Shown here one piece after another: positions 1-64,000 of a stretch of DNA of 64,000 bases. The notes beneath the pieces are model-generated. The model was not told where the DNA came from, did no database searches, and saw nothing but the letters and a program-made list of their open reading frames with translations. Source of the stretch: Pseudomonadota bacterium (lineage in GTDB: Bacteria; Pseudomonadota; Gammaproteobacteria; Competibacterales; Competibacteraceae); the NCBI GenBank assembly GCA_022709365.1, contig JAKLIY010000002.1, positions 1 to 64,000 of the forward strand. Direction: 5' to 3'. A program made the position numbers and the translations under genes. The first letter of the stretch is position 1. Each line of letters opens with the position of its first letter.

Positions 1-135
1 ATGCTGCCCGCCGACTCGGCCACCCGGGCAGAGGCGCTCGACAGAATCCGTCAGGTCGTGTCCGCCGTCGGTAAACCCAGCGGCGAACGCGCCACCCGCC
101 TGACACAGATTGAGAAGCTGTTCCAGGGTTGTTGA
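1..135 (+). CDS. 3' end of an unidentified CDS (partial)
   Basis: An open frame runs from the left edge to a TGA at 133-135 and reads a charged, helical 44-residue tail ending KLFQGC. The ATG at the first base may be coincidence, since the window is cut here, so it is treated as the C-terminal end of a longer gene. No family is recognisable from so short a piece. Confidence 0.4.
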   Translation: MLPADSATRAEALDRIRQVVSAVGKPSGERATRLTQIEKLFQGC

Positions 136-263
136 GCAAGCTGAACAGGGATCAAGTCAGGCCGACTGAGCGGTATTCCGAATGAATCTGACCTGTGTAG
201 AGGAACGGCGCTTGCTGGAGGGATGGTAATAGCGCTACGGTGATGGAGTACGCCTTGTCCAGA

Positions 264-315
264 TGGCGGCAATGGAACCGCCATAATCCAAAGAGGACTG
301 TTGATGGTTCCTCTT
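264..315. other. Two small hairpins upstream of the first exported gene
   Basis: TGGCGG (264-269) pairs with CCGCCA (278-283), and AAGAGGA (291-297) with TCCTCTT (309-315). They lie in the 223-base gap between the partial gene and the next CDS. Neither has a clear T-tract, so they could be weak termination or 5'-UTR structures. Nothing else was seen in 136-358. Confidence 0.3.
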
Positions 316-358
316 AATCCAAACCATGATGGTTGTCCCCAATCGAGGAGAATTGAAG

Positions 359-865
359 ATGAAACTTTTACGCTTTTGCAGTGTAGCCCTAGTGTTGTTG
401 TTGAGCGCCGTGATGGCTCACGCGCAGGGATTTCAGGAAAAGAGCTTTCCGGCGGGTATCGGCAAACCGGAACTGAAATACCACTTGCTCGTACCTGATG
501 GTATCACCATCACTAACAAGAAAGGCGAGGTACTCAAGGCTGGCCAGATCGCGGTGGTGCCTGGTTCCAACGTCACGATCCTGGAATCGGCTTACGTAAA
601 GAAGCAAATGGAAAACCCCGAGTTCAAAACCAGTTTTGTCAACGCGCAAAACTATGTCGGTATGCCTGAGGAAAAGGTAAGGGATTACGCGATTGTCTCG
701 GTAAAAGTCCCCGAAGGCGTAACCGTTCAAGGTCCTGGCAAGACCATCAAAGGCCCGTCGTCGGTGACGCTGATGGTCACGAAAGCGAAAATGGAAGCCA
801 CGCCCGATACCACGCCTGCTGAATCGTGGAACACCATGGGTGGCTGGAGTGGTTGGAACAAGTAA
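359..865 (+). CDS. Exported protein of unknown function (168 aa)
   Basis: The protein starts MKLLRFCSVALVLLLSAVMA, a classic signal peptide with probable cleavage after AHA (HAQG), so it should be periplasmic. ATG 359 was chosen because GAGGAG lies 8 bases upstream and the signal peptide begins there; an upstream in-frame ATG at 326 would add an implausible leader. The mature part has a lysine- and valine-rich beta-like composition (PAGIGKPELKYHLLVPDG, later VKVPEGVTVQGPGKTIKGP) and ends SGWNK. I do not recognise the family. A 13-bp hairpin separates it from the next exported gene, suggesting a shared transcript. Confidence 0.7.
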   Translation: MKLLRFCSVALVLLLSAVMAHAQGFQEKSFPAGIGKPELKYHLLVPDGITITNKKGEVLKAGQIAVVPGSNVTILESAYVKKQMENPEFKTSFVNAQNYVGMPEEKVRDYAIVSVKVPEGVTVQGPGKTIKGPSSVTLMVTKAKMEATPDTTPAESWNTMGGWSGWNK

Positions 866-897
866 TTGGTCAGCCGCGAGTTTTGACCATGAAATAG

Positions 898-937
898 CCC
901 GGTCGGGTTAGCCATGCAGTGGTATAACCCGGCCGGG
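898..937. other. Strong intergenic hairpin
   Basis: Bases 898-910 pair with 925-937 (13 pairs, one a G-T pair) around a 14-base loop. No T-tract follows, so it looks more like an mRNA-stabilising or attenuating hairpin between two exported genes than a classic intrinsic terminator. Confidence 0.5.
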
Positions 938-967
938 ATTCCGCTGGATTAACTAAGGTGAAATTCG

Positions 968-1417
968 ATGAACAATGTTCGCAAAATGACCGGCCCGGTT
1001 CTGTTAGCCGCCACGCTTTTGATCAGCAGTCTGGCTCTGGCGGCGGATGCCAAGAAACCGTCCGGGACGGTCGAGATCGATGAGACGCAATTTGCATTCA
1101 TCTTGGGCGGCAGCGCCGGCGGCGGCACCCTGACCTTCCACGGCAAGAAATATCCCTTCAAGATCGGTGGCCTGACGGCAGGCGTCAACGTGGGGATTTC
1201 GAAAATGAGCGCTGCAGGTGAAGTCTATGATTTGAAAGAAATCTCAAAATTCCCTGGCACTTACACTAAACTGGAAGCCAGCATCACGCTGGGTGGCGGC
1301 GTGGGTGGCTTGCAGCTTAAAAACGAGAACGGCGTGATCATGCGCCTGGAGTCGCGGACGCAGGGCTTGCAATTGAATGCGGGATCGGCCAGCGGCATCA
1401 AGGTCACGATGCAATAG
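968..1417 (+). CDS. Exported Gly-rich beta protein, unknown function (149 aa)
   Basis: The N-terminus is a signal peptide (about residues 1-26, ending SLALAAD). The mature protein is rich in glycine and alternating hydrophobic residues (FILGGSAGGGTLTFHGKKY, ASITLGGGVGGLQL), resembling the fold style of DUF1134/EipA- or SYLF-like small periplasmic proteins, but I cannot assign it to either. AAGGTG sits 7 bases before ATG 968. It lies 102 bases after the previous exported gene and just before a coiled-coil cytoplasmic gene, all on one strand, so co-transcription is likely. Confidence 0.7.
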   Translation: MNNVRKMTGPVLLAATLLISSLALAADAKKPSGTVEIDETQFAFILGGSAGGGTLTFHGKKYPFKIGGLTAGVNVGISKMSAAGEVYDLKEISKFPGTYTKLEASITLGGGVGGLQLKNENGVIMRLESRTQGLQLNAGSASGIKVTMQ

Positions 1418-1527
1418 TCGGCTCTCGGCAGGGGTCTCTGGTCGCCAACGCGACGGATGACCCCGTTTCAACGCGACAAGCCGACTCACGCTCCTTGTCA
1501 AAAACGTCATAATTAAGGAGAACCACC

Positions 1528-2565
1528 ATGGCTTTTCGCTTTTTACAATCGCTTTTTACCGGCGCCAGCCAACCTGGAAAATTCGACAAGGAATTGATGT
1601 TGATGGCTATCGAGCGAGTGGTGGACGGCACCGATCCGCGCTTGCGGGCGGTGAGCCACTATCGCCGCAAGCTATGGGACTCCGTCGAACAGGCCATCGA
1701 TTTCGTGGTGACCTTCGTGAATACCTTGTCGCCCGCCATTACCGCCGACCGACAGGGCTACATGACCGATCCCCGGTTACGCGCCCTGTTCGCTTCACCC
1801 GATCATCTGCGGGAAATCCTCAGTTTCAGCGACGGGACGCGGAACTATCTGAAACGAACGGCTGATCCATTGCCAGTGGAATTGTACGCTGGACTCGCTG
1901 CGGTTCGAGTCGAAAAAAATACGTTGGGCATCGAAATGGACGGGGAGATTCTCCGGCGGGACGTACCTCAGACCACCGTCAGCTTTTGCGACCACCGCCT
2001 GGTCTGCCTGACCGACAATGAACAGGACACCCGCCGGGAACTGATGAGGCGGGGCTTTGACTTCCTGATCGAAATGGCGCTGCAGCGTCTGACCACCAGC
2101 CGTATCCAAAAGACGCAACTGGAACAGCAACAGCGACAACTGCTCCAGCAAAAATCCAGCCTTCTGGAAAAAGCGCAAGTGGGGTTTGAATCGCTGACTG
2201 CCTCGAACCAAGAGCCGGTCGATTTGGACGCCATCGAACAGCAACTGCAGGACCTGGAAACCGAACTGGGCCAGCTTCGCGCCGATTCGGCCACGCTTGA
2301 GCAGCACCTCGCCAAAGTCGCGGAGACTCTGAGCGAACCGGCTCACTATCTCCAGCTCGAATCGATTGCGCTCACTCTGGATCACAACAACACTAAAGTG
2401 ACTGCCGATTCCCCCCGGATGGCCAACTCGATGACCTTCGAGGAAATCGTCATGGGGAAAAACCGCCGAATTACCGCCCTGTTCGTCCGGTTCCCCAGCA
2501 GCGAACTGCTGCCGCAACCGGACTTCTTCAAGGAAGCCCAGCGCCTGCTACACTCCGTGCGGTGA
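1528..2565 (+). CDS. Coiled-coil protein of unknown function (345 aa)
   Basis: There is no signal peptide or membrane segment. The N-terminal ~190 residues are mixed alpha/beta (motifs RRKLWDSVEQAIDFV, YMTDPRLRALFASPDHLREI). Residues about 190-275 form a long Gln/Glu/Leu-rich coiled coil (QLEQQQRQLLQQKSSLLEK). A short C-terminal domain ends FFKEAQRLLHSVR. AAGGAG 8 bases before ATG 1528 fixes the start. It sits between exported proteins and a DUF3313 lipoprotein on the same strand. The family is not recognised; a scaffold or regulatory role would be a guess. Confidence 0.75.
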   Translation: MAFRFLQSLFTGASQPGKFDKELMLMAIERVVDGTDPRLRAVSHYRRKLWDSVEQAIDFVVTFVNTLSPAITADRQGYMTDPRLRALFASPDHLREILSFSDGTRNYLKRTADPLPVELYAGLAAVRVEKNTLGIEMDGEILRRDVPQTTVSFCDHRLVCLTDNEQDTRRELMRRGFDFLIEMALQRLTTSRIQKTQLEQQQRQLLQQKSSLLEKAQVGFESLTASNQEPVDLDAIEQQLQDLETELGQLRADSATLEQHLAKVAETLSEPAHYLQLESIALTLDHNNTKVTADSPRMANSMTFEEIVMGKNRRITALFVRFPSSELLPQPDFFKEAQRLLHSVR

Positions 2566-2619
2566 GCCAGACCCGCCGCCGGATGTCCTTCCCAACCGTT
2601 TTTCCAAAAGGAAAATTGA

Positions 2620-3372
2620 ATGTATCGAACTCGCCTGTTATTGACCGCTCTCGGTTTGAGCAGTGGTCTCTTCATCGCCAGTTGCGCCAGTCAGCCGACG
2701 ACGGCGGAAGATTACCAGCCCTCCGGTTTTCTGAAAGATTATTCCCAGCTTAAGCCCGCGCCTGATGGCAGCGGCGCGCTGGTCTACCGCAAGCCCGGTT
2801 TGAATCTGAAGGAGTACAACAAAGTCATGCTGGACCCGATCAAGGTCTGGTATAGAAACGACGCCGAATACAAGGGCATCGATCCCAACGAACTTAAGAC
2901 GCTGACTGATTACTTCCAACAGGCGCTGGTCAAGGCGCTGGAGCCGGCCTACCCGCTGGTCAACAAGCCGGGACCCGGAGTCTTGCGGGTTCGGATCGCG
3001 GTGACTGAACTGAAGCCGACCAACACCGACATGAGCATAGTGACCCTGGTCGTGCCCTACGCTGCGGTCGCGGATGTTGCCTCGGGCGGCGGCACCGGGG
3101 GCGCTCCCTATCTGGGCGATGCCGCCATCGAGGTCGAGTTCCGCGACAGTCGCAGCAATGAACTGCTGGCGGCCTATGTGGACAAGCGCGTGGGCAAGAA
3201 ATACGACGTGGATTTGAGCCAGGGCGTCGGCGAGGCCGTGAGCAAGGGGGTAGATTCATATTCCAAGGCTTATTCCAGTTGGGGGTACGCCCAACAGGCT
3301 TTCAACTACTGGGCGCAGAAGCTGCGCCGTCGCCTGGATGAAGCGCATGGCGTGGTACCGCCCGCATCGTAA
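2620..3372 (+). CDS. DUF3313 family outer-membrane lipoprotein
   Basis: The N-terminal signal ends in the lipobox IASC with the lipidated cysteine at residue 22, so this is a lipoprotein. The mature region (GFLKDYSQLKPAPDGSGA, then VMLDPIKVWY and a glycine-rich stretch before YLGDAAIEVEFRDSRSNELL) is typical of DUF3313 proteins, which are widespread in Proteobacteria and have no settled biochemical role. The length of 250 aa fits the family. It directly precedes the RND efflux operon, but a 66-base gap and a separate start region do not prove a link. Confidence 0.85.
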   Translation: MYRTRLLLTALGLSSGLFIASCASQPTTAEDYQPSGFLKDYSQLKPAPDGSGALVYRKPGLNLKEYNKVMLDPIKVWYRNDAEYKGIDPNELKTLTDYFQQALVKALEPAYPLVNKPGPGVLRVRIAVTELKPTNTDMSIVTLVVPYAAVADVASGGGTGGAPYLGDAAIEVEFRDSRSNELLAAYVDKRVGKKYDVDLSQGVGEAVSKGVDSYSKAYSSWGYAQQAFNYWAQKLRRRLDEAHGVVPPAS

Positions 3373-3438
3373 TACCCGAATGACATCTTGTTAAACGTCA
3401 AGACCACAGTTCTACTCAACCACCTTGAGGCATCGTTT

Positions 3439-4650
3439 GTGTATACGCCACACCGTTTGCAACAGCCGCTGAGCGCTCTATCCCGCGCCCTGGCGGCGCT
3501 AATCGTTTCGGGGTTCATCACGACCGCCGCGCTGGCGCAGCAACCCGCCGGTCAGGCCCGCCCCCCTACCCCCGTCACCGTGGTCGACATCAAACCGGAG
3601 AATACTCCGGCGACCTTCGAGTTCACCGGCAAGACCGCCAGTTCCCGACAAGTGCAAATCAACGCTCGGGTCGAAGGTTATCTCGACAAGATCGCCTATG
3701 TCGAAGGCAGCTTGGTGAAAACCGGGCAACTGCTGTTCCAGCTCGATCCCAAGCCCTTCCAGGCCGCGCTGGACAGCGCCAAGGCTACTCTCGCCCAGCA
3801 GGAAGCGTCGTTGACCCGGGCCCGCCAAACCTTGGCGCGGGTCAAGCCGCTGGCCAAGCAAAATGCGGTCAGCCAGCAGGATCTGGATAACTCCATCGCC
3901 GGCGAACTGACCGCGTTGGCCCAAGTGCAGGCGGCCAAGGCGCAGGTCGATACGGCGCAACTGAATCTGGGCTACACCACCATCAAATCGCCGCTCACTG
4001 GCCTGTCCAGCAGCGCCAATTTCCGCGAAGGCGCTCTGATCACGCCCGCCGGTAATAACAACCAGCTCACCACCATCGTGCAAATCGACCCGATGTGGGT
4101 CAACTTCGGGGTCGGCGAAAACGAAGTCCTGAAAATCCGCGATCAACAGGAAAAAGGACAGTTGAAGGGACCGGGACTGAGCAAGGTGCAAGTGGAACTG
4201 ATTCTGGCTGACGGATCGAGCTATCCGCAGAAGGGCCAGATCACGTTCGTGGATCCGATGGTGAACGCGCAAACTGGCACCTACAACATCCGCGCTGTCG
4301 TGCCTAACCCAAATAATCAGTTGAGTCCCGGTCAGTTCGTGCGGGTGCAACTCAAGGGCGCGGTTCGCCCCAACGCGATCATGGTGCCGCAAGTCGCGGT
4401 GATGCAGGGGCCGAGCGGCAAATTTGTGTTTGTGGTCGGCCCGGACAACACCGCCGTGCCCAAGCCGATTCAGGTCGGCGACTGGTACGGCGACCAGTGG
4501 ATCGTCAATTCCGGTCTGGAAACCGGCGACCGGGTGGTGGTGGACGGCGCGGTGCGGCTGCAACCCGGCGCACCGGTGCAGATTCGTCCGGCTGCGGCGC
4601 CTGCGCCCGAGCCGGCGAAAGTCCCCAGCGCCACGCTGCTCAAACCCTGA
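3439..4650 (+). CDS. RND efflux periplasmic adaptor (membrane fusion protein)
   Basis: AcrA/MexA-type adaptor: signal peptide (about residues 1-33, ending AALAQ), lipoyl half-motifs around VEGYLDKIAYVEGSLVKTGQ, a coiled-coil hairpin (AKATLAQQEASLTRARQTL), then beta-barrel and membrane-proximal domains. It bridges the inner-membrane pump and outer-membrane channel encoded next. The GTG at 3439 is preferred because TTGAGG lies 8 bases upstream and the signal peptide follows directly; a TTG at 3388 would add 17 poorly signal-like residues. There is no lipobox, so it is probably a soluble or N-terminally anchored adaptor. It is followed 11 bases later by the pump gene. Confidence 0.92.
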   Translation: MYTPHRLQQPLSALSRALAALIVSGFITTAALAQQPAGQARPPTPVTVVDIKPENTPATFEFTGKTASSRQVQINARVEGYLDKIAYVEGSLVKTGQLLFQLDPKPFQAALDSAKATLAQQEASLTRARQTLARVKPLAKQNAVSQQDLDNSIAGELTALAQVQAAKAQVDTAQLNLGYTTIKSPLTGLSSSANFREGALITPAGNNNQLTTIVQIDPMWVNFGVGENEVLKIRDQQEKGQLKGPGLSKVQVELILADGSSYPQKGQITFVDPMVNAQTGTYNIRAVVPNPNNQLSPGQFVRVQLKGAVRPNAIMVPQVAVMQGPSGKFVFVVGPDNTAVPKPIQVGDWYGDQWIVNSGLETGDRVVVDGAVRLQPGAPVQIRPAAAPAPEPAKVPSATLLKP

Positions 4651-4661
4651 GAGGGCGCCCG

Positions 4662-7600
4662 ATGATCTCCCATTTCTTTATTGACCGCCCGGTCTTTGCG
4701 GCGGTCATTTCCATCATCCTGACCCTGGCCGGGCTGTCGGCGATGGGCGTGCTGCCGATCGCCCAGTACCCCAACATCACGCCGGTGCAGGTGCAGGTGA
4801 GCGCCACTTATCCCGGCGCCAGCGCCGATGTGGTGTCGCAAAGCGTGGCCGCGCCCATCGAGCAGCAGGTCAACAGCGTGAACAACCTGATGTACATGTA
4901 CTCGTCGAGTTCTTCGACCGGCAACATGAATCTGAACGTGTTCTTCAACATTGGCACCGATCCCGACATCGCCCAGGTCAACGTGCAGAATCAGGTGAGT
5001 CTGGCCTTGCCGCAGTTGCCGTCGGAGGTGTCCAAACAGGGGGTGCAGGTCCAGACCAAATCGTCCACCTTCCTGATGGTGATCGCGATCTATTCGCCGG
5101 ACGGGAGCCAAGACGAAACCTTTGTTGGCAACTACGCCTACCTGTACGTGCTCAACGCCCTGCAACGGATTCCCGGCGCCAATCAGGCCGGGATTTTCGG
5201 GGTGCCCAACTATGCGATGCGGATTTGGTTGAAACCGGACCGGATGAGCGAGCTGGGCTTGACCACTGATGAAGTGATCAACGCCATCCAGACCCAGAAC
5301 CAGCAGTTCGCCATCGGCCAAATCGGCCAGTCACCGACCAACGGGCCGGTGGAACTGACCTTTCCGGTCTCCACCCAGGGTCGACTGACCACGCCTGAGG
5401 AGTTCGAGAACATCATCCTGCGCGCCAGTTCCACCGGTGCCGGCGTGTTGCGGCTCAAGGATGTCGGCTACGTGACCCTGGGGATGCAAAGCTATAACCT
5501 GCGCAGCCGCTTCAATGGCAAGATCGGCACCGCCATCGCGGTATACCAGCAGGCAGGGGCCAATGCCTTGGATGTGTCCAAGCAGGTGCGAGAGACGCTG
5601 GAAGAACTGAAGAAAAGCTTCCCGGCCGGACTCGACTACTCCATCGCCCTGGATACCACCAAGTTCGTGAAAGCCTCGATTGACGAGGTTGTGAAGACCC
5701 TGATGGAAGCCATCGTGCTGGTCATCCTGGTAGTGTTCATCTTTCTCCAAAGCTGGCGGGCCACCGTCATTCCCATCGTGGCGGTGATCGTCTCGGTGAT
5801 CGCCACCTTCAGCGGGATGTACCTGCTGGGCTTCTCAATCAACATGCTGACCCTGTTCGGCATGGTGCTGTGCATCGGCATCGTGGTGGACGACGCCATC
5901 GTGGTGGTAGAGAACGTCGAGCGCAACATGGCGGAATTTCATCTCTCGCCCAAGGAAGCGGCGCATCGGGCGATGGAGGAAGTGACCGGTCCGGTCATCG
6001 CGGTGGTGCTGGTGCTGGGCGCAGTATTCGTGCCGGTCGCGTTCCTGGGTGGCATGACCGGGCAGTTGTACAAGCAGTTCGCCATCACCATTGCGATCTC
6101 AGTGGCAATTTCCGGCCTGGTGGCGTTGACCCTGAGTCCGGCGTTAGCAGCGCTGTTGCTTAAGCCGGGCGAACACGGCGACCAGCGCACCGATTTTCTC
6201 TACCGATTCTTCTTCGGCCCCTTCAATCGCGGCTTCGACTGGATGACCCGTGGCTACGCCGAAAGCGTGCGTTTTATCACCAAGCGGGTGCTGCTGGGGT
6301 TGACGCTGTTCGCGGTGATGCTGGTGGCGATTTACGGCTTGTTCAACAAAGTGCCGAGCAGCTTCGTGCCGGATGAAGACCAGGGCTATGTCTTCGGCGT
6401 GGGCATCCTGCCTGACGGCGCCAGTCTGGATCGGACTGAAGCAGCGGGTGCTCAGATGAGCGATATCTTCCGTGCTAATTCCGCAGTCGGCAGCGTGGTC
6501 GCGGTCAACGGCTACAGCCTGCTGGATTCGCAGATGAAGACCACCGAAACCACCTTGTTCGTGTCGTTCAAGGACTACGAGGAGCGGAAAGATCCCAAAG
6601 AGAGCGCCCCCAATGTCATCCGCGAAATCATGGGCAAATTCGCCGGCATTGGCGAAGCCATCGCCCTGGTGTTCAACCCGCCGTCGATTCCCGGTCTCGG
6701 CACCACTGGCGGATTCGAGTTCTGGATTCAGAGTCGCGGCGGCAGCGACATCAAGCAACTGGCGAAGGTGACCAAGGATTTCGTCGCCAAGGCCAATCAG
6801 CGCCCGGAGCTGCGCGGGTTGACGACCACCATCAATGCTGCCTCACAGCAGTTGTACGTGACCCTGGACCGCGAGCAGGCCAACACCCTGGGTGTGCCGG
6901 TCAATAACGTGTTCGGCACCCTGCAAGCCCTGTTCGGCTCGCTGTACGTCAGCCAGTTCAACCTGTATAGCCAGGTGTGGCAAGTGATCGTGCAGGCGGC
7001 CCCGGAATTCCGTTCCCGCCCGGAGGACATCAAGCAGATTTATGTGCGGTCCACCAATGGCGGCATGGTGCCGCTGGCGGCAGTGACCAAGCTCAACTAT
7101 ACCAGCGCCCCGAATCTGATCACCCGCTTTAACACCTTCCCGGCCGCCAAGGTGACCGGCGGTGCCGCGCCGGGCTACAGCTCCGGTCAGGCCCTCGCCA
7201 CCATGCAGGCGGTGGCCCGCGAGGTGTTGCCAGAGGGCTACTCCTTCGCCTGGAGCGGCCAAGCCTATCAGGAAATCAAAGTTGGCGGTGATTCGGCGAT
7301 GGTGTTTATCTACGGCCTGATCATGGTGTTCCTGATTCTGGCCGCCCAGTATGAAAAATGGTCGCTGCCGTTCAGCGTGTTGATGGCGGTGCCGTTCGGC
7401 ATCTTCGGAGCCTTGCTGGCGGTCTGGCTGCGCGGGATGGAAAACGATGTGTACTTCCAGATCGGCCTGCTGACCCTGGTCGGACTGGCGGCCAAGAACG
7501 CCATCCTGATCGTGGAATTCGCGGTGATGAAGCACGAGGAAGGAATGCCGGTGCTGGAAGCGGCAGTAGAAGCAGCGCGCTTGCGGTTCCGTCCGATCCT

Positions 7601-7901
7601 GATGACTTCGCTGGCCTTCATTCTCGGTGCGATTCCGCTGGTCATCGCGACCGGGGCTGGGGCCAACAGCCGGCATTCCATCGGCACTGGCATCGTCGGC
7701 GGCATGACCGCCGCCACCGTGCTGGCGATCTTCTTCGTGCCGATGTTCTTCCGGCTGTTCGAGGGCATCAGCGAGAAGACCAGCGGCAAGAAAGAGAAAG
7801 CCCCCCACCCCAACCCTCCCTCACAGGAGGAACCGGCGGCATTGGAAGCCGCACCGACCGCGACCACCACTCCCGCTGCAGAAGGACGCCACGATGCGTA
7901 A
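4662..7901 (+). CDS. RND (AcrB/MexB-type) multidrug efflux pump
   Basis: HAE1-family inner-membrane proton/drug antiporter of 1079 aa. It starts MISHFFIDRPVFA and has two repeats of transmembrane bundle plus large periplasmic loops. The paired intramembrane aspartates of the proton relay are in VVDDAIVVVENV (D410/D411). ATG 4662 lies 11 bases after the adaptor stop. The 3' end overlaps the outer-membrane channel gene by 8 bases. The last ~35 residues (proline-, glutamate- and alanine-rich, after KTSGKKEK) are not typical of AcrB and coincide with a C-rich inverted repeat in the DNA, suggesting a repeat element became coding sequence. Substrates cannot be read from the sequence. Confidence 0.95.
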   Translation: MISHFFIDRPVFAAVISIILTLAGLSAMGVLPIAQYPNITPVQVQVSATYPGASADVVSQSVAAPIEQQVNSVNNLMYMYSSSSSTGNMNLNVFFNIGTDPDIAQVNVQNQVSLALPQLPSEVSKQGVQVQTKSSTFLMVIAIYSPDGSQDETFVGNYAYLYVLNALQRIPGANQAGIFGVPNYAMRIWLKPDRMSELGLTTDEVINAIQTQNQQFAIGQIGQSPTNGPVELTFPVSTQGRLTTPEEFENIILRASSTGAGVLRLKDVGYVTLGMQSYNLRSRFNGKIGTAIAVYQQAGANALDVSKQVRETLEELKKSFPAGLDYSIALDTTKFVKASIDEVVKTLMEAIVLVILVVFIFLQSWRATVIPIVAVIVSVIATFSGMYLLGFSINMLTLFGMVLCIGIVVDDAIVVVENVERNMAEFHLSPKEAAHRAMEEVTGPVIAVVLVLGAVFVPVAFLGGMTGQLYKQFAITIAISVAISGLVALTLSPALAALLLKPGEHGDQRTDFLYRFFFGPFNRGFDWMTRGYAESVRFITKRVLLGLTLFAVMLVAIYGLFNKVPSSFVPDEDQGYVFGVGILPDGASLDRTEAAGAQMSDIFRANSAVGSVVAVNGYSLLDSQMKTTETTLFVSFKDYEERKDPKESAPNVIREIMGKFAGIGEAIALVFNPPSIPGLGTTGGFEFWIQSRGGSDIKQLAKVTKDFVAKANQRPELRGLTTTINAASQQLYVTLDREQANTLGVPVNNVFGTLQALFGSLYVSQFNLYSQVWQVIVQAAPEFRSRPEDIKQIYVRSTNGGMVPLAAVTKLNYTSAPNLITRFNTFPAAKVTGGAAPGYSSGQALATMQAVAREVLPEGYSFAWSGQAYQEIKVGGDSAMVFIYGLIMVFLILAAQYEKWSLPFSVLMAVPFGIFGALLAVWLRGMENDVYFQIGLLTLVGLAAKNAILIVEFAVMKHEEGMPVLEAAVEAARLRFRPILMTSLAFILGAIPLVIATGAGANSRHSIGTGIVGGMTAATVLAIFFVPMFFRLFEGISEKTSGKKEKAPHPNPPSQEEPAALEAAPTATTTPAAEGRHDA
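7802..7834 (+). repeat. Degenerate REP-like C/G-rich repeat inside the pump gene
   Basis: CCCCCCACCCCAACCCTCCC is followed by TCACAGGAGG, so CCTCC pairs with GGAGG around a short loop. The layout resembles the intergenic repeat at 20366-20400 (CTCACCCCTGCCCTCTCCC then GGGAGAGGGG). Here it lies in frame within the C-terminal tail of the RND pump. Confidence 0.45.
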
Positions 7902-9318
7902 GACGTTACTCGCTACCGCGCTTGGCGTAGCGTTGACCGGTTGCGCGGTCGGCCCGGTTTACCAACGCCCGGAAGTGCCGGTTCCGGCCCAATGGGAAGT
8001 CAATATCCAGCAGGCTAACGATTTCGCCAATACCACCTGGTGGAATCAGTTTCGCGACCCGGTGTTGAATCAGCTTATCCAGACCGCGTTGCAAGAGAAC
8101 AAGGACGTACAGATCGCGACCGCACGGGTGGAAGAGTATATGGGTCGCTATGGCGTGACCCGCTCCGCGCAGTTCCCGCAGGTGGGAGCGAATGCGGTCG
8201 GAGCGCGCACCCGTAACACTGAGAATGGCGATGTCACGTTGGGCGAGAATCCCGCCAACAGCTACCAGGTTGATCTGGATGTATCGTTCGAACTGGACCT
8301 GTGGGGCAAGCTGCGCAGCGCCACCGAGGCGGCCCGCGCCCAACTGCTGGCGACTGAGGAAGCCAAGCGCACGGTGATTCTGACTCTGATCAGTCAGGTC
8401 GCGAACAGCTACGTGCTGTTGCTAGATTTCGATAAGCAACTGGCCGTGACCAAGGCGACCCTGCAAACCCGCAGTGAGTCGGTGCGGATCAACGGACTGC
8501 GCTTCAAGGCTGGCCTGATCGGGGAGCTGGATTACCAGCAGGCAGTATCGGAGTACCAGAGCGCGGCGGTGCAGGTGCCGCGACTGGAGCGGCTGATCGC
8601 CCAACAGGAAAACGCCATCAGTCTGCTGCTGGGGCGTAATCCCGGTCCGATCCAGAGAGGCGTGACGCTGGATCAACTGGGGATGCCGCAAGCGCCGGCA
8701 GGTCTGCCTTCCGATGTGTTGGAACGCCGTCCCGATATCCGTCAGGCTGAGCAGCAGTTGATCGCCGCCAACGCCCAGATTGGCGTCGCCAAGGCGGCGT
8801 TCTATCCCAACATCTCACTCACCGGGCTGCTGGGCTTCGCCAGCGGTGATCTCTCGGATTTGTTTGAAGGGCCATCGCGAACCTGGCAGTTCGCCGGTCA
8901 ACTGACGCAGCCGATTTTCACCGGCGGCGCGCTGACCGGTCAGTTGCAGGTCGCAGAAGCGGTGCAGCAGGAAACGCTGCTGAATTATCAGCAGGTCATT
9001 CAAAAAGCCTTCGCCGAAGTCAACGACAGTCTGATCGCGGTCAGCAAGCTCCAGGAGCAGTTGCAAGATAATGCATTGCAGGTCAAGGCGCTGCAACGCA
9101 CTCTGGATCTGGCGACGCTGCGCTACCAGAACGGCTACTCTGACTACCTGACGGTGGTGGATGCTGAGCGCAATCTGTACACCGCGCAGCTTCAGTATGT
9201 GCAGGATCAGGGCGCGCTGTACACGGCGGTGATCAGTCTGTACGCCGCGCTAGGCGGCGGCTGGGTGAACGAGGCGGAACAAATGACCGCCAGCGCCCCT
9301 GCTGCCAAGGTGGATTGA
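7894..9318 (+). CDS. RND efflux outer-membrane channel (OprM/NodT family lipoprotein)
   Basis: TolC-like outer-membrane factor of 474 aa with a lipobox ending LTGC (Cys17), followed by the family signature AVGPVYQRPEVPVP. Two internally repeated long helical regions form the periplasmic tunnel (KAAFYPNISLTGLLGF is a conserved turn). It completes the tripartite pump with the two preceding genes and overlaps the pump gene by 8 bases, indicating translational coupling. AAGGA lies 8 bases before ATG 7894. A hairpin at 9331-9353 follows the stop and may end the operon transcript. Confidence 0.95.
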   Translation: MRKTLLATALGVALTGCAVGPVYQRPEVPVPAQWEVNIQQANDFANTTWWNQFRDPVLNQLIQTALQENKDVQIATARVEEYMGRYGVTRSAQFPQVGANAVGARTRNTENGDVTLGENPANSYQVDLDVSFELDLWGKLRSATEAARAQLLATEEAKRTVILTLISQVANSYVLLLDFDKQLAVTKATLQTRSESVRINGLRFKAGLIGELDYQQAVSEYQSAAVQVPRLERLIAQQENAISLLLGRNPGPIQRGVTLDQLGMPQAPAGLPSDVLERRPDIRQAEQQLIAANAQIGVAKAAFYPNISLTGLLGFASGDLSDLFEGPSRTWQFAGQLTQPIFTGGALTGQLQVAEAVQQETLLNYQQVIQKAFAEVNDSLIAVSKLQEQLQDNALQVKALQRTLDLATLRYQNGYSDYLTVVDAERNLYTAQLQYVQDQGALYTAVISLYAALGGGWVNEAEQMTASAPAAKVD

Positions 9319-9330
9319 TCGCTAATCACT

Positions 9331-9353
9331 CCCCTCTCTCGTTGAGAGAGGGG
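9331..9353. terminator. 10-bp perfect hairpin after the efflux operon (REP-like)
   Basis: CCCCTCTCTC (9331-9340) pairs perfectly with GAGAGAGGGG (9344-9353) across a 3-base loop, 12 bases after the channel gene stop. There is little T-tract (TTATG), so it may be a REP-type element acting as a terminator or 3'-end stabiliser. Confidence 0.6.
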
Positions 9354-9355
9354 TT

Positions 9356-9369
9356 ATGCCACATGGCAT
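9356..9369 (+). repeat. Palindromic motif copy 1 (ATGCCACATGGCAT)
   Basis: ATGCCA and TGGCAT arms flank a central CA. The same element occurs at 11378-11391 and, inverted, at 36681-36694 and 36719-36732. Here it abuts the hairpin after the efflux operon and lies 45 bases before scpB. Confidence 0.7.
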
Positions 9370-9414
9370 AAACTGCATCGGGCAATTTCCCTACAAACTC
9401 CTCGGAGTACTGCT

Positions 9415-10191
9415 GTGTCTCTAATTCTGACGGAAACCAAGGACGCGATAGGCACTATCGTGATGAACCATCTCCAGAAGCGCAACGCCCTCAGCGAGGC
9501 GCTGATTCAAGAAATCACCGTTGCTCTGGAGTGCTTTCGGGAAAAAAATATCCGTGCTGCCGTGTTACGCGCCCCGGCAGGCGTCAAGGTTTGGTCTGCC
9601 GGTCACGATGTCAGCGAACTGCCGGACCGGGGTCGCGATCCGCTCGGTTGGAGTGATTCATTGCGCGTCCTGGTGCGGGCGATTCAGGAATTTCCCGCGC
9701 CGGTCATCGCCCTGATTGAAGGCGGAGTCTGGGGCGGCGCCTGCGAAGTAGCGATGGCTTGCGACATGCTGGTTGCTACGCCTGAAGCAACCTTTGCCAT
9801 TACCCCGGCCAAGCTCGGCGTTCCCTACAATCTCGGCGGTTTGCTGACACTGATGAACATGATTCCCCTGCCTGTCGCCAAGGAAATGCTGTTCACTGCG
9901 CAACCGATCCCAGCGGCGCAGGCATTGAACCTGGGCGTCATCAACTACATCAAGCCGATGGATGACATCGAAAATTTCGTCTATGGCCTCGCTGCGCATG
10001 TCGTCGCCAACTCGCCATTGAGCATTGCAGTGATGAAGGAACAGTTGCGACTGCTGGCCAGTGCCCACGCGATTACGCCCGAACTGTTTGAACGGATGCA
10101 GGGACTGCGCCGCGTGGTGTACGACAGCCATGACTACCAGGAGGGACTAAACGCTTTCCGTGAAAAACGCAAGCCACAGTTTAAGGGTTAG
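9415..10191 (+). CDS. scpB: Methylmalonyl-CoA decarboxylase (ScpB/YgfG, crotonase fold)
   Basis: Cytoplasmic crotonase-superfamily enzyme that converts methylmalonyl-CoA to propionyl-CoA without biotin. From memory it matches E. coli ScpB throughout: KVWSAGHDVSELPDRGRDPL (ScpB has KVFSAGHDIHELPSGGRDPL), IEGGVWGGACEVAMACD and LGVPYNLGGL near the CoA and active-site pocket, and the C-terminal YDSHDYQEGLNAFREKRKP. The 258-aa length fits. The start is GTG 9415 with GGAG 7 bases upstream. No mutase or propionyl-CoA:succinate-CoA transferase gene lies beside it, so it is an orphan here. The opposite-strand RiPP cluster converges on it. Confidence 0.9.
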   Translation: MSLILTETKDAIGTIVMNHLQKRNALSEALIQEITVALECFREKNIRAAVLRAPAGVKVWSAGHDVSELPDRGRDPLGWSDSLRVLVRAIQEFPAPVIALIEGGVWGGACEVAMACDMLVATPEATFAITPAKLGVPYNLGGLLTLMNMIPLPVAKEMLFTAQPIPAAQALNLGVINYIKPMDDIENFVYGLAAHVVANSPLSIAVMKEQLRLLASAHAITPELFERMQGLRRVVYDSHDYQEGLNAFREKRKPQFKG

Positions 10192-10233
10192 CAGGAGACT
10201 CAGAAATTGCCGTCTTGCCCATTGACCTTCTTA

Positions 10234-10256
10234 GGGACAACCAAGCCGGTTGCCCC
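10234..10256. terminator. Bidirectional hairpin between convergent genes
   Basis: GGGACAACC (10234-10242) pairs with GGTTGCCCC (10248-10256) with one mismatch and a 5-base loop. It lies between the ends of scpB (+) and the RiPP precursor gene (-), the expected place for a shared terminator. Confidence 0.5.
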
Positions 10257-10273
10257 TCCCGTCTAAACTTAAT

Positions 10274-10654
10274 TTAACGATTGATCCAGCCGGTGCTGCC
10301 ACCGCGCCGGTTGACCCAACCGCCGCCGCCGGAACGATTCACCCAGCCACCGCCGCGATTCACCCAGCCACCGCCGGAACGATTGACCCAACCGCCGCCG
10401 CCGGAACGATTCACCCAACTACCGCCACGATTCACCCAGCCGCCGCCACTGCGATTGACCCAAGCAGCGGTGCCGCCCCCACGGCGATTGACCCAGCTGC
10501 TGGCTTGCGCCGACGGACTCATCACTCCGCCCAGCAGTACGCCGCCGATGACGGCTTGCGACCACTTGCCCAAGCCGCGCAGGAACGTGCGCCGTTGCTC
10601 CGCAACGGGTTCCTCAACCCACTCGGGATCTTTTACATCGTGTTGATCAGTCAT
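10274..10654 (-). CDS. Tat-signal, Trp-Val-Asn repeat RiPP precursor (GrrA-like, 126 aa)
   Basis: Residues 1-51 form a leader with a twin-arginine motif (RRTFLRG, 21-27), a hydrophobic stretch and a probable cleavage site after AQA (51). Residues 52-126 are almost only W-V-N-R units spaced by Gly/Ser: tryptophans at 54, 65, 73, 80, 89, 97, 104, 113 and 123, eight followed by VNR and the last by INR. Aromatic-X-Asn triplets in a Gly-rich repeat are the hallmark of GrrA-type substrates, in which radical SAM/SPASM enzymes link the aromatic ring to the third residue (three-residue cyclophane). The start at 10654 has GGGGAT upstream and lies 13 bases after the SnoaL-like gene, so the two are co-transcribed. 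The modification itself is inferred. An opposite-strand open frame here is only the mirror of the repeats. Confidence 0.85.
   Translation of the reverse strand: MTDQHDVKDPEWVEEPVAEQRRTFLRGLGKWSQAVIGGVLLGGVMSPSAQASSWVNRRGGGTAAWVNRSGGGWVNRGGSWVNRSGGGGWVNRSGGGWVNRGGGWVNRSGGGGWVNRRGGSTGWINR
10277..10495 (-). repeat. Tandem DNA repeats encoding the WVNR core units
   Basis: About 21-36-base imperfect direct repeats (plus-strand core CGATTCACCCA or CGATTGACCCA next to GCCGCCGCC) encode the nine W-x-N-R units. Near-identity between units suggests recent expansion and makes unit number prone to change by recombination. Confidence 0.85.
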
Positions 10655-10667
10655 AGTTGATCCCCGG

Positions 10668-11231
10668 TCATTGGGCTTTCGGAGCCGTTTCTGCGGCTGG
10701 CGGGGCATCTTTTGGAGACGGAACTTCATCCGGCGGAGGCATATCGCCACCGGTCAGGTTGGAAAAGTGCAAGGTTTGGAATTTCCAGCCCGCTTTCTCT
10801 TTCTTCAGCACGCCCGACACGTTGAGGAGGTATTCGCGCGTCTGTCCGTCCGGCGTGGCGTCCTGCATATTGCAGGAAGCGATCAGCCAAGCCACATCGC
10901 CATCATTTCCACTAGAGGCTTCCGGGCATTCATGCTTGAGGGTCCCAGCCTTGAAATCCTGGAAAAATTGCTTGTAGAACTCTTCAATTGCTGCCTTGCC
11001 TTTCCAGAATTCGCCAGGCCCCGTACCCATTAACACCACACCGGGGGCGTCGGCGTAAAACGTCATGAGGGCCTTGATATCCTGTGTGTTGATCGCTTCG
11101 TCGTGCTGGTTCAACACCGCCTTGAGTTCTTCTTTGAACTTGTCCGCATCCGTTGGTTGGGCAGCTAGCGCCGGCATCGACAAGACACAGCCCAGAGTTG
11201 CGGCCAGCCAAACGCTTTCTTGTTTCTTCAT
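10668..11231 (-). CDS. Exported SnoaL-like/DUF4440-type protein in the RiPP cluster
   Basis: The 187-aa protein has a signal peptide (about 1-24, ending PALAAQP). A SnoaL/DUF4440-like cone domain follows: HDEAINTQDIKALMTFYADA, then GEFWKGKAAIEEFYKQFF and a C-terminal strand WKFQTLHFSNLTG. A proline/alanine tail follows. The family includes small-molecule isomerases, hydratases and many non-enzymatic binding proteins. It sits between the radical SAM gene and the precursor, 13 bases from the latter, and like the precursor should leave the cytoplasm, so a role in binding or protecting the exported peptide is plausible but inferred. The start at 11231 is chosen because the signal peptide begins there; its ribosome binding site is weak. 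Confidence 0.8.
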   Translation of the reverse strand: MKKQESVWLAATLGCVLSMPALAAQPTDADKFKEELKAVLNQHDEAINTQDIKALMTFYADAPGVVLMGTGPGEFWKGKAAIEEFYKQFFQDFKAGTLKHECPEASSGNDGDVAWLIASCNMQDATPDGQTREYLLNVSGVLKKEKAGWKFQTLHFSNLTGGDMPPPDEVPSPKDAPPAAETAPKAQ

Positions 11232-11377
11232 GAGGATTCTCGCTTGTGATGTTGGATCGATAAATCCAAGTTCCAGTGAGGAGGGATAAAATCCCAACCA
11301 ACTGACGGGTTATTTTAGCTGAATAAAATCGGGAGTTCATGCAAAGACTTTGCGCGGCGGCTGAAAGGTGCATTGCT

Positions 11378-11391
11378 ATGCCACATGGCAT
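11378..11391 (+). repeat. Palindromic motif copy 2, upstream of the DUF4440-like gene
   Basis: ATGCCACATGGCAT, extended to TATGCCACATGGCATA, lies in the 187-base gap between the radical SAM gene end and the DUF4440-like gene start, both minus strand. It could be an operator for the latter two genes or a dispersed repeat. Confidence 0.65.
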
Positions 11392-11418
11392 ATTCCATCC
11401 GCCGCGCCGCCGTACCGA

Positions 11419-12567
11419 TCACGCCGCCACGCACTGCGTCGCGGTGGCCTCACGCGCCAGATCTCGCGCTGCGCGCTGCATCCGGCTGAACATCACCTTA
11501 TACAACTCGCAGTAGGGATCTTTCTCAAACAGCGAGCCATGGACGGTGTAGGTGCGCACCGGGCAACCGCCGTGGCATAGCGAGAGATAATCGCAGCTCA
11601 GGCAATCCCGCTGAATGAGCTGGATTGGTCGTTCATTGAACTGCTTGCGGGCCGGACTGTTACGCAGCAGTTCGCCGAAACTGTCGCACTCGAAAATATT
11701 GCCGTAGTGATAGTCGGGATAACTGGTCACCCAGCAATCGCATTGCGCGACATAGCCACGGGCGTCGATAGACACCAGCGCATTGGCGCAGTTGTCGCTC
11801 CAGATGCAGGGTAAAGTAGCCGGCTCATGGCTGAAATGCGCCAGTAGCGCATCGAGCGGCCCGACCCGAACGCCACGCGAGTAGCCGCGCTCCAGCCAGA
11901 CATCGGCCAGTTCGGTATAGAAGCGGCAGAGCGCCTCCACTTCGGCCACCGGCAGCGCCTTTTTGGCTGCCGTCGCTTCGCCGCCCGGAAAAGGCGTATT
12001 CACCTGAAAATCGGTAACGCCGAGTTCATCGACGAAGTGCGTATAGAAGCGCTCCGCGCCGATGTCCAAAGTGGCCTGATTGGGAACGGCGATGACCTGC
12101 ACGTCAATCCCGGCGGCCCGCGCTTCCTGCACCCGTTTCGTCCAGATGGCGTTGTAACTCTCCGGCCCCTGACCGAGCAATTTGCGGTGCAGATTGGGAT
12201 AGTCCAGCGAGGTGCCGATGGAGTTGCCGAACATCTCGGCGACCACCTTATTCCAGCGGGAACTGTAGGCCAGCATATTGCTTTGCAGGCTGTGGAAGAC
12301 CTGCTTGCCTCGCGCTTCGGCTTCACGCTGGATGAGTTCATGGGCCTGCTCATACCAACTGGGCGGCAACAACATTGCCTCGCCGCCCTGCCAGTAGAGG
12401 GTGAGCGACGCCAGCGACTTTTCGACCATATAATCCAGCACCTTGCAGATCATTTCCTTCAGTCGGTCGAGAGTGAGCCGATCGGTGGTTTTGTTCTCGA
12501 AGCAATACTCGCAATCCGCGTTGCATTGCAGGGTAGACAGCAGGACCAGCGAAAAATGACTTTTCAT
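11419..12567 (-). CDS. Radical SAM/SPASM peptide maturase (GrrM-like)
   Basis: The 382-aa protein carries the radical SAM cluster motif CNADCEYC (Cys15, Cys19, Cys22) almost at the N-terminus, a glycine-rich SAM-binding stretch (WQGGEA), and a C-terminal SPASM region with auxiliary-cluster cysteines, including CLSCDYLSLCHGGCP (322-336) and Cys353. This is the architecture of peptide-modifying enzymes such as GrrM and other three-residue-cyclophane-forming maturases. No separate RiPP recognition domain is visible. The adjacent WVN-repeat precursor is the obvious substrate. The start at 12567 is preferred over an upstream in-frame ATG because AAAGG precedes it and the motif spacing is normal. 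Exact subfamily (GrrM or an unnamed relative) is uncertain. Confidence 0.88.
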   Translation of the reverse strand: MKSHFSLVLLSTLQCNADCEYCFENKTTDRLTLDRLKEMICKVLDYMVEKSLASLTLYWQGGEAMLLPPSWYEQAHELIQREAEARGKQVFHSLQSNMLAYSSRWNKVVAEMFGNSIGTSLDYPNLHRKLLGQGPESYNAIWTKRVQEARAAGIDVQVIAVPNQATLDIGAERFYTHFVDELGVTDFQVNTPFPGGEATAAKKALPVAEVEALCRFYTELADVWLERGYSRGVRVGPLDALLAHFSHEPATLPCIWSDNCANALVSIDARGYVAQCDCWVTSYPDYHYGNIFECDSFGELLRNSPARKQFNERPIQLIQRDCLSCDYLSLCHGGCPVRTYTVHGSLFEKDPYCELYKVMFSRMQRAARDLAREATATQCVAA

Positions 12568-12574
12568 GCGATAT

Positions 12575-12607
12575 GCCTTTAACCTTTGGCGGTTAGCCTT
12601 TAACCTT
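12575..12607. promoter_or_regulatory. 12-bp direct repeat in the divergent promoter region
   Basis: GCCTTTAACCTT occurs at 12575-12586 and 12596-12607, exactly 21 bases apart (two helical turns), in the 94-base gap between the divergent radical SAM gene and the DUF3015 gene. The first copy covers the AAAGG ribosome binding site of the radical SAM gene on the minus strand. The layout suggests a two-site operator. Confidence 0.5.
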
Positions 12608-12661
12608 ATGACCTTCAATCTTCATTGTGAATGCAACCTGGTGCTTTTTGAGGATCCACTT

Positions 12662-13054
12662 ATGAAACTTCTGCTGAATGCTGCCTTAATCGCCACCCTC
12701 GGTTTGGGGGCTGCCGCTTGCACGGTCGTCACCGACCCCAGTTCCGCTTCCAGCGCGGGCAGTTCCGGCAGCACAACGTTCATGAACCGCCAGCAACAAA
12801 TCGCCGAGTTCGCCAACGTCAATCTGGACCGGATCAAGCAGGATATGTCTGCCGGCCAGGGTGAATATCTGGCCTCACTGGCGACCCTGCTCGGCGTCGA
12901 ATCCGGACACCAGCCGGAATTTTTCACGTTCACTCAAGCGAAATTTACCGTGCTGTTCCCCAGCGACCAGACCAGCGCCGCCGAAATGCTGGCGACGTTG
13001 AACCGGGAAATGCAGGCGGAACCCCGCTTTGGTCAGCGGCTGGCGTTGAACTGA
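12662..13054 (+). CDS. DUF3015-like small lipoprotein or exported protein
   Basis: The start at ATG 12662 has GAGGAT upstream and begins a signal sequence ending GLGAAAC, a weak lipobox with Cys20; longer upstream reading is unlikely. The C-terminal half (DMSAGQGEYLASLATLLGV, then TVLFPSDQTSAAEMLATLNRE) matches the conserved part of DUF3015 proteins, which in Pseudomonas-type genomes commonly neighbour a DUF4105 gene, as here. Function is unknown. It is divergent from the RiPP cluster and overlaps or abuts the following DUF4105 gene. Confidence 0.75.
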   Translation: MKLLLNAALIATLGLGAAACTVVTDPSSASSAGSSGSTTFMNRQQQIAEFANVNLDRIKQDMSAGQGEYLASLATLLGVESGHQPEFFTFTQAKFTVLFPSDQTSAAEMLATLNREMQAEPRFGQRLALN

Positions 13055-13098
13055 TTCTTCCGATTCTCCCGCTCATCGGCGTTCTGCTGCTGGGAACT

Positions 13099-14964
13099 TT
13101 GCTCCCTGCAACGAACGCCCGCGCTGATTCCGCCTATCTGGCCGAATTGCTGGCCCGTGCTGACACCGCTGATCTGGCGGCACGGCGCGAGTGGCCAGCG
13201 CTGTTGCATTACCGACTGAATGCCCAAGGCGTCGTCAGCGACGCCGACGATCCGCGCTTTTTCCTCTCCCCAATCGGCAAGACCGATCCAGAAGCGGAAT
13301 TGGCGGCGACGCTGCGCGCTTTTTTCACCGACGAGCCGGTCGGCGGCGATCCCCAACCCGCCCAATGCGCCTTCATCGCCCGTTACCGCTGGTTGAAAGC
13401 GGAACTGGACTTCGATGACCGCCGCCTGCCCCCGCAGACCTGCGAGCGTTTCCAGCACTGGTTCCGGGAACTGAACGCCGAAGCAGCCACCCTCATTTTT
13501 GCCTCGGCCTATCTCAATAATCCCGCCTCGCTGTTCGGCCATACCCTGCTGCGGCTGGATCAGCGCGGCCAGACCGAACAAACCCGGCTGTTGGCCTATA
13601 CGATCAACTACGCCGCTGACGATTCCGACAGCAACGTCCTGATGTACGCTATAGACGGCATCGCTGGAGGATTCAAGGGCCGCTTCGACATCCAGCCGTA
13701 TTACAAGCTGGTGCGCACCTACAGCGATCTGGAAAGCCGCGATCTCTGGGAATATCGGCTGAATCTGCGCCCGCCACAACTGCAACGGCTCATCGAACAC
13801 CTCTGGGAATTGCGCGGCATCGAATTTGACTATTACTTTTTCCGGGAGAACTGCGCTTGGCAATTGCTGACTCTGCTGGAAGCCGCCGATCCAGACTTGC
13901 GGTTGAGCGATGCTTTTACGCTATGGACGCTGCCGGCGGACACGATCCGCCAGATGGTCGAACAACCGGGGTTGGTCGGTGAAGCGGTCGCCCGGCCAGC
14001 GCGTGGTACGGTTATTCAGCGTCGTTACCCGGCATTGACGGCCAGCGAACAATCGTTGGCGCGGCGGTTGTGGCAGGATCCCGATCTGGCCGCTGCGCCG
14101 GAATTGACCCGACTGGCTCCAGAACGACAAGCTTTATTACTGGAACTGGCCCTGGATCAGCGCCAGTATCAGCGGACTAGCCACGGTGCAAAGGGCGTCG
14201 ATCCGCCGCCGGATGCTGGCGCGCATCGCCTGTTGACCGCTCGTCAGGCGTTAACCGTTCCTGCCGCGCCGGTCGCGATTGAACCCTTCGCGACCCGCCC
14301 GGAAACCGGTCATGCCTCGCGACGACTGGGCATCGGGCTGGGCCAGCGGGACGGCGCGGCATTCGTGGAGTTGAACGCACGGGCCAGTTATCACGATCTG
14401 CTGGAACCCGATGCGGGTTACACCCCGGACGCCCAGATTGAGCTGTTGAGCGTCGCGGTGCGTCATGACCCAGAGCGCGGCGGGTTGACGCTGGATCGGC
14501 TGACAGTACTCGATATCACCTCGCTGCCGCCCTGCAATGCGCTGACGCCGCGCTCGGCCTGGTGGATTCACGCCGGTTGGGAACCTATTCCACGTTCGGA
14601 TGATCCGAATCGCACCGCCTTCAATCTCAGCGGTGGGCTGGGGCTGGCGGCGGAAACGACCTGGCCCTGGCGGACCGTGTGGTTCGGCTGGCCGGGACTG
14701 GAACTGGATTACGGCGCAGAGTTGGCCGATGATCACCGCGCCGGGCCGAGCCTGACCGCCGGAGTGTTGTTGCAACCGACCGCCGCTTGGAAAGTGCTGG
14801 CCAGCGCAACCTGGCTGGACTATCGGAGCGGCGAGCAGGATGCCGGGCTGCGAGCGGTCATCACGCAGAACCTGGCGCTGGAGCAGCATTTATCGTTGCG
14901 CGTAGACGGGCGCTACTGGAAGGGCGTCGCCGAATTCAGCCTGGGACTGCAAACCTATTTCTGA
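13099..14964 (+). CDS. DUF4105 family exported or membrane protein
   Basis: A large conserved gammaproteobacterial protein with the family motif NNPASLFGHTLLRLD and later YYFFRENCAWQLLTLLEAAD, a region proposed to resemble papain-like/NlpC peptidase folds. The C-terminal third is beta-rich and ends LGLQTYF, like an outer-membrane protein. The first standard start is TTG 13099, but the same frame is open upstream to 12865 and encodes a perfect hydrophobic signal core before ATNARADS, with no ATG, GTG or TTG available. Translation probably starts at a CTG or ATT overlapping the previous stop (13051-13056), coupled to DUF3015; otherwise a sequence error has removed the start. Confidence 0.8.
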   Translation: MLPATNARADSAYLAELLARADTADLAARREWPALLHYRLNAQGVVSDADDPRFFLSPIGKTDPEAELAATLRAFFTDEPVGGDPQPAQCAFIARYRWLKAELDFDDRRLPPQTCERFQHWFRELNAEAATLIFASAYLNNPASLFGHTLLRLDQRGQTEQTRLLAYTINYAADDSDSNVLMYAIDGIAGGFKGRFDIQPYYKLVRTYSDLESRDLWEYRLNLRPPQLQRLIEHLWELRGIEFDYYFFRENCAWQLLTLLEAADPDLRLSDAFTLWTLPADTIRQMVEQPGLVGEAVARPARGTVIQRRYPALTASEQSLARRLWQDPDLAAAPELTRLAPERQALLLELALDQRQYQRTSHGAKGVDPPPDAGAHRLLTARQALTVPAAPVAIEPFATRPETGHASRRLGIGLGQRDGAAFVELNARASYHDLLEPDAGYTPDAQIELLSVAVRHDPERGGLTLDRLTVLDITSLPPCNALTPRSAWWIHAGWEPIPRSDDPNRTAFNLSGGLGLAAETTWPWRTVWFGWPGLELDYGAELADDHRAGPSLTAGVLLQPTAAWKVLASATWLDYRSGEQDAGLRAVITQNLALEQHLSLRVDGRYWKGVAEFSLGLQTYF

Positions 14965-14988
14965 CTGAACCTCATACGTTGAAAACCT

Positions 14989-16932
14989 ATGACCGAAATG
15001 GCCGCCCTGACCCCGAAAATCACCTGGATCTTCGGCTGTATGATCCTGTACTGGACTTACTGCATCGTCTGGGGCGTGATCGGCGCCCGACGGGCGCACA
15101 CGGCGGCGGACTATTTCCTGGCCGGGGGCAAGCTGTCGCCAATGCTGTTCACGCTGGCGGCGACCGCGGTCTGTTTCTCGGGCTGGACGTTCATCGGCCA
15201 TCCCGGCCTGACCTACACGGAAGGCTGGCAATACACCTACGCTTCGTTCTATGCGCTGACCATTCCGTTAACGGGCATCCTGTTTCTCAAGCGACAATGG
15301 CTGCTAAGTCGGCGTTATGGCTTCACCACACCGGGCGCCATGCTGGCCTGGTATTTCCGTTCCGATTGGCTGCGGTTGCTGGTGGTGAGTGTGGCGCTGT
15401 TTTTCTCGGTTCCCTATCTCGGCCTGCAACTGCGCGCCGCCGGATTTTTGTTTAATGTTCTGACCGATGGGCTGCTGGGTGTGGAATTTGGCATGTGGGT
15501 GCTGTCCAGTGTCGTCGTCAGCTACGTCGCTTCGGGCGGACTGCGCACCGTGGCCTGGGTCGGCGCTTTGCAAATGCTGTTGCTGGCGGCGGGCATCGTC
15601 ACTATCGGTCTGCTGACGCTCCATTACATCGGCGGGTGGGATCGACTGATGGCCGGAGTGATCGCCCTGACCCAGGACGATCCTCGCCGGACTCCCGACG
15701 GCTACAGCCACTATCTGGCGATTCCCGGCGCGGTCCAGTGGGTGCGTGACGGCTCGCAGGCGATGGGTGGGGCGTGGACCGGAAGCATGGTGCTCACCTA
15801 TCTGATCGGACTGATGGGCATTCAGGCTTCACCGGCCTTTTCGATGCTGGCGCTGGCCAGTCGCCGCCCCGCGTTCGCCGCCCAGCAGGTTTGGGCTTCC
15901 GCTTTTGTGATCGGGCTGATCCTGATCGCATTCACCGCCATTCAAGGCGTCGGCGGGCATTTTCTCGGTGCAGATCGGACCTTCATGGACGCCCATCCCG
16001 ATCTGGTCCATCCGGTGATGGTCGAAGAACTGCAACATCAAGACCTGCTCGACCGGCCAGGCGGGCGCGACTTGCTGACGCCACAGTTGATCAATCTGCT
16101 GGGTCAGACCGCGCCGTGGCTGGTCGGGTTACTGGCTATCGCGGCGCTGGCCGCCATGGAATCGACGGCTTCCTGCTATATGGCCACGGCGGGCGGCATG
16201 ATCGCCTGGGATGTGTTTCAGCGGTTCCTGTGGCCCGGCGCCGACGACCACACGCTGAAATTCATCGGGCGCATGGGCGTGGTAGGCATCGTGATCCTGG
16301 CGCTGCTGGTTGCCAGTGCGTCCGGCGAGGCGCTGGCGTTGCTGGGCGGGTTGGCGGTGTCCTACGGTCTGCAAATGGTTCCGGCGTTGACGGCGGTTTG
16401 TTACTGGCCGTTTCTGACCCGGCAGGGCGTTACTGCGGGCCTGTTACTGGGACTGGTCGCCGTCACATTGACCGAAGCGGCAGGATTGCGCTGGTTCGGC
16501 ATCACCGTCTGGGGCCGCTGGCCGCTAACCATTCATGCCGCCGCCTGGGGTTTACTGGCCAATTTCGGAGTCGCCATGCTGATATCGGCTTTGACCCGCG
16601 ATGACGCCGAGCGCAAGTTGGAATGTCATCGCTGGCTGGCGGAGCGGACGGCGTTGCCGCCGCACAAGCGCCGCTGGGTATGGCCCATCGCCATCCTGAC
16701 CGGGTTATGGTTGCTGATCGTCGCTGGTCCCGGCGCGATTATCGGCAATACCCTGTTCGGCGATCCCAACGCACCGGCGACCTGGTTATTCGGCATTCCC
16801 TCGATCTGGGCTTGGCAGATGGGCGGATGGGCGGTTGGCGTCGGCTTGCTGGCATTGCTGGCGTATTTTCTGGAACTGGGCGTCGCTACGGCTACCGATA
16901 CCGAATCCGCGAAGTTTGAGCGTGTTGGTTAA
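14989..16932 (+). CDS. Sodium:solute symporter family protein (SSS)
   Basis: A 647-aa polytopic inner-membrane protein with about 13 hydrophobic segments. Features typical of Na+/solute symporters are YFLAGGKLSPMLFTLAATA in the first helices, YVASGGLRTVAWVGALQM, and AIAALAAMESTASCYMATAGG late in the core. Substrate (amino acid, organic acid or other) cannot be read. ATG 14989 lies 24 bases after the DUF4105 stop with only a weak ribosome binding site. The closing ~70 residues add two helices beyond the minimal SSS core. Confidence 0.88.
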   Translation: MTEMAALTPKITWIFGCMILYWTYCIVWGVIGARRAHTAADYFLAGGKLSPMLFTLAATAVCFSGWTFIGHPGLTYTEGWQYTYASFYALTIPLTGILFLKRQWLLSRRYGFTTPGAMLAWYFRSDWLRLLVVSVALFFSVPYLGLQLRAAGFLFNVLTDGLLGVEFGMWVLSSVVVSYVASGGLRTVAWVGALQMLLLAAGIVTIGLLTLHYIGGWDRLMAGVIALTQDDPRRTPDGYSHYLAIPGAVQWVRDGSQAMGGAWTGSMVLTYLIGLMGIQASPAFSMLALASRRPAFAAQQVWASAFVIGLILIAFTAIQGVGGHFLGADRTFMDAHPDLVHPVMVEELQHQDLLDRPGGRDLLTPQLINLLGQTAPWLVGLLAIAALAAMESTASCYMATAGGMIAWDVFQRFLWPGADDHTLKFIGRMGVVGIVILALLVASASGEALALLGGLAVSYGLQMVPALTAVCYWPFLTRQGVTAGLLLGLVAVTLTEAAGLRWFGITVWGRWPLTIHAAAWGLLANFGVAMLISALTRDDAERKLECHRWLAERTALPPHKRRWVWPIAILTGLWLLIVAGPGAIIGNTLFGDPNAPATWLFGIPSIWAWQMGGWAVGVGLLALLAYFLELGVATATDTESAKFERVG

Positions 16933-16973
16933 AATCAGCGCAAACTCGCAGGAATGGAGTGGATTTGTCAAAA

Positions 16974-17000
16974 TTTTGAATCGTATCAGTGAACTATAAT
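16974..17000 (+). promoter_or_regulatory. Candidate promoter with perfect -10 TATAAT
   Basis: TATAAT at 16995-17000, with TTTTGA (16974-16979) 15 bases upstream as a poor -35, lies just before the small frame at 17013. The region is more AT-rich than its surroundings. Confidence 0.35.
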
Positions 17001-17012
17001 GAATAGAACATG

Positions 17013-17204
17013 ATGAAATTAAAGCTGAAAGCTGTTTTTTTGACGGTATCCCTCTTCACGGCGGTTTTGCTGGCGATTAGCGCGTTGGATTTTTGGGTGG
17101 TTCAACCCGCTTTTAAAAAAATCGTCGGAGGAACGGGCGCTATGGCGCACCCTGACACCGGGAACGCCGCAATTCGGTCTGGTCAAGGATGGATTTGTAT
17201 ATGA
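17013..17204 (+). pseudogene. Truncated membrane-anchor ORF, probably a gene remnant
   Basis: It begins MKLKLKAVFLTVSLFTAVLL, a single N-terminal transmembrane segment like those of chemoreceptors or sensor proteins, followed by WVVQPAFKKIV. After that, composition changes to a non-protein-like tail ending GQGWICI, while another frame reads GTPQFGLVKDGFVYEAL for a short distance. This suggests a frameshifted or truncated sensor-type gene. It is the only content of the 307-base gap between the SSS gene and the convergent zinc-ribbon gene. Confidence 0.35.
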
Positions 17205-17239
17205 GGCGCTCGCCGATGTTCAGGGTGAATGCGGGAAGA

Positions 17240-18364
17240 TTAGTGATAGTGCTGCCAGATGGCCAGGCCGCCGCCGATGGCCAGCGCCGCTAACAGGATA
17301 GCGAAGGCGATCTTCCACGGACTGTAGGGCCGCTCGCCCTGGACTTCGCCGGTGCGGCCATTGACCACAAATCGGTAAATCTTGTCCCGGAAGCGGAATA
17401 CGGACATCCAGACTGGCAGCAGAATGTGTTTGAAACGGATGTCGCCATAGCGGGTATCCATCGCGTGGATGCGCTGGTGGTCGCCGCCGATGTCACGCTC
17501 AATATCCCGGCAGATGGTGATTGCCATAATTTCTCGGGCGCGTTCGAAGCCCTGGTCCAGCTCAACCTGATACATTTCACTGCGGAAGCCGCTCAAATAC
17601 GCTTCCTGATAAGGCGTCAGATTCGCCAAATCCCAAGGCTCCAGCCGTTCGGTAATTTCCCGTGGCAGTGAACGACTGGCCAGCACCAGGACGTCATCGA
17701 AGAACCGGGAGACCCGCCCGGACGCTGGACGCCAGCGAATTTTGGTGACGATGCGGGTGCGAGTGACCACCTTGCCGTTTTCCATCGCCTGGTAGGTTTC
17801 CTGGACTTGATAATTGTCGCCGCGTTCGCCTTGGTAACTCGTGGCCGTGGCGGCGTCATACGTCCAATAGGGAACGTACATGCCGGTCAGGCGGGCGTCA
17901 TTGCGGGCGTAGTCCTTGAGCTTGCCGGGCGCGAACCAGAGGCTGCCGAGCCATTGACGGAACGTTGAATGGGCCTGGTCGCGGGTGATGTTGAACGGGA
18001 GCAGGGCTTGAGGCAGCAACTCGCGATGTTGTGCGGTTTTCGCCACGACCGGTGCGCCGCAGAACGGACATTCCCCGGCATGAGTCGCGGCATCAAAGCT
18101 GTAGGAAGCGCCGCAAGACTCGCAATGAATAGCAATGCTTTCACGGGTAGCTACGGAGTTCGTCAGTTCACGCAGCGTCTGCTGGAAATCCTGTTCTGCA
18201 ATCGGCGCGTGAGCAGCGACGATAGCGTTCTCGTGGCCGCAATAGCTGCAACGGAGAACCTCAGCGCCTGGGGCATATTCGAGCGAAGCGCCGCATTGCG
18301 CACAGGGGAATCGGCGGGGTTCGGGGAGACTGTCCGGAGAGAAGGTTCCGGATTCTTGCGACAT
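17240..18364 (-). CDS. Zinc-ribbon membrane-anchored protein (374 aa)
   Basis: Two zinc-ribbon units lie at the N-terminus: CAQCGASLEYAP...CSYCGH and CESCGASYSFDA...CPFCGA. A long beta-rich middle follows (LTGMYVPYWTYDAATATSYQG is characteristic) and a single C-terminal transmembrane helix (FAILLAALAIGGGLAIW). Such proteins are often mislabelled as primosomal or helicase zinc-finger proteins; no helicase motif is present. They commonly co-occur with SPFH-domain proteins, and an SPFH-GYF gene lies at 38.2 kb. Cellular role unknown. Confidence 0.75.
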   Translation of the reverse strand: MSQESGTFSPDSLPEPRRFPCAQCGASLEYAPGAEVLRCSYCGHENAIVAAHAPIAEQDFQQTLRELTNSVATRESIAIHCESCGASYSFDAATHAGECPFCGAPVVAKTAQHRELLPQALLPFNITRDQAHSTFRQWLGSLWFAPGKLKDYARNDARLTGMYVPYWTYDAATATSYQGERGDNYQVQETYQAMENGKVVTRTRIVTKIRWRPASGRVSRFFDDVLVLASRSLPREITERLEPWDLANLTPYQEAYLSGFRSEMYQVELDQGFERAREIMAITICRDIERDIGGDHQRIHAMDTRYGDIRFKHILLPVWMSVFRFRDKIYRFVVNGRTGEVQGERPYSPWKIAFAILLAALAIGGGLAIWQHYH

Positions 18365-18506
18365 AGCGTCAGTTCCTTGAGTTTTCTATGAAGTGTAGCA
18401 GGTTCAGCACTGCATTCTCCGGAGCCAGCGTTTACAACATTTTTACGCACACCGACAACCTCCTTTCTATACTGTTGTGGCATTTCCTTAAATCAGGAGG
18501 TTTTTC

Positions 18507-18962
18507 ATGACAGCCCGCACCTTGATGCGTTCCAGCCTGGTGAAGCTGCGCACGACCGACACCGTCGCCGCCGCCGCTCAGGTCCTTCTTCAGCACCACC
18601 TGCGCCACCTGCCGGTGGTCGACGAGCAGGGCCGCTATGCGGGTACTTTCGGCATCTACTCGGTCTTGCAACTGACCCTGCCCACCGCCGTATTGATGCG
18701 CGAAGGATTGGACAATGTGGCTTTTATTACCGAAACCGCCCATGACCTGGCGCAACGACTGCGTGAACGCGGCCAAGAGTTGGTCAGTCAATGGTTGAAC
18801 CGGGACCCGGTGGCGCATCCCGACACTCCCGCCATGCAGATCGTACAGATGATGCTGCACAGCCATACCAGCATCCCGGTGGTACATCGTGATAGTCATC
18901 ACCTGGAAGGAATGATTTCTTCCTCGGATGTTTTACACACTCTGCTTGAGGAGCATCACTGA
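18507..18962 (+). CDS. CBS-domain protein
   Basis: The 151-aa protein is built of two CBS motifs: residues about 3-55 (TLMRSSLVKLRTTDTVAAAA, HLRHLPVVDEQGRYAGTF) and about 100-148 (HTSIPVVHRDSHHLEGMISS). CBS pairs bind adenosyl ligands and regulate partner proteins. AGGAGG lies 6 bases before ATG 18507. The stop is one base from the start of an anion or Na+/H+ permease gene, so the two are translationally coupled, and this protein may act as its cytoplasmic ligand-sensing regulator (inference). Confidence 0.88.
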   Translation: MTARTLMRSSLVKLRTTDTVAAAAQVLLQHHLRHLPVVDEQGRYAGTFGIYSVLQLTLPTAVLMREGLDNVAFITETAHDLAQRLRERGQELVSQWLNRDPVAHPDTPAMQIVQMMLHSHTSIPVVHRDSHHLEGMISSSDVLHTLLEEHH

Positions 18963-18963
18963 C

Positions 18964-20292
18964 ATGCACGGTTCTGGAGAAGTTGCGTCCGCAGGGTCTA
19001 TGTGGCTGGCGGCCCTGTTATTCGTGATCACCTATGGGGTGGTCATGAGCGAGAAGGTCAATCGCGCCATTGTCTCACTGCTGGCGGCGGGGTTAATGAT
19101 CGTTCTGGGCATCCTGAATCAGGAAGCAGCGATTCGCGGGATCGATTTCAACACCATCGGCCTGTTGATTGGCATGATGGTCATCGTCGCTGTCACCCGC
19201 CAGTCTGGCATTTTCCAGTTCCTGGCGATCTGGGCAGCCAAGAAAGTGAATGCCCAGCCTTGGGGTATTCTGGTGATGATCTCACTGGTCACGGCGGTGA
19301 CTTCCGCGTTTCTGGACAACGTGACGACGGTCTTGCTGGTTGTACCCGTGACCCTGCTGATTACCGAGGAACTGAAGGTCAAACCGTATCCCTACCTGTT
19401 CGCGATGATTTTCGCATCGAACATTGGCGGCACCGCGACCCTGATCGGCGATCCACCCAACATCATGATCGGCTCGGCCACCGGACTGACCTTTAACGAT
19501 TTCGCCTATAACCTGTCGCCAGTCATTGTTATCATCATGGCGGCGACCCTGATTCCGATTTATTTCATCTGGGGCCGGTATCTCAAAGCTGCACCGGAAG
19601 ATCGTCAGCGGGTCATGCAGTTCAATGAATATGAGGCCATTACTGACCCGATGCTGCTCAGGCATTGCCTGATCGTTATCGGCCTGGTCATCGCCGGTTT
19701 TATCTTCGCACGCTTTCTGGGGCTGGAAGCCGCCACCGTCGCCATGACCGGCGCAGCGTTGCTGTTGCTGCTGGCTAATTGGCGACACGGCCCGGAGGAG
19801 CAAAGCAAGCACGTCCTGGAAGCCTTCAACGAAGTCGAATGGATTACCATTTTCTTCTTTGTTGGCCTGTTCATTGTGGTACATGGCGTGGACAGCACCG
19901 GCCTACTCAGATTGTTAGCCGACAAGATGCTAGCGCTGACCGGCGGCAACCTGACGGCAACCTCCATGGTCATTCTCTGGTCGTCGGCGATCCTGTCGGC
20001 GATCATCGATAATATCCCCTTCGTCGCCACCATGATCCCGCTGATCAAAGCCATGGCCCCCACCTTCGGTGGCCCGGAGGGTTTGATGCCGCTGTGGTGG
20101 TCGCTGTCGCTGGGCGCGTGTCTGGGCGGCAACGGGACATTGATCGGAGCCAGCGCCAATCTGGTGGTCGCCGGGTTCGCTGAACGGGCCGGCCAGCCGA
20201 TCCGCTTTGTTCAGTACACGCTGATGGCGTTTCCGATCATGCTGTTGTCGATTGTGATCAGCATGATCTATCTGCAAATGCGCTATCTGTAG
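18964..20292 (+). CDS. ArsB/NhaD/CitT-superfamily ion permease
   Basis: A 442-aa polytopic protein with the two pseudo-symmetric signature loops of the ion-transporter superfamily: ATLIGDPPNIMIGSATGL and, in the second half, GGNGTLIGASANLVVAGF. The family includes arsenite and Na+/H+ transporters (ArsB, NhaD) and dicarboxylate carriers, so substrate is undetermined; no arsenic genes are adjacent, and the window is rich in Na+/K+ transport. ATG 18964 has GAGGAG 10 bases upstream. It follows the CBS gene by one base. Confidence 0.87.
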   Translation: MHGSGEVASAGSMWLAALLFVITYGVVMSEKVNRAIVSLLAAGLMIVLGILNQEAAIRGIDFNTIGLLIGMMVIVAVTRQSGIFQFLAIWAAKKVNAQPWGILVMISLVTAVTSAFLDNVTTVLLVVPVTLLITEELKVKPYPYLFAMIFASNIGGTATLIGDPPNIMIGSATGLTFNDFAYNLSPVIVIIMAATLIPIYFIWGRYLKAAPEDRQRVMQFNEYEAITDPMLLRHCLIVIGLVIAGFIFARFLGLEAATVAMTGAALLLLLANWRHGPEEQSKHVLEAFNEVEWITIFFFVGLFIVVHGVDSTGLLRLLADKMLALTGGNLTATSMVILWSSAILSAIIDNIPFVATMIPLIKAMAPTFGGPEGLMPLWWSLSLGACLGGNGTLIGASANLVVAGFAERAGQPIRFVQYTLMAFPIMLLSIVISMIYLQMRYL

Positions 20293-20365
20293 TAGCGGTT
20301 GATTACCCAATCACGAAAAGAGGCGTTTTTATACAGCCTCTGGCCAGCTCAGTGATTGAAAAAAC

Positions 20366-20406
20366 CTCACCCCTGCCCTCTCCCGTCTGCGGGAGAGGGG
20401 TTCTTA
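20366..20406 (+). terminator. Intrinsic-terminator-like REP element
   Basis: CCCTCTCCCG (20376-20385) pairs perfectly with CGGGAGAGGG (20390-20399) over a TCTG loop, preceded by CCTCACCCCTG and followed by TTCTTA. It lies between the permease and kup. The sequence style matches dispersed C/G-rich repeats found in many proteobacteria. Confidence 0.65.
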
Positions 20407-20429
20407 TAAATTTCTAAGGAGACTGCAGA

Positions 20430-22304
20430 ATGTCGGCGCATGAACCTGCGAGCCGCCCATCGGCGTTGATTATTGGCGCCATTGGCGTGGTGTTTGGCGA
20501 TATCGGCACCAGCCCGCTCTACGCCCTCAAGGAAACTTTTGCCGGACATCACCCCATAACGGTAGAGCCGGCGAGCATCCTCGGCGTGTTATCGCTGATC
20601 TTCTGGACGATCATGGTACTGGTCACCCTCAAGTATGTGGCCATCATCATGCGCGCCGACAATCGCGGCGAAGGCGGCAGTCTGGCGCTGCTCGCCCGCG
20701 TCACGGAATTGACTAAAAACTCACGGGCCACCTGGTTCGTGACCATGCTCGGCATCTTCGCCGCCGCGTTGTTCTACGGGGACAGCATGATCACGCCGGC
20801 CATCTCGGTCCTCAGTGCAGTCGAGGGGCTGAATGTGGTCGCACCGCAGCTCAAGGAATACGTGCTGCCGATTACGGCGGTGGTGCTAACCGGCCTGTTC
20901 TGGATTCAGCGGCATGGCACTGGCGCGGTCGGTCGCTTTTTCGGCCCGATCATGTGTGCCTGGTTTGGCATCCTTGCAATACTGGGCGTCATCAGCATTT
21001 GGGAAGCGCCAGCCGTCCTCGTAGCGTTGAATCCGGCCTACGCGCTGGAGTTTTTGATCAACCACCCAGGGGCCAGTTTCCTGGCGCTCGGCGCGGTGGT
21101 CCTGGCGGTCACGGGCGGCGAGGCGCTGTACACCGACATGGGGCATTTCGGCAAATTTCCGATCCGCGTCGCCTGGTTTAGCTTTGTACTGCCGGCACTG
21201 GTACTGAATTACTACGGCCAAGGCGCGCTCTTGCTCAAAGACCCTGCGGCGATCCAGAGTCCGTTTTATTTACTGGCGCCCGGTTGGGCGCTGATCCCGA
21301 TGGTGGCGTTGGCCACCGCCGCGACGGTGATCGCCTCGCAGGCAGTGATTTCCGGCGCGTTCTCGGTCGCCCGGCAAGCGGTGCAGCTCGGCTACCTACC
21401 GCGCATGAAGATTGTCCACACCTCCCACATGGAAGTCGGCCAGGTCTATGTGCCTTTCACTAACTGGACGCTCTATCTGGCGGTCATGGCGCTAGTGTTT
21501 GGCTTCCAGTCTTCCAGCAACCTGGCGGCGGCCTATGGCATCGCGGTGACCGGTACAATGATGATCGACACGATCCTGGTGTCGTTTGTCGTGTTCCTCG
21601 CCTGGCGCTGGAATCCTTGGCTCGCAGCACCCTTGTTCGGCGCTCTGCTGCTGGTCGATCTCGCCTTCTTCTCCGCCAACGCTATCAAGCTATTGCAAGG
21701 GGGTTGGTTCCCCATCGTCATCGCGCTGGCGTCCTTCACCACGCTCACCACTTGGCGGCGAGGTCGGCGTCTCCTGTTCAAAGAGATGGGCAACCTGACC
21801 ATGCCCCTCAATCAGTTTATCGGTTCAATTGAAAAGCGGTCATTGACGCGGATCAGCAGCACCGCCGTTTATCTGACCAGCCGGCCCGAAGGTGCGCCCT
21901 CGGCGTTGCTGCATAACATCAAGCATAACGAGGTGTTGCATGCCCGCAGCGTCTTCGTCACGGTGCTGACTGCCGAAGTGCCATCTGTCGCTGATGCAGA
22001 CCGGGTGGAGGTTGTTGACCTGGGCCAGAGTTTCTACCGGGTGTTTGTGCGCTACGGCTTCATGGAGCAGCCGGACATCCCTAAAGCGCTGGAGTTATGC
22101 GGTGAGAAGGGCCTTGCGTTCGATCTTCAAAAAACCTCCTTCTTCCTGAGTCGGGAAGTGGTAGTACCCAAGCTGGCGCCGCCGATGATGCTGTGGCGTG
22201 AACTCTTTTTCATCTGGATGCTGCGCAATGCGCAGAGCGCCACTGATTTCTTCCGCATTCCCACCAACCGCGTCGTTGAACTGGGAACGCTGGTCGAGAT
22301 TTGA
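20430..22304 (+). CDS. kup: Kup low-affinity potassium uptake protein
   Basis: Kup/HAK/KUP-family K+/H+ symporter of 624 aa. The N-terminal signature [20 protein letters not shown] is intact, followed by about 12 membrane segments ([28 protein letters not shown] are conserved) and a C-terminal cytoplasmic domain ending [22 protein letters not shown] precedes ATG 20430. It stands directly upstream of kdpD, pairing constitutive uptake with the inducible Kdp system in one region. Confidence 0.97.
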
Positions 22305-22345
22305 GGCCGACCCGTCCAGCGCCATGATCCAGGAATAAACCGGCG

Positions 22346-25057
22346 ATGAACGATGATCGGCGCCCCGACCCCGACCAGTTGCTCAACCGCATTAAGGAAG
22401 ACGAGGCGCTCGCTCAGCGTGGCAAGCTGAAAATCTTTTTCGGCGCTTCGGCGGGCGTCGGTAAAACCTACGCCATGCTGCTGGCCGCTCGTCAGTTGCA
22501 CGAACAAGGCGTCGAGATCGTCGTGGGCATTGTGGAAACCCATGGCCGCGCCGAAACAGCCGTGTTACTCAAGGGCCTGGAAATACTGCCGCTGAAGGAA
22601 GTGCCCTATCGGAACCGGATGCTTCGGGAGTTCGATCTTGACGGCGCGCTGGCGCGGCGGCCAGCGCTGATTCTGGTTGATGAACTGGCGCACAGCAACG
22701 CTCCCGGTTGTCGGCACCCGAAGCGCTGGCAGGATGTCGAAGAATTGCTGGATGCGGGCATCGACGTTTTAACGACGATCAATGTCCAGCATCTGGAAAG
22801 TCTCAACGATGTGGTAGGCGGCATTACCGGCATTCGCGTGTGGGAAACGGTCGCCGACCGGGTTTTCGATCAGGCCGACGAGGTGGTGTTGGTCGATCTC
22901 CCGCCGGATGAACTCCTGCAACGGCTCAAGGAAGGCAAGATTTACCTGCCGGACCAGGCTGAACGCGCCATCGAACACTTCTTCCGCAAGGGCAATCTGA
23001 TTGCCCTGCGCGAGCTGGCGCTGCGGCGCACCGCTGATCGGGTAGACGACCAGATGCAGAGCTATCAGCGGCAGGCTGGCGGCGTTCCGTCGCTCCGTGA
23101 AGCCTTGCTGGTATGCGTCGGTCCCGGCTTCGGCAATGATGCCCTGGTGCGCGCCGCCAGTCGGCTGGCCAGCAAACTGGACTGCGAATGGCATGCCTTA
23201 TATGTGGAAACGCCGGCGTTGCAACGGTTGCCGGATGCCCGCCGTCAGGCGATTCTCACGACACTCAAACTGGCTCAGGATTTCGGCGCGCACACGGCCA
23301 CCCTAGGCGCCGCCAGCATCGCGCCGGCCATTGTCGAATACGCTCGCAAGCACGGTCTGATCCGGCTGGTGGTGGGGCGCAGTCGTCACCGGCGCTGGCG
23401 TTGGTTCCAGCCGCGTTCCTGCGTCGAGCAACTCGCCCGGTTGGCCCCGGAGCTGGACCTGTTGGCGCTGGCGCGGGATGAATCGCCTCAGCGTACACTT
23501 AACTCAGCGGCGGAAGTCAAGGATGAAGCACGATGGGTGCAATCTTCCCTGGGGCAATCCTACGGGGCGACGCTGCTGATTTGCCTGGGAACCGCGCTGG
23601 CGGCTACGCCCCTGTCCCCCTACCTGGATCAGGCCAATATCGTCATGCTGTTTTTACTGGCGGTGGTGGGCGTGGCAGTACGGTACGGACGCGGCCCGGC
23701 CGTGCTGGCGGCGGTCGTCAATGTAGCATTATTCAATTTTTTGTTCGTGTCGCCCTATTTCGCCTTTGCGCTCCACGATTTGCAGTCGATCCTGACCTTT
23801 ATAGTCATGCTCATCGTTGGCTTGGTCGTCGGCCAACTCACCGCCCGGTTTCGCTATCAAGCCCAGATAGCCCGCGCTCGTGAAGAGCGCGCCCGCTATC
23901 TCTACGAGATGTCGCGCGAATTGTCGGGAGCGCTAGTAGCTGAACAGGTGATTGAGATCAGCGAACGCTGTATGGAAGCCAGCTTCCCGGTCAAGGCGCA
24001 GTTACTTTTGCCCGATGACCACGACCGGTTGCAAGCCCCTCCCGTTCGGCCCGGCGCCGGCAAGCCGAAGGTCGATCTGGCCATTGCCCAGTGGTGTTTT
24101 GACCGCCATACGCCGGCGGGTCTGGGCACCGATACCTTGCCCGCCGCATCGTTGCTGTATCTGCCGCTCAAGGCCCCGATGCGCACGCGCGGGGTGCTGG
24201 CCGTGGCCCCCGAACAACGGCGGTTGTTGTTGATCCCGGAACAGCGGCGGTTGCTCGACACCTTCGCCGCGTTGATGGCCATTGCGCTGGAGCGAGTGCA
24301 TTTCGCCATAGTAGCCCGCGATACTTTGGTGAAAATGGAAGCGGAGCGGCAGCGCAATTCCCTATTGGCGGCGTTGTCCCATGATTTGCGCACCCCCATC
24401 ACTGCACTGATCGGATTGGCGGAAACGCTGGCGCTGGAACTGACTGCCGAGCAGTCTCCCCACCATGAATCGCTGAACGCCATCCACCAACAAGCGGTGC
24501 GGATGGCGTTGCTGGCGGATAACCTGCTGGACATGGCTCGATTGCAGGTTGGTGGGGTGCGATTACGCAAGGACTGGCAGTCGCTGGAAGAACTGGTAGG
24601 TTCAGCGACGCGGATGCTGGAACAACCGCTGCGCAATCATCCGCTGCGGCTGGCGCTCGATCCGTATCTGCCGCTGATCCATTGCGACGCGGTCTTGATC
24701 GAGCGGGTATTGGTGAACCTGTTGGAAAACGCTGCCAAATACACGCCGCCGGATACCGTGATTGGCGTCACCGCATTCATCGACGCCGACCGGTTGAACG
24801 TCGAGGTTTGGGACGAAGGTCCCGGCCTGCCGACGGGGCGGGAACAGCGATTATTCGAAAAGTTTACCCGGGGTCATGCAGAGTCGGCGGCGCCCGGCAT
24901 CGGTCTTGGACTGGCGATTTGCCGGGCGATTATCGAAGCGCATGGCGGCCAGATTCAGGCAGCGAACCGGGCGGTGGGCGGCGCCAGCTTCACCTTCACG
25001 TTGCCGCTGGAAACCCCGCCGCCGCTGGAAACCGAGGAAATCCCGGAATCATCATGA
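22346..25057 (+). CDS. kdpD: KdpD osmosensitive K+ sensor histidine kinase
   Basis: The 903-aa protein has full KdpD architecture: N-terminal KdpD domain with Walker A GASAGVGKT (33-41) and VDELAHSN Walker B region, a Usp-like domain, four closely spaced membrane helices, a GAF-like region, then the H-box ALSHDLRTPI (His679) and ATPase lobe (ENAAKYTPP, EGPGLP, GIGLGLAICRAI). It senses potassium limitation and phosphorylates KdpE. The kdpE start overlaps the stop codon (ATGA). The kdpFABC structural genes are not adjacent but 3.4 kb downstream, beyond unrelated genes. Confidence 0.97.
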   Translation: MNDDRRPDPDQLLNRIKEDEALAQRGKLKIFFGASAGVGKTYAMLLAARQLHEQGVEIVVGIVETHGRAETAVLLKGLEILPLKEVPYRNRMLREFDLDGALARRPALILVDELAHSNAPGCRHPKRWQDVEELLDAGIDVLTTINVQHLESLNDVVGGITGIRVWETVADRVFDQADEVVLVDLPPDELLQRLKEGKIYLPDQAERAIEHFFRKGNLIALRELALRRTADRVDDQMQSYQRQAGGVPSLREALLVCVGPGFGNDALVRAASRLASKLDCEWHALYVETPALQRLPDARRQAILTTLKLAQDFGAHTATLGAASIAPAIVEYARKHGLIRLVVGRSRHRRWRWFQPRSCVEQLARLAPELDLLALARDESPQRTLNSAAEVKDEARWVQSSLGQSYGATLLICLGTALAATPLSPYLDQANIVMLFLLAVVGVAVRYGRGPAVLAAVVNVALFNFLFVSPYFAFALHDLQSILTFIVMLIVGLVVGQLTARFRYQAQIARAREERARYLYEMSRELSGALVAEQVIEISERCMEASFPVKAQLLLPDDHDRLQAPPVRPGAGKPKVDLAIAQWCFDRHTPAGLGTDTLPAASLLYLPLKAPMRTRGVLAVAPEQRRLLLIPEQRRLLDTFAALMAIALERVHFAIVARDTLVKMEAERQRNSLLAALSHDLRTPITALIGLAETLALELTAEQSPHHESLNAIHQQAVRMALLADNLLDMARLQVGGVRLRKDWQSLEELVGSATRMLEQPLRNHPLRLALDPYLPLIHCDAVLIERVLVNLLENAAKYTPPDTVIGVTAFIDADRLNVEVWDEGPGLPTGREQRLFEKFTRGHAESAAPGIGLGLAICRAIIEAHGGQIQAANRAVGGASFTFTLPLETPPPLETEEIPESS

Positions 25058-25755
25058 ACGTCATCTCTGAATCCCCGTTGACCATCCTGATTGTCGAGGA
25101 CGAACAGGCGATCCGGCGCTTTGTGCGCACGGCGCTGGAGAGCGAAGGCTGTCGGGTGTGTGAGGCGGATACTGTGCAGTACGGTTTGCGGGAAGCCGGC
25201 ACCCGCAAGCCGGATTTGGTCATTCTCGATCTCGGCCTGCCCGATGGCGACGGCGTGGATTTCATCCGCGATCTGCGCGCCTGGAGCAGTATGCCCGTAT
25301 TAGTGCTGTCGGCTCGGATCGAGGAATACGACAAAGTTGCAGCGCTGGACGCTGGCGCTGACGATTATCTGGTCAAGCCGTTTGGGGTGGCGGAATTGCT
25401 GGCGCGGGTGCGGGCGGTTTGCCGGCGCTCGGCGCGGGGACCGGATGGCGCCGCTCAGATCATTTTTGGAGAATTGACGATCGATTTGGAAAACCGGTGG
25501 GTGTTTCGCGCCGAGCAACCCGTACACCTCACGCCGATTGAGTTCCGGTTGCTGGCCACGCTGGCGACCCGGCCCGGCAAAGTGCTGACGCATCGTCAGC
25601 TCCTGCGGGAAGTCTGGGGGCCGGCGTATGCGGAACGCAGCCATTACCTGCGAATTTACATGGGGCATCTGCGCCAGAAGCTGGAAGCCGATCCGGCGCG
25701 TCCTCAATACCTGCTCACTGAAACCGGCGTCGGTTATCGGTTCTGTCCGTCGTGA
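25054..25755 (+). CDS. kdpE: KdpE response regulator
   Basis: OmpR/PhoB-family regulator of 233 aa: receiver domain with phospho-acceptor Asp59 (VILDLGLPDGDG) and KPFG switch lysine, then a winged-helix DNA-binding domain (VHLTPIEFRLLATLATRPG, ending YLLTETGVGYRFCPS). ATG 25054 overlaps the kdpD stop by 4 bases. It should activate kdpFABC at low K+. T-rich KdpE-box-like sites occur just downstream and before kdpF. A decayed copy of its 3' end lies at 36598-36645. Confidence 0.97.
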   Translation: MNVISESPLTILIVEDEQAIRRFVRTALESEGCRVCEADTVQYGLREAGTRKPDLVILDLGLPDGDGVDFIRDLRAWSSMPVLVLSARIEEYDKVAALDAGADDYLVKPFGVAELLARVRAVCRRSARGPDGAAQIIFGELTIDLENRWVFRAEQPVHLTPIEFRLLATLATRPGKVLTHRQLLREVWGPAYAERSHYLRIYMGHLRQKLEADPARPQYLLTETGVGYRFCPS

Positions 25756-25783
25756 TGTCGTTGCCAACGACCGCGATCCGGCC

Positions 25784-25824
25784 TTTATACGAAATTTTTA
25801 CAAAGTATCTTGTTATTTTTACGG
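25784..25824 (+). promoter_or_regulatory. KdpE-box-like T-rich sites
   Basis: TTTATACGAAATTTTTACA (25784-25802) strongly resembles the E. coli KdpE site as I remember it (TTTATACTTTTTTTACA). A second ATTTTTACGG follows at 25815-25824. They precede the 131-aa gene and the decarboxylase-subunit genes, suggesting KdpE control of that block. Confidence 0.5.
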
Positions 25825-25897
25825 TTTCTTTGCGGCTCTTCAGGTAAAAAGCTCGTGCTTTAAACAACCCCACCGCGAGCATCGTGAGGAACCGGCC

Positions 25898-26293
25898 ATG
25901 CCCCGCCCCCCGCAAGATCAATCTATTGAGAATCTTATCCATTGTGCCGATGCCGCTCAGGATACAGCGGCGCTCAAGGAAGTGCTGGCCGAAACCCTGA
26001 CCCTGCTGGCGATTGTTCGGGATGATATCCGAACCCTGGCGCATCGCATCAGAGCCTTGGAGGAATCTGCGCCCGATCAGGCGGTGCTGGAAGAGACGCG
26101 GGCCGATATCGACCAGTTGCTGAACCTGGCCGTGGGAACCGCCTACGAGCGGTTCGCCATGGCCGCGCGGCGCTACGTCTACGATGAAAACTGGCAGGAA
26201 GCGGATACCGCCTTGGCGGCATTTCGCGAGCCGGGTGAATTGCGTGACTTGGCGCTGCGTATCCGTGGCCGATTGATCGATCTCTATTCCTGA
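25898..26293 (+). CDS. Small helical protein of unknown function (131 aa)
   Basis: A soluble, acidic, all-helical protein (IENLIHCADAAQDTAALKEV, LAIVRDDIRTLAHRIRALEE, then YERFAMAARRYVYDENWQ). The start at 25898 has GAGGA upstream; longer upstream reading overlaps kdpE and is not protein-like. It sits directly after kdpE and its box-like sites. A decayed partial copy (16 of 33 residues identical, no gap) lies at 28666-28764 just before the kdpFABC block, so it may belong to the local Kdp history. No family recognised. Confidence 0.65.
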   Translation: MPRPPQDQSIENLIHCADAAQDTAALKEVLAETLTLLAIVRDDIRTLAHRIRALEESAPDQAVLEETRADIDQLLNLAVGTAYERFAMAARRYVYDENWQEADTALAAFREPGELRDLALRIRGRLIDLYS

Positions 26294-26361
26294 ATTGCCC
26301 GACTCATCTCGCGGGTAGTCTCAAATCCCACTGTACCTATTTCCCGTGGAGGTAAATGACG

Positions 26362-26523
26362 ATGATTCCAGATACGGTTTATGGCGCCATCCTGTTGAGC
26401 ATCATCGATTTTTTTCTGAGCTTTGTGGTGATTTCCGGCATTGGTTTTGTTCTTTCGCTCTTCCCGTACTTGAACCGACTGGGGGAGATTGACGAGAAAA
26501 AACTACGGGAAGGCGGCCATTAG
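26362..26523 (+). CDS. Small membrane protein before the decarboxylase beta subunit (53 aa)
   Basis: It reads MIPDTVYGAILLSIIDFFLS and has a long hydrophobic segment followed by a charged tail (LNRLGEIDEKKLREGGH). GGAGG lies 9 bases before ATG 26362, which is preferred over an in-frame ATG at 26356 with only 3 bases spacing. Position and one-helix-plus-tail layout recall the gamma (OadG-type) subunits that accompany beta subunits of Na+-pumping decarboxylases, but sequence similarity is not evident to me. Confidence 0.6.
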   Translation: MIPDTVYGAILLSIIDFFLSFVVISGIGFVLSLFPYLNRLGEIDEKKLREGGH

Positions 26524-26578
26524 GCTTCTGCCGCATCTTCAACGAATCACCTAATCATTAAGACGGGAGGAGTGGGAG

Positions 26579-27748
26579 TTGTTCGATCAAATTCTGTTCT
26601 TTTTCAACGCGCTGCTGCAACAAACCGGGGCAGCCAACTTCAATTTTGGCAACCTGGTGATGATCGTCATCGGCGGGACCATGATTTACCTGGCCATCGC
26701 CAAACATTACGAGCCGCTTCTGCTCATCGGGATCGGCTTTTCCTGCATTGTCGCCAACGTGCCGGGACCTCCGGATGTGCCGGGTGGACCGCCGGTCTCC
26801 GCGCTGCTCTATGTGGTGCAAGAGGGTGGACTGTTTCACTACGCTTATGAGGGCGTTGCCAAGCTGATCATTCCGCCGCTGATCTTTTTGGGAGTGGGAG
26901 CCATGACTGATTTCGGTCCCATGATCGCCAATCCTAAGTTGGTCATCCTGGGAGCGGGCGCGCACCTGGGCATCTTCGTGGCGCTGATTCTCGCCAAGCT
27001 GGTCGGCTTCACCATCAGTGAAGCGGGCGCTATCGGCATCATCGGTGGGGCTGACGGCCCTATGGCGATCTTCGTCACCGTGAAACTGGCCCCCCATCTG
27101 CTCGGCCCGATCTCGGTGGCCGCCTACTCCTACATGGCGCTGATGCCCATGATCCAGCCGCCAGTGATGAAGCTGCTGACCAATCCGGAGGAGCGCAGGA
27201 TCGAGATGGCGCAGATCCGCAAGGTCAGCAAGCTGGAGAAAATCGTCTTCCCCGCGGTGATCGCCATCATCGTCAACCTGTTCTTCCCACCGGTCGCTCC
27301 GCTGATCACCATGCTTATGCTGGGCAATTTACTCAAGGAAGTGGGCGTCACCGAGCGGTTGGCCAAAACGGCGGGCGGCGCGCTGATGAACATCATCATC
27401 ATCATTCTGACCGTGGCCATCGGCTCCACCATGGCGGCCGACAAGTTCCTGACCTGGGATACGATCTTGATCGTCGTACTCGGCCTGCTCGCCTTCCTGT
27501 TCGGAACCGCCTCTGGCGTGGTCACTGCGAAGATCATGAACCTATTCCTCAAGGATAAGATCAACCCCTTAATCGGCTCGGCCGGTATCGCCTCCGTTCC
27601 CATCGCCGCCCGGGTCTCGCATATCGTGGCGAATCAGGCGAATCCCCATAACCACCTGATCTTCCACGCGATGGGACCAAACCTGGCCGGAGTGTTTGGA
27701 ACCGCTATCTCGGGTGGCATCATGTTGGCGCTGTTGGGTGTTCAATAA
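26579..27748 (+). CDS. Na+-translocating decarboxylase beta subunit (OadB/MmdB/GcdB type)
   Basis: The 389-aa polytopic membrane protein carries signature segments IIGGADGPMAIFVTVKLAP and YSYMALMPMIQPPVMKLLT, and a late NPHNHLIFHAMGPNLAGVFG. In the known complexes this subunit couples decarboxylation of carboxybiotin to Na+ export. The start is TTG 26579 with GGAGG 8 bases upstream. No biotin carrier or carboxyltransferase alpha subunit is nearby, so it is an orphan here: the partner is encoded elsewhere or it works in another way. A terminator-like hairpin follows. Confidence 0.88.
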   Translation: MFDQILFFFNALLQQTGAANFNFGNLVMIVIGGTMIYLAIAKHYEPLLLIGIGFSCIVANVPGPPDVPGGPPVSALLYVVQEGGLFHYAYEGVAKLIIPPLIFLGVGAMTDFGPMIANPKLVILGAGAHLGIFVALILAKLVGFTISEAGAIGIIGGADGPMAIFVTVKLAPHLLGPISVAAYSYMALMPMIQPPVMKLLTNPEERRIEMAQIRKVSKLEKIVFPAVIAIIVNLFFPPVAPLITMLMLGNLLKEVGVTERLAKTAGGALMNIIIIILTVAIGSTMAADKFLTWDTILIVVLGLLAFLFGTASGVVTAKIMNLFLKDKINPLIGSAGIASVPIAARVSHIVANQANPHNHLIFHAMGPNLAGVFGTAISGGIMLALLGVQ

Positions 27749-27752
27749 AATT

Positions 27753-27788
27753 GCGTTACTCTCGATCTCGGTGAGTAGCGCCGATTTT
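27753..27788 (+). terminator. Terminator-like hairpin after the beta-subunit gene
   Basis: GCGTTACTC (27753-27761) pairs with GAGTAGCGC (27773-27781), one G-T pair, 11-base loop, followed by CGATTTTC. Confidence 0.45.
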
Positions 27789-27883
27789 CACATTCCTACA
27801 ACCCGCAATCGTTCTTAACCTGTCTGGTCGGCTACCTGGGCCGGCCAGAGAGGCTGGCGTAGCGGCTTTTGACCTGGCGACCG

Positions 27884-28660
27884 ATGAAAGCTTTTAATAC
27901 CGAACGTGTACTCAGTGTTCATCACTGGAACGATACGCTGTTTAGCTTCAAAACCACCCGTGATCCGGGGTTGCGCTTTCACAACGGCCATTTCGTCATG
28001 ATTGGCCTTGAAGTGGACGACCGCCCGCTCATGCGGGCCTACAGCATCGCCAGCCCCAACCACGAGGAATATCTCGAATTTTTCAGCATCAAGGTGCAAA
28101 ACGGCCCGTTGACCTCGCGGCTGCAACACCTGAAGGAAGGCGACGCCATTCTGGTCAGCCGCAAGCCGGTAGGTACCTTGGTGATCGACGATTTGCTGCC
28201 CGGTCAGCGGCTCTATTTATTCGGTTCGGGCACGGGTCTGGCGCCGTTTCTAAGCATCATCCAGGACCCGGCGACCTATGACCGTTTCGACCGGGTCGTG
28301 CTGGCGCATGGCGTTCGTTATGTGAGCGAGCTGGCCTATGCTGATTTCATCACCCGCCAACTGCCGGAAAACGAATACTTCGGCGAGAGCGTTCGCGAGA
28401 AACTGATCTACTACCCGACCGTGACCCGTGAACCCTTCCACCATCAAGGCCGACTGACCGACTTGATCGACAGCGGCAAGCTGTTTGCGGACCTCGGCCT
28501 GCCGCCGCTCAATCCCGAACAGGATCGGGCGATGATTTGCGGCAGCCCAGGATTGCTGAAAGACGCCTGCGCCCTCCTGAACGCCCGGAGATTCGTCATT
28601 TCGCCGCATGTCGGCGAACCGGGTCATTATGTGATCGAGCGGGCTTTTGTCGAAAGGTAA
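27884..28660 (+). CDS. fpr: Ferredoxin-NADP+ reductase (Fpr family)
   Basis: The 258-aa flavoenzyme has FAD motif RAYSIASPN and NADP-binding motif GSGTGLAPFLSII, and ends HYVIERAFVER, like bacterial Fpr proteins that end with a conserved aromatic plus short tail. It moves electrons between NADPH and ferredoxin or flavodoxin in the cytoplasm. The start is ATG 27884, which begins the conserved MKAFNTERVLSVHHW; its ribosome binding site is weak. It sits between the decarboxylase beta subunit and kdp genes without an obvious link. Confidence 0.92.
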   Translation: MKAFNTERVLSVHHWNDTLFSFKTTRDPGLRFHNGHFVMIGLEVDDRPLMRAYSIASPNHEEYLEFFSIKVQNGPLTSRLQHLKEGDAILVSRKPVGTLVIDDLLPGQRLYLFGSGTGLAPFLSIIQDPATYDRFDRVVLAHGVRYVSELAYADFITRQLPENEYFGESVREKLIYYPTVTREPFHHQGRLTDLIDSGKLFADLGLPPLNPEQDRAMICGSPGLLKDACALLNARRFVISPHVGEPGHYVIERAFVER

Positions 28661-28665
28661 ACCCA

Positions 28666-28764
28666 TCCACCGAGAATCTCATCCGTCGCGCCGAAACGGC
28701 CCAGTACCTGGCGACGCGCAGCAACATGCCGGTCGAAATTTTGATGCTACCGGCGATTGTCAGG
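28666..28764 (+). pseudogene. Decayed partial copy of the 131-aa gene
   Basis: Reads STENLIRRAETAQYLATRS and continues to LPAIVR, matching residues 9-41 of the 25898 gene at 16 of 33 positions with no gap. It has no own start (it is fused in frame to fpr-overlapping sequence) and loses similarity afterwards, where the KdpE-box-like region begins. It is a relic of a duplication that carried the gene and perhaps its promoter. Confidence 0.55.
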
Positions 28765-28805
28765 ATTTTTACGGATCGTTGCTGCCTTTTTATCACTCTT
28801 TTACA
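28765..28805 (+). promoter_or_regulatory. KdpE-box-like sites upstream of the kdpFABC block
   Basis: ATTTTTACGG (28765-28774, same 10-mer as 25815-25824) and TTTTTATCACTCTTTTACA (28787-28805) resemble the E. coli kdp KdpE site. They lie 51-91 bases before a 31-aa ORF and about 290 bases before kdpF. Confidence 0.5.
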
Positions 28806-28855
28806 TCGTTATTTGTATCCTTCATCCATGTCGTCATGACCTGTGGAGGTGCGCA

Positions 28856-28951
28856 ATGGACGATCTCTTCATGTTGGCGGTTATGCTGCTGTTATTCCTG
28901 CTGATGACCGGCATCATCGAACTCTGCGACTGGTTAGTCCGGAGACGCTGA
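28856..28951 (+). CDS. 31-aa single-helix membrane peptide upstream of kdpF
   Basis: MDDLFMLAVMLLLFLLMTGI plus a charged end (LCDWLVRRR). GGAGG lies before ATG 28856 with 7 bases spacing. Size and topology resemble KdpF, but a better KdpF follows at 29095. It may be a second KdpF-like stabilising peptide or a leader peptide for the structured region 28961-29008. Confidence 0.6.
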   Translation: MDDLFMLAVMLLLFLLMTGIIELCDWLVRRR

Positions 28952-28960
28952 CTGTATGAA

Positions 28961-29008
28961 CTATCCGTGCTTCATCAGGGCGTTCTTATACACAGAAGCG
29001 CCGGATAG
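28961..29008 (+). promoter_or_regulatory. Long hairpin in the kdp leader
   Basis: CTATCCG (28961-28967) pairs with CGGATAG (29002-29008) and GCTTC (28969-28973) with GAAGC (28995-28999), with a small bulge and a 21-base loop. A T-rich stretch (GTTTATTTA) follows. It lies between the 31-aa ORF and kdpF, so it may terminate, attenuate or process the leader mRNA. Confidence 0.45.
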
Positions 29009-29094
29009 GTTTATTTAGTCAGCATATTTCGGTTTTTTTATTTATTTATGATCGCCGGTCTTGTAGCCGGTTGTGCCAAATTGGGAGGTGCGCC

Positions 29095-29184
29095 ATGACT
29101 TGGCTCTACGTTCTCAGCGGCCTCGTCTCGGTCGGGCTGCTGGTCTATCTCATCGCCGCGCTCTTCATGGCGGAGGATTTATGA
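29095..29184 (+). CDS. kdpF: KdpF subunit
   Basis: A 29-residue one-helix peptide reading [20 protein letters not shown] with the KdpF-typical ending [14 protein letters not shown] is 6 bases upstream. It overlaps the kdpA start (ATGATG at 29181). KdpF stabilises the KdpABC complex in the inner membrane. Confidence 0.92.
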
Positions 29185-30986
29185 TGACCTCGCACGCCTG
29201 GTTACTGCTTGGACTTTTCCTGCTCGTTCTCCTGGCCTTAGTCAAGCCACTCGGTATTTACATCGCGGATGTCATGGAAGGACGCCCCACTTGGGCGCTG
29301 CGTATGGGCAGTTCCATCGAATCGGTGATCTATCGCCTCTGCGGCGTCCGCAAGGACGAAGAAATGGGGTGGTTGCACTACGCGCTCGCTATCGTATTGT
29401 TCAACGGGTTGGGCGTGCTCGCTGTGTACGCCCTGCAACGGTTCCAGCTCTGGTTGCCGCTGAACCCGCAGCAGATGGCCAACGTCAGCCCCGATTCGGC
29501 GTTCAACACCGCCGTCAGTTTCGTCACCAACACCAACTGGCAGGGCTACGCCGGCGAATCGACGATGAGTTATCTGACGCAGATGCTCGCCCTGACCGTG
29601 CAGAATTTCTTGTCAGCGGCGACGGGCATCGTCGTCGTCATCGCCCTGATCCGTGGCTTTGCCCGTCATACCGCACAGAGCATCGGCAACGCCTGGGTCG
29701 ATCTGACGCGGATCACGCTCTACGTTCTGTTGCCGCTGGCGCTGGTGTTTGCAGTGTTTCTGGTGAGTCAGGGCGTCATTCAGAATTTCGCCGCTTACCA
29801 AGAAGTCGAAACGCTGGACGTTACCACCTATGAACAGCCCAAGCTGGACGTCGCCGGCCAGCCGCTCAAGGACGATCAGGGCAACTTGGTGACGGAGCCG
29901 GTTGCCACTCAGACGCAAACCCTGGCCATGGGGCCGGTTGCCTCGCAGGAAGCGATCAAGATGCTGGGCACCAACGGTGGCGGCTTCTTCAACGCCAACT
30001 CGGCGCATCCCTTTGAAAATCCGACGCCGCTGACCAACTTCTTTCAGATGCTCTCGATTTTTCTCATTCCGGGCGCACTGTGCTACACCTTTGGCCGCAT
30101 GGTCGGCGACACCCGCCAAGGCTGGGCCGTGCTCGCCGCCATGACCGTCCTGTTCGCGGTCATGGCGGTCGCGGCGATCACCTTCGAGCAGCAGGGCAAC
30201 CCGCTGTTCACTGGCGTCGATCAAGCCGCCAACGCGACCCAGGCGGGCGGCAACATGGAAGGCAAGGAAACCCGGTTCGGCATCGCCGACTCGGGACTGT
30301 TCGCCACCATTACCACCGCCGCCTCCTGCGGCGCGGTCATCGCTATGCATGACTCATTCACACCGCTGGGCGGGATGGTGCCTCTGGTCATGATGCAGCT
30401 CGGCGAAGTGGTGTTCGGCGGCGTCGGCTCCGGTCTCTATGGCATGTTAGTGTTCGCCATCATGGCAGTCTTCATCGCCGGCCTGATGATCGGCCGCACA
30501 CCCGAATATCTGGGCAAGAAGATCGAAGCCTACGAGATGAAGATGACCTCCATCGCGATTTTGGTAACGCCGCTGCTGGTACTGGCCGGAACCGCTATCG
30601 CCGTCATGACCGCTAGCGGCCAGGCTGGCATCTTCAATCCGGGGGCGCACGGTTTTTCGGAAGTGCTGTACGCCTTCACCTCGGCCGGCAACAACAACGG
30701 CAGCGCCTTCGCGGGTCTCGGTGCCAACACGCCCTTCTACAACGTGATGCTGGCCATCGCCATGTGGTTTGGCCGTCTCGCGGTCATCGTGCCGGTGCTG
30801 GCTATCGCTGGTTCGCTGGCGGCGAAGAAGCGCATCGCCGTCACTGCGGGTACCCTGCCTACCCACGGACCGCTATTCGTCACGTTGCTGATCGGCACGG
30901 TCCTGCTGGTGGGCCTGCTGAACTATGTCCCTGCCCTGGCTTTGGGGCCGGTGGTCGAGCATCTCATGCTGTGGTCTGGCCACTAA
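29184..30986 (+). CDS. kdpA: KdpA potassium-binding subunit
   Basis: Potassium channel-like subunit of the Kdp ATPase, 600 aa, about ten membrane helices. Selectivity-filter-like loops are visible ([53 protein letters not shown]). ATG 29184 is favoured by 7-base spacing from GGAGG; ATG 29181 is the alternative. The gene follows kdpF and precedes kdpB by 24 bases. Confidence 0.97.
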
Positions 30987-31010
30987 GACTGAGGGAGAGG
31001 AGAAAACAAC

Positions 31011-33077
31011 ATGTCACATAAAACGCTTGCTCTGTTCGATCCGACGTTGGCGCGGCCCGCCATTGTCGATGCCTTCAAGAAGCTGGACCCGCGTATTCAA
31101 TGGCGTAACCCGGTGATGTTCGTGGTTTACGTCGGCAGCATCCTGACCACAGTGCTGTGGGCGCAGGCGCTCGGCGGCCAAGGCGAAGCGCCCGCCAGCT
31201 TCATTCTCGCCGTCGCGATGTGGCTGTGGTTCACCGTGCTGTTCGCCAACTTCGCCGAGGCGCTGGCTGAAGGCCGTAGCAAGGCTCAGGCAGCCTCGCT
31301 GCGCGGCACCAAGAAGACCGTCGTGGCTAAGAAACTGCGGGAACCGCACTACGGTGCCCCGATGGATTTGCTGCCCGGCACCGATCTGCGACGCGGCGAT
31401 GTGGTGCTAGTGGAGGCCGGCGACATGATCCCGGCTGACGGCGAGGTGATCGAGGGCGTCGCCTCAGTGAACGAAAGCGCCATCACTGGCGAGTCTGCCC
31501 CGGTCATCCGGGAGTCCGGCGGTGATTTCAGCGCCGTCACCGGTGGCACCACCGTGCTATCTGACTGGATCGTGGTCCGCGTGACGGTCAATCCCGGCGA
31601 GGCGTTTATCGACCAGATGATCGCCATGGTGGAGAGCGCCAAACGACAGAAAACACCGAATGAGATTGCGCTGACCATTTTGTTGGTGGCTCTGACTATC
31701 ATTTTCCTCGGCGTGACCGTTACCTTGTTGCCGTTCTCACTGTTTAGCGTGAACGCCGCGCAAGCTGGTTCGCCAGTGACCATCACCGTACTGATCGCCC
31801 TGCTGGTCTGCCTCATTCCAACCACCATCGCCGGGTTGCTGTCGGCCATCGGCGTGGCCGGTATGAGTCGCATGATGCAGGCGAACGTCATTGCAACTTC
31901 CGGGCGGGCGGTGGAGGCGGCCGGTGACGTGGACGTGTTGCTACTCGACAAGACCGGCACCATCACGCTCGGCAACCGGCAGGCATCCGCGTTCTTGTCG
32001 GCACCCGGTGTGACTGAAGCGGAATTGGCGAATGCCGCGCAACTCGCCTCGCTGGCGGATGAGACGCCGGAGGGGCGCAGCATCGTCGTTCTCGCCAAGC
32101 AGCGTTTCAATCTGCGGGAACGCGATATTCATGCGCTTGGCGCAACCTTTGTCCATTTTTCAGCGCAGACCCGGATGAGCGGTGTGAACCTGAACGGTCG
32201 ACAGATTCGCAAGGGGTCAGCGGACGCTATTCGCCGGCAGGTCGAATCCTTGGGCGGTCGGTTCCTGGATGCGGTTTCGCACACGGTGAATGAAACGGCT
32301 AGTCGAGGCAGCACCCCCCTCGTAGTCGCTGACGGCCCCAAGGTTCTCGGTGTGATCGAACTCAAGGATATCGTGAAGGGCGGCATCAAAGAGCGCTTCA
32401 CCGAATTGCGCCGAATGGGCATCAAGACGGTGATGATCACCGGCGACAACCGGCTGACCGCCGCCGCGATTGCTGCCGAAGCCGGGGTGGATGATTTCCT
32501 CGCCGAAGCCACGCCGGAAGCCAAACTGGCGCTGATCCGCCAGCATCAGGCCGAAGGTCGGCTGGTCGCCATGACCGGCGATGGGACTAATGACGCGCCG
32601 GCGCTGGCGCAGGCCGATGTGGCGGTGGCGATGAATACCGGCACTCAGGCCGCCAAGGAAGCCGGCAACATGGTGGATCTGGACTCCAACCCGACCAAGC
32701 TCATCGAGATTGTCGAGACCGGCAAGCAGATGTTGATGACGCGCGGGTCGCTGACCACGTTCAGCGTTGCGAACGATATCGCCAAGTATTTCGCGATTGT
32801 CCCGGCGGCATTTGTGACGACTTACCCGCAATTGGCGGCGTTGAATGTCATGGGTCTGACCAGCCCGGCCTCGGCGATTCTGTCAGCCGTCATTTTCAAT
32901 GCCCTGATCATTATTTTCCTCATCCCATTGGCCTTGAAGGGCGTCAAATATCGGCCACTGGGTGCGGCGGTATTATTGCGGCGCAATTTGCTCATCTATG
33001 GTTTGGGCGGCGTGATCGTCCCGTTCATTGGGATTAAGCTGATTGATCTGCTCATTTCATTCGCGGGCTGGGCGTAA
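31011..33077 (+). CDS. kdpB: KdpB P-type ATPase subunit
   Basis: P-type ATPase of 688 aa that powers K+ import through KdpA. Visible motifs: actuator loop ITGESAPV, phosphorylation motif DKTGT with Asp313, ATP-binding KGSAD, and hinge [23 protein letters not shown] precedes ATG 31011. Length and order match canonical kdpFABC. Confidence 0.98.
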
Positions 33078-33099
33078 AAACTCCAAGGAGCAACGTGCC

Positions 33100-33687
33100 A
33101 TGAGAACCCTGATTCGTCCGGCGATAACGCTCTTCATTCTGCTGTCTATCGTGACCGGTCTACTCTACCCGTTATTGGTGACGGGTATTAGCCAGGCGCT
33201 ATTTCCCGAACAAGCCGCTGGCAACCTGATTGAACGCGACGGCAAGCGGGTCGGCTCCCGGCTCATCGGCCAGAACTTCACCGACCCGAAATACTTTTGG
33301 GGGCGGCCGTCAGCGACCAGCCCTTACCCCAACAACGCGGCAGCCTCCGGTGGTTCCAACCTTGGTCCGCTCAATCCTGCGCTGAAAGTAGCGGTGGAAT
33401 CTCGCGTCAAAACGTTGTGCGAAGCGGATTCGGGCAATGTCACGCCGATTCCTATTGATCTGGTCACGGCGTCTGCCAGTGGGCTTGATCCGCACATCAG
33501 CCCGGCGGCTGCGGACTATCAGATTGGGCGTGTGGCGCGCGCGCGTGGACTGGCGCTAGAAGTGGTGCAGGCTTTAGTGGCTCAATACACCGAAGATCGC
33601 CAGTGGGGCTTTTTCGGCGAGCCGCGAGTGAACGTGCTGGCGCTGAATCTGGCGCTTGACAGATTGCGGCCTGAGTCCCGGCCGTGA
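33100..33687 (+). CDS. kdpC: KdpC subunit
   Basis: A 195-aa protein with an N-terminal membrane helix and periplasmic domain: [39 protein letters not shown] and [24 protein letters not shown] precedes ATG 33100, which begins [12 protein letters not shown]; earlier in-frame starts overlap kdpB. It stabilises nucleotide binding in KdpB. Confidence 0.97.
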
Positions 33688-33728
33688 ATAGCGCGTTCCG
33701 GACGTGCGAGCATGGGAGATGGTCATCG

Positions 33729-35378
33729 ATGAACGAGGCAACAACCATAACTTCCCCTCCTTTAGTCCGCCATTTCCGCCAAATCCTGCTGTGGCCGTTG
33801 CGGGTGATACCGAGCCAAACGGAAGAAACGCATTTCTCGAAATACTGGGAACTGTTGGAGACGTTGGGCGAACGTTGTCCTTGGCAAGAAGTAGCGGATG
33901 AATTCGGCGATCCCGCAGATTTCCAAGAACGGCATTACAAGGAATTCGTGACCTTTCTGCCTTATGTGCAACGCTTCTTGTATGGTGAGGGGGCGGGCCG
34001 CAAAGGACAGACCGGCTACGGCAAATCCCCGATCCGGGTATTCCGCCGGCGCGATATTGCACAAATGCGGGTCGTACTCGACGAGCAAGCACCGCCACTG
34101 CTGCTTCAGATCGCCCACGTTGACCTCTATTTCTTCTACGATCTCGACATCATCATACTGGTGCTGGAGTTTTTCGCCAACGACATTCCGCTGCTGATAG
34201 CCGAGGATATCCTGTTCAAGGTTGGACGGGCTTACCCGTCATTTTGGGAGGCTGACGGTCGGGGCGGGGAGTGTCCGCAACGAGTGGAATGGCTCTCGGC
34301 GATGGGCGAGACGCTGGCGGTATCCGACTACGAAAATCGGCACCGATACCTCTCGTTTGTTTGTCAGCACCGTTCCCCCAATGTCTCTGCTCATTGGGAA
34401 TATCTGCTGTGGCCGCTGGCCTTGCACCATTCCGATCGCGAGGGCGTGATCTGTTACCGGGAGATCGAATACCACCGCATGCCGCTGCTGGCTTACCTCA
34501 GCTTCAGCGATCCCCAGGCCCTGACGCGCGGCGATTTCGCCCGGCTGGCGTTGATCACCAAGGCGGGGCCATCCGAGACGTTGCCGTACTCCGAGACAGA
34601 GCTGGCCCATTTCGAACAACACTACTGCAACGACAAGTTCTGGAACCCGGCCAACCCGGCTATGTCCAGTCGCTACCTGTGTTGTGGCCATGCCTTCGTG
34701 GTGATCGGCAAGGCCAGCGAACGCTTTTTCGTCGACCCGGAAACCGGCCTGCTCGGCCAATTCCGCCACCAGTATTTCCTGATTAACCTGATTGCCCACT
34801 TCCACAAGGGCACTCTGATGCTGTTCTCGGAATGGTTGGTTGAGGCGATCAGCCAGCTCGACATCCGCGACACAGATTCAGTAAGGACTTTCAAGCGGGA
34901 AGTCCGCCGGATCATGGAAACGTTCCTGCGCTTTAACCAACGCTATTGGTTCCATGAAGTCTCCAACCAGGTTCTGGTCCGGGATTTGTTCCGACTGCTC
35001 ACCGGCCATCTCAACACCGACCAGATTTATCAGGATGTCAGCACGTCAGTGAAAGAGATGAATCAATATCTGGATAGCGACAGTCTTAGGCGTCAGGCTA
35101 ATACCGTGGTGCGATTGACAGTAGTGACTACGCTGGGGCTGATTGCCACCGTTTCGACCGGGTTTCTCGGCATGAATATCTTTGACGAAACCGATAATCC
35201 GGGCTGGGTCAAGTTTTTGATTTTTACTGTAGTATTTATTCCCAGCACGTTGCTCGTCAACTATGCGGTAGCCCATTCCAAGGTACTCTCGGATTTCCTG
35301 GAAGCTTTGGCGGACAAGCGGCTGACCTGGTGGGACAGACTCAATATCTTGTTCAGAATCTGGCGGAAACCGCGTTAA
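33729..35378 (+). CDS. CorA-superfamily-like membrane protein with large N-terminal domain
   Basis: The 549-aa protein has a large soluble N-terminal region (about 1-440; LLQIAHVDLYFFYDLDIIIL is distinctive) and two C-terminal helices joined by FLGMNIFDETDNPG. The GMN tripeptide after the first helix is the CorA selectivity signature, so it belongs to or near the CorA Mg2+/Co2+ channel superfamily, although much longer than CorA. GGGAG lies 10 bases before ATG 33729. It sits between kdpC and a true CorA, in a cation-transport block. Ion specificity is unknown. Confidence 0.8.
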   Translation: MNEATTITSPPLVRHFRQILLWPLRVIPSQTEETHFSKYWELLETLGERCPWQEVADEFGDPADFQERHYKEFVTFLPYVQRFLYGEGAGRKGQTGYGKSPIRVFRRRDIAQMRVVLDEQAPPLLLQIAHVDLYFFYDLDIIILVLEFFANDIPLLIAEDILFKVGRAYPSFWEADGRGGECPQRVEWLSAMGETLAVSDYENRHRYLSFVCQHRSPNVSAHWEYLLWPLALHHSDREGVICYREIEYHRMPLLAYLSFSDPQALTRGDFARLALITKAGPSETLPYSETELAHFEQHYCNDKFWNPANPAMSSRYLCCGHAFVVIGKASERFFVDPETGLLGQFRHQYFLINLIAHFHKGTLMLFSEWLVEAISQLDIRDTDSVRTFKREVRRIMETFLRFNQRYWFHEVSNQVLVRDLFRLLTGHLNTDQIYQDVSTSVKEMNQYLDSDSLRRQANTVVRLTVVTTLGLIATVSTGFLGMNIFDETDNPGWVKFLIFTVVFIPSTLLVNYAVAHSKVLSDFLEALADKRLTWWDRLNILFRIWRKPR

Positions 35379-35544
35379 GCGGTTGCCCGGGATAGCTTCA
35401 GGACTATCAGCAACTCATTGAATTCGCTATACTCGCGAAAACGGGTAACCGCTTTATTCAGCAGCCTGCTGGATTTTTGCCAACGCGGGAATGGCGGAAA
35501 GCAAAAGCCCAAGTCTAAATTTTGCTCTTGGAAATCACTCAGCC

Positions 35545-36510
35545 ATGCTGATCAACTGCACTGTTTACCAGGAAGGAAAAAAGCTCCGCGACATTTCGGT
35601 CGCGGAAATCAGCGATTACGTCAGCCATCCGGATTGCTTTGTCTGGGTTGCGCTGCGAGATGCGGAACCCGCTGAACTCGAACAGATGCAGATTGAGTTC
35701 GGCCTGCACGAACTCGCCGTCGAGGATGCGCGCCATGGCCACCAGCGACCGAAAATCGAGGAATATGGCGAATCACTCTTTGCCGTCATGAAACCGCTGG
35801 AAATAGTGGATGGGGTGCTGACGGTCGGCGAGGTAGCGGTCTTCGTTGGCGAAAACTACGTGCTGTCAGTGCGTACCCGCAGCCAGCAAAGTTTCCTCAG
35901 CGTCCGCGAGCGTTGCGAACGCGAGCCACACCTACTGAGCCAAGGATCTGGCTTTGTTCTTTACGCACTGATGGATACCGTGGTCGATCGTTATTTTCCC
36001 TTGGTTGACACACTCGAGTCGGAACTGGAAACCATTGAGGAGCAGATCTTTGCCAAGGGCTCGGCGCGTTCCAATATCGAGCAATTGTACGAATTGAAGC
36101 GTAAGGTCATGGTGCTTAAGCATGCCGTTGCGCCCTTACTGGAGGCGGTGGCGAATCTTCATGGTCGATGGGTGCCACAAGTTTGCGCGAGTACTCAGGA
36201 ATATTTCCGGGATGTGTATGATCATCTCGTCCGTATCAACACGTCCATTGACGCGATCCGGGACACTCTCGGTATCGCGATCCAAGTCAACTTGTCGATG
36301 GTGGCGATTGAGCACAGCGAAGTGAATAAACGGTTGGCCGCCTGGGCCGGGATATTCGCCGTGGCCACCGCTCTGGTAGGCGTCTGGGGCATGAACTTCG
36401 AAGCCATGCCTGAATTAAAGTGGGAGTACGGCTATCCGGTCGCGCTATTCCTGATCACTGCAATCTGCGGGGTACTCTATGTTCGCTTCAAGCGGGTCGG
36501 ATGGTTATAG
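35545..36510 (+). CDS. corA: CorA magnesium/cobalt transporter
   Basis: A CorA-family channel: acidic alpha/beta N-terminal domain (VWVALRDAEPAELEQMQIEF, ELAVEDARHGHQRPKIEEY), long stalk helix and two C-terminal membrane helices with VGVWGMNFEAMPEL containing GMN. ATG 35545 (MLINCTVYQEGKKL) matches the usual family start; an in-frame ATG at 35491 would add 18 residues. A relic of kdpE lies 88 bases downstream. Confidence 0.94.
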   Translation: MLINCTVYQEGKKLRDISVAEISDYVSHPDCFVWVALRDAEPAELEQMQIEFGLHELAVEDARHGHQRPKIEEYGESLFAVMKPLEIVDGVLTVGEVAVFVGENYVLSVRTRSQQSFLSVRERCEREPHLLSQGSGFVLYALMDTVVDRYFPLVDTLESELETIEEQIFAKGSARSNIEQLYELKRKVMVLKHAVAPLLEAVANLHGRWVPQVCASTQEYFRDVYDHLVRINTSIDAIRDTLGIAIQVNLSMVAIEHSEVNKRLAAWAGIFAVATALVGVWGMNFEAMPELKWEYGYPVALFLITAICGVLYVRFKRVGWL

Positions 36511-36597
36511 AGCGTCTGGACCCTCACGCATATGGCTGACCAGCGTCCGGCCCCCCTCAGTTTCTCAACCGTCGCAAACAAAATGAGCGCGTTCCTA

Positions 36598-36645
36598 GCG
36601 CGTCCCCGATACCTGCTCACCGAAACCGGTGTCGGTTATCGGTTC
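36598..36645 (+). pseudogene. Relic of a kdpE-type 3' end
   Basis: The 48 bases encode ARPRYLLTETGVGYRF and match kdpE 25696-25743 at 44 of 48 bases (15 of 16 residues). There is no upstream receiver or start, and the frame runs on to junk and stops at the first palindromic motif. It marks a lost second kdpE or a local duplication/deletion. Confidence 0.65.
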
Positions 36646-36680
36646 AACCCGGTATGGGGGACGGGCGGCGGTGGGGAAAT

Positions 36681-36739
36681 ATGCCATGTGGCATAATGCC
36701 GACGTTGCTTCGGAAAAAATGCCATGTGGCATAATGTCG
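36681..36739 (-). repeat. Two tandem copies of the palindromic motif
   Basis: ATGCCATGTGGCAT occurs at 36681-36694 and 36719-36732 (38 bases apart). Identity extends to 20 of 21 bases (followed by AATGCCG or AATGTCG). Both are inverted relative to copies at 9356 and 11378. They lie between corA and the convergent DUF533 gene. Confidence 0.7.
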
Positions 36740-36759
36740 GCTCATTATCCGGTAGAAGT

Positions 36760-37590
36760 TCAACTAAACAACGGCCCTAAACCCAATTGCGTATGGATAC
36801 CGTTGACCGTCTGGGCATCCAGCCCCAAACCCTGCGCGAGCTGTTGCATGTAGCTTATCTCGGCAGGCGTGTCGAGGTTAATGGCCATGAGGGATACTGC
36901 ATAAATCTGTGGCGTCAGGTCTTGGGTGATGTCGGCGAAAAAATCGAAATTCAAAGGCTTGTCCATCTCCTCGCGGATAAACGCCGCTTCCTGGGGACCG
37001 ACATCGCCCAGCTTGGAAACGATTTTCTGCTGCTCCTCAGCATCAATCTGGCCATCAGCCTTGGCGGCGTTGATCATTGCCTTGATGAAAGCCAAAGCTT
37101 GTTGGTGCGCCTGAGCAGCATCTACCGCCGCTGGGGGCGCTTGCTCGGATGCTACGCTGGCTAATGCGGCAAACGAGGATGATCCTGACGCTGCGCCGCG
37201 CTGGTTGAACATTTGCAGGGCGACCATAGCCAGACCGCCGAGCAGGCTTGACAGGTTGGAACCACCAGGAGCAGCGCTGCCTTGGTGCCTGACGCCGCCT
37301 CCGGTCAGGCCACTGAGCAGGTCGGCCAGGCCACCACCAGCCCCGCCGCTCTGCGCACCGCCTTGGGACAGGCCGCTAAGCAGGTCGGTCAGGCCACCAC
37401 CAGCCCCGCCGCTCGACACACCGCCTCGGGTCAGGCCGCCGAGCAGGTCGCCCAGGCCACCACCGGCCCCGCCGCTCTGTACACCGCCTCCGGTCAGGCT
37501 GCCGATCAATTGACCGAGAATCTGTCCGCCTTGCCCCGATGACGTGGCGTTATTGCCCAACAGGCTGCCCAGCAACTTTAATGCATCCAT
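36760..37590 (-). CDS. DUF533/TerB-like protein with Gly-rich tandem repeats
   Basis: The 276-aa protein begins MDALKLLGSLLG. Residues 39-100 contain three exact-length 21-residue repeats based on SGGAGGGLxDLLxGL. A C-terminal helical TerB-like DUF533 domain follows (FIKAMINAAKADGQIDAEEQ, LDTPAEISYMQQLAQGLGLD). DUF533 proteins are often linked to envelope stress or tellurite-type clusters, function unsettled. AAGGGG precedes the start. It is the last gene of a minus-strand operon with kbp, SPFH, TelA and XpaC. Confidence 0.85.
   Translation of the reverse strand: MDALKLLGSLLGNNATSSGQGGQILGQLIGSLTGGGVQSGGAGGGLGDLLGGLTRGGVSSGGAGGGLTDLLSGLSQGGAQSGGAGGGLADLLSGLTGGGVRHQGSAAPGGSNLSSLLGGLAMVALQMFNQRGAASGSSSFAALASVASEQAPPAAVDAAQAHQQALAFIKAMINAAKADGQIDAEEQQKIVSKLGDVGPQEAAFIREEMDKPLNFDFFADITQDLTPQIYAVSLMAINLDTPAEISYMQQLAQGLGLDAQTVNGIHTQLGLGPLFS
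37288..37476 (-). repeat. 63-bp tandem repeats within the DUF533 gene
   Basis: Three in-frame 63-base units encode the 21-residue Gly-rich repeats; the units are nearly identical at DNA level, so copy number may vary between strains. Confidence 0.75.
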
Positions 37591-37664
37591 TTTTAACCCC
37601 TTTGGTGATTGGCGCAGGGATGACAGTCGCTGCCGTCATCCTCGTGGGTGAATTATCCTGGCAT

Positions 37665-38096
37665 TCAGCCGAGCGGAATGCGGATTTTTTGGCCGACATA
37701 AATCTTGTCGGGGTCTTTGATGACCTCGCGGTTGGCTTCAAAAATCTTCGGGTACGCAGAAGCGTTGCCCAGAAATTTCTTGGCGATGGACGACAGGTTA
37801 TCGCCTGCCTGGATCGTGTAATACTCCACTTGGCCAGTTTGCGGCGGGGCTTTCACCTGATCGGCCGAAACCTTTTCCACTCCCTGAACGTTGCCCGCCA
37901 ACAGGACCGCTTTTTCCATGGCTTCCGGGGTTATGGCATCTCCGGAAAGCTGGACCTGGCCGTCCTTGAATTTGACATCCAGATTTTTGATGCCGGGATT
38001 GGCGGCCTCGATTTCCTGTTTAATCTTGTCAGCAGGATCGTCGCCCGCACCGAACAGTTTCTTACCCTGGTTGATGACGAAATCGAAAAGTCCCAT
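37665..38096 (-). CDS. kbp: Kbp/YgaU potassium-binding BON-LysM protein
   Basis: The 143-aa cytoplasmic protein has N-terminal MGLFDFVINQGKKLFG, a BON domain (about 25-85; VKFKDGQVQLSGDAITPEA) and a LysM domain (about 90-140; YYTIQAGDNLSSIAKKFLGN, IYVGQKIRIPLG). It matches E. coli Kbp, which binds K+ and changes conformation. A perfect AAGGAGGT precedes the start. Its presence near kup/kdp fits a K+ theme, although it sits in the TelA/SPFH stress operon. Confidence 0.92.
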   Translation of the reverse strand: MGLFDFVINQGKKLFGAGDDPADKIKQEIEAANPGIKNLDVKFKDGQVQLSGDAITPEAMEKAVLLAGNVQGVEKVSADQVKAPPQTGQVEYYTIQAGDNLSSIAKKFLGNASAYPKIFEANREVIKDPDKIYVGQKIRIPLG

Positions 38097-38171
38097 GATG
38101 ACCTCCTTAGGTCTTTACGTTGCGTGAAAGAGTCGGGTTGTGAAGATCCAATGCCCGCTTGATCGCAGCAT

Positions 38172-39287
38172 TCAGACATTGGGCAAGGGTGGTGGTAGAT
38201 TGGCAAACAGGGTATTTAATTCCGCCACTTCTCCAGCCGGCGTCCACTTCGCCATACCCTGTGTCCAAACCATGGTCGAGCGGGTCAGTTGACCGGCCTG
38301 CGCCTGCCGTTGCAACTCATCCATCAGGAACGGCCCGGCTTGCTCGTTGTTCACCGCGATGAAATAGGGATGAGCAGCAGGCAGTGGCGGGGGGGCAGCT
38401 GGAGCCGGTTGCGGCGCGGGTGCTGGTTGCGCCGGACGCGCCAGTGTCTCACTGAGCCGCTGGGCCATCGCCAGCCCCAGACCCATGTTCATCGCCTCGG
38501 AGCCGCCGCCGGGATTAGCCGCAGCATCGCGCAAAGCTTCCGCTGCCTGAAATTGGGTGTATTGGTCGAGATTGCCCACGATGCCCATGCTGGTGCGCTT
38601 GTCCAGCGCTGCCTCGACCTCTTTCGGCAACGAGATGTTTTCCACCAGCAGGTTGGTCAGTTCCAGCCCGACGGTTGCAAATTCCGGAGCGATGCGTTGC
38701 AGCAGGAATTGGCCGAGTTGATCATAGTTGCCGGCCAAATCCAGCGCCGGAATCTTCGCCTGACCGAGGATATTGGTGAAGCGCGAGACCACCATGTTGC
38801 GCAACTGGCCGGTGATTTCATCGGTAGTGAAGCGCCCGTCCGTGCCGACAATCTCGCGCAGGAAGACTGCGGCGTCCTTGACCCGGATGGCGTAGCTGCC
38901 AAAGGCCCGCAGCCGAATCGGCCCGAATTCGGCATCGCGCAGCATCACCGGATTCTGCGTACCCCATTTGAGATCGGTGAAGCGGCGGGTACTGAAGAAG
39001 TAGACTTCGGCCTTGAACGGGCTTTGAAAGCCGTGTTGCCACGCTTGCAAGGTCGAGAGAATCGGCAGGTTATTCGTCTTCAGTTCGTACATGCCGGGTT
39101 CAAACGTGTCGGCGAGCTGGCCCTCATTGACGAACACCGCGACCTGGCCTTCCCGCACCGTCAGCTTCGCGCCGAACTTGATTTCGTTGCCATGCCGTTC
39201 AAAGCGGTAGACGAGCGTGTCATTGGAATCGTCGATCCATTGAATAACATCGACGAATTCGCCCATCAATTTGTCCCACAACCCCAT
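38172..39287 (-). CDS. SPFH-domain protein with C-terminal GYF-like domain (YdjI-type)
   Basis: The 371-aa protein opens MGLWDKLMGEFVDVIQWIDD, followed by an SPFH (stomatin/prohibitin-like) domain, a Pro/Ala linker and a GYF_2-like domain (YFIAVNNEQAGPFLMDELQR, MVWTQGMAKWTPAGEV). These proteins are often labelled virion core-like. The start at 39287 has GGAGGT upstream and lies next to the telA stop, so translation is coupled. Probably a membrane-domain organiser; partner of TelA by conserved neighbourhood (inference). Confidence 0.85.
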   Translation of the reverse strand: MGLWDKLMGEFVDVIQWIDDSNDTLVYRFERHGNEIKFGAKLTVREGQVAVFVNEGQLADTFEPGMYELKTNNLPILSTLQAWQHGFQSPFKAEVYFFSTRRFTDLKWGTQNPVMLRDAEFGPIRLRAFGSYAIRVKDAAVFLREIVGTDGRFTTDEITGQLRNMVVSRFTNILGQAKIPALDLAGNYDQLGQFLLQRIAPEFATVGLELTNLLVENISLPKEVEAALDKRTSMGIVGNLDQYTQFQAAEALRDAAANPGGGSEAMNMGLGLAMAQRLSETLARPAQPAPAPQPAPAAPPPLPAAHPYFIAVNNEQAGPFLMDELQRQAQAGQLTRSTMVWTQGMAKWTPAGEVAELNTLFANLPPPLPNV

Positions 39288-39288
39288 C

Positions 39289-40470
39289 TCAGTGACCTCC
39301 AGTCGGTTGGCGGGTTCGCGCATGGGCGGCAGACAGCGCTTGGCGCAATTCGGTTTCACAGGCTTCCAGTTGCGTAGTCGCTTCCTGCCGGCGGCGGCGG
39401 CCTTCGTCGGCAATGCGCAGACTGTCTTCAATGGTGGCTATCAGTGTTTGATTGGCCTTCTTCACCGTTTCGATGTCGAACACACCGCGTTCAATCTCAG
39501 TTCGCGCCTGAACATTGGCCTGCCGCAGATTATCGGCATTCGCTGCCAGCAGGTCGTTGGTCAGATCGGAAGCCGCCTTGACGGTTTGAGCGGCCTGGCC
39601 GGAACGGTAGATGGTGATCGCCTGAGCCAGTTGCTGCCGCCAGAGCGGCACCGTATTGACCAGCGTTGAGTTGATTTTGCCGATCAGGCTCTTGTCGTTT
39701 TCCTGCACCAGGCGAATGCTGGGCAGACTTTGCATAGTGACCTGGCGGGTCAGCCTGAGATCGTGAACACGCCGCTCCAAATCATCGCGACTGGCGCGCA
39801 GATCGCGCAGGCTCTGCGCCTTCACCATGTCCTCACTGGCGGCGACCTCCCGCTCCAGCGCCGGCAGCTCCTCGGCATCCACCTGGCGCAACTTGTCCTC
39901 GCCGGCCTGAATGTACAGTTCCAGCGAGTGAAAATAGTCCAGGTTTGCGCCGTACAGCCGGTCCAGCGAAGCGATGTCAGTCAGCAACTGGGTCTTATGG
40001 CGCTCCAGGGCGTTGCTGATATCGTCGATCTGGTTGCGCACCAGTTCATATTGCTGAACGATTTTGGCCAGGGGCTTGGCCTTGCCGAGTAGCTTGGCGA
40101 AAAAGCCTGGCTTTTTATTCGGGTCCAACTCATCGAGATCGAAGCCGCGCAATACGCTGACCATATCGTTTAACGCCGCTCCGGCCGGGCCGCTGTCCTT
40201 GTTGCGCACACCCTCCAGCATACTGTCGGAGACCGTAGTCAACTGTTCCTGGGCCTTGCTGCCAAAGAAAATAATCGAGTTGCTGTCGCGCAAGTTGATT
40301 TCCGCGGCCAGAGCAGCAACCTGTTGCTGATCCTGGGCGGGATCAGGAGCGCGGGCCGCCAAGTCTTGCTGCACTTGGGGAAGCGCGGCGGCAAACACCC
40401 CGGCCATCGCCGGCAACGTGGGAATTTCGGTGGGATTTGCAGTCGGAACCGGCGATGGGTTAGTAGACAT
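39289..40470 (-). CDS. TelA-family toxic anion resistance protein
   Basis: The 393-aa, highly helical protein is TelA/KlaA-like: LGKAKPLAKIVQQYELVRNQ, ALERHKTQLLTDIASLDRLY and SIRLVQENDKSLIGKINSTL are typical. The family is named for tellurite resistance, but its biochemical role is unknown. ATG 40470 has AAGGAG upstream; a TTG three codons earlier is less likely. It lies between xpaC-like and SPFH genes on the minus strand. Confidence 0.88.
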   Translation of the reverse strand: MSTNPSPVPTANPTEIPTLPAMAGVFAAALPQVQQDLAARAPDPAQDQQQVAALAAEINLRDSNSIIFFGSKAQEQLTTVSDSMLEGVRNKDSGPAGAALNDMVSVLRGFDLDELDPNKKPGFFAKLLGKAKPLAKIVQQYELVRNQIDDISNALERHKTQLLTDIASLDRLYGANLDYFHSLELYIQAGEDKLRQVDAEELPALEREVAASEDMVKAQSLRDLRASRDDLERRVHDLRLTRQVTMQSLPSIRLVQENDKSLIGKINSTLVNTVPLWRQQLAQAITIYRSGQAAQTVKAASDLTNDLLAANADNLRQANVQARTEIERGVFDIETVKKANQTLIATIEDSLRIADEGRRRRQEATTQLEACETELRQALSAAHARTRQPTGGH

Positions 40471-40552
40471 GTAGCTCAACTCCTTACAAAAAAGGTGGAT
40501 GATTTAAAAAGGATACTTTAAGAGTAGCCTTAAAGGCGATACAAAATACCTT

Positions 40553-41470
40553 CTAAATAACACCCTCTCGCTTTAACTGAGTGGTCAGCACCTCGATCTG
40601 CACATCCAGATCGGTCATATCGGTTTCCAGCAGCTTCTGCTGCTGTTCCTGGAATACTTCCTCAATCGTGGACAGCACCCGGCGGAAATTGTCATCAAGT
40701 TCCGGCGCAGCAACGCGGGCGTGGGTTTTGGCGTAACCCTCGGTCACCTTCTGCGCACCGTCCAGATAGACATTCAGAAACTTGCGGGCGCGACGCAGAT
40801 CGCGAGGGTCTTCCTCGATCAGTTTCAGAATATCCCTGGCCAACTGGGCGATACGCCGCAGCCGGGCGTTCATCTCCGCATTGCGAATATCGCGGCTGGC
40901 CTGTTCAATCGCGGCGATGGTGCGTTCCGCCTGCTCCAGCGCCTGCACCACCTGCTCTGTTACGTCGATACCGTCGCGGTCAGTCAGACGCTTCGCGGCA
41001 CGCGGGTCGAAACCGTAGTTCAGATAACAGCCCAACAACGCCGCCAACCCGAAAGCGCCGCCCATGGCTGGATGGTGGCCAGCGCCCAGCCAGGCGGTGA
41101 CCCCTGTGGCCAGGGCGATGAACCCGCTGCCCAGCGTTTTCAGCGGCCAGGGCGCTTTGGCGACCCGGCGACGGTCGTAATCGCCCTCCGATAGCAGACC
41201 ACGCCGCAGCAGCAGCGCTCCGGCGAGAAACAGGCTATAGCCGATGGCATCGCCGATCAGCGGGCCGAGTTGGCCGCGCGCCAACGCCAGAATGGCGGCG
41301 ATCAGCACCGGTAGCGGCAACAGGAACATCAATAAACCCTTGGTCGAAGGGAACTGGCCAGAAGGAAGACGGTAGCGTTCGGCCATAGTTTGAGTCATCC
41401 GTTTGATCAGCAGAATGAGGACGGTGAACGGAATCAGGATGACGCCGGTCAGCAGCAGAAGGCGGCCCAT
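40553..41470 (-). CDS. XpaC-like membrane protein
   Basis: A 305-aa protein with several N-terminal hydrophobic segments (LLLLTGVILIPFTVLILLI, LLMFLLPLPVLIAAILALA) and a helical cytoplasmic C-terminal half (LEQAERTIAAIEQASRDIRN, RKFLNVYLDGAQKVTEGYA). The C-terminal half matches the XpaC family, whose partners are TelA proteins, as here. The start at 41470 lacks a clear ribosome binding site; coupling to the overlapping upstream frame would explain this. Confidence 0.85.
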   Translation of the reverse strand: MGRLLLLTGVILIPFTVLILLIKRMTQTMAERYRLPSGQFPSTKGLLMFLLPLPVLIAAILALARGQLGPLIGDAIGYSLFLAGALLLRRGLLSEGDYDRRRVAKAPWPLKTLGSGFIALATGVTAWLGAGHHPAMGGAFGLAALLGCYLNYGFDPRAAKRLTDRDGIDVTEQVVQALEQAERTIAAIEQASRDIRNAEMNARLRRIAQLARDILKLIEEDPRDLRRARKFLNVYLDGAQKVTEGYAKTHARVAAPELDDNFRRVLSTIEEVFQEQQQKLLETDMTDLDVQIEVLTTQLKREGVI

Positions 41471-41618
41471 AGATAGATCGCGGTTTCGGCGATCAGCGCA
41501 GCGTATGCATCGGCGCGGCGCTGGACGAACAGGAAGCGACCAGCGCCTGGCAGGAGGCGACACCGACGGCGGCGAAAATCAGCATCAGGCCAATGAATTT
41601 GCGCAGGAAATCAGGCAT
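41449..41618 (-). pseudogene. Small membrane-protein gene, apparently frameshifted, before xpaC-like gene
   Basis: From ATG 41618 the frame reads MPDFLRKFIGLMLIFAAVGV, then stops at 41493 after a serine-rich, low-quality end. Another frame from about 41545 continues as GRFLFVQRRADAYAALIAET to a stop at 41449 that overlaps the xpaC start. Joined, they give a plausible ~57-aa membrane protein. Either a real frameshift or a sequence error. Confidence 0.35.
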
Positions 41619-41656
41619 GGCGGCAGAGACCCGGTTGTCAGTAAGAGGTTCCATTA

Positions 41657-43141
41657 CTATAGCACAGGAGTTGCACTAAACTGTGCCAGTGTCCGTTCCA
41701 CTGCGGCCTCCGGGTCGAATAGCGATGCAGCAGAAACAGTGAAGGTTCGATGGTGGAAATTCCCGTCGCTATCCGCCTGATACTGAGCACGATAATGGTC
41801 CGGATTGGCCAGCAAATCGTGGATGCCAGTCAACAGCACATCAATATCTTCATCTGTTGAATACAGCCCCAGACTGGCCCGCACCATACCCCGCCAAGGC
41901 TGAATCAGCGCCTCGGCATCATCCGCATCAGGATCGAGGTCCAGTTCCCATAATTCCGGTTTGAGCAACTCACGGACATAGGGATGGGCGCAGAAACAGC
42001 CGTTGCGCACGGCGATATTGTGATAATCATTTAACACGGCGGCGACCAGGCCATGCTCCAGACCCACCAGATTGAAGGAGATCACGCCCAGGCGCGGGGT
42101 GCGGTCAAGGTCGAGATCGCCATAAACGCGCACGCCCGGAATAGCCGTTAACTCCGCCAGCAGACGCCGCAATAGCCGTTGTTCGGCGGCGTGAACCTGC
42201 GCCATGCCGATGCGTTGCAGCACATTCAACACCGCGCCAAGCTGTACTGCGCCGGGAATGTTGGGCGTCCCGGCTTCCTCACGGTCAGGGAAGCGGTCAG
42301 TGATTTGATAGCCGTTCACGCTGACATCGTCCACCATACCGCCGCCCAGTTCATCCGGTTCGTGACCTTCCAGCAACGTCTGCCGCACGACCATCACGCC
42401 TGGCGAACCTGGCGCATACAACTTGTGGCCGGAGAATGCGACTGCATCCAGTTCCCGCTCCGCCGCCCCGGTGTCGCTGAGAGACAGCGGAGCGTGGGCG
42501 ACCGATTGCGAGGCGTCGACCACCACCCAAGCGCCGTGAGCGTGAGCCAGTGCGGCAATGTCGTGTACTGGATTGACGATGCCGGTCACGTTGCTGGCGG
42601 CAGATACCGCGACGTAGTTAACCCGGCCCCGATATTGCCCCAGCAACTGCGCGAGCGCCGCCGTATCCACGGCCCCTAACATCGGTGCTGCGCCAGTCAG
42701 CGGGATATGAATCACCTGGCTAGCGTGCCTGCGATGCGGCAGGTCGTTGGCGTGATGCTCCATCAGCGAAACCAGCACGATGTCCCGTTCCGGACGCCGC
42801 GCCGCCAGCGCTCGCGCTAGGCGGTTTAAACTGGCCGTGCTGCCTGACCCCGCAAAGCAGGCCACATGATGCCCTGAATCACTTGACCCGACAAAATTAA
42901 GCACTTGTCGGTGCGCCCAGTCATAGGCGTGGTTAACGATCCGCGCGGAGAAATGCGCTTGGCTGTGGGCGTTGGCGTAGTAGCGCAGCAGCTCGTCCGC
43001 AACTTGCCGGGCGCAGCGCAGGGCCAGGGTCGAAGCGGCGGAATCCAGGTAATAACGGGGCGTCTCGCGACCGTCAGCGAGGTGGTAACGAGTGTTGAGT
43101 CCCTGGAAATCCTGGCGTAACCGATCGACCGCAGGCGTCAA
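41657..43141 (-). CDS. Class V aminotransferase (cysteine desulfurase-like)
   Basis: PLP-dependent fold-type I enzyme. Visible features are YYLDSAASTLALR at the entry, VSLMEHHANDLPHR, the AWVVVDASQSVAHAPL Asp, Schiff-base lysine in AVAFSGHKLYAPGSPG, and a SufS-like catalytic-cysteine motif RNGCFCAHPYV. It may release sulfur from cysteine or be a related lyase; no suf or isc genes are adjacent. The start TTG 43141 has AAGGGAG upstream; a GTG/TTG at 43183-43186 overlapping gltA is an alternative. About 60 C-terminal residues are longer than typical. Confidence 0.82.
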   Translation of the reverse strand: MTPAVDRLRQDFQGLNTRYHLADGRETPRYYLDSAASTLALRCARQVADELLRYYANAHSQAHFSARIVNHAYDWAHRQVLNFVGSSDSGHHVACFAGSGSTASLNRLARALAARRPERDIVLVSLMEHHANDLPHRRHASQVIHIPLTGAAPMLGAVDTAALAQLLGQYRGRVNYVAVSAASNVTGIVNPVHDIAALAHAHGAWVVVDASQSVAHAPLSLSDTGAAERELDAVAFSGHKLYAPGSPGVMVVRQTLLEGHEPDELGGGMVDDVSVNGYQITDRFPDREEAGTPNIPGAVQLGAVLNVLQRIGMAQVHAAEQRLLRRLLAELTAIPGVRVYGDLDLDRTPRLGVISFNLVGLEHGLVAAVLNDYHNIAVRNGCFCAHPYVRELLKPELWELDLDPDADDAEALIQPWRGMVRASLGLYSTDEDIDVLLTGIHDLLANPDHYRAQYQADSDGNFHHRTFTVSAASLFDPEAAVERTLAQFSATPVL

Positions 43142-43154
43142 TCCCCAGGCTCCC

Positions 43155-44441
43155 TTAACGCTGCTCAATCGGCGTGTAATCACCAATCGTATTCCCGGTA
43201 TAAATTTGCCGGGGCCGATAGATGCGTGACTTCGGATCGTCGTGAAGCTCCTTCCAGTTGGCGATCCAGCCCGGAATCCGGCCCATAGCGAACATCACCG
43301 TGAACATGTTCACCGGAATGCCCATCGCCCGCAGGATGATGCCGCTGTAGAAGTCCACATTCGGATACAGTTTGCGCTCGACGAAATAGGGATCCTGGAG
43401 CGCCACCGCTTCCAGTTCGAGAGCGATATCCAGCAACGGATCGCTGATGTTCATCTTTGCCAGCATTTTGTCCGACGCCGCTTTGAGAATCTTGGAACGG
43501 GGATCGAAATTCTTATAAACCCGGTGGCCGAAACCCATCAGCCGCAGCTTGGTGTCTTTCGCTTTAACCCGGCTCACGTATTCAGCGACGTTCATGCCGG
43601 ACTGGCGGATGAATTCCAGCATTTCGATCACAGCTACATTAGCGCCGCCATGCAGCGGTCCCCAGAGCGCGCAGACGCCTGCCGCGCAACTGGCGAACAT
43701 ATTGGCCTGGCTGGACGCTACCATCCGCACCGTACTGGTCGAACAGTTTTGCTCATGATCGGCGTGCAGGATTAAAAACAGATTCAGGGCGCGGGCGACT
43801 TCCGGGCTGGGGATATACTCCCGATACGGCAGCGAGAACATCATGTGCAGGAAGTTCTCACAGTACTTGTATTCGGGATGCGGATACATCAACGGCTGGC
43901 CGATGGACATCTTGTAGCTGGCTGCGGCTACCGTGCGCACCTTGGAAATGATCCGGGCCGCCGCCCGTTCCAGGGTCGTTTCATCTTCAATGTCCATCAT
44001 CTCCGGCTCGTAGCAACTCATGGCATTGATCATCGCCGACAAAATCGCCATGGGCGGTGCGTTGGGCGGGAACCCTTGGAAATGGCTGCGCAGGCTTTCG
44101 TGCATCATTTCATTCTGGGTCAGCCGATGACTGAAGCGGGTGAGTTCCTCCTGAGTCGGCAGCCGACCCCAGATCACCAGCCAAGCGGTTTCGGTAAAGG
44201 TGCTGTTTTCGGCTAACTGCTCAATCGGAATGCCGCGATAGCGTAAAATCCCTTGGTCGCCGTCGATGTAGGTGATGGCGGATTTGCAGGAACCGGTATT
44301 GCCATACCCATCGTCCAAGGTGATGTAGTTGGTGCGGTCGCGCAAGGCGCTAATGTCAATGGCCCGCTCATTTTCCGTTCCTTGAATGATGGGGAAGTCA
44401 TGGGTCTTTCCATCCAGTTCAATGCGGCACGTATGGCTCAT
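43155..44441 (-). CDS. gltA: Citrate synthase (type II, hexameric)
   Basis: A 428-aa enzyme condensing acetyl-CoA and oxaloacetate. Catalytic residues are visible: His in [13 protein letters not shown], His in [15 protein letters not shown], and Asp in [15 protein letters not shown]-terminal beta domain and length fit the NADH-sensitive Gram-negative type. CGGAG precedes the start. A class V aminotransferase gene follows within 14 bases or overlaps. Confidence 0.98.
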
Positions 44442-44548
44442 GGCTCAGGCTCCGTGGGTCTAAGGAAAAAGCAGGCGGGTGGCCGGTGGTTTTTCCGGAC
44501 ATCCCATGGGGATTATACAGCGGTAGGGAAGGTTGCAAACGCCAAGAC

Positions 44549-45208
44549 TCATTCAACACGGGCGGCGACCGTGGTTTGGCGGTGTCGCCAGTACTCAATC
44601 ACCCCCGGCATAATGGACAAAATGATAATCGCCAGGATCACCAGCGTGAAATTCTGCTTGACGAACGGCAGGTTGCCAAAGAAGTAGCCGCCGTACAGAA
44701 ACAAGGCGGTCCAGGCAATGGCGCCGGTCACGTTGTAAAACAGAAAGTGGCGATAGGTCATGCTGCCGGCTCCGGCGACAAACGGGGCGAAGGTGCGAAT
44801 AATCGGCACAAAGCGGGCAATGACAATCGTTTTGCCGCCATGCCGCTCGAAAAACTGGTGAGTGCGGTCGAGGTAATCCTGCTTGAGCACCCGGGCGTTG
44901 GGGCTGAACACCTTTTCGCCGAAGTAGTGACCGGCGGCATAGTTGACCGTATCGCCGAGGATGGCAGCGGCAGTCAGCAGCAGAAACAGTGCATGGATGT
45001 TCATCGCGCTGTCGGCCAGGGCAGTCAGCGAACCGGCGGCAAACAGCAACGAATCGCCGGGCAGAAAGGGCGTCACGACCAGTCCGGTTTCGCAGAAGAT
45101 GATCAGGAACAGGATGCCGTACAGCCAGCCGCCGTAATGGCTGGCCAGTTCCCGGAGGTGCTGGTCAATATGCAAGAAGAAGGACAGCAGATCAGACAGA
45201 ATTTCCAT
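44549..45208 (-). CDS. DedA/SNARE-associated family membrane protein
   Basis: The 219-aa inner-membrane protein has the DedA core: [57 protein letters not shown] and [16 protein letters not shown]. DedA proteins are lipid-carrier flippases or proton-dependent transporters. The start [10 protein letters not shown] at 45208 is preferred over an ATG 13 codons upstream. Confidence 0.92.
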
Positions 45209-45291
45209 GTTTTCATAAACCAGTGAAGTGGCGAACAGCAGAACCATGAATCATCATGATTGTGGTCTAAAATGAATACGCGATGTCTTCG

Positions 45292-45534
45292 TCAATCGGC
45301 GCAATTGCACCACAATTCTCTGTCAGGCGTCCGAAAGGGGAGATAACCGCTGCGTTTTAACCAATCTTCGGCCTCGGGCGGCCAGCGCAGCAGTTCAACT
45401 TCCCAGGGAGCGATGGAGACGCCGGCTTCGTTGGTCAAAGTGACCGGCGCATCCTCCGCCGACCACCACAGGCGCTGGATCGTCGAGCCATCGCTGGCGA
45501 AGATCGCGGTCGCATCATCATCGGGTCGCATCAT
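45292..45534 (-). CDS. Small acidic Trp-rich protein of unknown function (80 aa)
   Basis: Reads MMRPDDDATAIFASDGSTIQ, later IAPWEVELLRWPPEAEDWLK. It is soluble and acidic, with four Trp in the middle and a CNCAD end. No clear ribosome binding site. The frame is the only coding candidate in this gap and its composition is protein-like. No family recognised. Confidence 0.55.
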   Translation of the reverse strand: MMRPDDDATAIFASDGSTIQRLWWSAEDAPVTLTNEAGVSIAPWEVELLRWPPEAEDWLKRSGYLPFRTPDRELWCNCAD

Positions 45535-45593
45535 CGGATACCCCGCAACGGCTGAGTTTGCCGTTACTATACCGGAATGGAGGGCTGAATACT

Positions 45594-46118
45594 GTGCGAG
45601 CCAACAAGTGGAAAATCACCCGACACCATTCAACCGGCGGTTGGCGATGGATCATCTTCTGCGGACTGGCGCTGGCGCCGGCGCTGGCGAATGCTGCCTG
45701 GACGGCGGTCGTCCGACCCGATCCCGTCACCCGCCAATCCCGCTGTCTGTTGATCAGCGAAACCCAAACGACCCCGGATGGCTATGACTCAACTCCGGTG
45801 TTCCTGGCGCTGGATAGCGCCAGCCTGCGGGTCATCACCAAGTCGGAGCTGGACGCCTCATTCACCGACTTGCAACTGGTCGTGGACAAGGAGCCGCCGG
45901 TGCGCAGCGCAGTCATTACGCATCATAAAATGGCTTTGGTCTTCGATCAGGAGGTACCCAAACTGATTGAGCAATTTCGCGTCGGTAAGCAGGCAACCGT
46001 TTATTTGCGCTTCTGGCCGACCTGGCCGGCGACGCAATCCTTCCCGGTGGCTTTCAGTCTGGCCGGATTCAGCAAGGCGCATGACCGTTTTACTCAAGGC
46101 TGCCAGCCGACCGGCTGA
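45594..46118 (+). CDS. Exported protein of unknown function (174 aa)
   Basis: GTG 45594 has GGAGGG 10 bases upstream and begins a signal peptide (GWRWIIFCGLALAPALANAA). The mature protein is beta-rich (RCLLISETQTTPDGYDSTPV, MALVFDQEVPKLIEQFRVG, ATVYLRFWPTWPATQSFPV) and contains a cysteine pair that could form a periplasmic disulfide. It precedes the haem sensor and kinase genes on the same strand. Family not recognised. Confidence 0.7.
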   Translation: MRANKWKITRHHSTGGWRWIIFCGLALAPALANAAWTAVVRPDPVTRQSRCLLISETQTTPDGYDSTPVFLALDSASLRVITKSELDASFTDLQLVVDKEPPVRSAVITHHKMALVFDQEVPKLIEQFRVGKQATVYLRFWPTWPATQSFPVAFSLAGFSKAHDRFTQGCQPTG

Positions 46119-46157
46119 ATGCAATCGTCGATCATTGCTATCTTAAGGAGTTCGCCC

Positions 46158-47030
46158 ATGGGTTTGCGTATGAAGTTCAATCTGGTGCTACTGTTGGCCT
46201 TCATCATCGGCCTGGGGCTGTCGGCGTACCTGTCCGATCAGATCCTCAAGCAGAACGCCCGCGAGGAAGTGCTGCAGAATGCCCGGATCATGATGGAAAG
46301 TGCGATGGGCGCCCGTGCCTACACGGCCCAACGGATTCAGCCATTGCTGACCTTGCAGATGAAGCGGGAATTTCGGCCAGAGACCATTGGGGCGTTTGCC
46401 GCTACGCAGAGCTTCCAGGCGCTGCGCGCCACGTTCCCCGAATACACTTACAAGGAAGCCGCGCTGAATCCTACCAATCCCAATGATCGGGCGACCGACT
46501 GGGAAGCAGATATCGTTAATGAATTCCGCAATAACGCCGAGCGCAAGGAATTGATTGTTGAACGGGATACGCCGACCGGGCGTATGCTCAACCTGGCACG
46601 ACCGTTGGGTATTTACAATGAGAATTGCCTGGTTTGTCACGGTCGGGTCGAGGATGCACCCAAAACCATGACGGACATTTACGGCATCAATAACGGCTTT
46701 GGCTGGAAGATGAACGAGATCATCGGCGCACAGATCGTGACCGTCCCGATGTCGCTGCCGCTGGCGCGGGCGCAGGAGACCTTCCTGACCTTCATGATTC
46801 TGCTGAGCGGGATTTTTATCTTGCTGCTGGTGCTGCTGAACATCCTGTTGCACTTCGTGGTGATCCGGCCCGTGGTGCGCATGGCCGAAGTTGCCAATGA
46901 TGTGAGTATGGGCAAGCCGGACGCCCCGGAATATATCAAACCAGGCTCCGACGAGATCGCTTCATTGTCGCAATCGTTCAATCGGATGCGGCTGAGTCTG
47001 GAAAGCGCCATGAAGATGCTGGGCGATTGA
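46158..47030 (+). CDS. DUF3365 haem-type sensor with HAMP domain
   Basis: A 290-aa inner-membrane protein: N-terminal helix (FNLVLLLAFIIGLGLSAYL), a periplasmic DUF3365 (Tll0287-like) domain with a c-type haem motif CLVCH (Cys157, Cys160, His161), a second helix, and a HAMP domain (PVVRMAEVANDVSMGKPDAP). It ends soon after HAMP, so it has no output domain of its own. AAGGAG precedes ATG 46158. The Ser/Thr kinase gene starts 10 bases later and is the likely output partner (inference). Confidence 0.9.
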   Translation: MGLRMKFNLVLLLAFIIGLGLSAYLSDQILKQNAREEVLQNARIMMESAMGARAYTAQRIQPLLTLQMKREFRPETIGAFAATQSFQALRATFPEYTYKEAALNPTNPNDRATDWEADIVNEFRNNAERKELIVERDTPTGRMLNLARPLGIYNENCLVCHGRVEDAPKTMTDIYGINNGFGWKMNEIIGAQIVTVPMSLPLARAQETFLTFMILLSGIFILLLVLLNILLHFVVIRPVVRMAEVANDVSMGKPDAPEYIKPGSDEIASLSQSFNRMRLSLESAMKMLGD

Positions 47031-47040
47031 GGCGACTGCG

Positions 47041-48447
47041 ATGAGCGAAAGCGGCGACACCAGTGGCATCAGCAGCGCACTGCCATTGCGCGTCGGCCGT
47101 TATCGCGTCACCGGCCTGCTCGGTCGCGGCGCCATGGGGATGGTCTATCTCGGTCACGATGCGGCGATTGACCGCCAGGTGGCGATCAAGACCATTCACC
47201 GCCGCCTGCTGCGCAGCGACGACAGTTCTGAGTGGCTGGAACGGTTCCGTCGAGAGGTGCGCGCCGCGGGCCGCTGCCTGCATTCCAACATTGTCACTGT
47301 GTTTGAATATGGCGAGGAAGCTGGCGCGCCCTATATCGTCATGGAGTATGTGCAGGGGCGGGAATTGCGCGATTACCTCAAGGATCGTCAGCCCATGCCA
47401 TTGCGCAATGCCGTGGCCATCATTCTTCAGGTGTTGCAAGCGCTTGGTCACGCTCACGCCCAGGGGGTGGTGCATCGGGACATCAAGCCCGGCAACATTA
47501 TCCTGCTGGCCGATGGTCAGGTGAAAGTCACGGATTTTGGCATCGCCCGTTTGGAACTGTCCGGCGGTCTGACCCAGGTGGGTATGGCGGTCGGCACTCC
47601 CGGTTATATGGCCCCGGAGCAGTTCAGCGGACAAGAAGTCGATCGGCGTGCTGATCTGTATGCGGCGGGCGTGGTGCTCTTCGAATTGTTGACTGGCGTT
47701 CGGCCCTTTTCCGGACGCGGTGCGGGCGAGTTGATGTATCAAGTGTTGAACGAATCGCCGTTACAGGCGACGCGGCTCAATCCCCGGTTGCCGATGGAAC
47801 TGGATGCGTTATTCATCAAGGCGCTGGCCAAGGCGCCGGATCAGCGATTTCAGGAGGCGGGCGAGTTTGTCGCTGCTTTGGAAAATCTGCGTTTGGTGGA
47901 GCGTGAAGTCGCTGCTGATGGTTCGACGGTGATTCGGGTGGAGCCGGTTCGGGTACCGGAACCGCCGGCTGGCGCGCTGCCAGGCTGGGATCCAGCGATG
48001 CTGGCGCAAACTGAACGGGTGCTGGTAGAAACTCTGGGTCCGGTGGCGCGGTTATTGGTGCGCAAAACGGCGCAACAGGTCGGCAGTCCTGCCGAGTTGG
48101 CGCAGCAATTGGCGGCGGCTATCCCCGGTGAACCGGAACGTCTGGTATTTCAGCGACGAATGCGGGCGATTGTGGGAGGTACGCTCACCGGTCTGGGGAC
48201 CGGCCAGGGTTCGTCAGTTATGGGCAGTCAGGTCAGCGCTTCGATGGGGCCGTTCGATCAGAATTTTCTGGAGACGGTCCGGCGGGATTTAGCGGCTTAT
48301 CTCGGCCCCATCGCCAAAGTGTTGGTTAAACAAGCGGCGGGCAAAGCGCGGACGCCGCAGGAGTTGTATCAGCGACTGGCCGAACAGATTCCCACCGCCG
48401 CCGACCGGGCTACCTTTCTTAAGCGAGCGCCGCCTGCGGGTGGTTGA
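47041..48447 (+). CDS. Hanks-type Ser/Thr protein kinase with duplicated C-terminal domain
   Basis: Kinase domain about residues 15-275: P-loop GRGAMG, ATP lysine Lys50 (VAIKTI), catalytic HRDIKPGN with Asp147, DFG Asp165 and GTPGYMAPEQ. No transmembrane segment. The C-terminus carries two related ~45-residue units (ARLLVRKTAQQVGSPAELAQ and AKVLVKQAAGKARTPQELYQ), seemingly an internal duplication for dimerisation or effector binding. It is coupled to the haem sensor 10 bases upstream and converges with the GGDEF-EAL gene. Confidence 0.93.
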   Translation: MSESGDTSGISSALPLRVGRYRVTGLLGRGAMGMVYLGHDAAIDRQVAIKTIHRRLLRSDDSSEWLERFRREVRAAGRCLHSNIVTVFEYGEEAGAPYIVMEYVQGRELRDYLKDRQPMPLRNAVAIILQVLQALGHAHAQGVVHRDIKPGNIILLADGQVKVTDFGIARLELSGGLTQVGMAVGTPGYMAPEQFSGQEVDRRADLYAAGVVLFELLTGVRPFSGRGAGELMYQVLNESPLQATRLNPRLPMELDALFIKALAKAPDQRFQEAGEFVAALENLRLVEREVAADGSTVIRVEPVRVPEPPAGALPGWDPAMLAQTERVLVETLGPVARLLVRKTAQQVGSPAELAQQLAAAIPGEPERLVFQRRMRAIVGGTLTGLGTGQGSSVMGSQVSASMGPFDQNFLETVRRDLAAYLGPIAKVLVKQAAGKARTPQELYQRLAEQIPTAADRATFLKRAPPAGG

Positions 48448-48454
48448 TAGCGTG

Positions 48455-50644
48455 CTACAGTAACTGACTATAGGCGCGGACAAATTCATCCGCGGGCAGA
48501 GGATGGCCGTAGAAATAGCCCTGAGCCTCGCTGCAACCCTGCTGCTGCAAGAAAACCGCCTGTTCCTCAGTTTCCACGCCTTCGGCGATCACTTCCAGTC
48601 CCAGACTGTGCGCCATGGCGATAATAGCCCGCACGATAGCCTCATCGTTAGGATCGAACGCGATGTCGCGCACAAAGGACTGGTCGATTTTCAGCCGGTG
48701 CAAGGGCAGTTGCTTGAGATAGCTCAACGACGAATAGCCGGTGCCGAAATCATCCACCGCTAACTGGACGCCGAGCGACCGCAGGCCGCCCATGGTCTGG
48801 ATAGCCTGCGCGGTCTGGCGCATGATCAGTGACTCGGTGATTTCCAATTCCAAACTGGCCGGTTTCATGCCGGTTTCATTGAGCAGCGCCTTCACCAAAG
48901 ACACCAGGTCACTTTGTTCAATCTGCTTGACCGACAAATTAACGGATAAGCGCGGCAGAACCCACCCCTGATCGCGCCAGATCCGCGTCTGCTGGCAAGC
49001 GGTGCGCATGACCCAGGTATCCAGGGTGCTGATAAAGCCGGTTTCTTCGGCGACCGGGATAAAACGGGACGGCATCATCATGCCGTGTTGGCGATGCTGC
49101 CAGCGCACTAGCGCCTCAGCGCCGACCAACCGCCCCGAAGCGATGTCCACCTGCGGCTGATAAAACACGATTAACTCGTCATGCTCGACCGCCCGCCGCA
49201 GGGAAGCTTCCAGGCGCAGGCGATCGAGGACGCGGGTGGTCATTTCAGCCTTATAAAACTGATAATTATTGCGACCATGAGCCTTGGCCTGATACATCGC
49301 GGCATCGGCATTCCTGATGAGGGTATCAGCATCGGTTCCATCGTCCGGATACAGGCTGATGCCAATGCTGGCGGAAATAAAGAATTCATGCCGGTGGAGT
49401 TGGAGCGGCTGACTGAACAGGTCGAGCAGCTTGCAAGCAACGGTTGCTGCGTTGCCTGGTTCGTCGACTGCTTCGATGAGCATCGTGAACTCGTCGCCGC
49501 CCATCCGGGCCACGATATCCTCGGCGCGGACCAGGGCGGTCAAATGTTGCGCCATCCAGCACAGCAGTTCATCGCCGGCAGCATGGCCGAGGGTGTCATT
49601 GACGTTTTTGAAATGGTCCAGATCGAAAAACATCACCGCCAGCGATTTTTGACTGCGCCGGGCGCGCTCGATGCTGTGTTCAAGATGGGCGTTGAACAAC
49701 AGCCGGTTGGGCAGGCCGGTCAGCAGATCGTGATGGGCGAGAAAATTCAGTTTCTCCTGCGACTGTTTCAGCGAACTGATGTCGCTGAAGACCCCGACAT
49801 AGTGCGTGATCTGGTGGCGTTCGTTCTCGACCGTGCTGATGCCCAGCCATTCGGGATAAATCTCACCGTTCTTGCGGCGGTTCCATAGATCGCCTTGCCA
49901 ATGGCCGGTCGCCTGAATCGATGCCCACATCGCTGCATAGAAATCAGCATTCTGCCGTCCCGATTTGAGCAGGCGCGGCGTCTGGCCCAGCACTTCGTCT
50001 TCTTCATAACCGGTAATCGTGGTAAAGGCCCGGTTGATCATCGTAATCCGCTCGCTGGCGTCGGTAATCATGATGCCCTCCATGGTGCTTTCAAACACCC
50101 GCGCCATCTGCCGTAACCGTTCCTCGGCCTGCTTACGATCCGTAATGTCCCAGTAGATGCCTTGAATGCCAGCGATCGTTCCCGCCGCGTCGCGGACCGG
50201 AATCTTGGTCACTTCGACATAGCGCTTCTTGCCTGTCGCCCGCGCGATATTTTCTTCAACCAGCGTCAAGGTTTCGCCGGCCAACACCCGCTGGTCGTCG
50301 GCGTGATACTTGGCGGCCAGCGCCGGCGGGTAGAAATCCCTGGCAGTTTTGCCCAGGCAGGCGGTGGATGGCAGGCCCAAATCCTCAAGCATGGGTTGGT
50401 TGAGAAATGTCACACGGCCTTCGTGGTCGGCCCGATACAACCGCTGCGGCAGCAAATCCAGCATCGCCTGATGTTCACGCTGATATTCTTCGCGCTGGGT
50501 TGCCAACTGCTGTCGGTAGTAGCGAATGCTGAGCAGCGCTGCGCCGCCCGCACCAAGCATGATACCGATCACAGCAGACCATAGGGTAGGGTCCAACATT
50601 GACTCCTGGTTCGGTGATAACGAATTAAGAAACGTAACAATCAT
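48455..50644 (-). CDS. PAS-PAS-GGDEF-EAL cyclic-di-GMP protein
   Basis: The 729-aa protein has an N-terminal membrane helix, two PAS domains ([40 protein letters not shown]), a GGDEF domain with an intact site ([13 protein letters not shown]) and an EAL domain with [18 protein letters not shown] and [13 protein letters not shown]. Both cyclase and phosphodiesterase activities are possible. The start may instead be ATG 50599, which has AGGAG but only 3 bases spacing. It converges on the kinase gene 8 bases away. Confidence 0.95.
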
Positions 50645-50902
50645 TCCGATCCATGGACTAGGAGCGGCTATTATGCCAGAGAATCAACGTGAAAGTTTTG
50701 GCTGACGTGGTGTCAATCGAAAGCAAATTTCGCCACTACTGCCTGACAGATGCGCGAAAACCCTGAGCGTCTCCGGGAGCAGGCGAGGTAACGGGGATGG
50801 CAAGTCGCCAGCAGAAGTCAGGAAATCGATGTAGACTTCATCGCTCGCCCAACGCGAGAGAAATTCCAATCCACGCTTTATGCTTTATAAGGAGTCGTGC
50901 AG

Positions 50903-51433
50903 ATGAGCAATATTTTTGTCGCTGTCGCTTACGATGACGAGTATCAGGCCCAAGAGGTGCGGTTGCGCCTGTTGCGGATGCAGAAAGAGTATTTGATTGA
51001 TCTGGAAGATGCCGTCGTTGCCGTGCGCGACGCCAAAGGCAAAGTCAAGCTCCATCAGATTCGCGATCTGACCGCCGCCGGGGCCATTTCCGGCAGTTTC
51101 TGGGGCCTGCTGATCGGGCTGATCTTCATGAATCCGCTGCTCGGACTGGCGGCGGGCGCAGCGGGCGGCGCTATCAGCGGAGCGTTGACCGATATCGGCA
51201 TCGACGACAATTTTATGAAAAAGCTGGCTTCTGAACTGCACCCGGGAGCGTCGGTGCTGTTTGTGCTGGTCAAGGACTTGACGGAAGACAAGGTGCTGGC
51301 CGAGCTGGAAGGGACGGGCGGGCGCTTGCTCAAGACCTCGCTGTCGCATGAAGACGAGGCCAAATTACAGGCGGTGCTCGATGTAGCCACACCCGAGGCG
51401 GTCACCGCGCCCAACCTGGAAAAATCCGCCTGA
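50903..51433 (+). CDS. DUF1269 family membrane protein
   Basis: A 176-aa protein: MSNIFVAVAYDDEYQAQEVR, then KVKLHQIRDLTAAGAISGSF, a glycine-rich membrane hairpin (GLAAGAAGGAISGALTDIGI) and FMKKLASELHPGASVLFVLV. This is the DUF1269 layout, function unknown, often stress-induced. ATG 50903 has AAGGAG 8 bases upstream; a GTG two codons earlier is less likely. The 258-base gap before it has no convincing gene, only T-rich promoter-like sequence (TTTATGCTTTATAAGG). Confidence 0.88.
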   Translation: MSNIFVAVAYDDEYQAQEVRLRLLRMQKEYLIDLEDAVVAVRDAKGKVKLHQIRDLTAAGAISGSFWGLLIGLIFMNPLLGLAAGAAGGAISGALTDIGIDDNFMKKLASELHPGASVLFVLVKDLTEDKVLAELEGTGGRLLKTSLSHEDEAKLQAVLDVATPEAVTAPNLEKSA

Positions 51434-51477
51434 GCCGGCGGCATCACCCTCATCGGTCCTCATCTACGGAGTCCTTC

Positions 51478-52233
51478 ATGTCCATTACTGTCAACGGCGT
51501 CGAAATCAGCGACGCCGCCATTTATGCCGAAATGCAATACCATCCCGCACCCTCCCAGGCAATGGCTGAGCATTCGGCCAAACTGGCGCTGGTTGCCCGA
51601 GAATTGATGTTGCAGGAAGCGGCTCGTCTGGACATCACGGATGCCGACGAAGAAGAACGACTGACGGCGCTGATCGCCCGCGAGGTGCAGACTCCGGAAC
51701 CGGAGGAGGACCACTGCCAGCGCTTTTTCGCGGCCAACCGCCCACGATTCCGCACCGGCGATCTGTTTGAGGTTTCCCATATCCTGTGCGCCGCGCCGCC
51801 GGATGATGCGATGGCCCGGACTGCGGCTCGTATCCACGCTGCCGAAGCCCTCGCTCAGTTGAAGCAGGGTGGAGCATTTGCCGAATTGGCGGCGCAGATC
51901 TCGGACTGTCCTTCCAAGGAGACAGGCGGCAGTCTCGGCCAGATCGCTTTGGGGCAAACGGTGCCGGAATTCGAGCAGGCGATGACGGCGATGCAGGAAG
52001 GCGAAACGTCTGTGCAGCCGGTGGAGAGCCGCTTCGGTTTTCACCTCATCCATCTGCATAAGAAGGTGGAGGGTCGCTCTCTGGAATATGATCATGTGCG
52101 CGACCAGATCGCTCGCTATCTGCGTGACAGTGTGCAACATCAAGCGATGAGTCAGTATTTATCGTTGCTAATCGGTCGCGCCAATATTCAAGGACTGGAA
52201 TTGCCGGGCGCGGATTCGCCGCTGGTTCAGTGA
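51478..52233 (+). CDS. Parvulin-type peptidyl-prolyl isomerase
   Basis: The 251-aa cytoplasmic protein has an N-terminal chaperone-like helical region and a PpiC/rotamase domain (VSHILCAAPP, DCPSKETGGSLGQIALGQTV, PVESRFGFHLIHLHKKVEG). No signal peptide, like NifM- or Nar-associated parvulins. It directly precedes mobB (TGATG overlap) and moeA, so it probably assists a molybdenum enzyme, perhaps a nitrate reductase encoded elsewhere (inference). Confidence 0.9.
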   Translation: MSITVNGVEISDAAIYAEMQYHPAPSQAMAEHSAKLALVARELMLQEAARLDITDADEEERLTALIAREVQTPEPEEDHCQRFFAANRPRFRTGDLFEVSHILCAAPPDDAMARTAARIHAAEALAQLKQGGAFAELAAQISDCPSKETGGSLGQIALGQTVPEFEQAMTAMQEGETSVQPVESRFGFHLIHLHKKVEGRSLEYDHVRDQIARYLRDSVQHQAMSQYLSLLIGRANIQGLELPGADSPLVQ

Positions 52234-52769
52234 TGAAGACGCTGGGTATCAGCGGCTGGAGCGGCTGCGGCAAAACCACGCTCATCGTCGCGCTGATTCC
52301 GCGCCTGCGGGCGCGGGGATTCACCGTGTCCACCCTCAAACACGCGCATCACGACGTGGACCTGGATACTCCCGGCAAGGATACCTGGCGGCATCGCGAG
52401 GCCGGCGCTCAGGAGGTGATCCTGGCGACCGGTCGCCGCTGGGCCTTGCTGCATGAATTGCGCGAAGCACCGGAACCGTCCCTGGCCGACTTGCTGACCT
52501 ATTTGCAGCCGGTCGATCTGGTGCTGGTGGAAGGCTGGAAACGCGGCGCGTATCCCAAACTGGAAATCTGGCGGCCAGTCAATCAAGATCAGCCGCCGCA
52601 CTTTCCCGATGATCCAACCATCATCGCCGTCGCCAGTGATCCGCCGCTTGACCCTACACGCTATGGTCGCCGCGACCTGCCGGCGCTGCCGCTCAATGAT
52701 GTGGAAACGGTAGCGGACTTTATAGCAGGTTGGCTGGTAACCTCTATTGAACCGACTGAATCGACTTAA
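52233..52769 (+). CDS. mobB: Molybdopterin-guanine dinucleotide biosynthesis protein MobB
   Basis: A 178-aa GTP-binding protein: Walker A GWSGCGKTTL (residues 8-17), followed by STLKHAHHDVDLDTPGKDTW and LVLVEGWKRGAYPKLEIW, all typical of MobB. It supports attachment of GMP to molybdopterin. ATG 52233 overlaps the parvulin stop. Confidence 0.95.
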   Translation: MKTLGISGWSGCGKTTLIVALIPRLRARGFTVSTLKHAHHDVDLDTPGKDTWRHREAGAQEVILATGRRWALLHELREAPEPSLADLLTYLQPVDLVLVEGWKRGAYPKLEIWRPVNQDQPPHFPDDPTIIAVASDPPLDPTRYGRRDLPALPLNDVETVADFIAGWLVTSIEPTEST

Positions 52770-52779
52770 GAAAGAACTC

Positions 52780-54051
52780 ATGCGCCACGCTGACTGTTGC
52801 GATACTGCTGACCACCTGTTGACGCTCTCCGCAGCGGTGACCGCTGCATTACACACCATCCAGCCGATTTGTGAAACTGAATCGGTCCCGCTGTTCGATG
52901 CCTATGGACGGGTGTTAGCTGCTGATGTCGCTGCCCGGCTGGACGCGCCGCCGGGCGACAATTCGGCGATGGATGGCTTTGCCGTGTATTTAGCCGATTT
53001 ATCGCTGGAAATCCCGACCCGATTGCCGATTGCTGGCCAGGCGTTAGCCGGTCATCCCTACACTGGCCTCGTTCCACGCGGAACAGCGGCGCGCATCACT
53101 ACCGGTGCTCTGATCCCGGACGGGCCGGATGCGGTGATCATGCAGGAGCAGTGTCGAATTGACCCGGATGAAGCCTGGATCGATATTGAACCCCACATCG
53201 CCGCCCGGCTGAAACTGGGTGAGAATATTCGCCAGCGCGGCGAGGATGTCCAGGCGGGAACACGATTATTGTTGAAAGGCTTGCGACTGCGTCCCCAGGA
53301 TGTGGCGCTGGCGGCGGGGCAGGGGATGGCGACAATGGCGGTGATCCGGCGACTCCGGGTAGCCGTGGCGTCGACCGGCGATGAGTTGCATGAACCCGGC
53401 GAACCGTTGCCGCCCGGCGCAATTTACGAGTCGAACCGCTATACCCTGATCGGCCTCTTGCAGCGGTTGGGTTGTGCGGTGACGGATTTAGGCATTCTGC
53501 GCGATGATCGGGCGGTGATTTTGCCGGCGTTGCGTGAAGCGGCAGCCACGCATGACGTGCTGCTCACCTCGGGGGGCGTGTCGGTCGGTACGGCGGATCT
53601 GGTGAAGGACGTGATCGCCGAACTGGGCCACATTGAGTTCTGGCAACTGGCGGTCAAGCCAGGCAAGCCGGTCACTTTCGGGCGTATCGGTAACTGCCAG
53701 GTATTGGGCCTGCCGGGTAACCCGGTATCGGTGATGGTCTCGTTCTTGATGTTCGCCCGGCCCCTGTTGCTCAAGTTGATGGGCGCGGAACCGATGGAAC
53801 CCGTGCGATTGCAGGCGGCAGCGAATTTCGCGTTCCGTCGCAAAACCGGCCGGCGCGAGTGGCTACGGGCGCGTCTGCAACTCGCTCCCGAACGCGGCCC
53901 GGTAGTGGACATTTACCCGACCAACAGTTCCGGGGCGCTGTCATCGCTGTCCTGGGCAGACGGTCTGGTGGAACTGCCCGAAGACTGCGCCGGAGTTGCG
54001 CCCGGTGACGCCGTGGATTATCTGCCGTTCAGCGGGTTGGGTGTGGATTGA
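52780..54051 (+). CDS. moeA: Molybdopterin molybdotransferase MoeA
   Basis: A 423-aa enzyme inserting molybdate into adenylated molybdopterin. Conserved parts are PPGDNSAMDGFAVY, RITTGALIPDGPDAVIMQEQ, STGDELHEPGEPLPPGAIYE, LTSGGVSVGTADLVKDV and KPGKPVTFGRIGNCQVLGLP, then PGNPVSVMVSF. The start at 52780 follows mobB by 10 bases. Confidence 0.96.
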   Translation: MRHADCCDTADHLLTLSAAVTAALHTIQPICETESVPLFDAYGRVLAADVAARLDAPPGDNSAMDGFAVYLADLSLEIPTRLPIAGQALAGHPYTGLVPRGTAARITTGALIPDGPDAVIMQEQCRIDPDEAWIDIEPHIAARLKLGENIRQRGEDVQAGTRLLLKGLRLRPQDVALAAGQGMATMAVIRRLRVAVASTGDELHEPGEPLPPGAIYESNRYTLIGLLQRLGCAVTDLGILRDDRAVILPALREAAATHDVLLTSGGVSVGTADLVKDVIAELGHIEFWQLAVKPGKPVTFGRIGNCQVLGLPGNPVSVMVSFLMFARPLLLKLMGAEPMEPVRLQAAANFAFRRKTGRREWLRARLQLAPERGPVVDIYPTNSSGALSSLSWADGLVELPEDCAGVAPGDAVDYLPFSGLGVD

Positions 54052-54060
54052 GCGGGAGCG

Positions 54061-54657
54061 CTAATTGAGATCGGGATCGCGGAAATAGCGGGCGCCCCAG
54101 TCGGCCTGTACCGCAACGCCCTTCTCATTCAATCGGTAGACCTTGATGTCGGGATCGCTAGAGGCGTTGGCCGGCGAGCCGGACGCAACAAATTGACGGA
54201 GTTTCTGCGGATTGCGGAACACCAGTACCTGCCGATAGGGTTGCACGGTTGCGCCGGGGCGAAGATCCGTGCGGGCCAGTTGCATATAAGTCAATTTACC
54301 GGTGGCTTTTTCCATCACGACGCCGCGCCCGTGAGTTTCAGCCAGCACGGCATTGAGTCCATTGACCTCGAACACCCCATAGCCCGCCGCCTGTTCGATT
54401 TCAATCGTGGCCGACGGTTTGAGCCGGTTGAGTTGCCGCAGTGTCTGGTCGCGAATATTCAGAATGGCTTGCTGCTGTTCCAGGCGGGCTTTCTGACTGA
54501 GCGCCGACGGGGGCAGCGTAACCGGTTGTACGGGTTTTTTGGTAGGAGGACTGGCGCAGCCCGTCAGCAAAGTAGTGAGTAGCAAACCAGCCGCCGCGAC
54601 GAACCGAAGGGTCAGGCATCTCGGTGGGTTCAACAAAAAGATAGCTTTAGTCGTCAT
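54061..54657 (-). CDS. SYLF/Ysc84-like lipoprotein
   Basis: A 198-aa protein with lipobox LLTGC (Cys34) and an SYLF-like domain: EIEQAAGYGVFEVNGLNAVL, ETHGRGVVMEKATGKLTYMQ, ARTDLRPGATVQPYRQVLVF. SYLF proteins bind lipids and localise to membranes. Function unknown. Its start overlaps the previous small gene by 11 bases; it converges with moeA. Confidence 0.8.
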   Translation of the reverse strand: MTTKAIFLLNPPRCLTLRFVAAAGLLLTTLLTGCASPPTKKPVQPVTLPPSALSQKARLEQQQAILNIRDQTLRQLNRLKPSATIEIEQAAGYGVFEVNGLNAVLAETHGRGVVMEKATGKLTYMQLARTDLRPGATVQPYRQVLVFRNPQKLRQFVASGSPANASSDPDIKVYRLNEKGVAVQADWGARYFRDPDLN

Positions 54658-54844
54658 CAGCGGATTGCAAGTAAACGGTTACGTCATAGCGGTCGCGAGG
54701 GTAGAGCGCCCGTGCTTTCTGATACGCCTCATCTTCATCGCGGGCGGCTACCGTATCCTCGACGGTCGAACCGTCAGCCAGCAAGGTCGCATAGACCAGA
54801 TACAGGGTCTGGCGCTGCCGGGTCGGGGGGGGGGGGTTGTGCAT
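54647..54844 (-). CDS. Small protein with 5' poly-C tract (65 aa)
   Basis: The frame reads MHNPPPPTRQRQTLYLVYAT, then DGSTVEDTVAARDEDEAYQK and ends YLQSADDD. A beta-alpha-beta style small soluble domain, family not recognised. Codons 3-7 contain 12 consecutive C, so slippage would shift the frame right after the start. GAGGCG precedes the ATG. It overlaps the SYLF lipoprotein gene, suggesting coupling. Confidence 0.65.
   Translation of the reverse strand: MHNPPPPTRQRQTLYLVYATLLADGSTVEDTVAARDEDEAYQKARALYPRDRYDVTVYLQSADDD
54825..54836 (+). repeat. 12-base G homopolymer (C12 on coding strand)
   Basis: Uninterrupted G12 lies 9-20 bases inside the 65-aa minus-strand gene. Such tracts are the usual substrate of slipped-strand phase variation, and also a common sequencing-error site. 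Confidence 0.8.
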
Positions 54845-54971
54845 GTTTTCGCCTCGGTGAGGATGGATATTCGCCCCTGAATCAAAAGGCAGCACTATAG
54901 TATGACCGAAAAGCAAGTCAAATCCCGCCTGGCGTTACTACTGGTGCGGTGGCGACCTCTGACCGGTCTGG

Positions 54972-55169
54972 CTACTTTCCACCCTGGCGACCTCGATCCT
55001 TCCGGTCAACCACATCTCGTCGCACGGGTCGCGGCGGACGGTTTTTAGTCTCGTTGCTGAAGCGAAAGCGACCCGCCAGCACACAGCCTTTCATCCCCGG
55101 ATCGCAGGTCCGTCCCTGGATATGTTGGCACGTTCCGTTCAACTCGTGGGGACAACCCCAGCCACTCAT
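54972..55169 (-). CDS. Small Cys-rich protein, putative metal-binding (65 aa)
   Basis: It begins MSGWGCPHELNGTCQHIQGR, followed by TCDPGMKGCVLAGRFRF, giving four cysteines and a histidine in a compact motif, then a basic tail. Similar short proteins are widespread in beta- and gammaproteobacteria without assigned function. GGGAG precedes ATG 55169. Cysteine spacing suggests a metal site (inference). Confidence 0.75.
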   Translation of the reverse strand: MSGWGCPHELNGTCQHIQGRTCDPGMKGCVLAGRFRFSNETKNRPPRPVRRDVVDRKDRGRQGGK

Positions 55170-55259
55170 CGGTTTTCTCTCCCATCGGATTGCGACCCTA
55201 AAAATGAAACGCCGCCGATTCGGGAAGCTCCCGACCATCGGCGGTGGTTTGCGATCAGC

Positions 55260-55721
55260 CTAGCGATTATTAAGACGCTCTGCCGCTGCTCCGCCAAAGT
55301 ACTGGCGGGTAAAGATGGAACTCGGTTGGTTGTAATGGTAGCAAACCTGCTCGGAACGAACGCAACGAACATCGCTCGTGGGCGAAAATACATCTCCCGA
55401 TTGTTGCTGGGGTTGCTGTGGGCGCTGTTGCGGTGGTTGCTGGGGTTGTTGCGGACGCTGGGGTTGCTGGGGTTGTTGCGGGCGCTGCGGTTGCTGTTGA
55501 CCGCCGCCTTCGCCCTTGGAGAGATAACGTTGCAGCCGCTGGGCAGCCTGATCACCGTACTTTTGGCGGGTCAGTTCGACGTTCGGACCGTTTTTGTCCG
55601 CGCACACCTGTCGTTCGTCGTTGCACTTCGCGCCTTGCTGCGCTTGAACGGTCAACAATGGCGCAGCGCCTATCAAAGTGAACGCACCCAGCATGATTAT
55701 CGTCTTCGTCAGTTTCATCAT
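55260..55721 (-). CDS. Exported protein with duplicated Cys motif and Q/P/R linker (153 aa)
   Basis: A signal peptide (about 1-28, ending VQAQ) is followed by two related units, CNDERQVC...TRQKYGDQAAQRL and CVRSEQVC...TRQYFGGAAAERL, separated by a ~40-residue low-complexity linker of Gln, Pro and Arg. Each unit has a CX6C pair, likely disulfide-bonded in the periplasm. GAGG precedes ATG 55721. The family is not recognised; the duplication is clear in the sequence. Confidence 0.72.
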   Translation of the reverse strand: MMKLTKTIIMLGAFTLIGAAPLLTVQAQQGAKCNDERQVCADKNGPNVELTRQKYGDQAAQRLQRYLSKGEGGGQQQPQRPQQPQQPQRPQQPQQPPQQRPQQPQQQSGDVFSPTSDVRCVRSEQVCYHYNQPSSIFTRQYFGGAAAERLNNR

Positions 55722-55880
55722 TTCAATCCTCGCTTGCCAAATACCACAGTTATTTTCCAACCCCATCCTGCAAACCTATGAGTTAACCTTAGCTGAATAT
55801 CGATCATAAGTGAATTTCGCCGCCCGCCCGGCATTTTTCCAAACACTTGCTTTTAGCCGTTGAACACAGAAATTGATTCA

Positions 55881-55911
55881 TTTTTTGATAATAGAGTCCA
55901 TCATCAAAAAA
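55881..55911. promoter_or_regulatory. AT-rich inverted repeat upstream of parA
   Basis: TTTTTTGAT (55881-55889) and ATCAAAAAA (55903-55911) form 9-bp inverted arms in an unusually AT-rich gap before the parA-like gene. It may be an operator for ParA autoregulation, or a terminator of the minus-strand gene. No iterons were seen in 55722-55972. Confidence 0.45.
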
Positions 55912-55972
55912 TAGCGTTGAATGCGTTAAAATAAAAAGCACACCTAATTTTTAGCCTTCTGGAGTCAGCCTG

Positions 55973-57175
55973 ATGCAAGCCATGCGCTTCAACTTCCGGA
56001 CCCTGTGCCGTAACGCCGCTGAACGCGGCGGTCAGATGCAGCAACGGCTGCTGGATGCGCTGGATGCGCGGCACTCGGTCAAGACCTTGCCCGAATTCGG
56101 TATTGAACGGGCGGCGCAGTTGGCCGGTTGCACCGCCAGCCACATCCGTAATCTCGAAGGGCGCGGCGATCTGCCCGAGCCGCGACTGGTGGAGGCGGGT
56201 TCGACGCAGCGCCGGATTTACAACTACAACGAAGTGACCCGCATCCGCGAAATCATCGGCAAGCGTCCGGTGCGTCCGTTTGGCGCTCATGGGGTGCGCG
56301 TCGTGTTTTCCAACCTTAAAGGCGGGGTGGCGAAAACCACCATGTCATTGCATTTTGCCCAGTACCTGGCGCGGGAAGGCTACCGGGTGCTGCTGGTGGA
56401 CGCCGATCCACAGGCCACCATCACCGGTGCCTTCGGTTTCATTCCCGATCTCGATCTTGGCGATGGCGACGACCTGTTTCCGGCCCTGACCGAAGCGCCC
56501 GAGCGGCTTGCTCAGGCGATCAAACGCACCCACTGGGACAATGTGGACCTGATTCCGGCGCGGCTGGCGCTGCAATACACCGACTGGCAATTGTCGCAAC
56601 CGGAGGAGCGCCAGAACGAAGCCTTGGGACCGCCGCCGGTGCGGCTGCACCGGGCGTTGAAAACCGTTGAAGATCGCTATGACGTGATCGTGATCGATAC
56701 TCCGCCTTCACTGGGGATGTTGTCGTTGAACGCCATCGCCGCCGCGAATCTGATCGTTATGCCGGTGGTTCCACATATGTACGATATCTCATCCAGCGTC
56801 CAGTATTTCCGCATCCTTGAGCAGATCTGCGCCCTGTATGAGCGGGAAATCAATGTGCAGCGCCTGAGCATCCTGTTGACCAAGGTCGATAACAGCACGG
56901 AAACCCTGAACAATATCGCGGTGATCAACGGGGCTTATGGAGAGCTGATTCTCAGCAACCGCATGGGGTTGACCAAGGAATTGCAAAAGTCGGCCAGTGA
57001 CCAGGTCAGCATCTACGAGATCGATCAGCCACGCGGCTCCCGCGACACCTACAACCGGGCGATCATGATGCTGGACGGGGTTAACGCCGAAATCCTGCTG
57101 GCGGTGCGTCAGCTTTGGCAACAGGAAATCCTGAGCGGCATCGAGGCTGCCGAGGCGGGGAGGGAGTTGGCATGA
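55973..57175 (+). CDS. Plasmid-type ParA partition ATPase with N-terminal HTH
   Basis: A 400-aa ParA/SopA (type Ia) protein. Residues about 40-100 form a MerR-like helix-turn-helix (IERAAQLAGCTASHIRNLEG). The deviant Walker A is KGGVAKTT (116-123), with VDADPQATIT and DVIVIDTPPSLGMLSLNA following. Chromosomal ParA proteins near oriC are shorter and lack the HTH. GGAG precedes ATG 55973. The parB gene overlaps by 4 bases. Confidence 0.92.
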   Translation: MQAMRFNFRTLCRNAAERGGQMQQRLLDALDARHSVKTLPEFGIERAAQLAGCTASHIRNLEGRGDLPEPRLVEAGSTQRRIYNYNEVTRIREIIGKRPVRPFGAHGVRVVFSNLKGGVAKTTMSLHFAQYLAREGYRVLLVDADPQATITGAFGFIPDLDLGDGDDLFPALTEAPERLAQAIKRTHWDNVDLIPARLALQYTDWQLSQPEERQNEALGPPPVRLHRALKTVEDRYDVIVIDTPPSLGMLSLNAIAAANLIVMPVVPHMYDISSSVQYFRILEQICALYEREINVQRLSILLTKVDNSTETLNNIAVINGAYGELILSNRMGLTKELQKSASDQVSIYEIDQPRGSRDTYNRAIMMLDGVNAEILLAVRQLWQQEILSGIEAAEAGRELA

Positions 57176-58071
57176 GCCGCCGCAAGCCGTTGAGAAGCTT
57201 GGGTGACTGGATCGGCGCGGGTGGCCACAGCTTCGACAGTAGTTTGCTGGAAAGCGAAGAGACGGCCAGTTCACCCATCCAGTCGCTGGACATCGATCAA
57301 CTGGTCGCTGGCCGCTACCAGCCCCGGCAACATCTCGACGAAGCGTATTTAGCGGAACTGGCGCAGAGCATCCGGCAGTTCGGGGTCATCGAACCGCTGG
57401 TGGCGCGACCCTTGGCGGATGGCAGCTATGAAATTCTCGCCGGACACATGCGCTGGCAGGCGGCGCGGCGGGCCGATTTAACTCAGGTTCCCGTGGTCGT
57501 GCGAGAAGCCGATGATCGAACGGCCGCCGCCATCGCGCTGGTAGAAAACCTGCTGCGCCGGGAATTGAATCCGGTCGAAGAGGGGCGGGCGTTGCGGCGG
57601 TTGCGCGAAGAATTCAGCCTGACCCAGGAACAGTTGGCGGAATTGCTGGGCGTTTCGCAAACCGCAATCAGCCGGGCGCTGGGGTTGCTGAGTCTCGATC
57701 CGGTGGTGCAGACGCATATCGAGGAGGGCCGACTGGACGCGGGGCATGGCAAGACGCTGTTGGGCTTGTCACGCGAGAAGCAACTCCGGTTAACTGAACA
57801 AGCAGTCGCCGAGGGTTGGAGTGTGCGGGAGCTGGAGCGTCGTCGGGCGGCGCTCGTCGGCAGCCCTCTTCAACCCGCCGTCATGCCCACGCCGCGCGAT
57901 CCCAATCTGGTCCAACTGGAAGAACGGTTGCGGGAACGACTGGCCGCGCCAGTGCGCCTGCGCTACGACGCGGCGCGCGGTCGTGGCCGCATCGAAATCG
58001 GCTTTACCAACTTGGACGAGTGCGACGGGATTCTGGAGCGGTTAGGGATGCGGGAAGCTGGAAACGGGTGA
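57172..58071 (+). CDS. ParB-family partition protein
   Basis: A 299-aa ParB: N-terminal ParB/Srx fold (RYQPRQHLDEAYLAELAQSI, ILAGHMRWQAARRA), the LVENLLRRELNPVEEG box, an HTH (LTQEQLAELLGVSQTAISRA) and a C-terminal dimerisation region. It starts in the parA stop (ATGA). No match to the universal chromosomal parS was noticed nearby; a plasmid-type centromere may lie elsewhere. Confidence 0.93.
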   Translation: MSRRKPLRSLGDWIGAGGHSFDSSLLESEETASSPIQSLDIDQLVAGRYQPRQHLDEAYLAELAQSIRQFGVIEPLVARPLADGSYEILAGHMRWQAARRADLTQVPVVVREADDRTAAAIALVENLLRRELNPVEEGRALRRLREEFSLTQEQLAELLGVSQTAISRALGLLSLDPVVQTHIEEGRLDAGHGKTLLGLSREKQLRLTEQAVAEGWSVRELERRRAALVGSPLQPAVMPTPRDPNLVQLEERLRERLAAPVRLRYDAARGRGRIEIGFTNLDECDGILERLGMREAGNG

Positions 58072-58092
58072 CACCTATTTTCACGGCAATTC

Positions 58093-58120
58093 TTGAATTT
58101 GTTGAGAAGCTTACTATCAT
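58093..58120 (+). promoter_or_regulatory. Candidate promoter of the Mrp operon
   Basis: TTGAAT (58093-58098) and TATCAT (58115-58120), 16 bases apart, lie 33 bases before the first antiporter gene. Confidence 0.4.
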
Positions 58121-58153
58121 TTCACGCACCTGTATGAATTTAGGAGAGCCACC

Positions 58154-58642
58154 TTGCTGCGCGCACTGGGTCTCTGGCTGGTCTGTTTTGGCCTGTGGCT
58201 GTTGTTATCCGGCTATTTCGACGTTCCCCTGCTGCTGACGTTTGGCGTCCTGTCCTGTACGCTGGTCGTGTTCATCGCCTGGCGCGTCGAAAAGCTCGAC
58301 CCCGAAGAACAGCGGCTGCGCCCGAAAATCGGTCCGCAGATCATTCTCTACTGGCCTTGGTTGCTGTGGCAGATCGTGCTGGCTAATCTCGATGTCGCCA
58401 AACGCATCCTGAATCCTCAACTGCCGATCAGCCCGACGATGATCACGTTGAAACCGACCCAGCACAGCGAAATGGGCCGGGTGATCTACGCTAATTCCAT
58501 CACCCTGACGCCGGGCACCGTCACGACCTTTCTGAGTGAGGGAGTGCTGGAAGTTCATGCGCTGACTCGTGAAGCGGCTGAAAGTCTTCTGGAAGGCGAT
58601 ATGGATCGGCGCGTCGCCGCCCTGGAACGGAGGAAGACCTGA
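58154..58642 (+). CDS. mnhE: Mrp/Mnh antiporter subunit E
   Basis: A 162-aa membrane protein with N-terminal helices (LWLVCFGLWLLLSGYFDVPL) and a cytoplasmic domain with the family marker YANSITLTPGTVTTFLSEG. The start is TTG 58154 with AGGAG 7 bases upstream. First gene of the cation/proton antiporter operon; overlaps subunit F by one base. Confidence 0.93.
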   Translation: MLRALGLWLVCFGLWLLLSGYFDVPLLLTFGVLSCTLVVFIAWRVEKLDPEEQRLRPKIGPQIILYWPWLLWQIVLANLDVAKRILNPQLPISPTMITLKPTQHSEMGRVIYANSITLTPGTVTTFLSEGVLEVHALTREAAESLLEGDMDRRVAALERRKT

Positions 58643-58932
58643 TGTTCGCAGCGGCAGCGCTCGGCATTCTGATCTGTATGGTGTTGGCCATGGCGCGGGC
58701 GCTGTTGGGTCCGACCGTCTACGACCGGATCATGGCGGTCAATGCGTTTGGCACCAAGACCGTTCTGATCATTGCGGTTTTGGGTTTCATGTCCGGGCGG
58801 CCCGATTTCATGGACATCGCCCTGGTCTACGCGCTCATCAATTTCATTGGCACCATTGCCGTACTCAAGTTTATTCGCTACGGCGACATGGGCTGGCCGC
58901 GCAATGCGCCCGACGAACCGGACGATCTCTGA
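58642..58932 (+). CDS. mnhF: Mrp/Mnh antiporter subunit F
   Basis: A 96-aa, three-helix protein with the MnhF signature ALLGPTVYDRIMAVNAFGTK and FMDIALVYALINFIGTIAVL. It starts within the subunit E stop (TGATG) and ends at the subunit G start. Confidence 0.94.
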   Translation: MFAAAALGILICMVLAMARALLGPTVYDRIMAVNAFGTKTVLIIAVLGFMSGRPDFMDIALVYALINFIGTIAVLKFIRYGDMGWPRNAPDEPDDL

Positions 58933-59280
58933 ATGAACGGACTGATTGATGGACTGAGCGGACTGGCGCTGCTGGCGGGAGTCTTTTTTATGCTGGTGGG
59001 CAGCGCCGGGCTGTTGCGGATGCCGGATTTTTACACCCGGATGCACGCCGCCGGCATCACCGACACACTCGGTGCCGGGCTGGTCCTGCTGGGATTGATG
59101 TTGCAGGGTGGCTGGACGCTGGTGACGGTCAAGTTGTTATTGATCCTGGCGTTCCTGTGGCTCACCAGCCCCACCGCCAGCCATGCCCTGGTCCGGGCAG
59201 CGTTGTCCGATCCCGGCAATCCACGACCGCTCCTGCATCCGCATCTTCCCTCATCCTCAACAGAAATCACCGCCAGGTAA
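58933..59280 (+). CDS. mnhG: Mrp/Mnh antiporter subunit G
   Basis: A 115-aa protein with three hydrophobic segments and the motif GLLRMPDFYTRMHAAGITDT, LKLLLILAFLWLTSPTASHA-like end (VKLLLILAFLWLTSPTASH). It abuts subunit F and is followed after 12 bases by the DUF4040 gene. Confidence 0.94.
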   Translation: MNGLIDGLSGLALLAGVFFMLVGSAGLLRMPDFYTRMHAAGITDTLGAGLVLLGLMLQGGWTLVTVKLLLILAFLWLTSPTASHALVRAALSDPGNPRPLLHPHLPSSSTEITAR

Positions 59281-59292
59281 GGAATCGCCGCC

Positions 59293-59850
59293 ATGGAAAC
59301 GCTGGTTGATATTTTTCTGTTGAGTCTGCTGGTCATTACCGCATTTGCGACGATTCGCTTGCAGGATTTATTCGCCGTGGTCATGCTGTTTGGCATCTAC
59401 AGTCTGGTGTCAGCGAGTTTGTTTGTCGTGCTGGATGCGGTCGATGTCGCATTCACTGAAGCCTCGGTCGGTGCGGGCGTCGCCACCGTGTTTATGCTAG
59501 GCACCCTGGCGTTGACCACGAACCGCGAAAAAAAGTCATTTGCGCACAAGCCGTTGTTGCCGTTGCTGGTCGTCACTATCACCGGGTTGGCGCTGGCCTA
59601 CGGCACGTATGACATTCCCCGTTACGGCGATCCCGCCAATCCGATCCACCACCATGTCGCGCCGCGTTATATCGAAGACTCACTCCCGGAAACCAGCGTT
59701 CCCAATATCGTCTCCTCGGTGCTGGCCAGTTATCGGGGTTATGACACGCTCGGTGAAACAACCGTCGTGTTTACCGCCGCCATCGGCGTGTTAATCCTGA
59801 TTGGCGGGGCGCGGCGGCGGCGCTCCGACAAGGATGATTCGTCGTCATGA
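59293..59850 (+). CDS. MrpA C-terminal-half homologue (DUF4040/MbhD plus MbhE-like)
   Basis: A 185-aa membrane protein. The first part (ATIRLQDLFAVVMLFGIYSL, AFTEASVGAGVATVFMLGTL) is the MbhD/DUF4040 domain, and the end (YRGYDTLGETTVVFTAAIGV) is the MbhE-like strand pair, together equal to the C-terminal part of MrpA in seven-subunit systems. Here it is a separate gene, so MrpA is split. AAGGA precedes ATG 59293; overlaps mnhB. Confidence 0.88.
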   Translation: METLVDIFLLSLLVITAFATIRLQDLFAVVMLFGIYSLVSASLFVVLDAVDVAFTEASVGAGVATVFMLGTLALTTNREKKSFAHKPLLPLLVVTITGLALAYGTYDIPRYGDPANPIHHHVAPRYIEDSLPETSVPNIVSSVLASYRGYDTLGETTVVFTAAIGVLILIGGARRRRSDKDDSSS

Positions 59851-60266
59851 AGCGCTATTCCATTCCCCGGCTGATCACCAAACTGCTGCTGCCGCTGATT
59901 CTGCTGTTCGCCCTGTATGTGCAATTTCATGGCGATTACGGTCCGGGCGGCGGCTTTCAGGCCGGGGTGATTTTCGGCGCGGGATTTATCCTGTACGCGC
60001 TGATTTATGGCCTGGATTACGCACAGCAGATTCTGCCGGCGTGGCTGTTGCGGATCGGTATCTCTCTCGGGGTGCTGATCTATGCCGGAGTCGGGGTTGC
60101 CGGGTTGCTGCTCGGCGGTAACTATCTGGATTACGGCGTGCTGGATGCCCACCATCCCGCGCACGGTCAGCATTTGGGAATTTTGCTGGTCGAGCTGGGC
60201 GTCGGCATCACGGTATCCTCGGTCATGGTGACCATCTTTTATGCGTTTGCCGGACGGGGACGATGA
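59847..60266 (+). CDS. mnhB: Mrp/Mnh antiporter subunit B
   Basis: A 139-aa four-helix protein with the MnhB signature FALYVQFHGDYGPGGGFQAG and LGVGITVSSVMVTIFYAF. The ATG overlaps the previous stop by 4 bases, and subunit C follows after 27 bases. Confidence 0.94.
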   Translation: MKRYSIPRLITKLLLPLILLFALYVQFHGDYGPGGGFQAGVIFGAGFILYALIYGLDYAQQILPAWLLRIGISLGVLIYAGVGVAGLLLGGNYLDYGVLDAHHPAHGQHLGILLVELGVGITVSSVMVTIFYAFAGRGR

Positions 60267-60293
60267 AGGGTCAGGCGAGGGGAGGTCACTAGC

Positions 60294-60656
60294 GTGCAAA
60301 TCCTGGGTTTATATAACTATTGGATTTTCATTGTGCTGATGATGTGCGGGTTCTATGTGGTCATGTCGCGCGGCAATCTGGTCAAGAAACTGGTCGGCCT
60401 GAACATCTTTCAGACCTCGGTGTTCATCCTGTACATCAGTATGGGCAAAATCATCGGTGGCACCGCGCCGATTATCGTGAACCAGCCGGATGTGGTGTAC
60501 AGCAATCCCATCCCGCATGTGCTGATTCTGACCGCGATCGTCGTCGGCATCGCCACCACGTCTCTCGGCCTGGCGCTGGTCGTGCGCATCAACGAAGCTT
60601 ACGGCACGATTGAGGAAGACGAGATTCACGAACAGGACGAAGAAGAATCCTTGTAA
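60294..60656 (+). CDS. mnhC: Mrp/Mnh antiporter subunit C (NuoK-like)
   Basis: A 120-aa, three-helix NuoK/MnhC protein: MCGFYVVMSRGNLVKKLVGL, QTSVFILYISMGKIIGGTAP, then PHVLILTAIVVGIATTSLGL with the conserved intramembrane region. The start is GTG 60294. Acidic C-terminal tail EEDEIHEQDEEESL. Confidence 0.94.
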   Translation: MQILGLYNYWIFIVLMMCGFYVVMSRGNLVKKLVGLNIFQTSVFILYISMGKIIGGTAPIIVNQPDVVYSNPIPHVLILTAIVVGIATTSLGLALVVRINEAYGTIEEDEIHEQDEEESL

Positions 60657-60720
60657 ATCCGGTTCAACTTCTGATCACTGATTCCCGATCCCCGACTGCC
60701 CATAACCCAGAAAAAAAACC

Positions 60721-62199
60721 GTGATCGATCATCTTCCCGCCTTGCAGGTTGTTATTCCACTGATTGCCGCGCCGCTGTCCGCCTTGTTCCGTCCGGGACG
60801 GGCGGTCTGGGGGCTGGCCATGGCAGCGAGTGGATTATCTTTGCTGATCGCTATCCTGCTGCTCCGCCAAGTGCTGGAGCAGGGCGTGATTTCGTACCCG
60901 ATGGGTAATTGGCCGGCGCCCTGGGGCATTGAATATCGGGTAGACGCCGCCAATGCTTTTATGCTGCTGATTGTTTCGATGATCGGGACGGTCGTCATCG
61001 CCTTCGCCCGCACAGTTGTTGAGCAGCGCATTCGCCTGCCCGAACACAAGCAACCCTGGTTCTATACCGCCTATCTGCTGTGTCTGACCGGTCTGCTGGG
61101 CATGATCGTCACCGGCGACGCCTTCAACGTCTTCGTGTTTCTGGAAATCTCTTCACTGTCCAGTTATGTGCTGATTAGTCTGGGTCGCGACCGCCGGGCG
61201 CTGACCGCCGCTTATCAGTATTTGATCATGGGCACCATCGGCGCAACATTTATCCTGATCGGCATTGGTCTGCTGTACGTGATGACCGGCACGCTCAACA
61301 TGATGGACCTGGCGGCGCGCATCCCGGCGGTCTCCGGTACACGCACCATCCGCGCAGCGTTCGCCTTTTTAACGGTCGGCGTCAGCCTCAAGCTGGCCCT
61401 GTTTCCATTGCATCTATGGCTGCCCAACGCCTACGCCTATGCCCCTTCGCCCGTGACGGCGTTTCTGGCGGCGACGGCGACCAAGGTGGCGATTTACGTC
61501 CTGCTGCGGTTCTTCTTCACGATTTTTGGCGCTGAATTCTCTTTTAATGTTATGGAGTTGGATCGCATTCTGCTGCCGCTGGCCTTGATCGGGATTTTCA
61601 GCGCCTCGGTTGTGGCGATTTTTCAGACCAACGTCAAGCGGATGCTGGCTTATTCCAGCGTCGCCCAGATTGGCTATATGATTCTCGGCGTGAGCCTGGT
61701 TTCCGTCACCGGCTTGACTTCTACCCTGTCACACCTGTTCAACCATGCGCTGATGAAGGGCACGCTGTTCATGGCGCTCGGTTGCATTTCGTTTCGCATC
61801 GGCGCGGCTAGTCTCGACCGCATGGCCGGGGTCGGTCGAGTCATGCCCTGGACCATGGGCGCGTTCGTGATCGGCGGTCTGAGTCTGATCGGAGCGCCGT
61901 TGACTGCTGGTTTCGTCAGCAAGTGGTATTTGATCCTGGGCGCGCTGGAACGAGGCTGGTGGCCGGTCGCGGCGCTGGTGTTGCTGACCTCGTTGCTGGC
62001 GGTCATCTATCTGTGGCGGGTGGTGGAAGTGGCGTATTTCAAACCCGCGCCGGAGAGGCCGGTTCGTGAAGCGCCACTGGCGTTGCTGATTCCCACCTGG
62101 ACGCTGGCTTTAGCCAATCTCTACTTTGGCATGGAGACCTCATTGAACGCTGGCGTAGCCCGCCGCGCTGCGGAAACGTTATTGGGAGTTGCGCCATGA
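60721..62199 (+). CDS. mnhD: Mrp/Mnh antiporter subunit D (NuoM/NuoN-like)
   Basis: A 492-aa, ~14-helix proton-conducting protein of complex-I type. FVFLEISSLSSYVLISLGRD, FHLWLPNAYAYAPSPVTAFL-like segment (FPLHLWLPNAYAYAP), LKRMLAYSS-type loop (NVKRMLAYSSVAQIGYMILG) and HLFNHALMKGTLFMALG contain conserved Glu/Lys/His. The start is GTG 60721. It overlaps the next gene by 4 bases. Confidence 0.94.
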   Translation: MIDHLPALQVVIPLIAAPLSALFRPGRAVWGLAMAASGLSLLIAILLLRQVLEQGVISYPMGNWPAPWGIEYRVDAANAFMLLIVSMIGTVVIAFARTVVEQRIRLPEHKQPWFYTAYLLCLTGLLGMIVTGDAFNVFVFLEISSLSSYVLISLGRDRRALTAAYQYLIMGTIGATFILIGIGLLYVMTGTLNMMDLAARIPAVSGTRTIRAAFAFLTVGVSLKLALFPLHLWLPNAYAYAPSPVTAFLAATATKVAIYVLLRFFFTIFGAEFSFNVMELDRILLPLALIGIFSASVVAIFQTNVKRMLAYSSVAQIGYMILGVSLVSVTGLTSTLSHLFNHALMKGTLFMALGCISFRIGAASLDRMAGVGRVMPWTMGAFVIGGLSLIGAPLTAGFVSKWYLILGALERGWWPVAALVLLTSLLAVIYLWRVVEVAYFKPAPERPVREAPLALLIPTWTLALANLYFGMETSLNAGVARRAAETLLGVAP

Positions 62200-63659
62200 G
62201 TTCTGAAGCCGTCCTGCTGCTGGCGCTATTCATTCCACTGGCGAGTACGGTGTTCATTGCCGCCAACGACACTCGTCCCGACTGGCGCGAAGGAGCAACG
62301 CTGTTGGCGTCGCTGCTGTTGCTGGGAACGGTGTTGTCCCTGTTGCCGGAGGTGCTGGCCGGCGGTCGGCCCAGCGTGGATTTATTCGAGTTGATTCCCG
62401 GTCTGCCGTTGCGCCTGACCGTGGAGCCGCTGGGGATGATGTTCGCCGGGGTCGCCGCCCTGCTGTGGCCGTTGAATTCGCTGTATTCCATCGGCTACAT
62501 GCGCGGCAATAAAGAACAGCATCAGACTCGGTTCTATGTCTGTTTCGCCGTAGCGATTGCCAGCGCCATCGGCGTCGCCTTTTCCGGCAATTTGTTGACG
62601 CTGTTCGTGTTCTATGAGGCGCTGACGCTGTCCACCTATCCACTGGTCACCCACAAGGGCACGCCCGAAGCCATGCGGGCCGGGCGGCTGTATCTGGGCA
62701 TTCTGCTGGGGACTTCGATTGGCTTGCTATTATTGGCCATTGTCTGGACCTGGCGGATCGCTGGCGTTCTCGATTTCACGCCGGGCGGGATTCTGGCCGG
62801 CCACATCGAGGGGCCAGCGATAGCGGTGCTGTTAGCGTTGTTCGTATTTGGCATTGGCAAGGCGGCGCTGATGCCGTTCCATCACTGGCTGCCGGCGGCG
62901 ATGGTCGCGCCGACTCCGGTCAGCGCCTTGCTCCATGCAGTGGCGGTGGTCAAGGCCGGCGTGTTCGCGGTGATGAAGGTCATCGTTTATGTATTTGGCA
63001 TCGATTTCCTGAGTGCAACCAGCGCTTCGCAATGGCTGATGTGGGTGGCGGCGCTGACGATATTGCTGGCCTCCTGCGTGGCGATGACCCAAGATAATCT
63101 CAAAGCCCGGCTGGCCTATTCCACGATCAGCCAACTCGGCTATGTCGTGCTGGGCGCGGCGCTGGCAACCTCGCTCGGGGTGATTGGCGGGTCGATGCAG
63201 ATCGCCATGCACGCCATGGGTAAAATCACCCTGTTTTTCTGCGCCGGCGCGATTTACACCGCGACCCACAAGACCGAAATCAGCCAGATGGACGGGCTGG
63301 GCCGGGTGATGCCGTTCACCTTCGGCGCGTTCCTGATTGGTTCGCTCAGCATTATCGGCCTGCCGCCGCTGGGCGGTTCCTGGAGCAAGTGGTATTTGTT
63401 GGCAGGGACGGCGGATGCCGGGCAGTGGGCCATGATGGCAGTGTTGCTGGTCAGTTCGTTGCTGAATGTGGCTTATCTGCTGCCCATCGCCGCACGGGGG
63501 TTTTTCGCACCTTTAACTCATGAAACCGGCGAAGTCAGCGTTCGTGAAACGCCGCTGGCTTGCATTGTACCATTGTGCTTGACTGCATCAGGTTGTGTGC
63601 TGCTGTTCTTTTCCGCCGATGCTCTTTACACGCTGCTAGCGCCCATCGCCACCCGCTGA
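62196..63659 (+). CDS. Second NuoM/MrpD-like antiporter subunit
   Basis: A 487-aa proton-conducting membrane protein paralogous to the preceding mnhD: LFVFYEALTLSTYPLVTHKG, MPFHHWLPAAMVAPTPVSAL, LKARLAYSTISQLGYVVLGA and HAMGKITLFFCAGAIY. Such extra D-type subunits occur in split (group 2-like) Mrp operons. ATG 62196 overlaps the mnhD stop. Confidence 0.92.
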   Translation: MSSEAVLLLALFIPLASTVFIAANDTRPDWREGATLLASLLLLGTVLSLLPEVLAGGRPSVDLFELIPGLPLRLTVEPLGMMFAGVAALLWPLNSLYSIGYMRGNKEQHQTRFYVCFAVAIASAIGVAFSGNLLTLFVFYEALTLSTYPLVTHKGTPEAMRAGRLYLGILLGTSIGLLLLAIVWTWRIAGVLDFTPGGILAGHIEGPAIAVLLALFVFGIGKAALMPFHHWLPAAMVAPTPVSALLHAVAVVKAGVFAVMKVIVYVFGIDFLSATSASQWLMWVAALTILLASCVAMTQDNLKARLAYSTISQLGYVVLGAALATSLGVIGGSMQIAMHAMGKITLFFCAGAIYTATHKTEISQMDGLGRVMPFTFGAFLIGSLSIIGLPPLGGSWSKWYLLAGTADAGQWAMMAVLLVSSLLNVAYLLPIAARGFFAPLTHETGEVSVRETPLACIVPLCLTASGCVLLFFSADALYTLLAPIATR

Positions 63660-63669
63660 GGAGCCGCTG

Positions 63670-63942
63670 ATGACCTTTCCGACATCGCCTACTGATCAAC
63701 CGGAACCGAAGCGCTGGCTTGATGATTCGCGCAACGTCGACAAGATTTTTTATAGCCTAGCGCTCGTCTGTACGGGGTTATTTTTGGCCGATTTGCTTTA
63801 TCACAAACACACCTACTTTGCGTTTGAGAACTGGTTTGGGTTTTTCGCCTGGTACGGTTTTCTCTGCTGCGTCGCGTTGGTGCTTCTGGCCAAGCAGATG
63901 CGCAAATGGGTGAAGCGGGACGAGGATTATTACGGTGATTGA
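63670..63942 (+). CDS. Small membrane protein in the Mrp operon (90 aa)
   Basis: It has an N-terminal Pro/Asp-rich cytoplasmic segment and two helices (FYSLALVCTGLFLADLLY, FFAWYGFLCCVALVLLAKQM) ending KRDEDYYGD. Family not recognised, but its position (10 bases after one D-type gene, overlapping the next) marks it as an operon component. GAGGAG precedes ATG 63670. Confidence 0.8.
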   Translation: MTFPTSPTDQPEPKRWLDDSRNVDKIFYSLALVCTGLFLADLLYHKHTYFAFENWFGFFAWYGFLCCVALVLLAKQMRKWVKRDEDYYGD

Positions 63943-64000
63943 GGGCCTGAATCCGGCATGGTTGCTCATTTGCGGTGCGCTGCTGACGCCGCTATTGCCA
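63935..64000 (+). CDS. Start of a further antiporter-type membrane protein (partial)
   Basis: GTG 63935, overlapping the previous stop by 8 bases, opens MIEGLNPAWLLICGALLTPL and continues through the right edge. A hydrophobic start is consistent with another NuoL/NuoM-type subunit, which would supply the missing MrpA N-terminal part. Confidence 0.6.
   Translation, partial: MIEGLNPAWLLICGALLTPLLP

Follow-up and report, generated by a model that had tools for sequence, protein, structure and literature searches.

A predicted radical SAM/SPASM system for W-x-N repeat peptides with a Tat-type leader in Competibacteraceae

Results and Discussion

A candidate system for exported, cross-linked repeat peptides

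In the genome (4.16 Mb) of a Competibacteraceae-type gammaproteobacterium, we identified a gene set that we interpret, with a probability of about two in three, as a RiPP system for exported poly-cyclophane peptides, made with the participation of a SPASM-like partner, a Tat leader and a SnoaL-like protein. This interpretation is suggested by the gene set itself, a leader conserved among precursors, a constraint on W-x-N triplets in their cores and the co-occurrence of leader and partner. The window, i.e., the whole stretch of 64,000 nucleotides that was analyzed (G000:C54:1-64000), contains the following features:

11419..12567, minus strand: radical SAM/SPASM maturase, 382 aa, with the motif CNADCEYC and a SPASM C-terminus
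10668..11231, minus strand: exported SnoaL-like protein (SnoaL_3/NTF2 fold, PF13474), 187 aa, predicted periplasmic accessory
10274..10654, minus strand: precursor peptide gene, 126 aa
10502..10654, minus strand: leader, residues 1-51, Tat-type signal RRTFLRGLGKWSQAVIGGVLLGG...AQA, conserved across the family
10277..10501, minus strand: core, residues 52-126, with nine W-[VI]-N-R units and Gly/Ser spacers, predicted cyclophane sites

A preliminary description had reported this minus-strand trio (radical SAM/SPASM enzyme, exported SnoaL-like or DUF4440-like protein and 126-aa precursor) and nine W-V/I-N-R units in the precursor. All three genes were found as described, and we counted eight WVN and one WIN. 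The precursor gene follows the SnoaL-like gene after 13 bp. Divergent from the maturase, a DUF3015 protein and then a 621-aa ORF (DUF4105-like by eye) are encoded at 12659-14964 on the plus strand, and this pair keeps the same position in ~20 Competibacteraceae loci.

In the proposed pathway, the leader-core precursor would be translated in the cytoplasm, and the SPASM maturase and a partner of ~270 aa would cross-link each Trp indole to the beta-carbon of the Asn at +2, so that the window peptide could carry as many as nine cross-links (-2 Da each). The leader would double as a modification mark (through its LGKWS block) and a twin-arginine signal, such that the stiffened, modified peptide would leave through Tat and be cleaved by signal peptidase after A-x-A. 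The exported SnoaL-like protein may then bind or process the Gly-rich cross-linked polypeptide in the periplasm.

The W-x-N repeat core

The window core has nine W-x-N units, whereas 20,000 shuffles averaged 1.04 and never gave more than 5. Codons vary among the units (GTC or GTG for Val, AAT or AAC for Asn, and CGC, CGT or CGG for Arg), as do the spacers, and the codon differences indicate that the repeat is not a recent DNA duplication. Both chance and such a duplication were ruled out as its origin by the shuffles, the codon variation and conservation across phyla.

We collected 73 distinct precursors with the common leader, 70 of which have Trp cores. Among the 698 core Trp of these 70 precursors, 559 are in W-x-N (in shuffled cores, 87 on average and never more than 112) and 34 have Asp at +2, which, with Gly, is the main replacement for Asn. 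The middle residue may be Y, G, V, I, A, H, N, F or others, and Arg occupies +3 in 60% of Trp units. This variability of the middle residue and of Arg fits three-residue cyclophanes from Trp to Asn, which is our best inference for the chemistry. A precedent is OscB, a GrrM-type enzyme that bonds Trp C7 to the beta-carbon of Asn or Asp (review PMC11002830); its Trp-Asn and Trp-Asp cyclophanes match the N/D tolerance observed here. On the other hand, some Trp in partner-linked precursors lie outside W-x-N, in W-G-G or W-G-W, and this counts against our interpretation.

It is also conceivable, if rather improbable, that the SPASM enzyme modifies W-x-N otherwise, for example through Trp-Arg bonds, i to i+3 bonds, beta-modification of Asn or Tyr/His-x-Arg bonds in W-Y-N-R. 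The frequent Arg would agree with this, as would the presence of Tyr or His at x in many Competibacteraceae cores, and the dynobactin and darobactin maturases, whose products carry other Trp bonds, are among the closest scored families. However, all 11 core Trp of locus L145 are in W-x-N and only 3 are followed by Arg; retention of the triplet where Arg is mostly lost indicates that the constrained pair is Trp plus Asn. In addition, the x position frequently holds Ala, Gly, Val or Ile, and the substitution of Asp for Asn parallels the OscB products. Comparative data strongly support the earlier reading of a RiPP precursor and its maturase, with W-x-N as the modified triplet. Three features had escaped the preliminary description: the leader of the Tat type, the partner, and the dispersal of precursors.

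A divergent Competibacteraceae precursor (L150, L151, L155) has the core NWNDCP...HWLNSSGSGG...TWVNY, in which Gly spacers are few and two Cys look conserved.

The maturase

The maturase scored above the cut-off of no curated subfamily, and all equivalog-level scores were far below. The best was that of the anaerobic sulfatase maturase profile TIGR03942 (143 bits, cut-off 349), followed by profiles for the dynobactin maturase (NF041298, 132 bits, cut-off 450), a darobactin-type maturase (115 bits), the darobactin maturase (NF038005, 92 bits, cut-off 650) and GrrM (TIGR04261, 85.4 bits, cut-off 310). Homologs are 80-89% identical to the window maturase in Competibacteraceae and 54-68% in Geobacter and Methylococcaceae. 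In 28 aligned homologs (54-89% identical), the CxxxCxxC cysteines, GGE and the SPASM auxiliary cysteines are invariant. The complete anSME-type AuxI/AuxII cysteine set is kept and includes the segment C276-D277-C278-W279, in which Asp277 adjoins Cys276 as in anSME, and Cys278-Trp279 is extra and invariant. An AlphaFold model (pLDDT 78.5) gave TM scores of 0.70 to anSME and 0.69 to the multiple cyclophane synthase ChlB. In a small tree, whose deeper nodes were weakly supported, the maturase formed its own fully supported clade. Judged by these sequence comparisons, it is a new subfamily of radical SAM/SPASM enzymes.

The assignment of the maturase to the GrrM type in the preliminary description finds no support. 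Besides the TIGR04261 score, the window precursor reached 18.6 bits with the GrrA/OscA1 profile TIGR04260 (cut-off 31; other members 15.7-16.3 or none), and the maturase branched apart from GrrM in the tree. It also retains the AuxI cysteines, which are lost in the one genuine GrrM of this survey (381 bits), at locus L159. Scores and cysteine pattern rule out GrrM membership. The maturase does not fall in a known non-peptide-modifying clade either, an outcome that had been named beforehand as speaking against its proposed role. Locus L159 (G070), from another class of Pseudomonadota, encodes GrrM at 1462-2661 and, at 1171-1455, a 94-aa precursor ending in F-P-N repeats, which TIGR04260 fails to recognize.

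The TIGR03942 match, the retention of Asp277 beside Cys276 and the presence of Ser in most cores raise the question of whether the maturase is a relative of anaerobic sulfatase maturases that converts Ser to formylglycine, or has another protein as its substrate, with the Gly-rich protein being an ordinary secreted structural protein. We regard this as very improbable. The score is far below the cut-off, Cys is absent from 66 of the 70 cores and Ser from three, and the position of Ser within the unit is not fixed. Moreover, a separate true anSME (486 bits) is encoded beside the maturase in a Geobacter locus, and linkage of the maturase to precursor and partner is too consistent for such a function. 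Sulfatase maturation itself was rejected on the basis of scores and substrate.

Maturases 86-88% identical to that of the window, with the same neighbors, were found in records named Phycisphaerales and Synechococcaceae (L005, L015), which are probably misnamed or contaminated MAGs. The window genome also encodes a second SPASM-type radical SAM protein (L162, G000:C85:17174-18238) with no more than distant similarity to the window maturase or GrrM.

Leader and export

The 73 leaders follow the pattern RRxFLxxLGKWS...AxA. RR was not required in the search and yet occurs in all 73, at positions -10 and -9 relative to the Trp of KWS. It is followed by F (93%) and L (97%); K/R-W-S comes next, then a stretch of Gly, Ala, Val and Leu that carries no charge and, in most leaders, A-x-A. 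RR-x-F-L followed by an uncharged h-region and A-x-A is the textbook layout of Tat substrates; here, RR-x-F-L, a weakly hydrophobic h-region and an A-x-A site are all present, and TatC is encoded in the window genome. No curated Tat profile in Pfam or NCBIfam matches the window precursor, so its Tat export is a prediction; L147 showed a weak TIGR02811 trace. When 316 Gammaproteobacteria genomes were searched with a model of the leader, matches occurred in three, all Competibacteraceae, and only to the W-x-N precursor family. The leader thus appears far more specific than Tat signals need to be, and we read LGKWS as a recognition block.

The same specificity, with conservation far beyond that of ordinary Tat signals, and the lack of a match of the window precursor to curated Tat profiles would also agree with a leader that is not a Tat signal, in which RR and KWS serve as recognition residues for maturase or partner and export occurs by Sec or not at all. 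We consider this unlikely in view of the Tat layout, of a copy of the leader in G535 that ends in a lipobox-like AGC, and of the neighboring SnoaL protein, which looks exported too.

No transporter or peptidase gene was detected among the recurrent neighbors of the precursors, which fits leader-borne export. If a Tat signal is indeed used, Tat would be an export route for RiPPs whose clusters lack a transporter and peptidase, and such export would test whether radical cross-linking counts as folding. In open-licence papers, we found none that combined twin-arginine signals with radical SAM RiPPs; the Tat-signal matches were unrelated.

The SnoaL-like protein and a SPASM-like partner

The SnoaL-like protein matches PF13474 with 61.9 bits (cut-off 22) and has, by eye, a Sec-type signal. 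Its homologs lie directly upstream of 27 of the 73 precursors, which bears out the SnoaL-like partner of the preliminary description as a genuine, recurrent part of the system.

The second accessory is a protein of ~270 aa that lacks the radical SAM cysteines; a SPASM-like Cys motif (C-x2-C-x5-C...C) is invariant at its C-terminus. This partner is encoded directly downstream of 29 of the 73 precursors and, as a protein of 273-292 aa in Geobacter (L027, L028) and Methylococcaceae (L026), directly upstream of the maturase. Of 39 Competibacteraceae genomes, 29 encode it, usually beside a precursor of its own on a different contig; in the window genome it is located at G000:C53 72128-72934. Independent searches with the leader and with the partner retrieved the same four genomes of ~336-340 in the Geobacter phylum (P = 1e-8). 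In a further leader-bearing genome, G575, the precursor lies where a contig ends. These patterns indicate that the partner belongs to the W-x-N precursor system, with a role in modification that we infer. The partner matched no Pfam or NCBIfam family, and a profile search of the PDB gave nothing meaningful. Profile comparison with hhalign gave only a weak alignment (34% probability) between its end and that of the maturase, the SPASM end, and no more than a 16-bit trace linked it to the HxsC C-terminus. Its AlphaFold model (pLDDT 47) had no confident fold, which counts against our interpretation. Among accessories of radical SAM peptide enzymes, the partner is a new candidate.

Operon organization and distribution

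An intact operon in the order SnoaL-precursor-partner-maturase was observed at L145, L028 and L026 (Desulfobacterota, Geobacter, Methylococcaceae). In G001, which belongs to the same family as the window genome, the order is precursor-partner-maturase, cut off by the end of the contig. Overall, 60 of the 73 precursors have a gene for maturase, SnoaL or partner as an immediate neighbor, the maturase being upstream in 10. Precursors were detected in 30 of the 39 Competibacteraceae genomes, generally 2-6 per genome and dispersed; the window genome has two more (G000:C52, G000:C53). In most Competibacteraceae the operon is split, and the window locus is one fragment of it.

Eight loci (L003, L004, L009, L010, L012, L019, L023 and L024) have no local precursor, and we considered that their maturases might be orphan enzymes. 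This was rejected after whole-genome searches, which placed precursors and partner usually on other contigs. Most maturase homologs have a linked or in-genome precursor, so the lack of a linked W-x-N precursor, which had been put forward as an argument against the system, does not apply to them. In four Competibacteraceae MAGs (G002, G006, G009, G025), precursor and partner were present and the maturase was not found, which counts against our interpretation; incompleteness is a possible reason, yet one of these MAGs is rated 99% complete.

The system was found only in the window genome in a sample of 399 Pseudomonadota genomes, and only in the starting genome in a sample of 297 genomes around an Acidobacteria match. 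It is rare outside Competibacteraceae, and appears to occur in Competibacter-group sludge bacteria plus a few distant relatives. The hosts are members of a bacterial group that accumulates glycogen in wastewater plants, and one may speculate that long exported peptides with cross-links could be important to the floc matrix or the cell envelope. Among open-licence papers, none linked Competibacter to glycine-rich peptides.

Comparison with known systems

In the known triceptide systems (XncB, OscB/GrrM, MscB, YxdB, HaaB, YhhB, ChlB), as here, a SPASM enzyme is encoded beside a precursor with aromatic-x-Asn/Asp motifs, often repeated. Of the features that define triceptides, a ribosomal precursor, a leader, aromatic-x-Asn/Asp triplets and a linked SPASM enzyme are recognizable in our system, whereas the C-C bond from the aromatic ring to the beta-carbon of residue i+2 is a prediction. 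The system differs from the known ones in the Tat-type leader, the pseudo-SPASM partner, the exported SnoaL protein and the dispersal of several precursors over each genome. Motifs of the type aromatic-Asn or aromatic-x-Asn are mentioned in PMC9062424 for clusters 19 and 63 of a SPASM network.

GrrM/GrrA (TIGR04261/TIGR04260) share with our system the Gly-rich repetitive core, aromatic-x-Asn and an exported-looking precursor. The anSME enzymes (PDB 4k36-4k39) are the best match in both sequence and fold, with cluster cysteines and Asp277 in common, whereas Cys278-Trp279 and precursors without sulfatase-type Cys set our system apart. The dynobactin and darobactin maturases, the second-best profile group, also have products with Trp cross-links, but these are small antibiotics, in contrast to the long repeat peptides predicted here. 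A peptide-modifying SPASM enzyme with a second SPASM-type protein is also found in the His-Xaa-Ser pair HxsB/HxsC and with the GeoRSP SPASM-only protein (TIGR03977, TIGR04304); our partner differs in that it lacks radical SAM cysteines and matches no curated family. By its sequence features, the system is triceptide-like in its likely action and a member of no tested curated maturase subfamily. As far as the open-licence literature shows, novelty lies in the maturase subfamily, in a leader of the Tat type, in two partners (the SPASM-like protein and the exported SnoaL protein) and in the precursor dispersal, and no public protein family describes leader, partner and exported SnoaL as a set.

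The same leader on other cores

Two genomes of the Desulfobacterota phylum, G752 and G535, carry the leader on other types of core, and leader and core thus look modular. We tentatively propose, at somewhat less than even odds, a modular family of Tat-exported RiPPs, in which the leader would act as modification tag and twin-arginine signal, an undescribed SPASM-like partner would be shared, and unrelated cores (W-x-N Gly-rich, Arg-Cys and Tyr-rich) would yield long poly-cross-linked periplasmic polypeptides and not small secreted antibiotics. One leader on three unrelated cores would also be a natural set for repeat-peptide engineering. In G752:C6 (L147), two same-leader precursors (2435-2710 and about 2998-3330) have cores of Arg-Cys and Trp-Arg-Cys repeats, and their neighbors are a different SPASM enzyme (3574-4710) and the partner (5855-6670, minus strand). 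In G535, the leaders of two precursors, L197 (G535:C4, 5833-6129) and L194 (2220-2546), end in the lipobox-like AGC and are followed by Tyr-rich cores; the SPASM enzyme and partner of this genome are located on another contig (L148).
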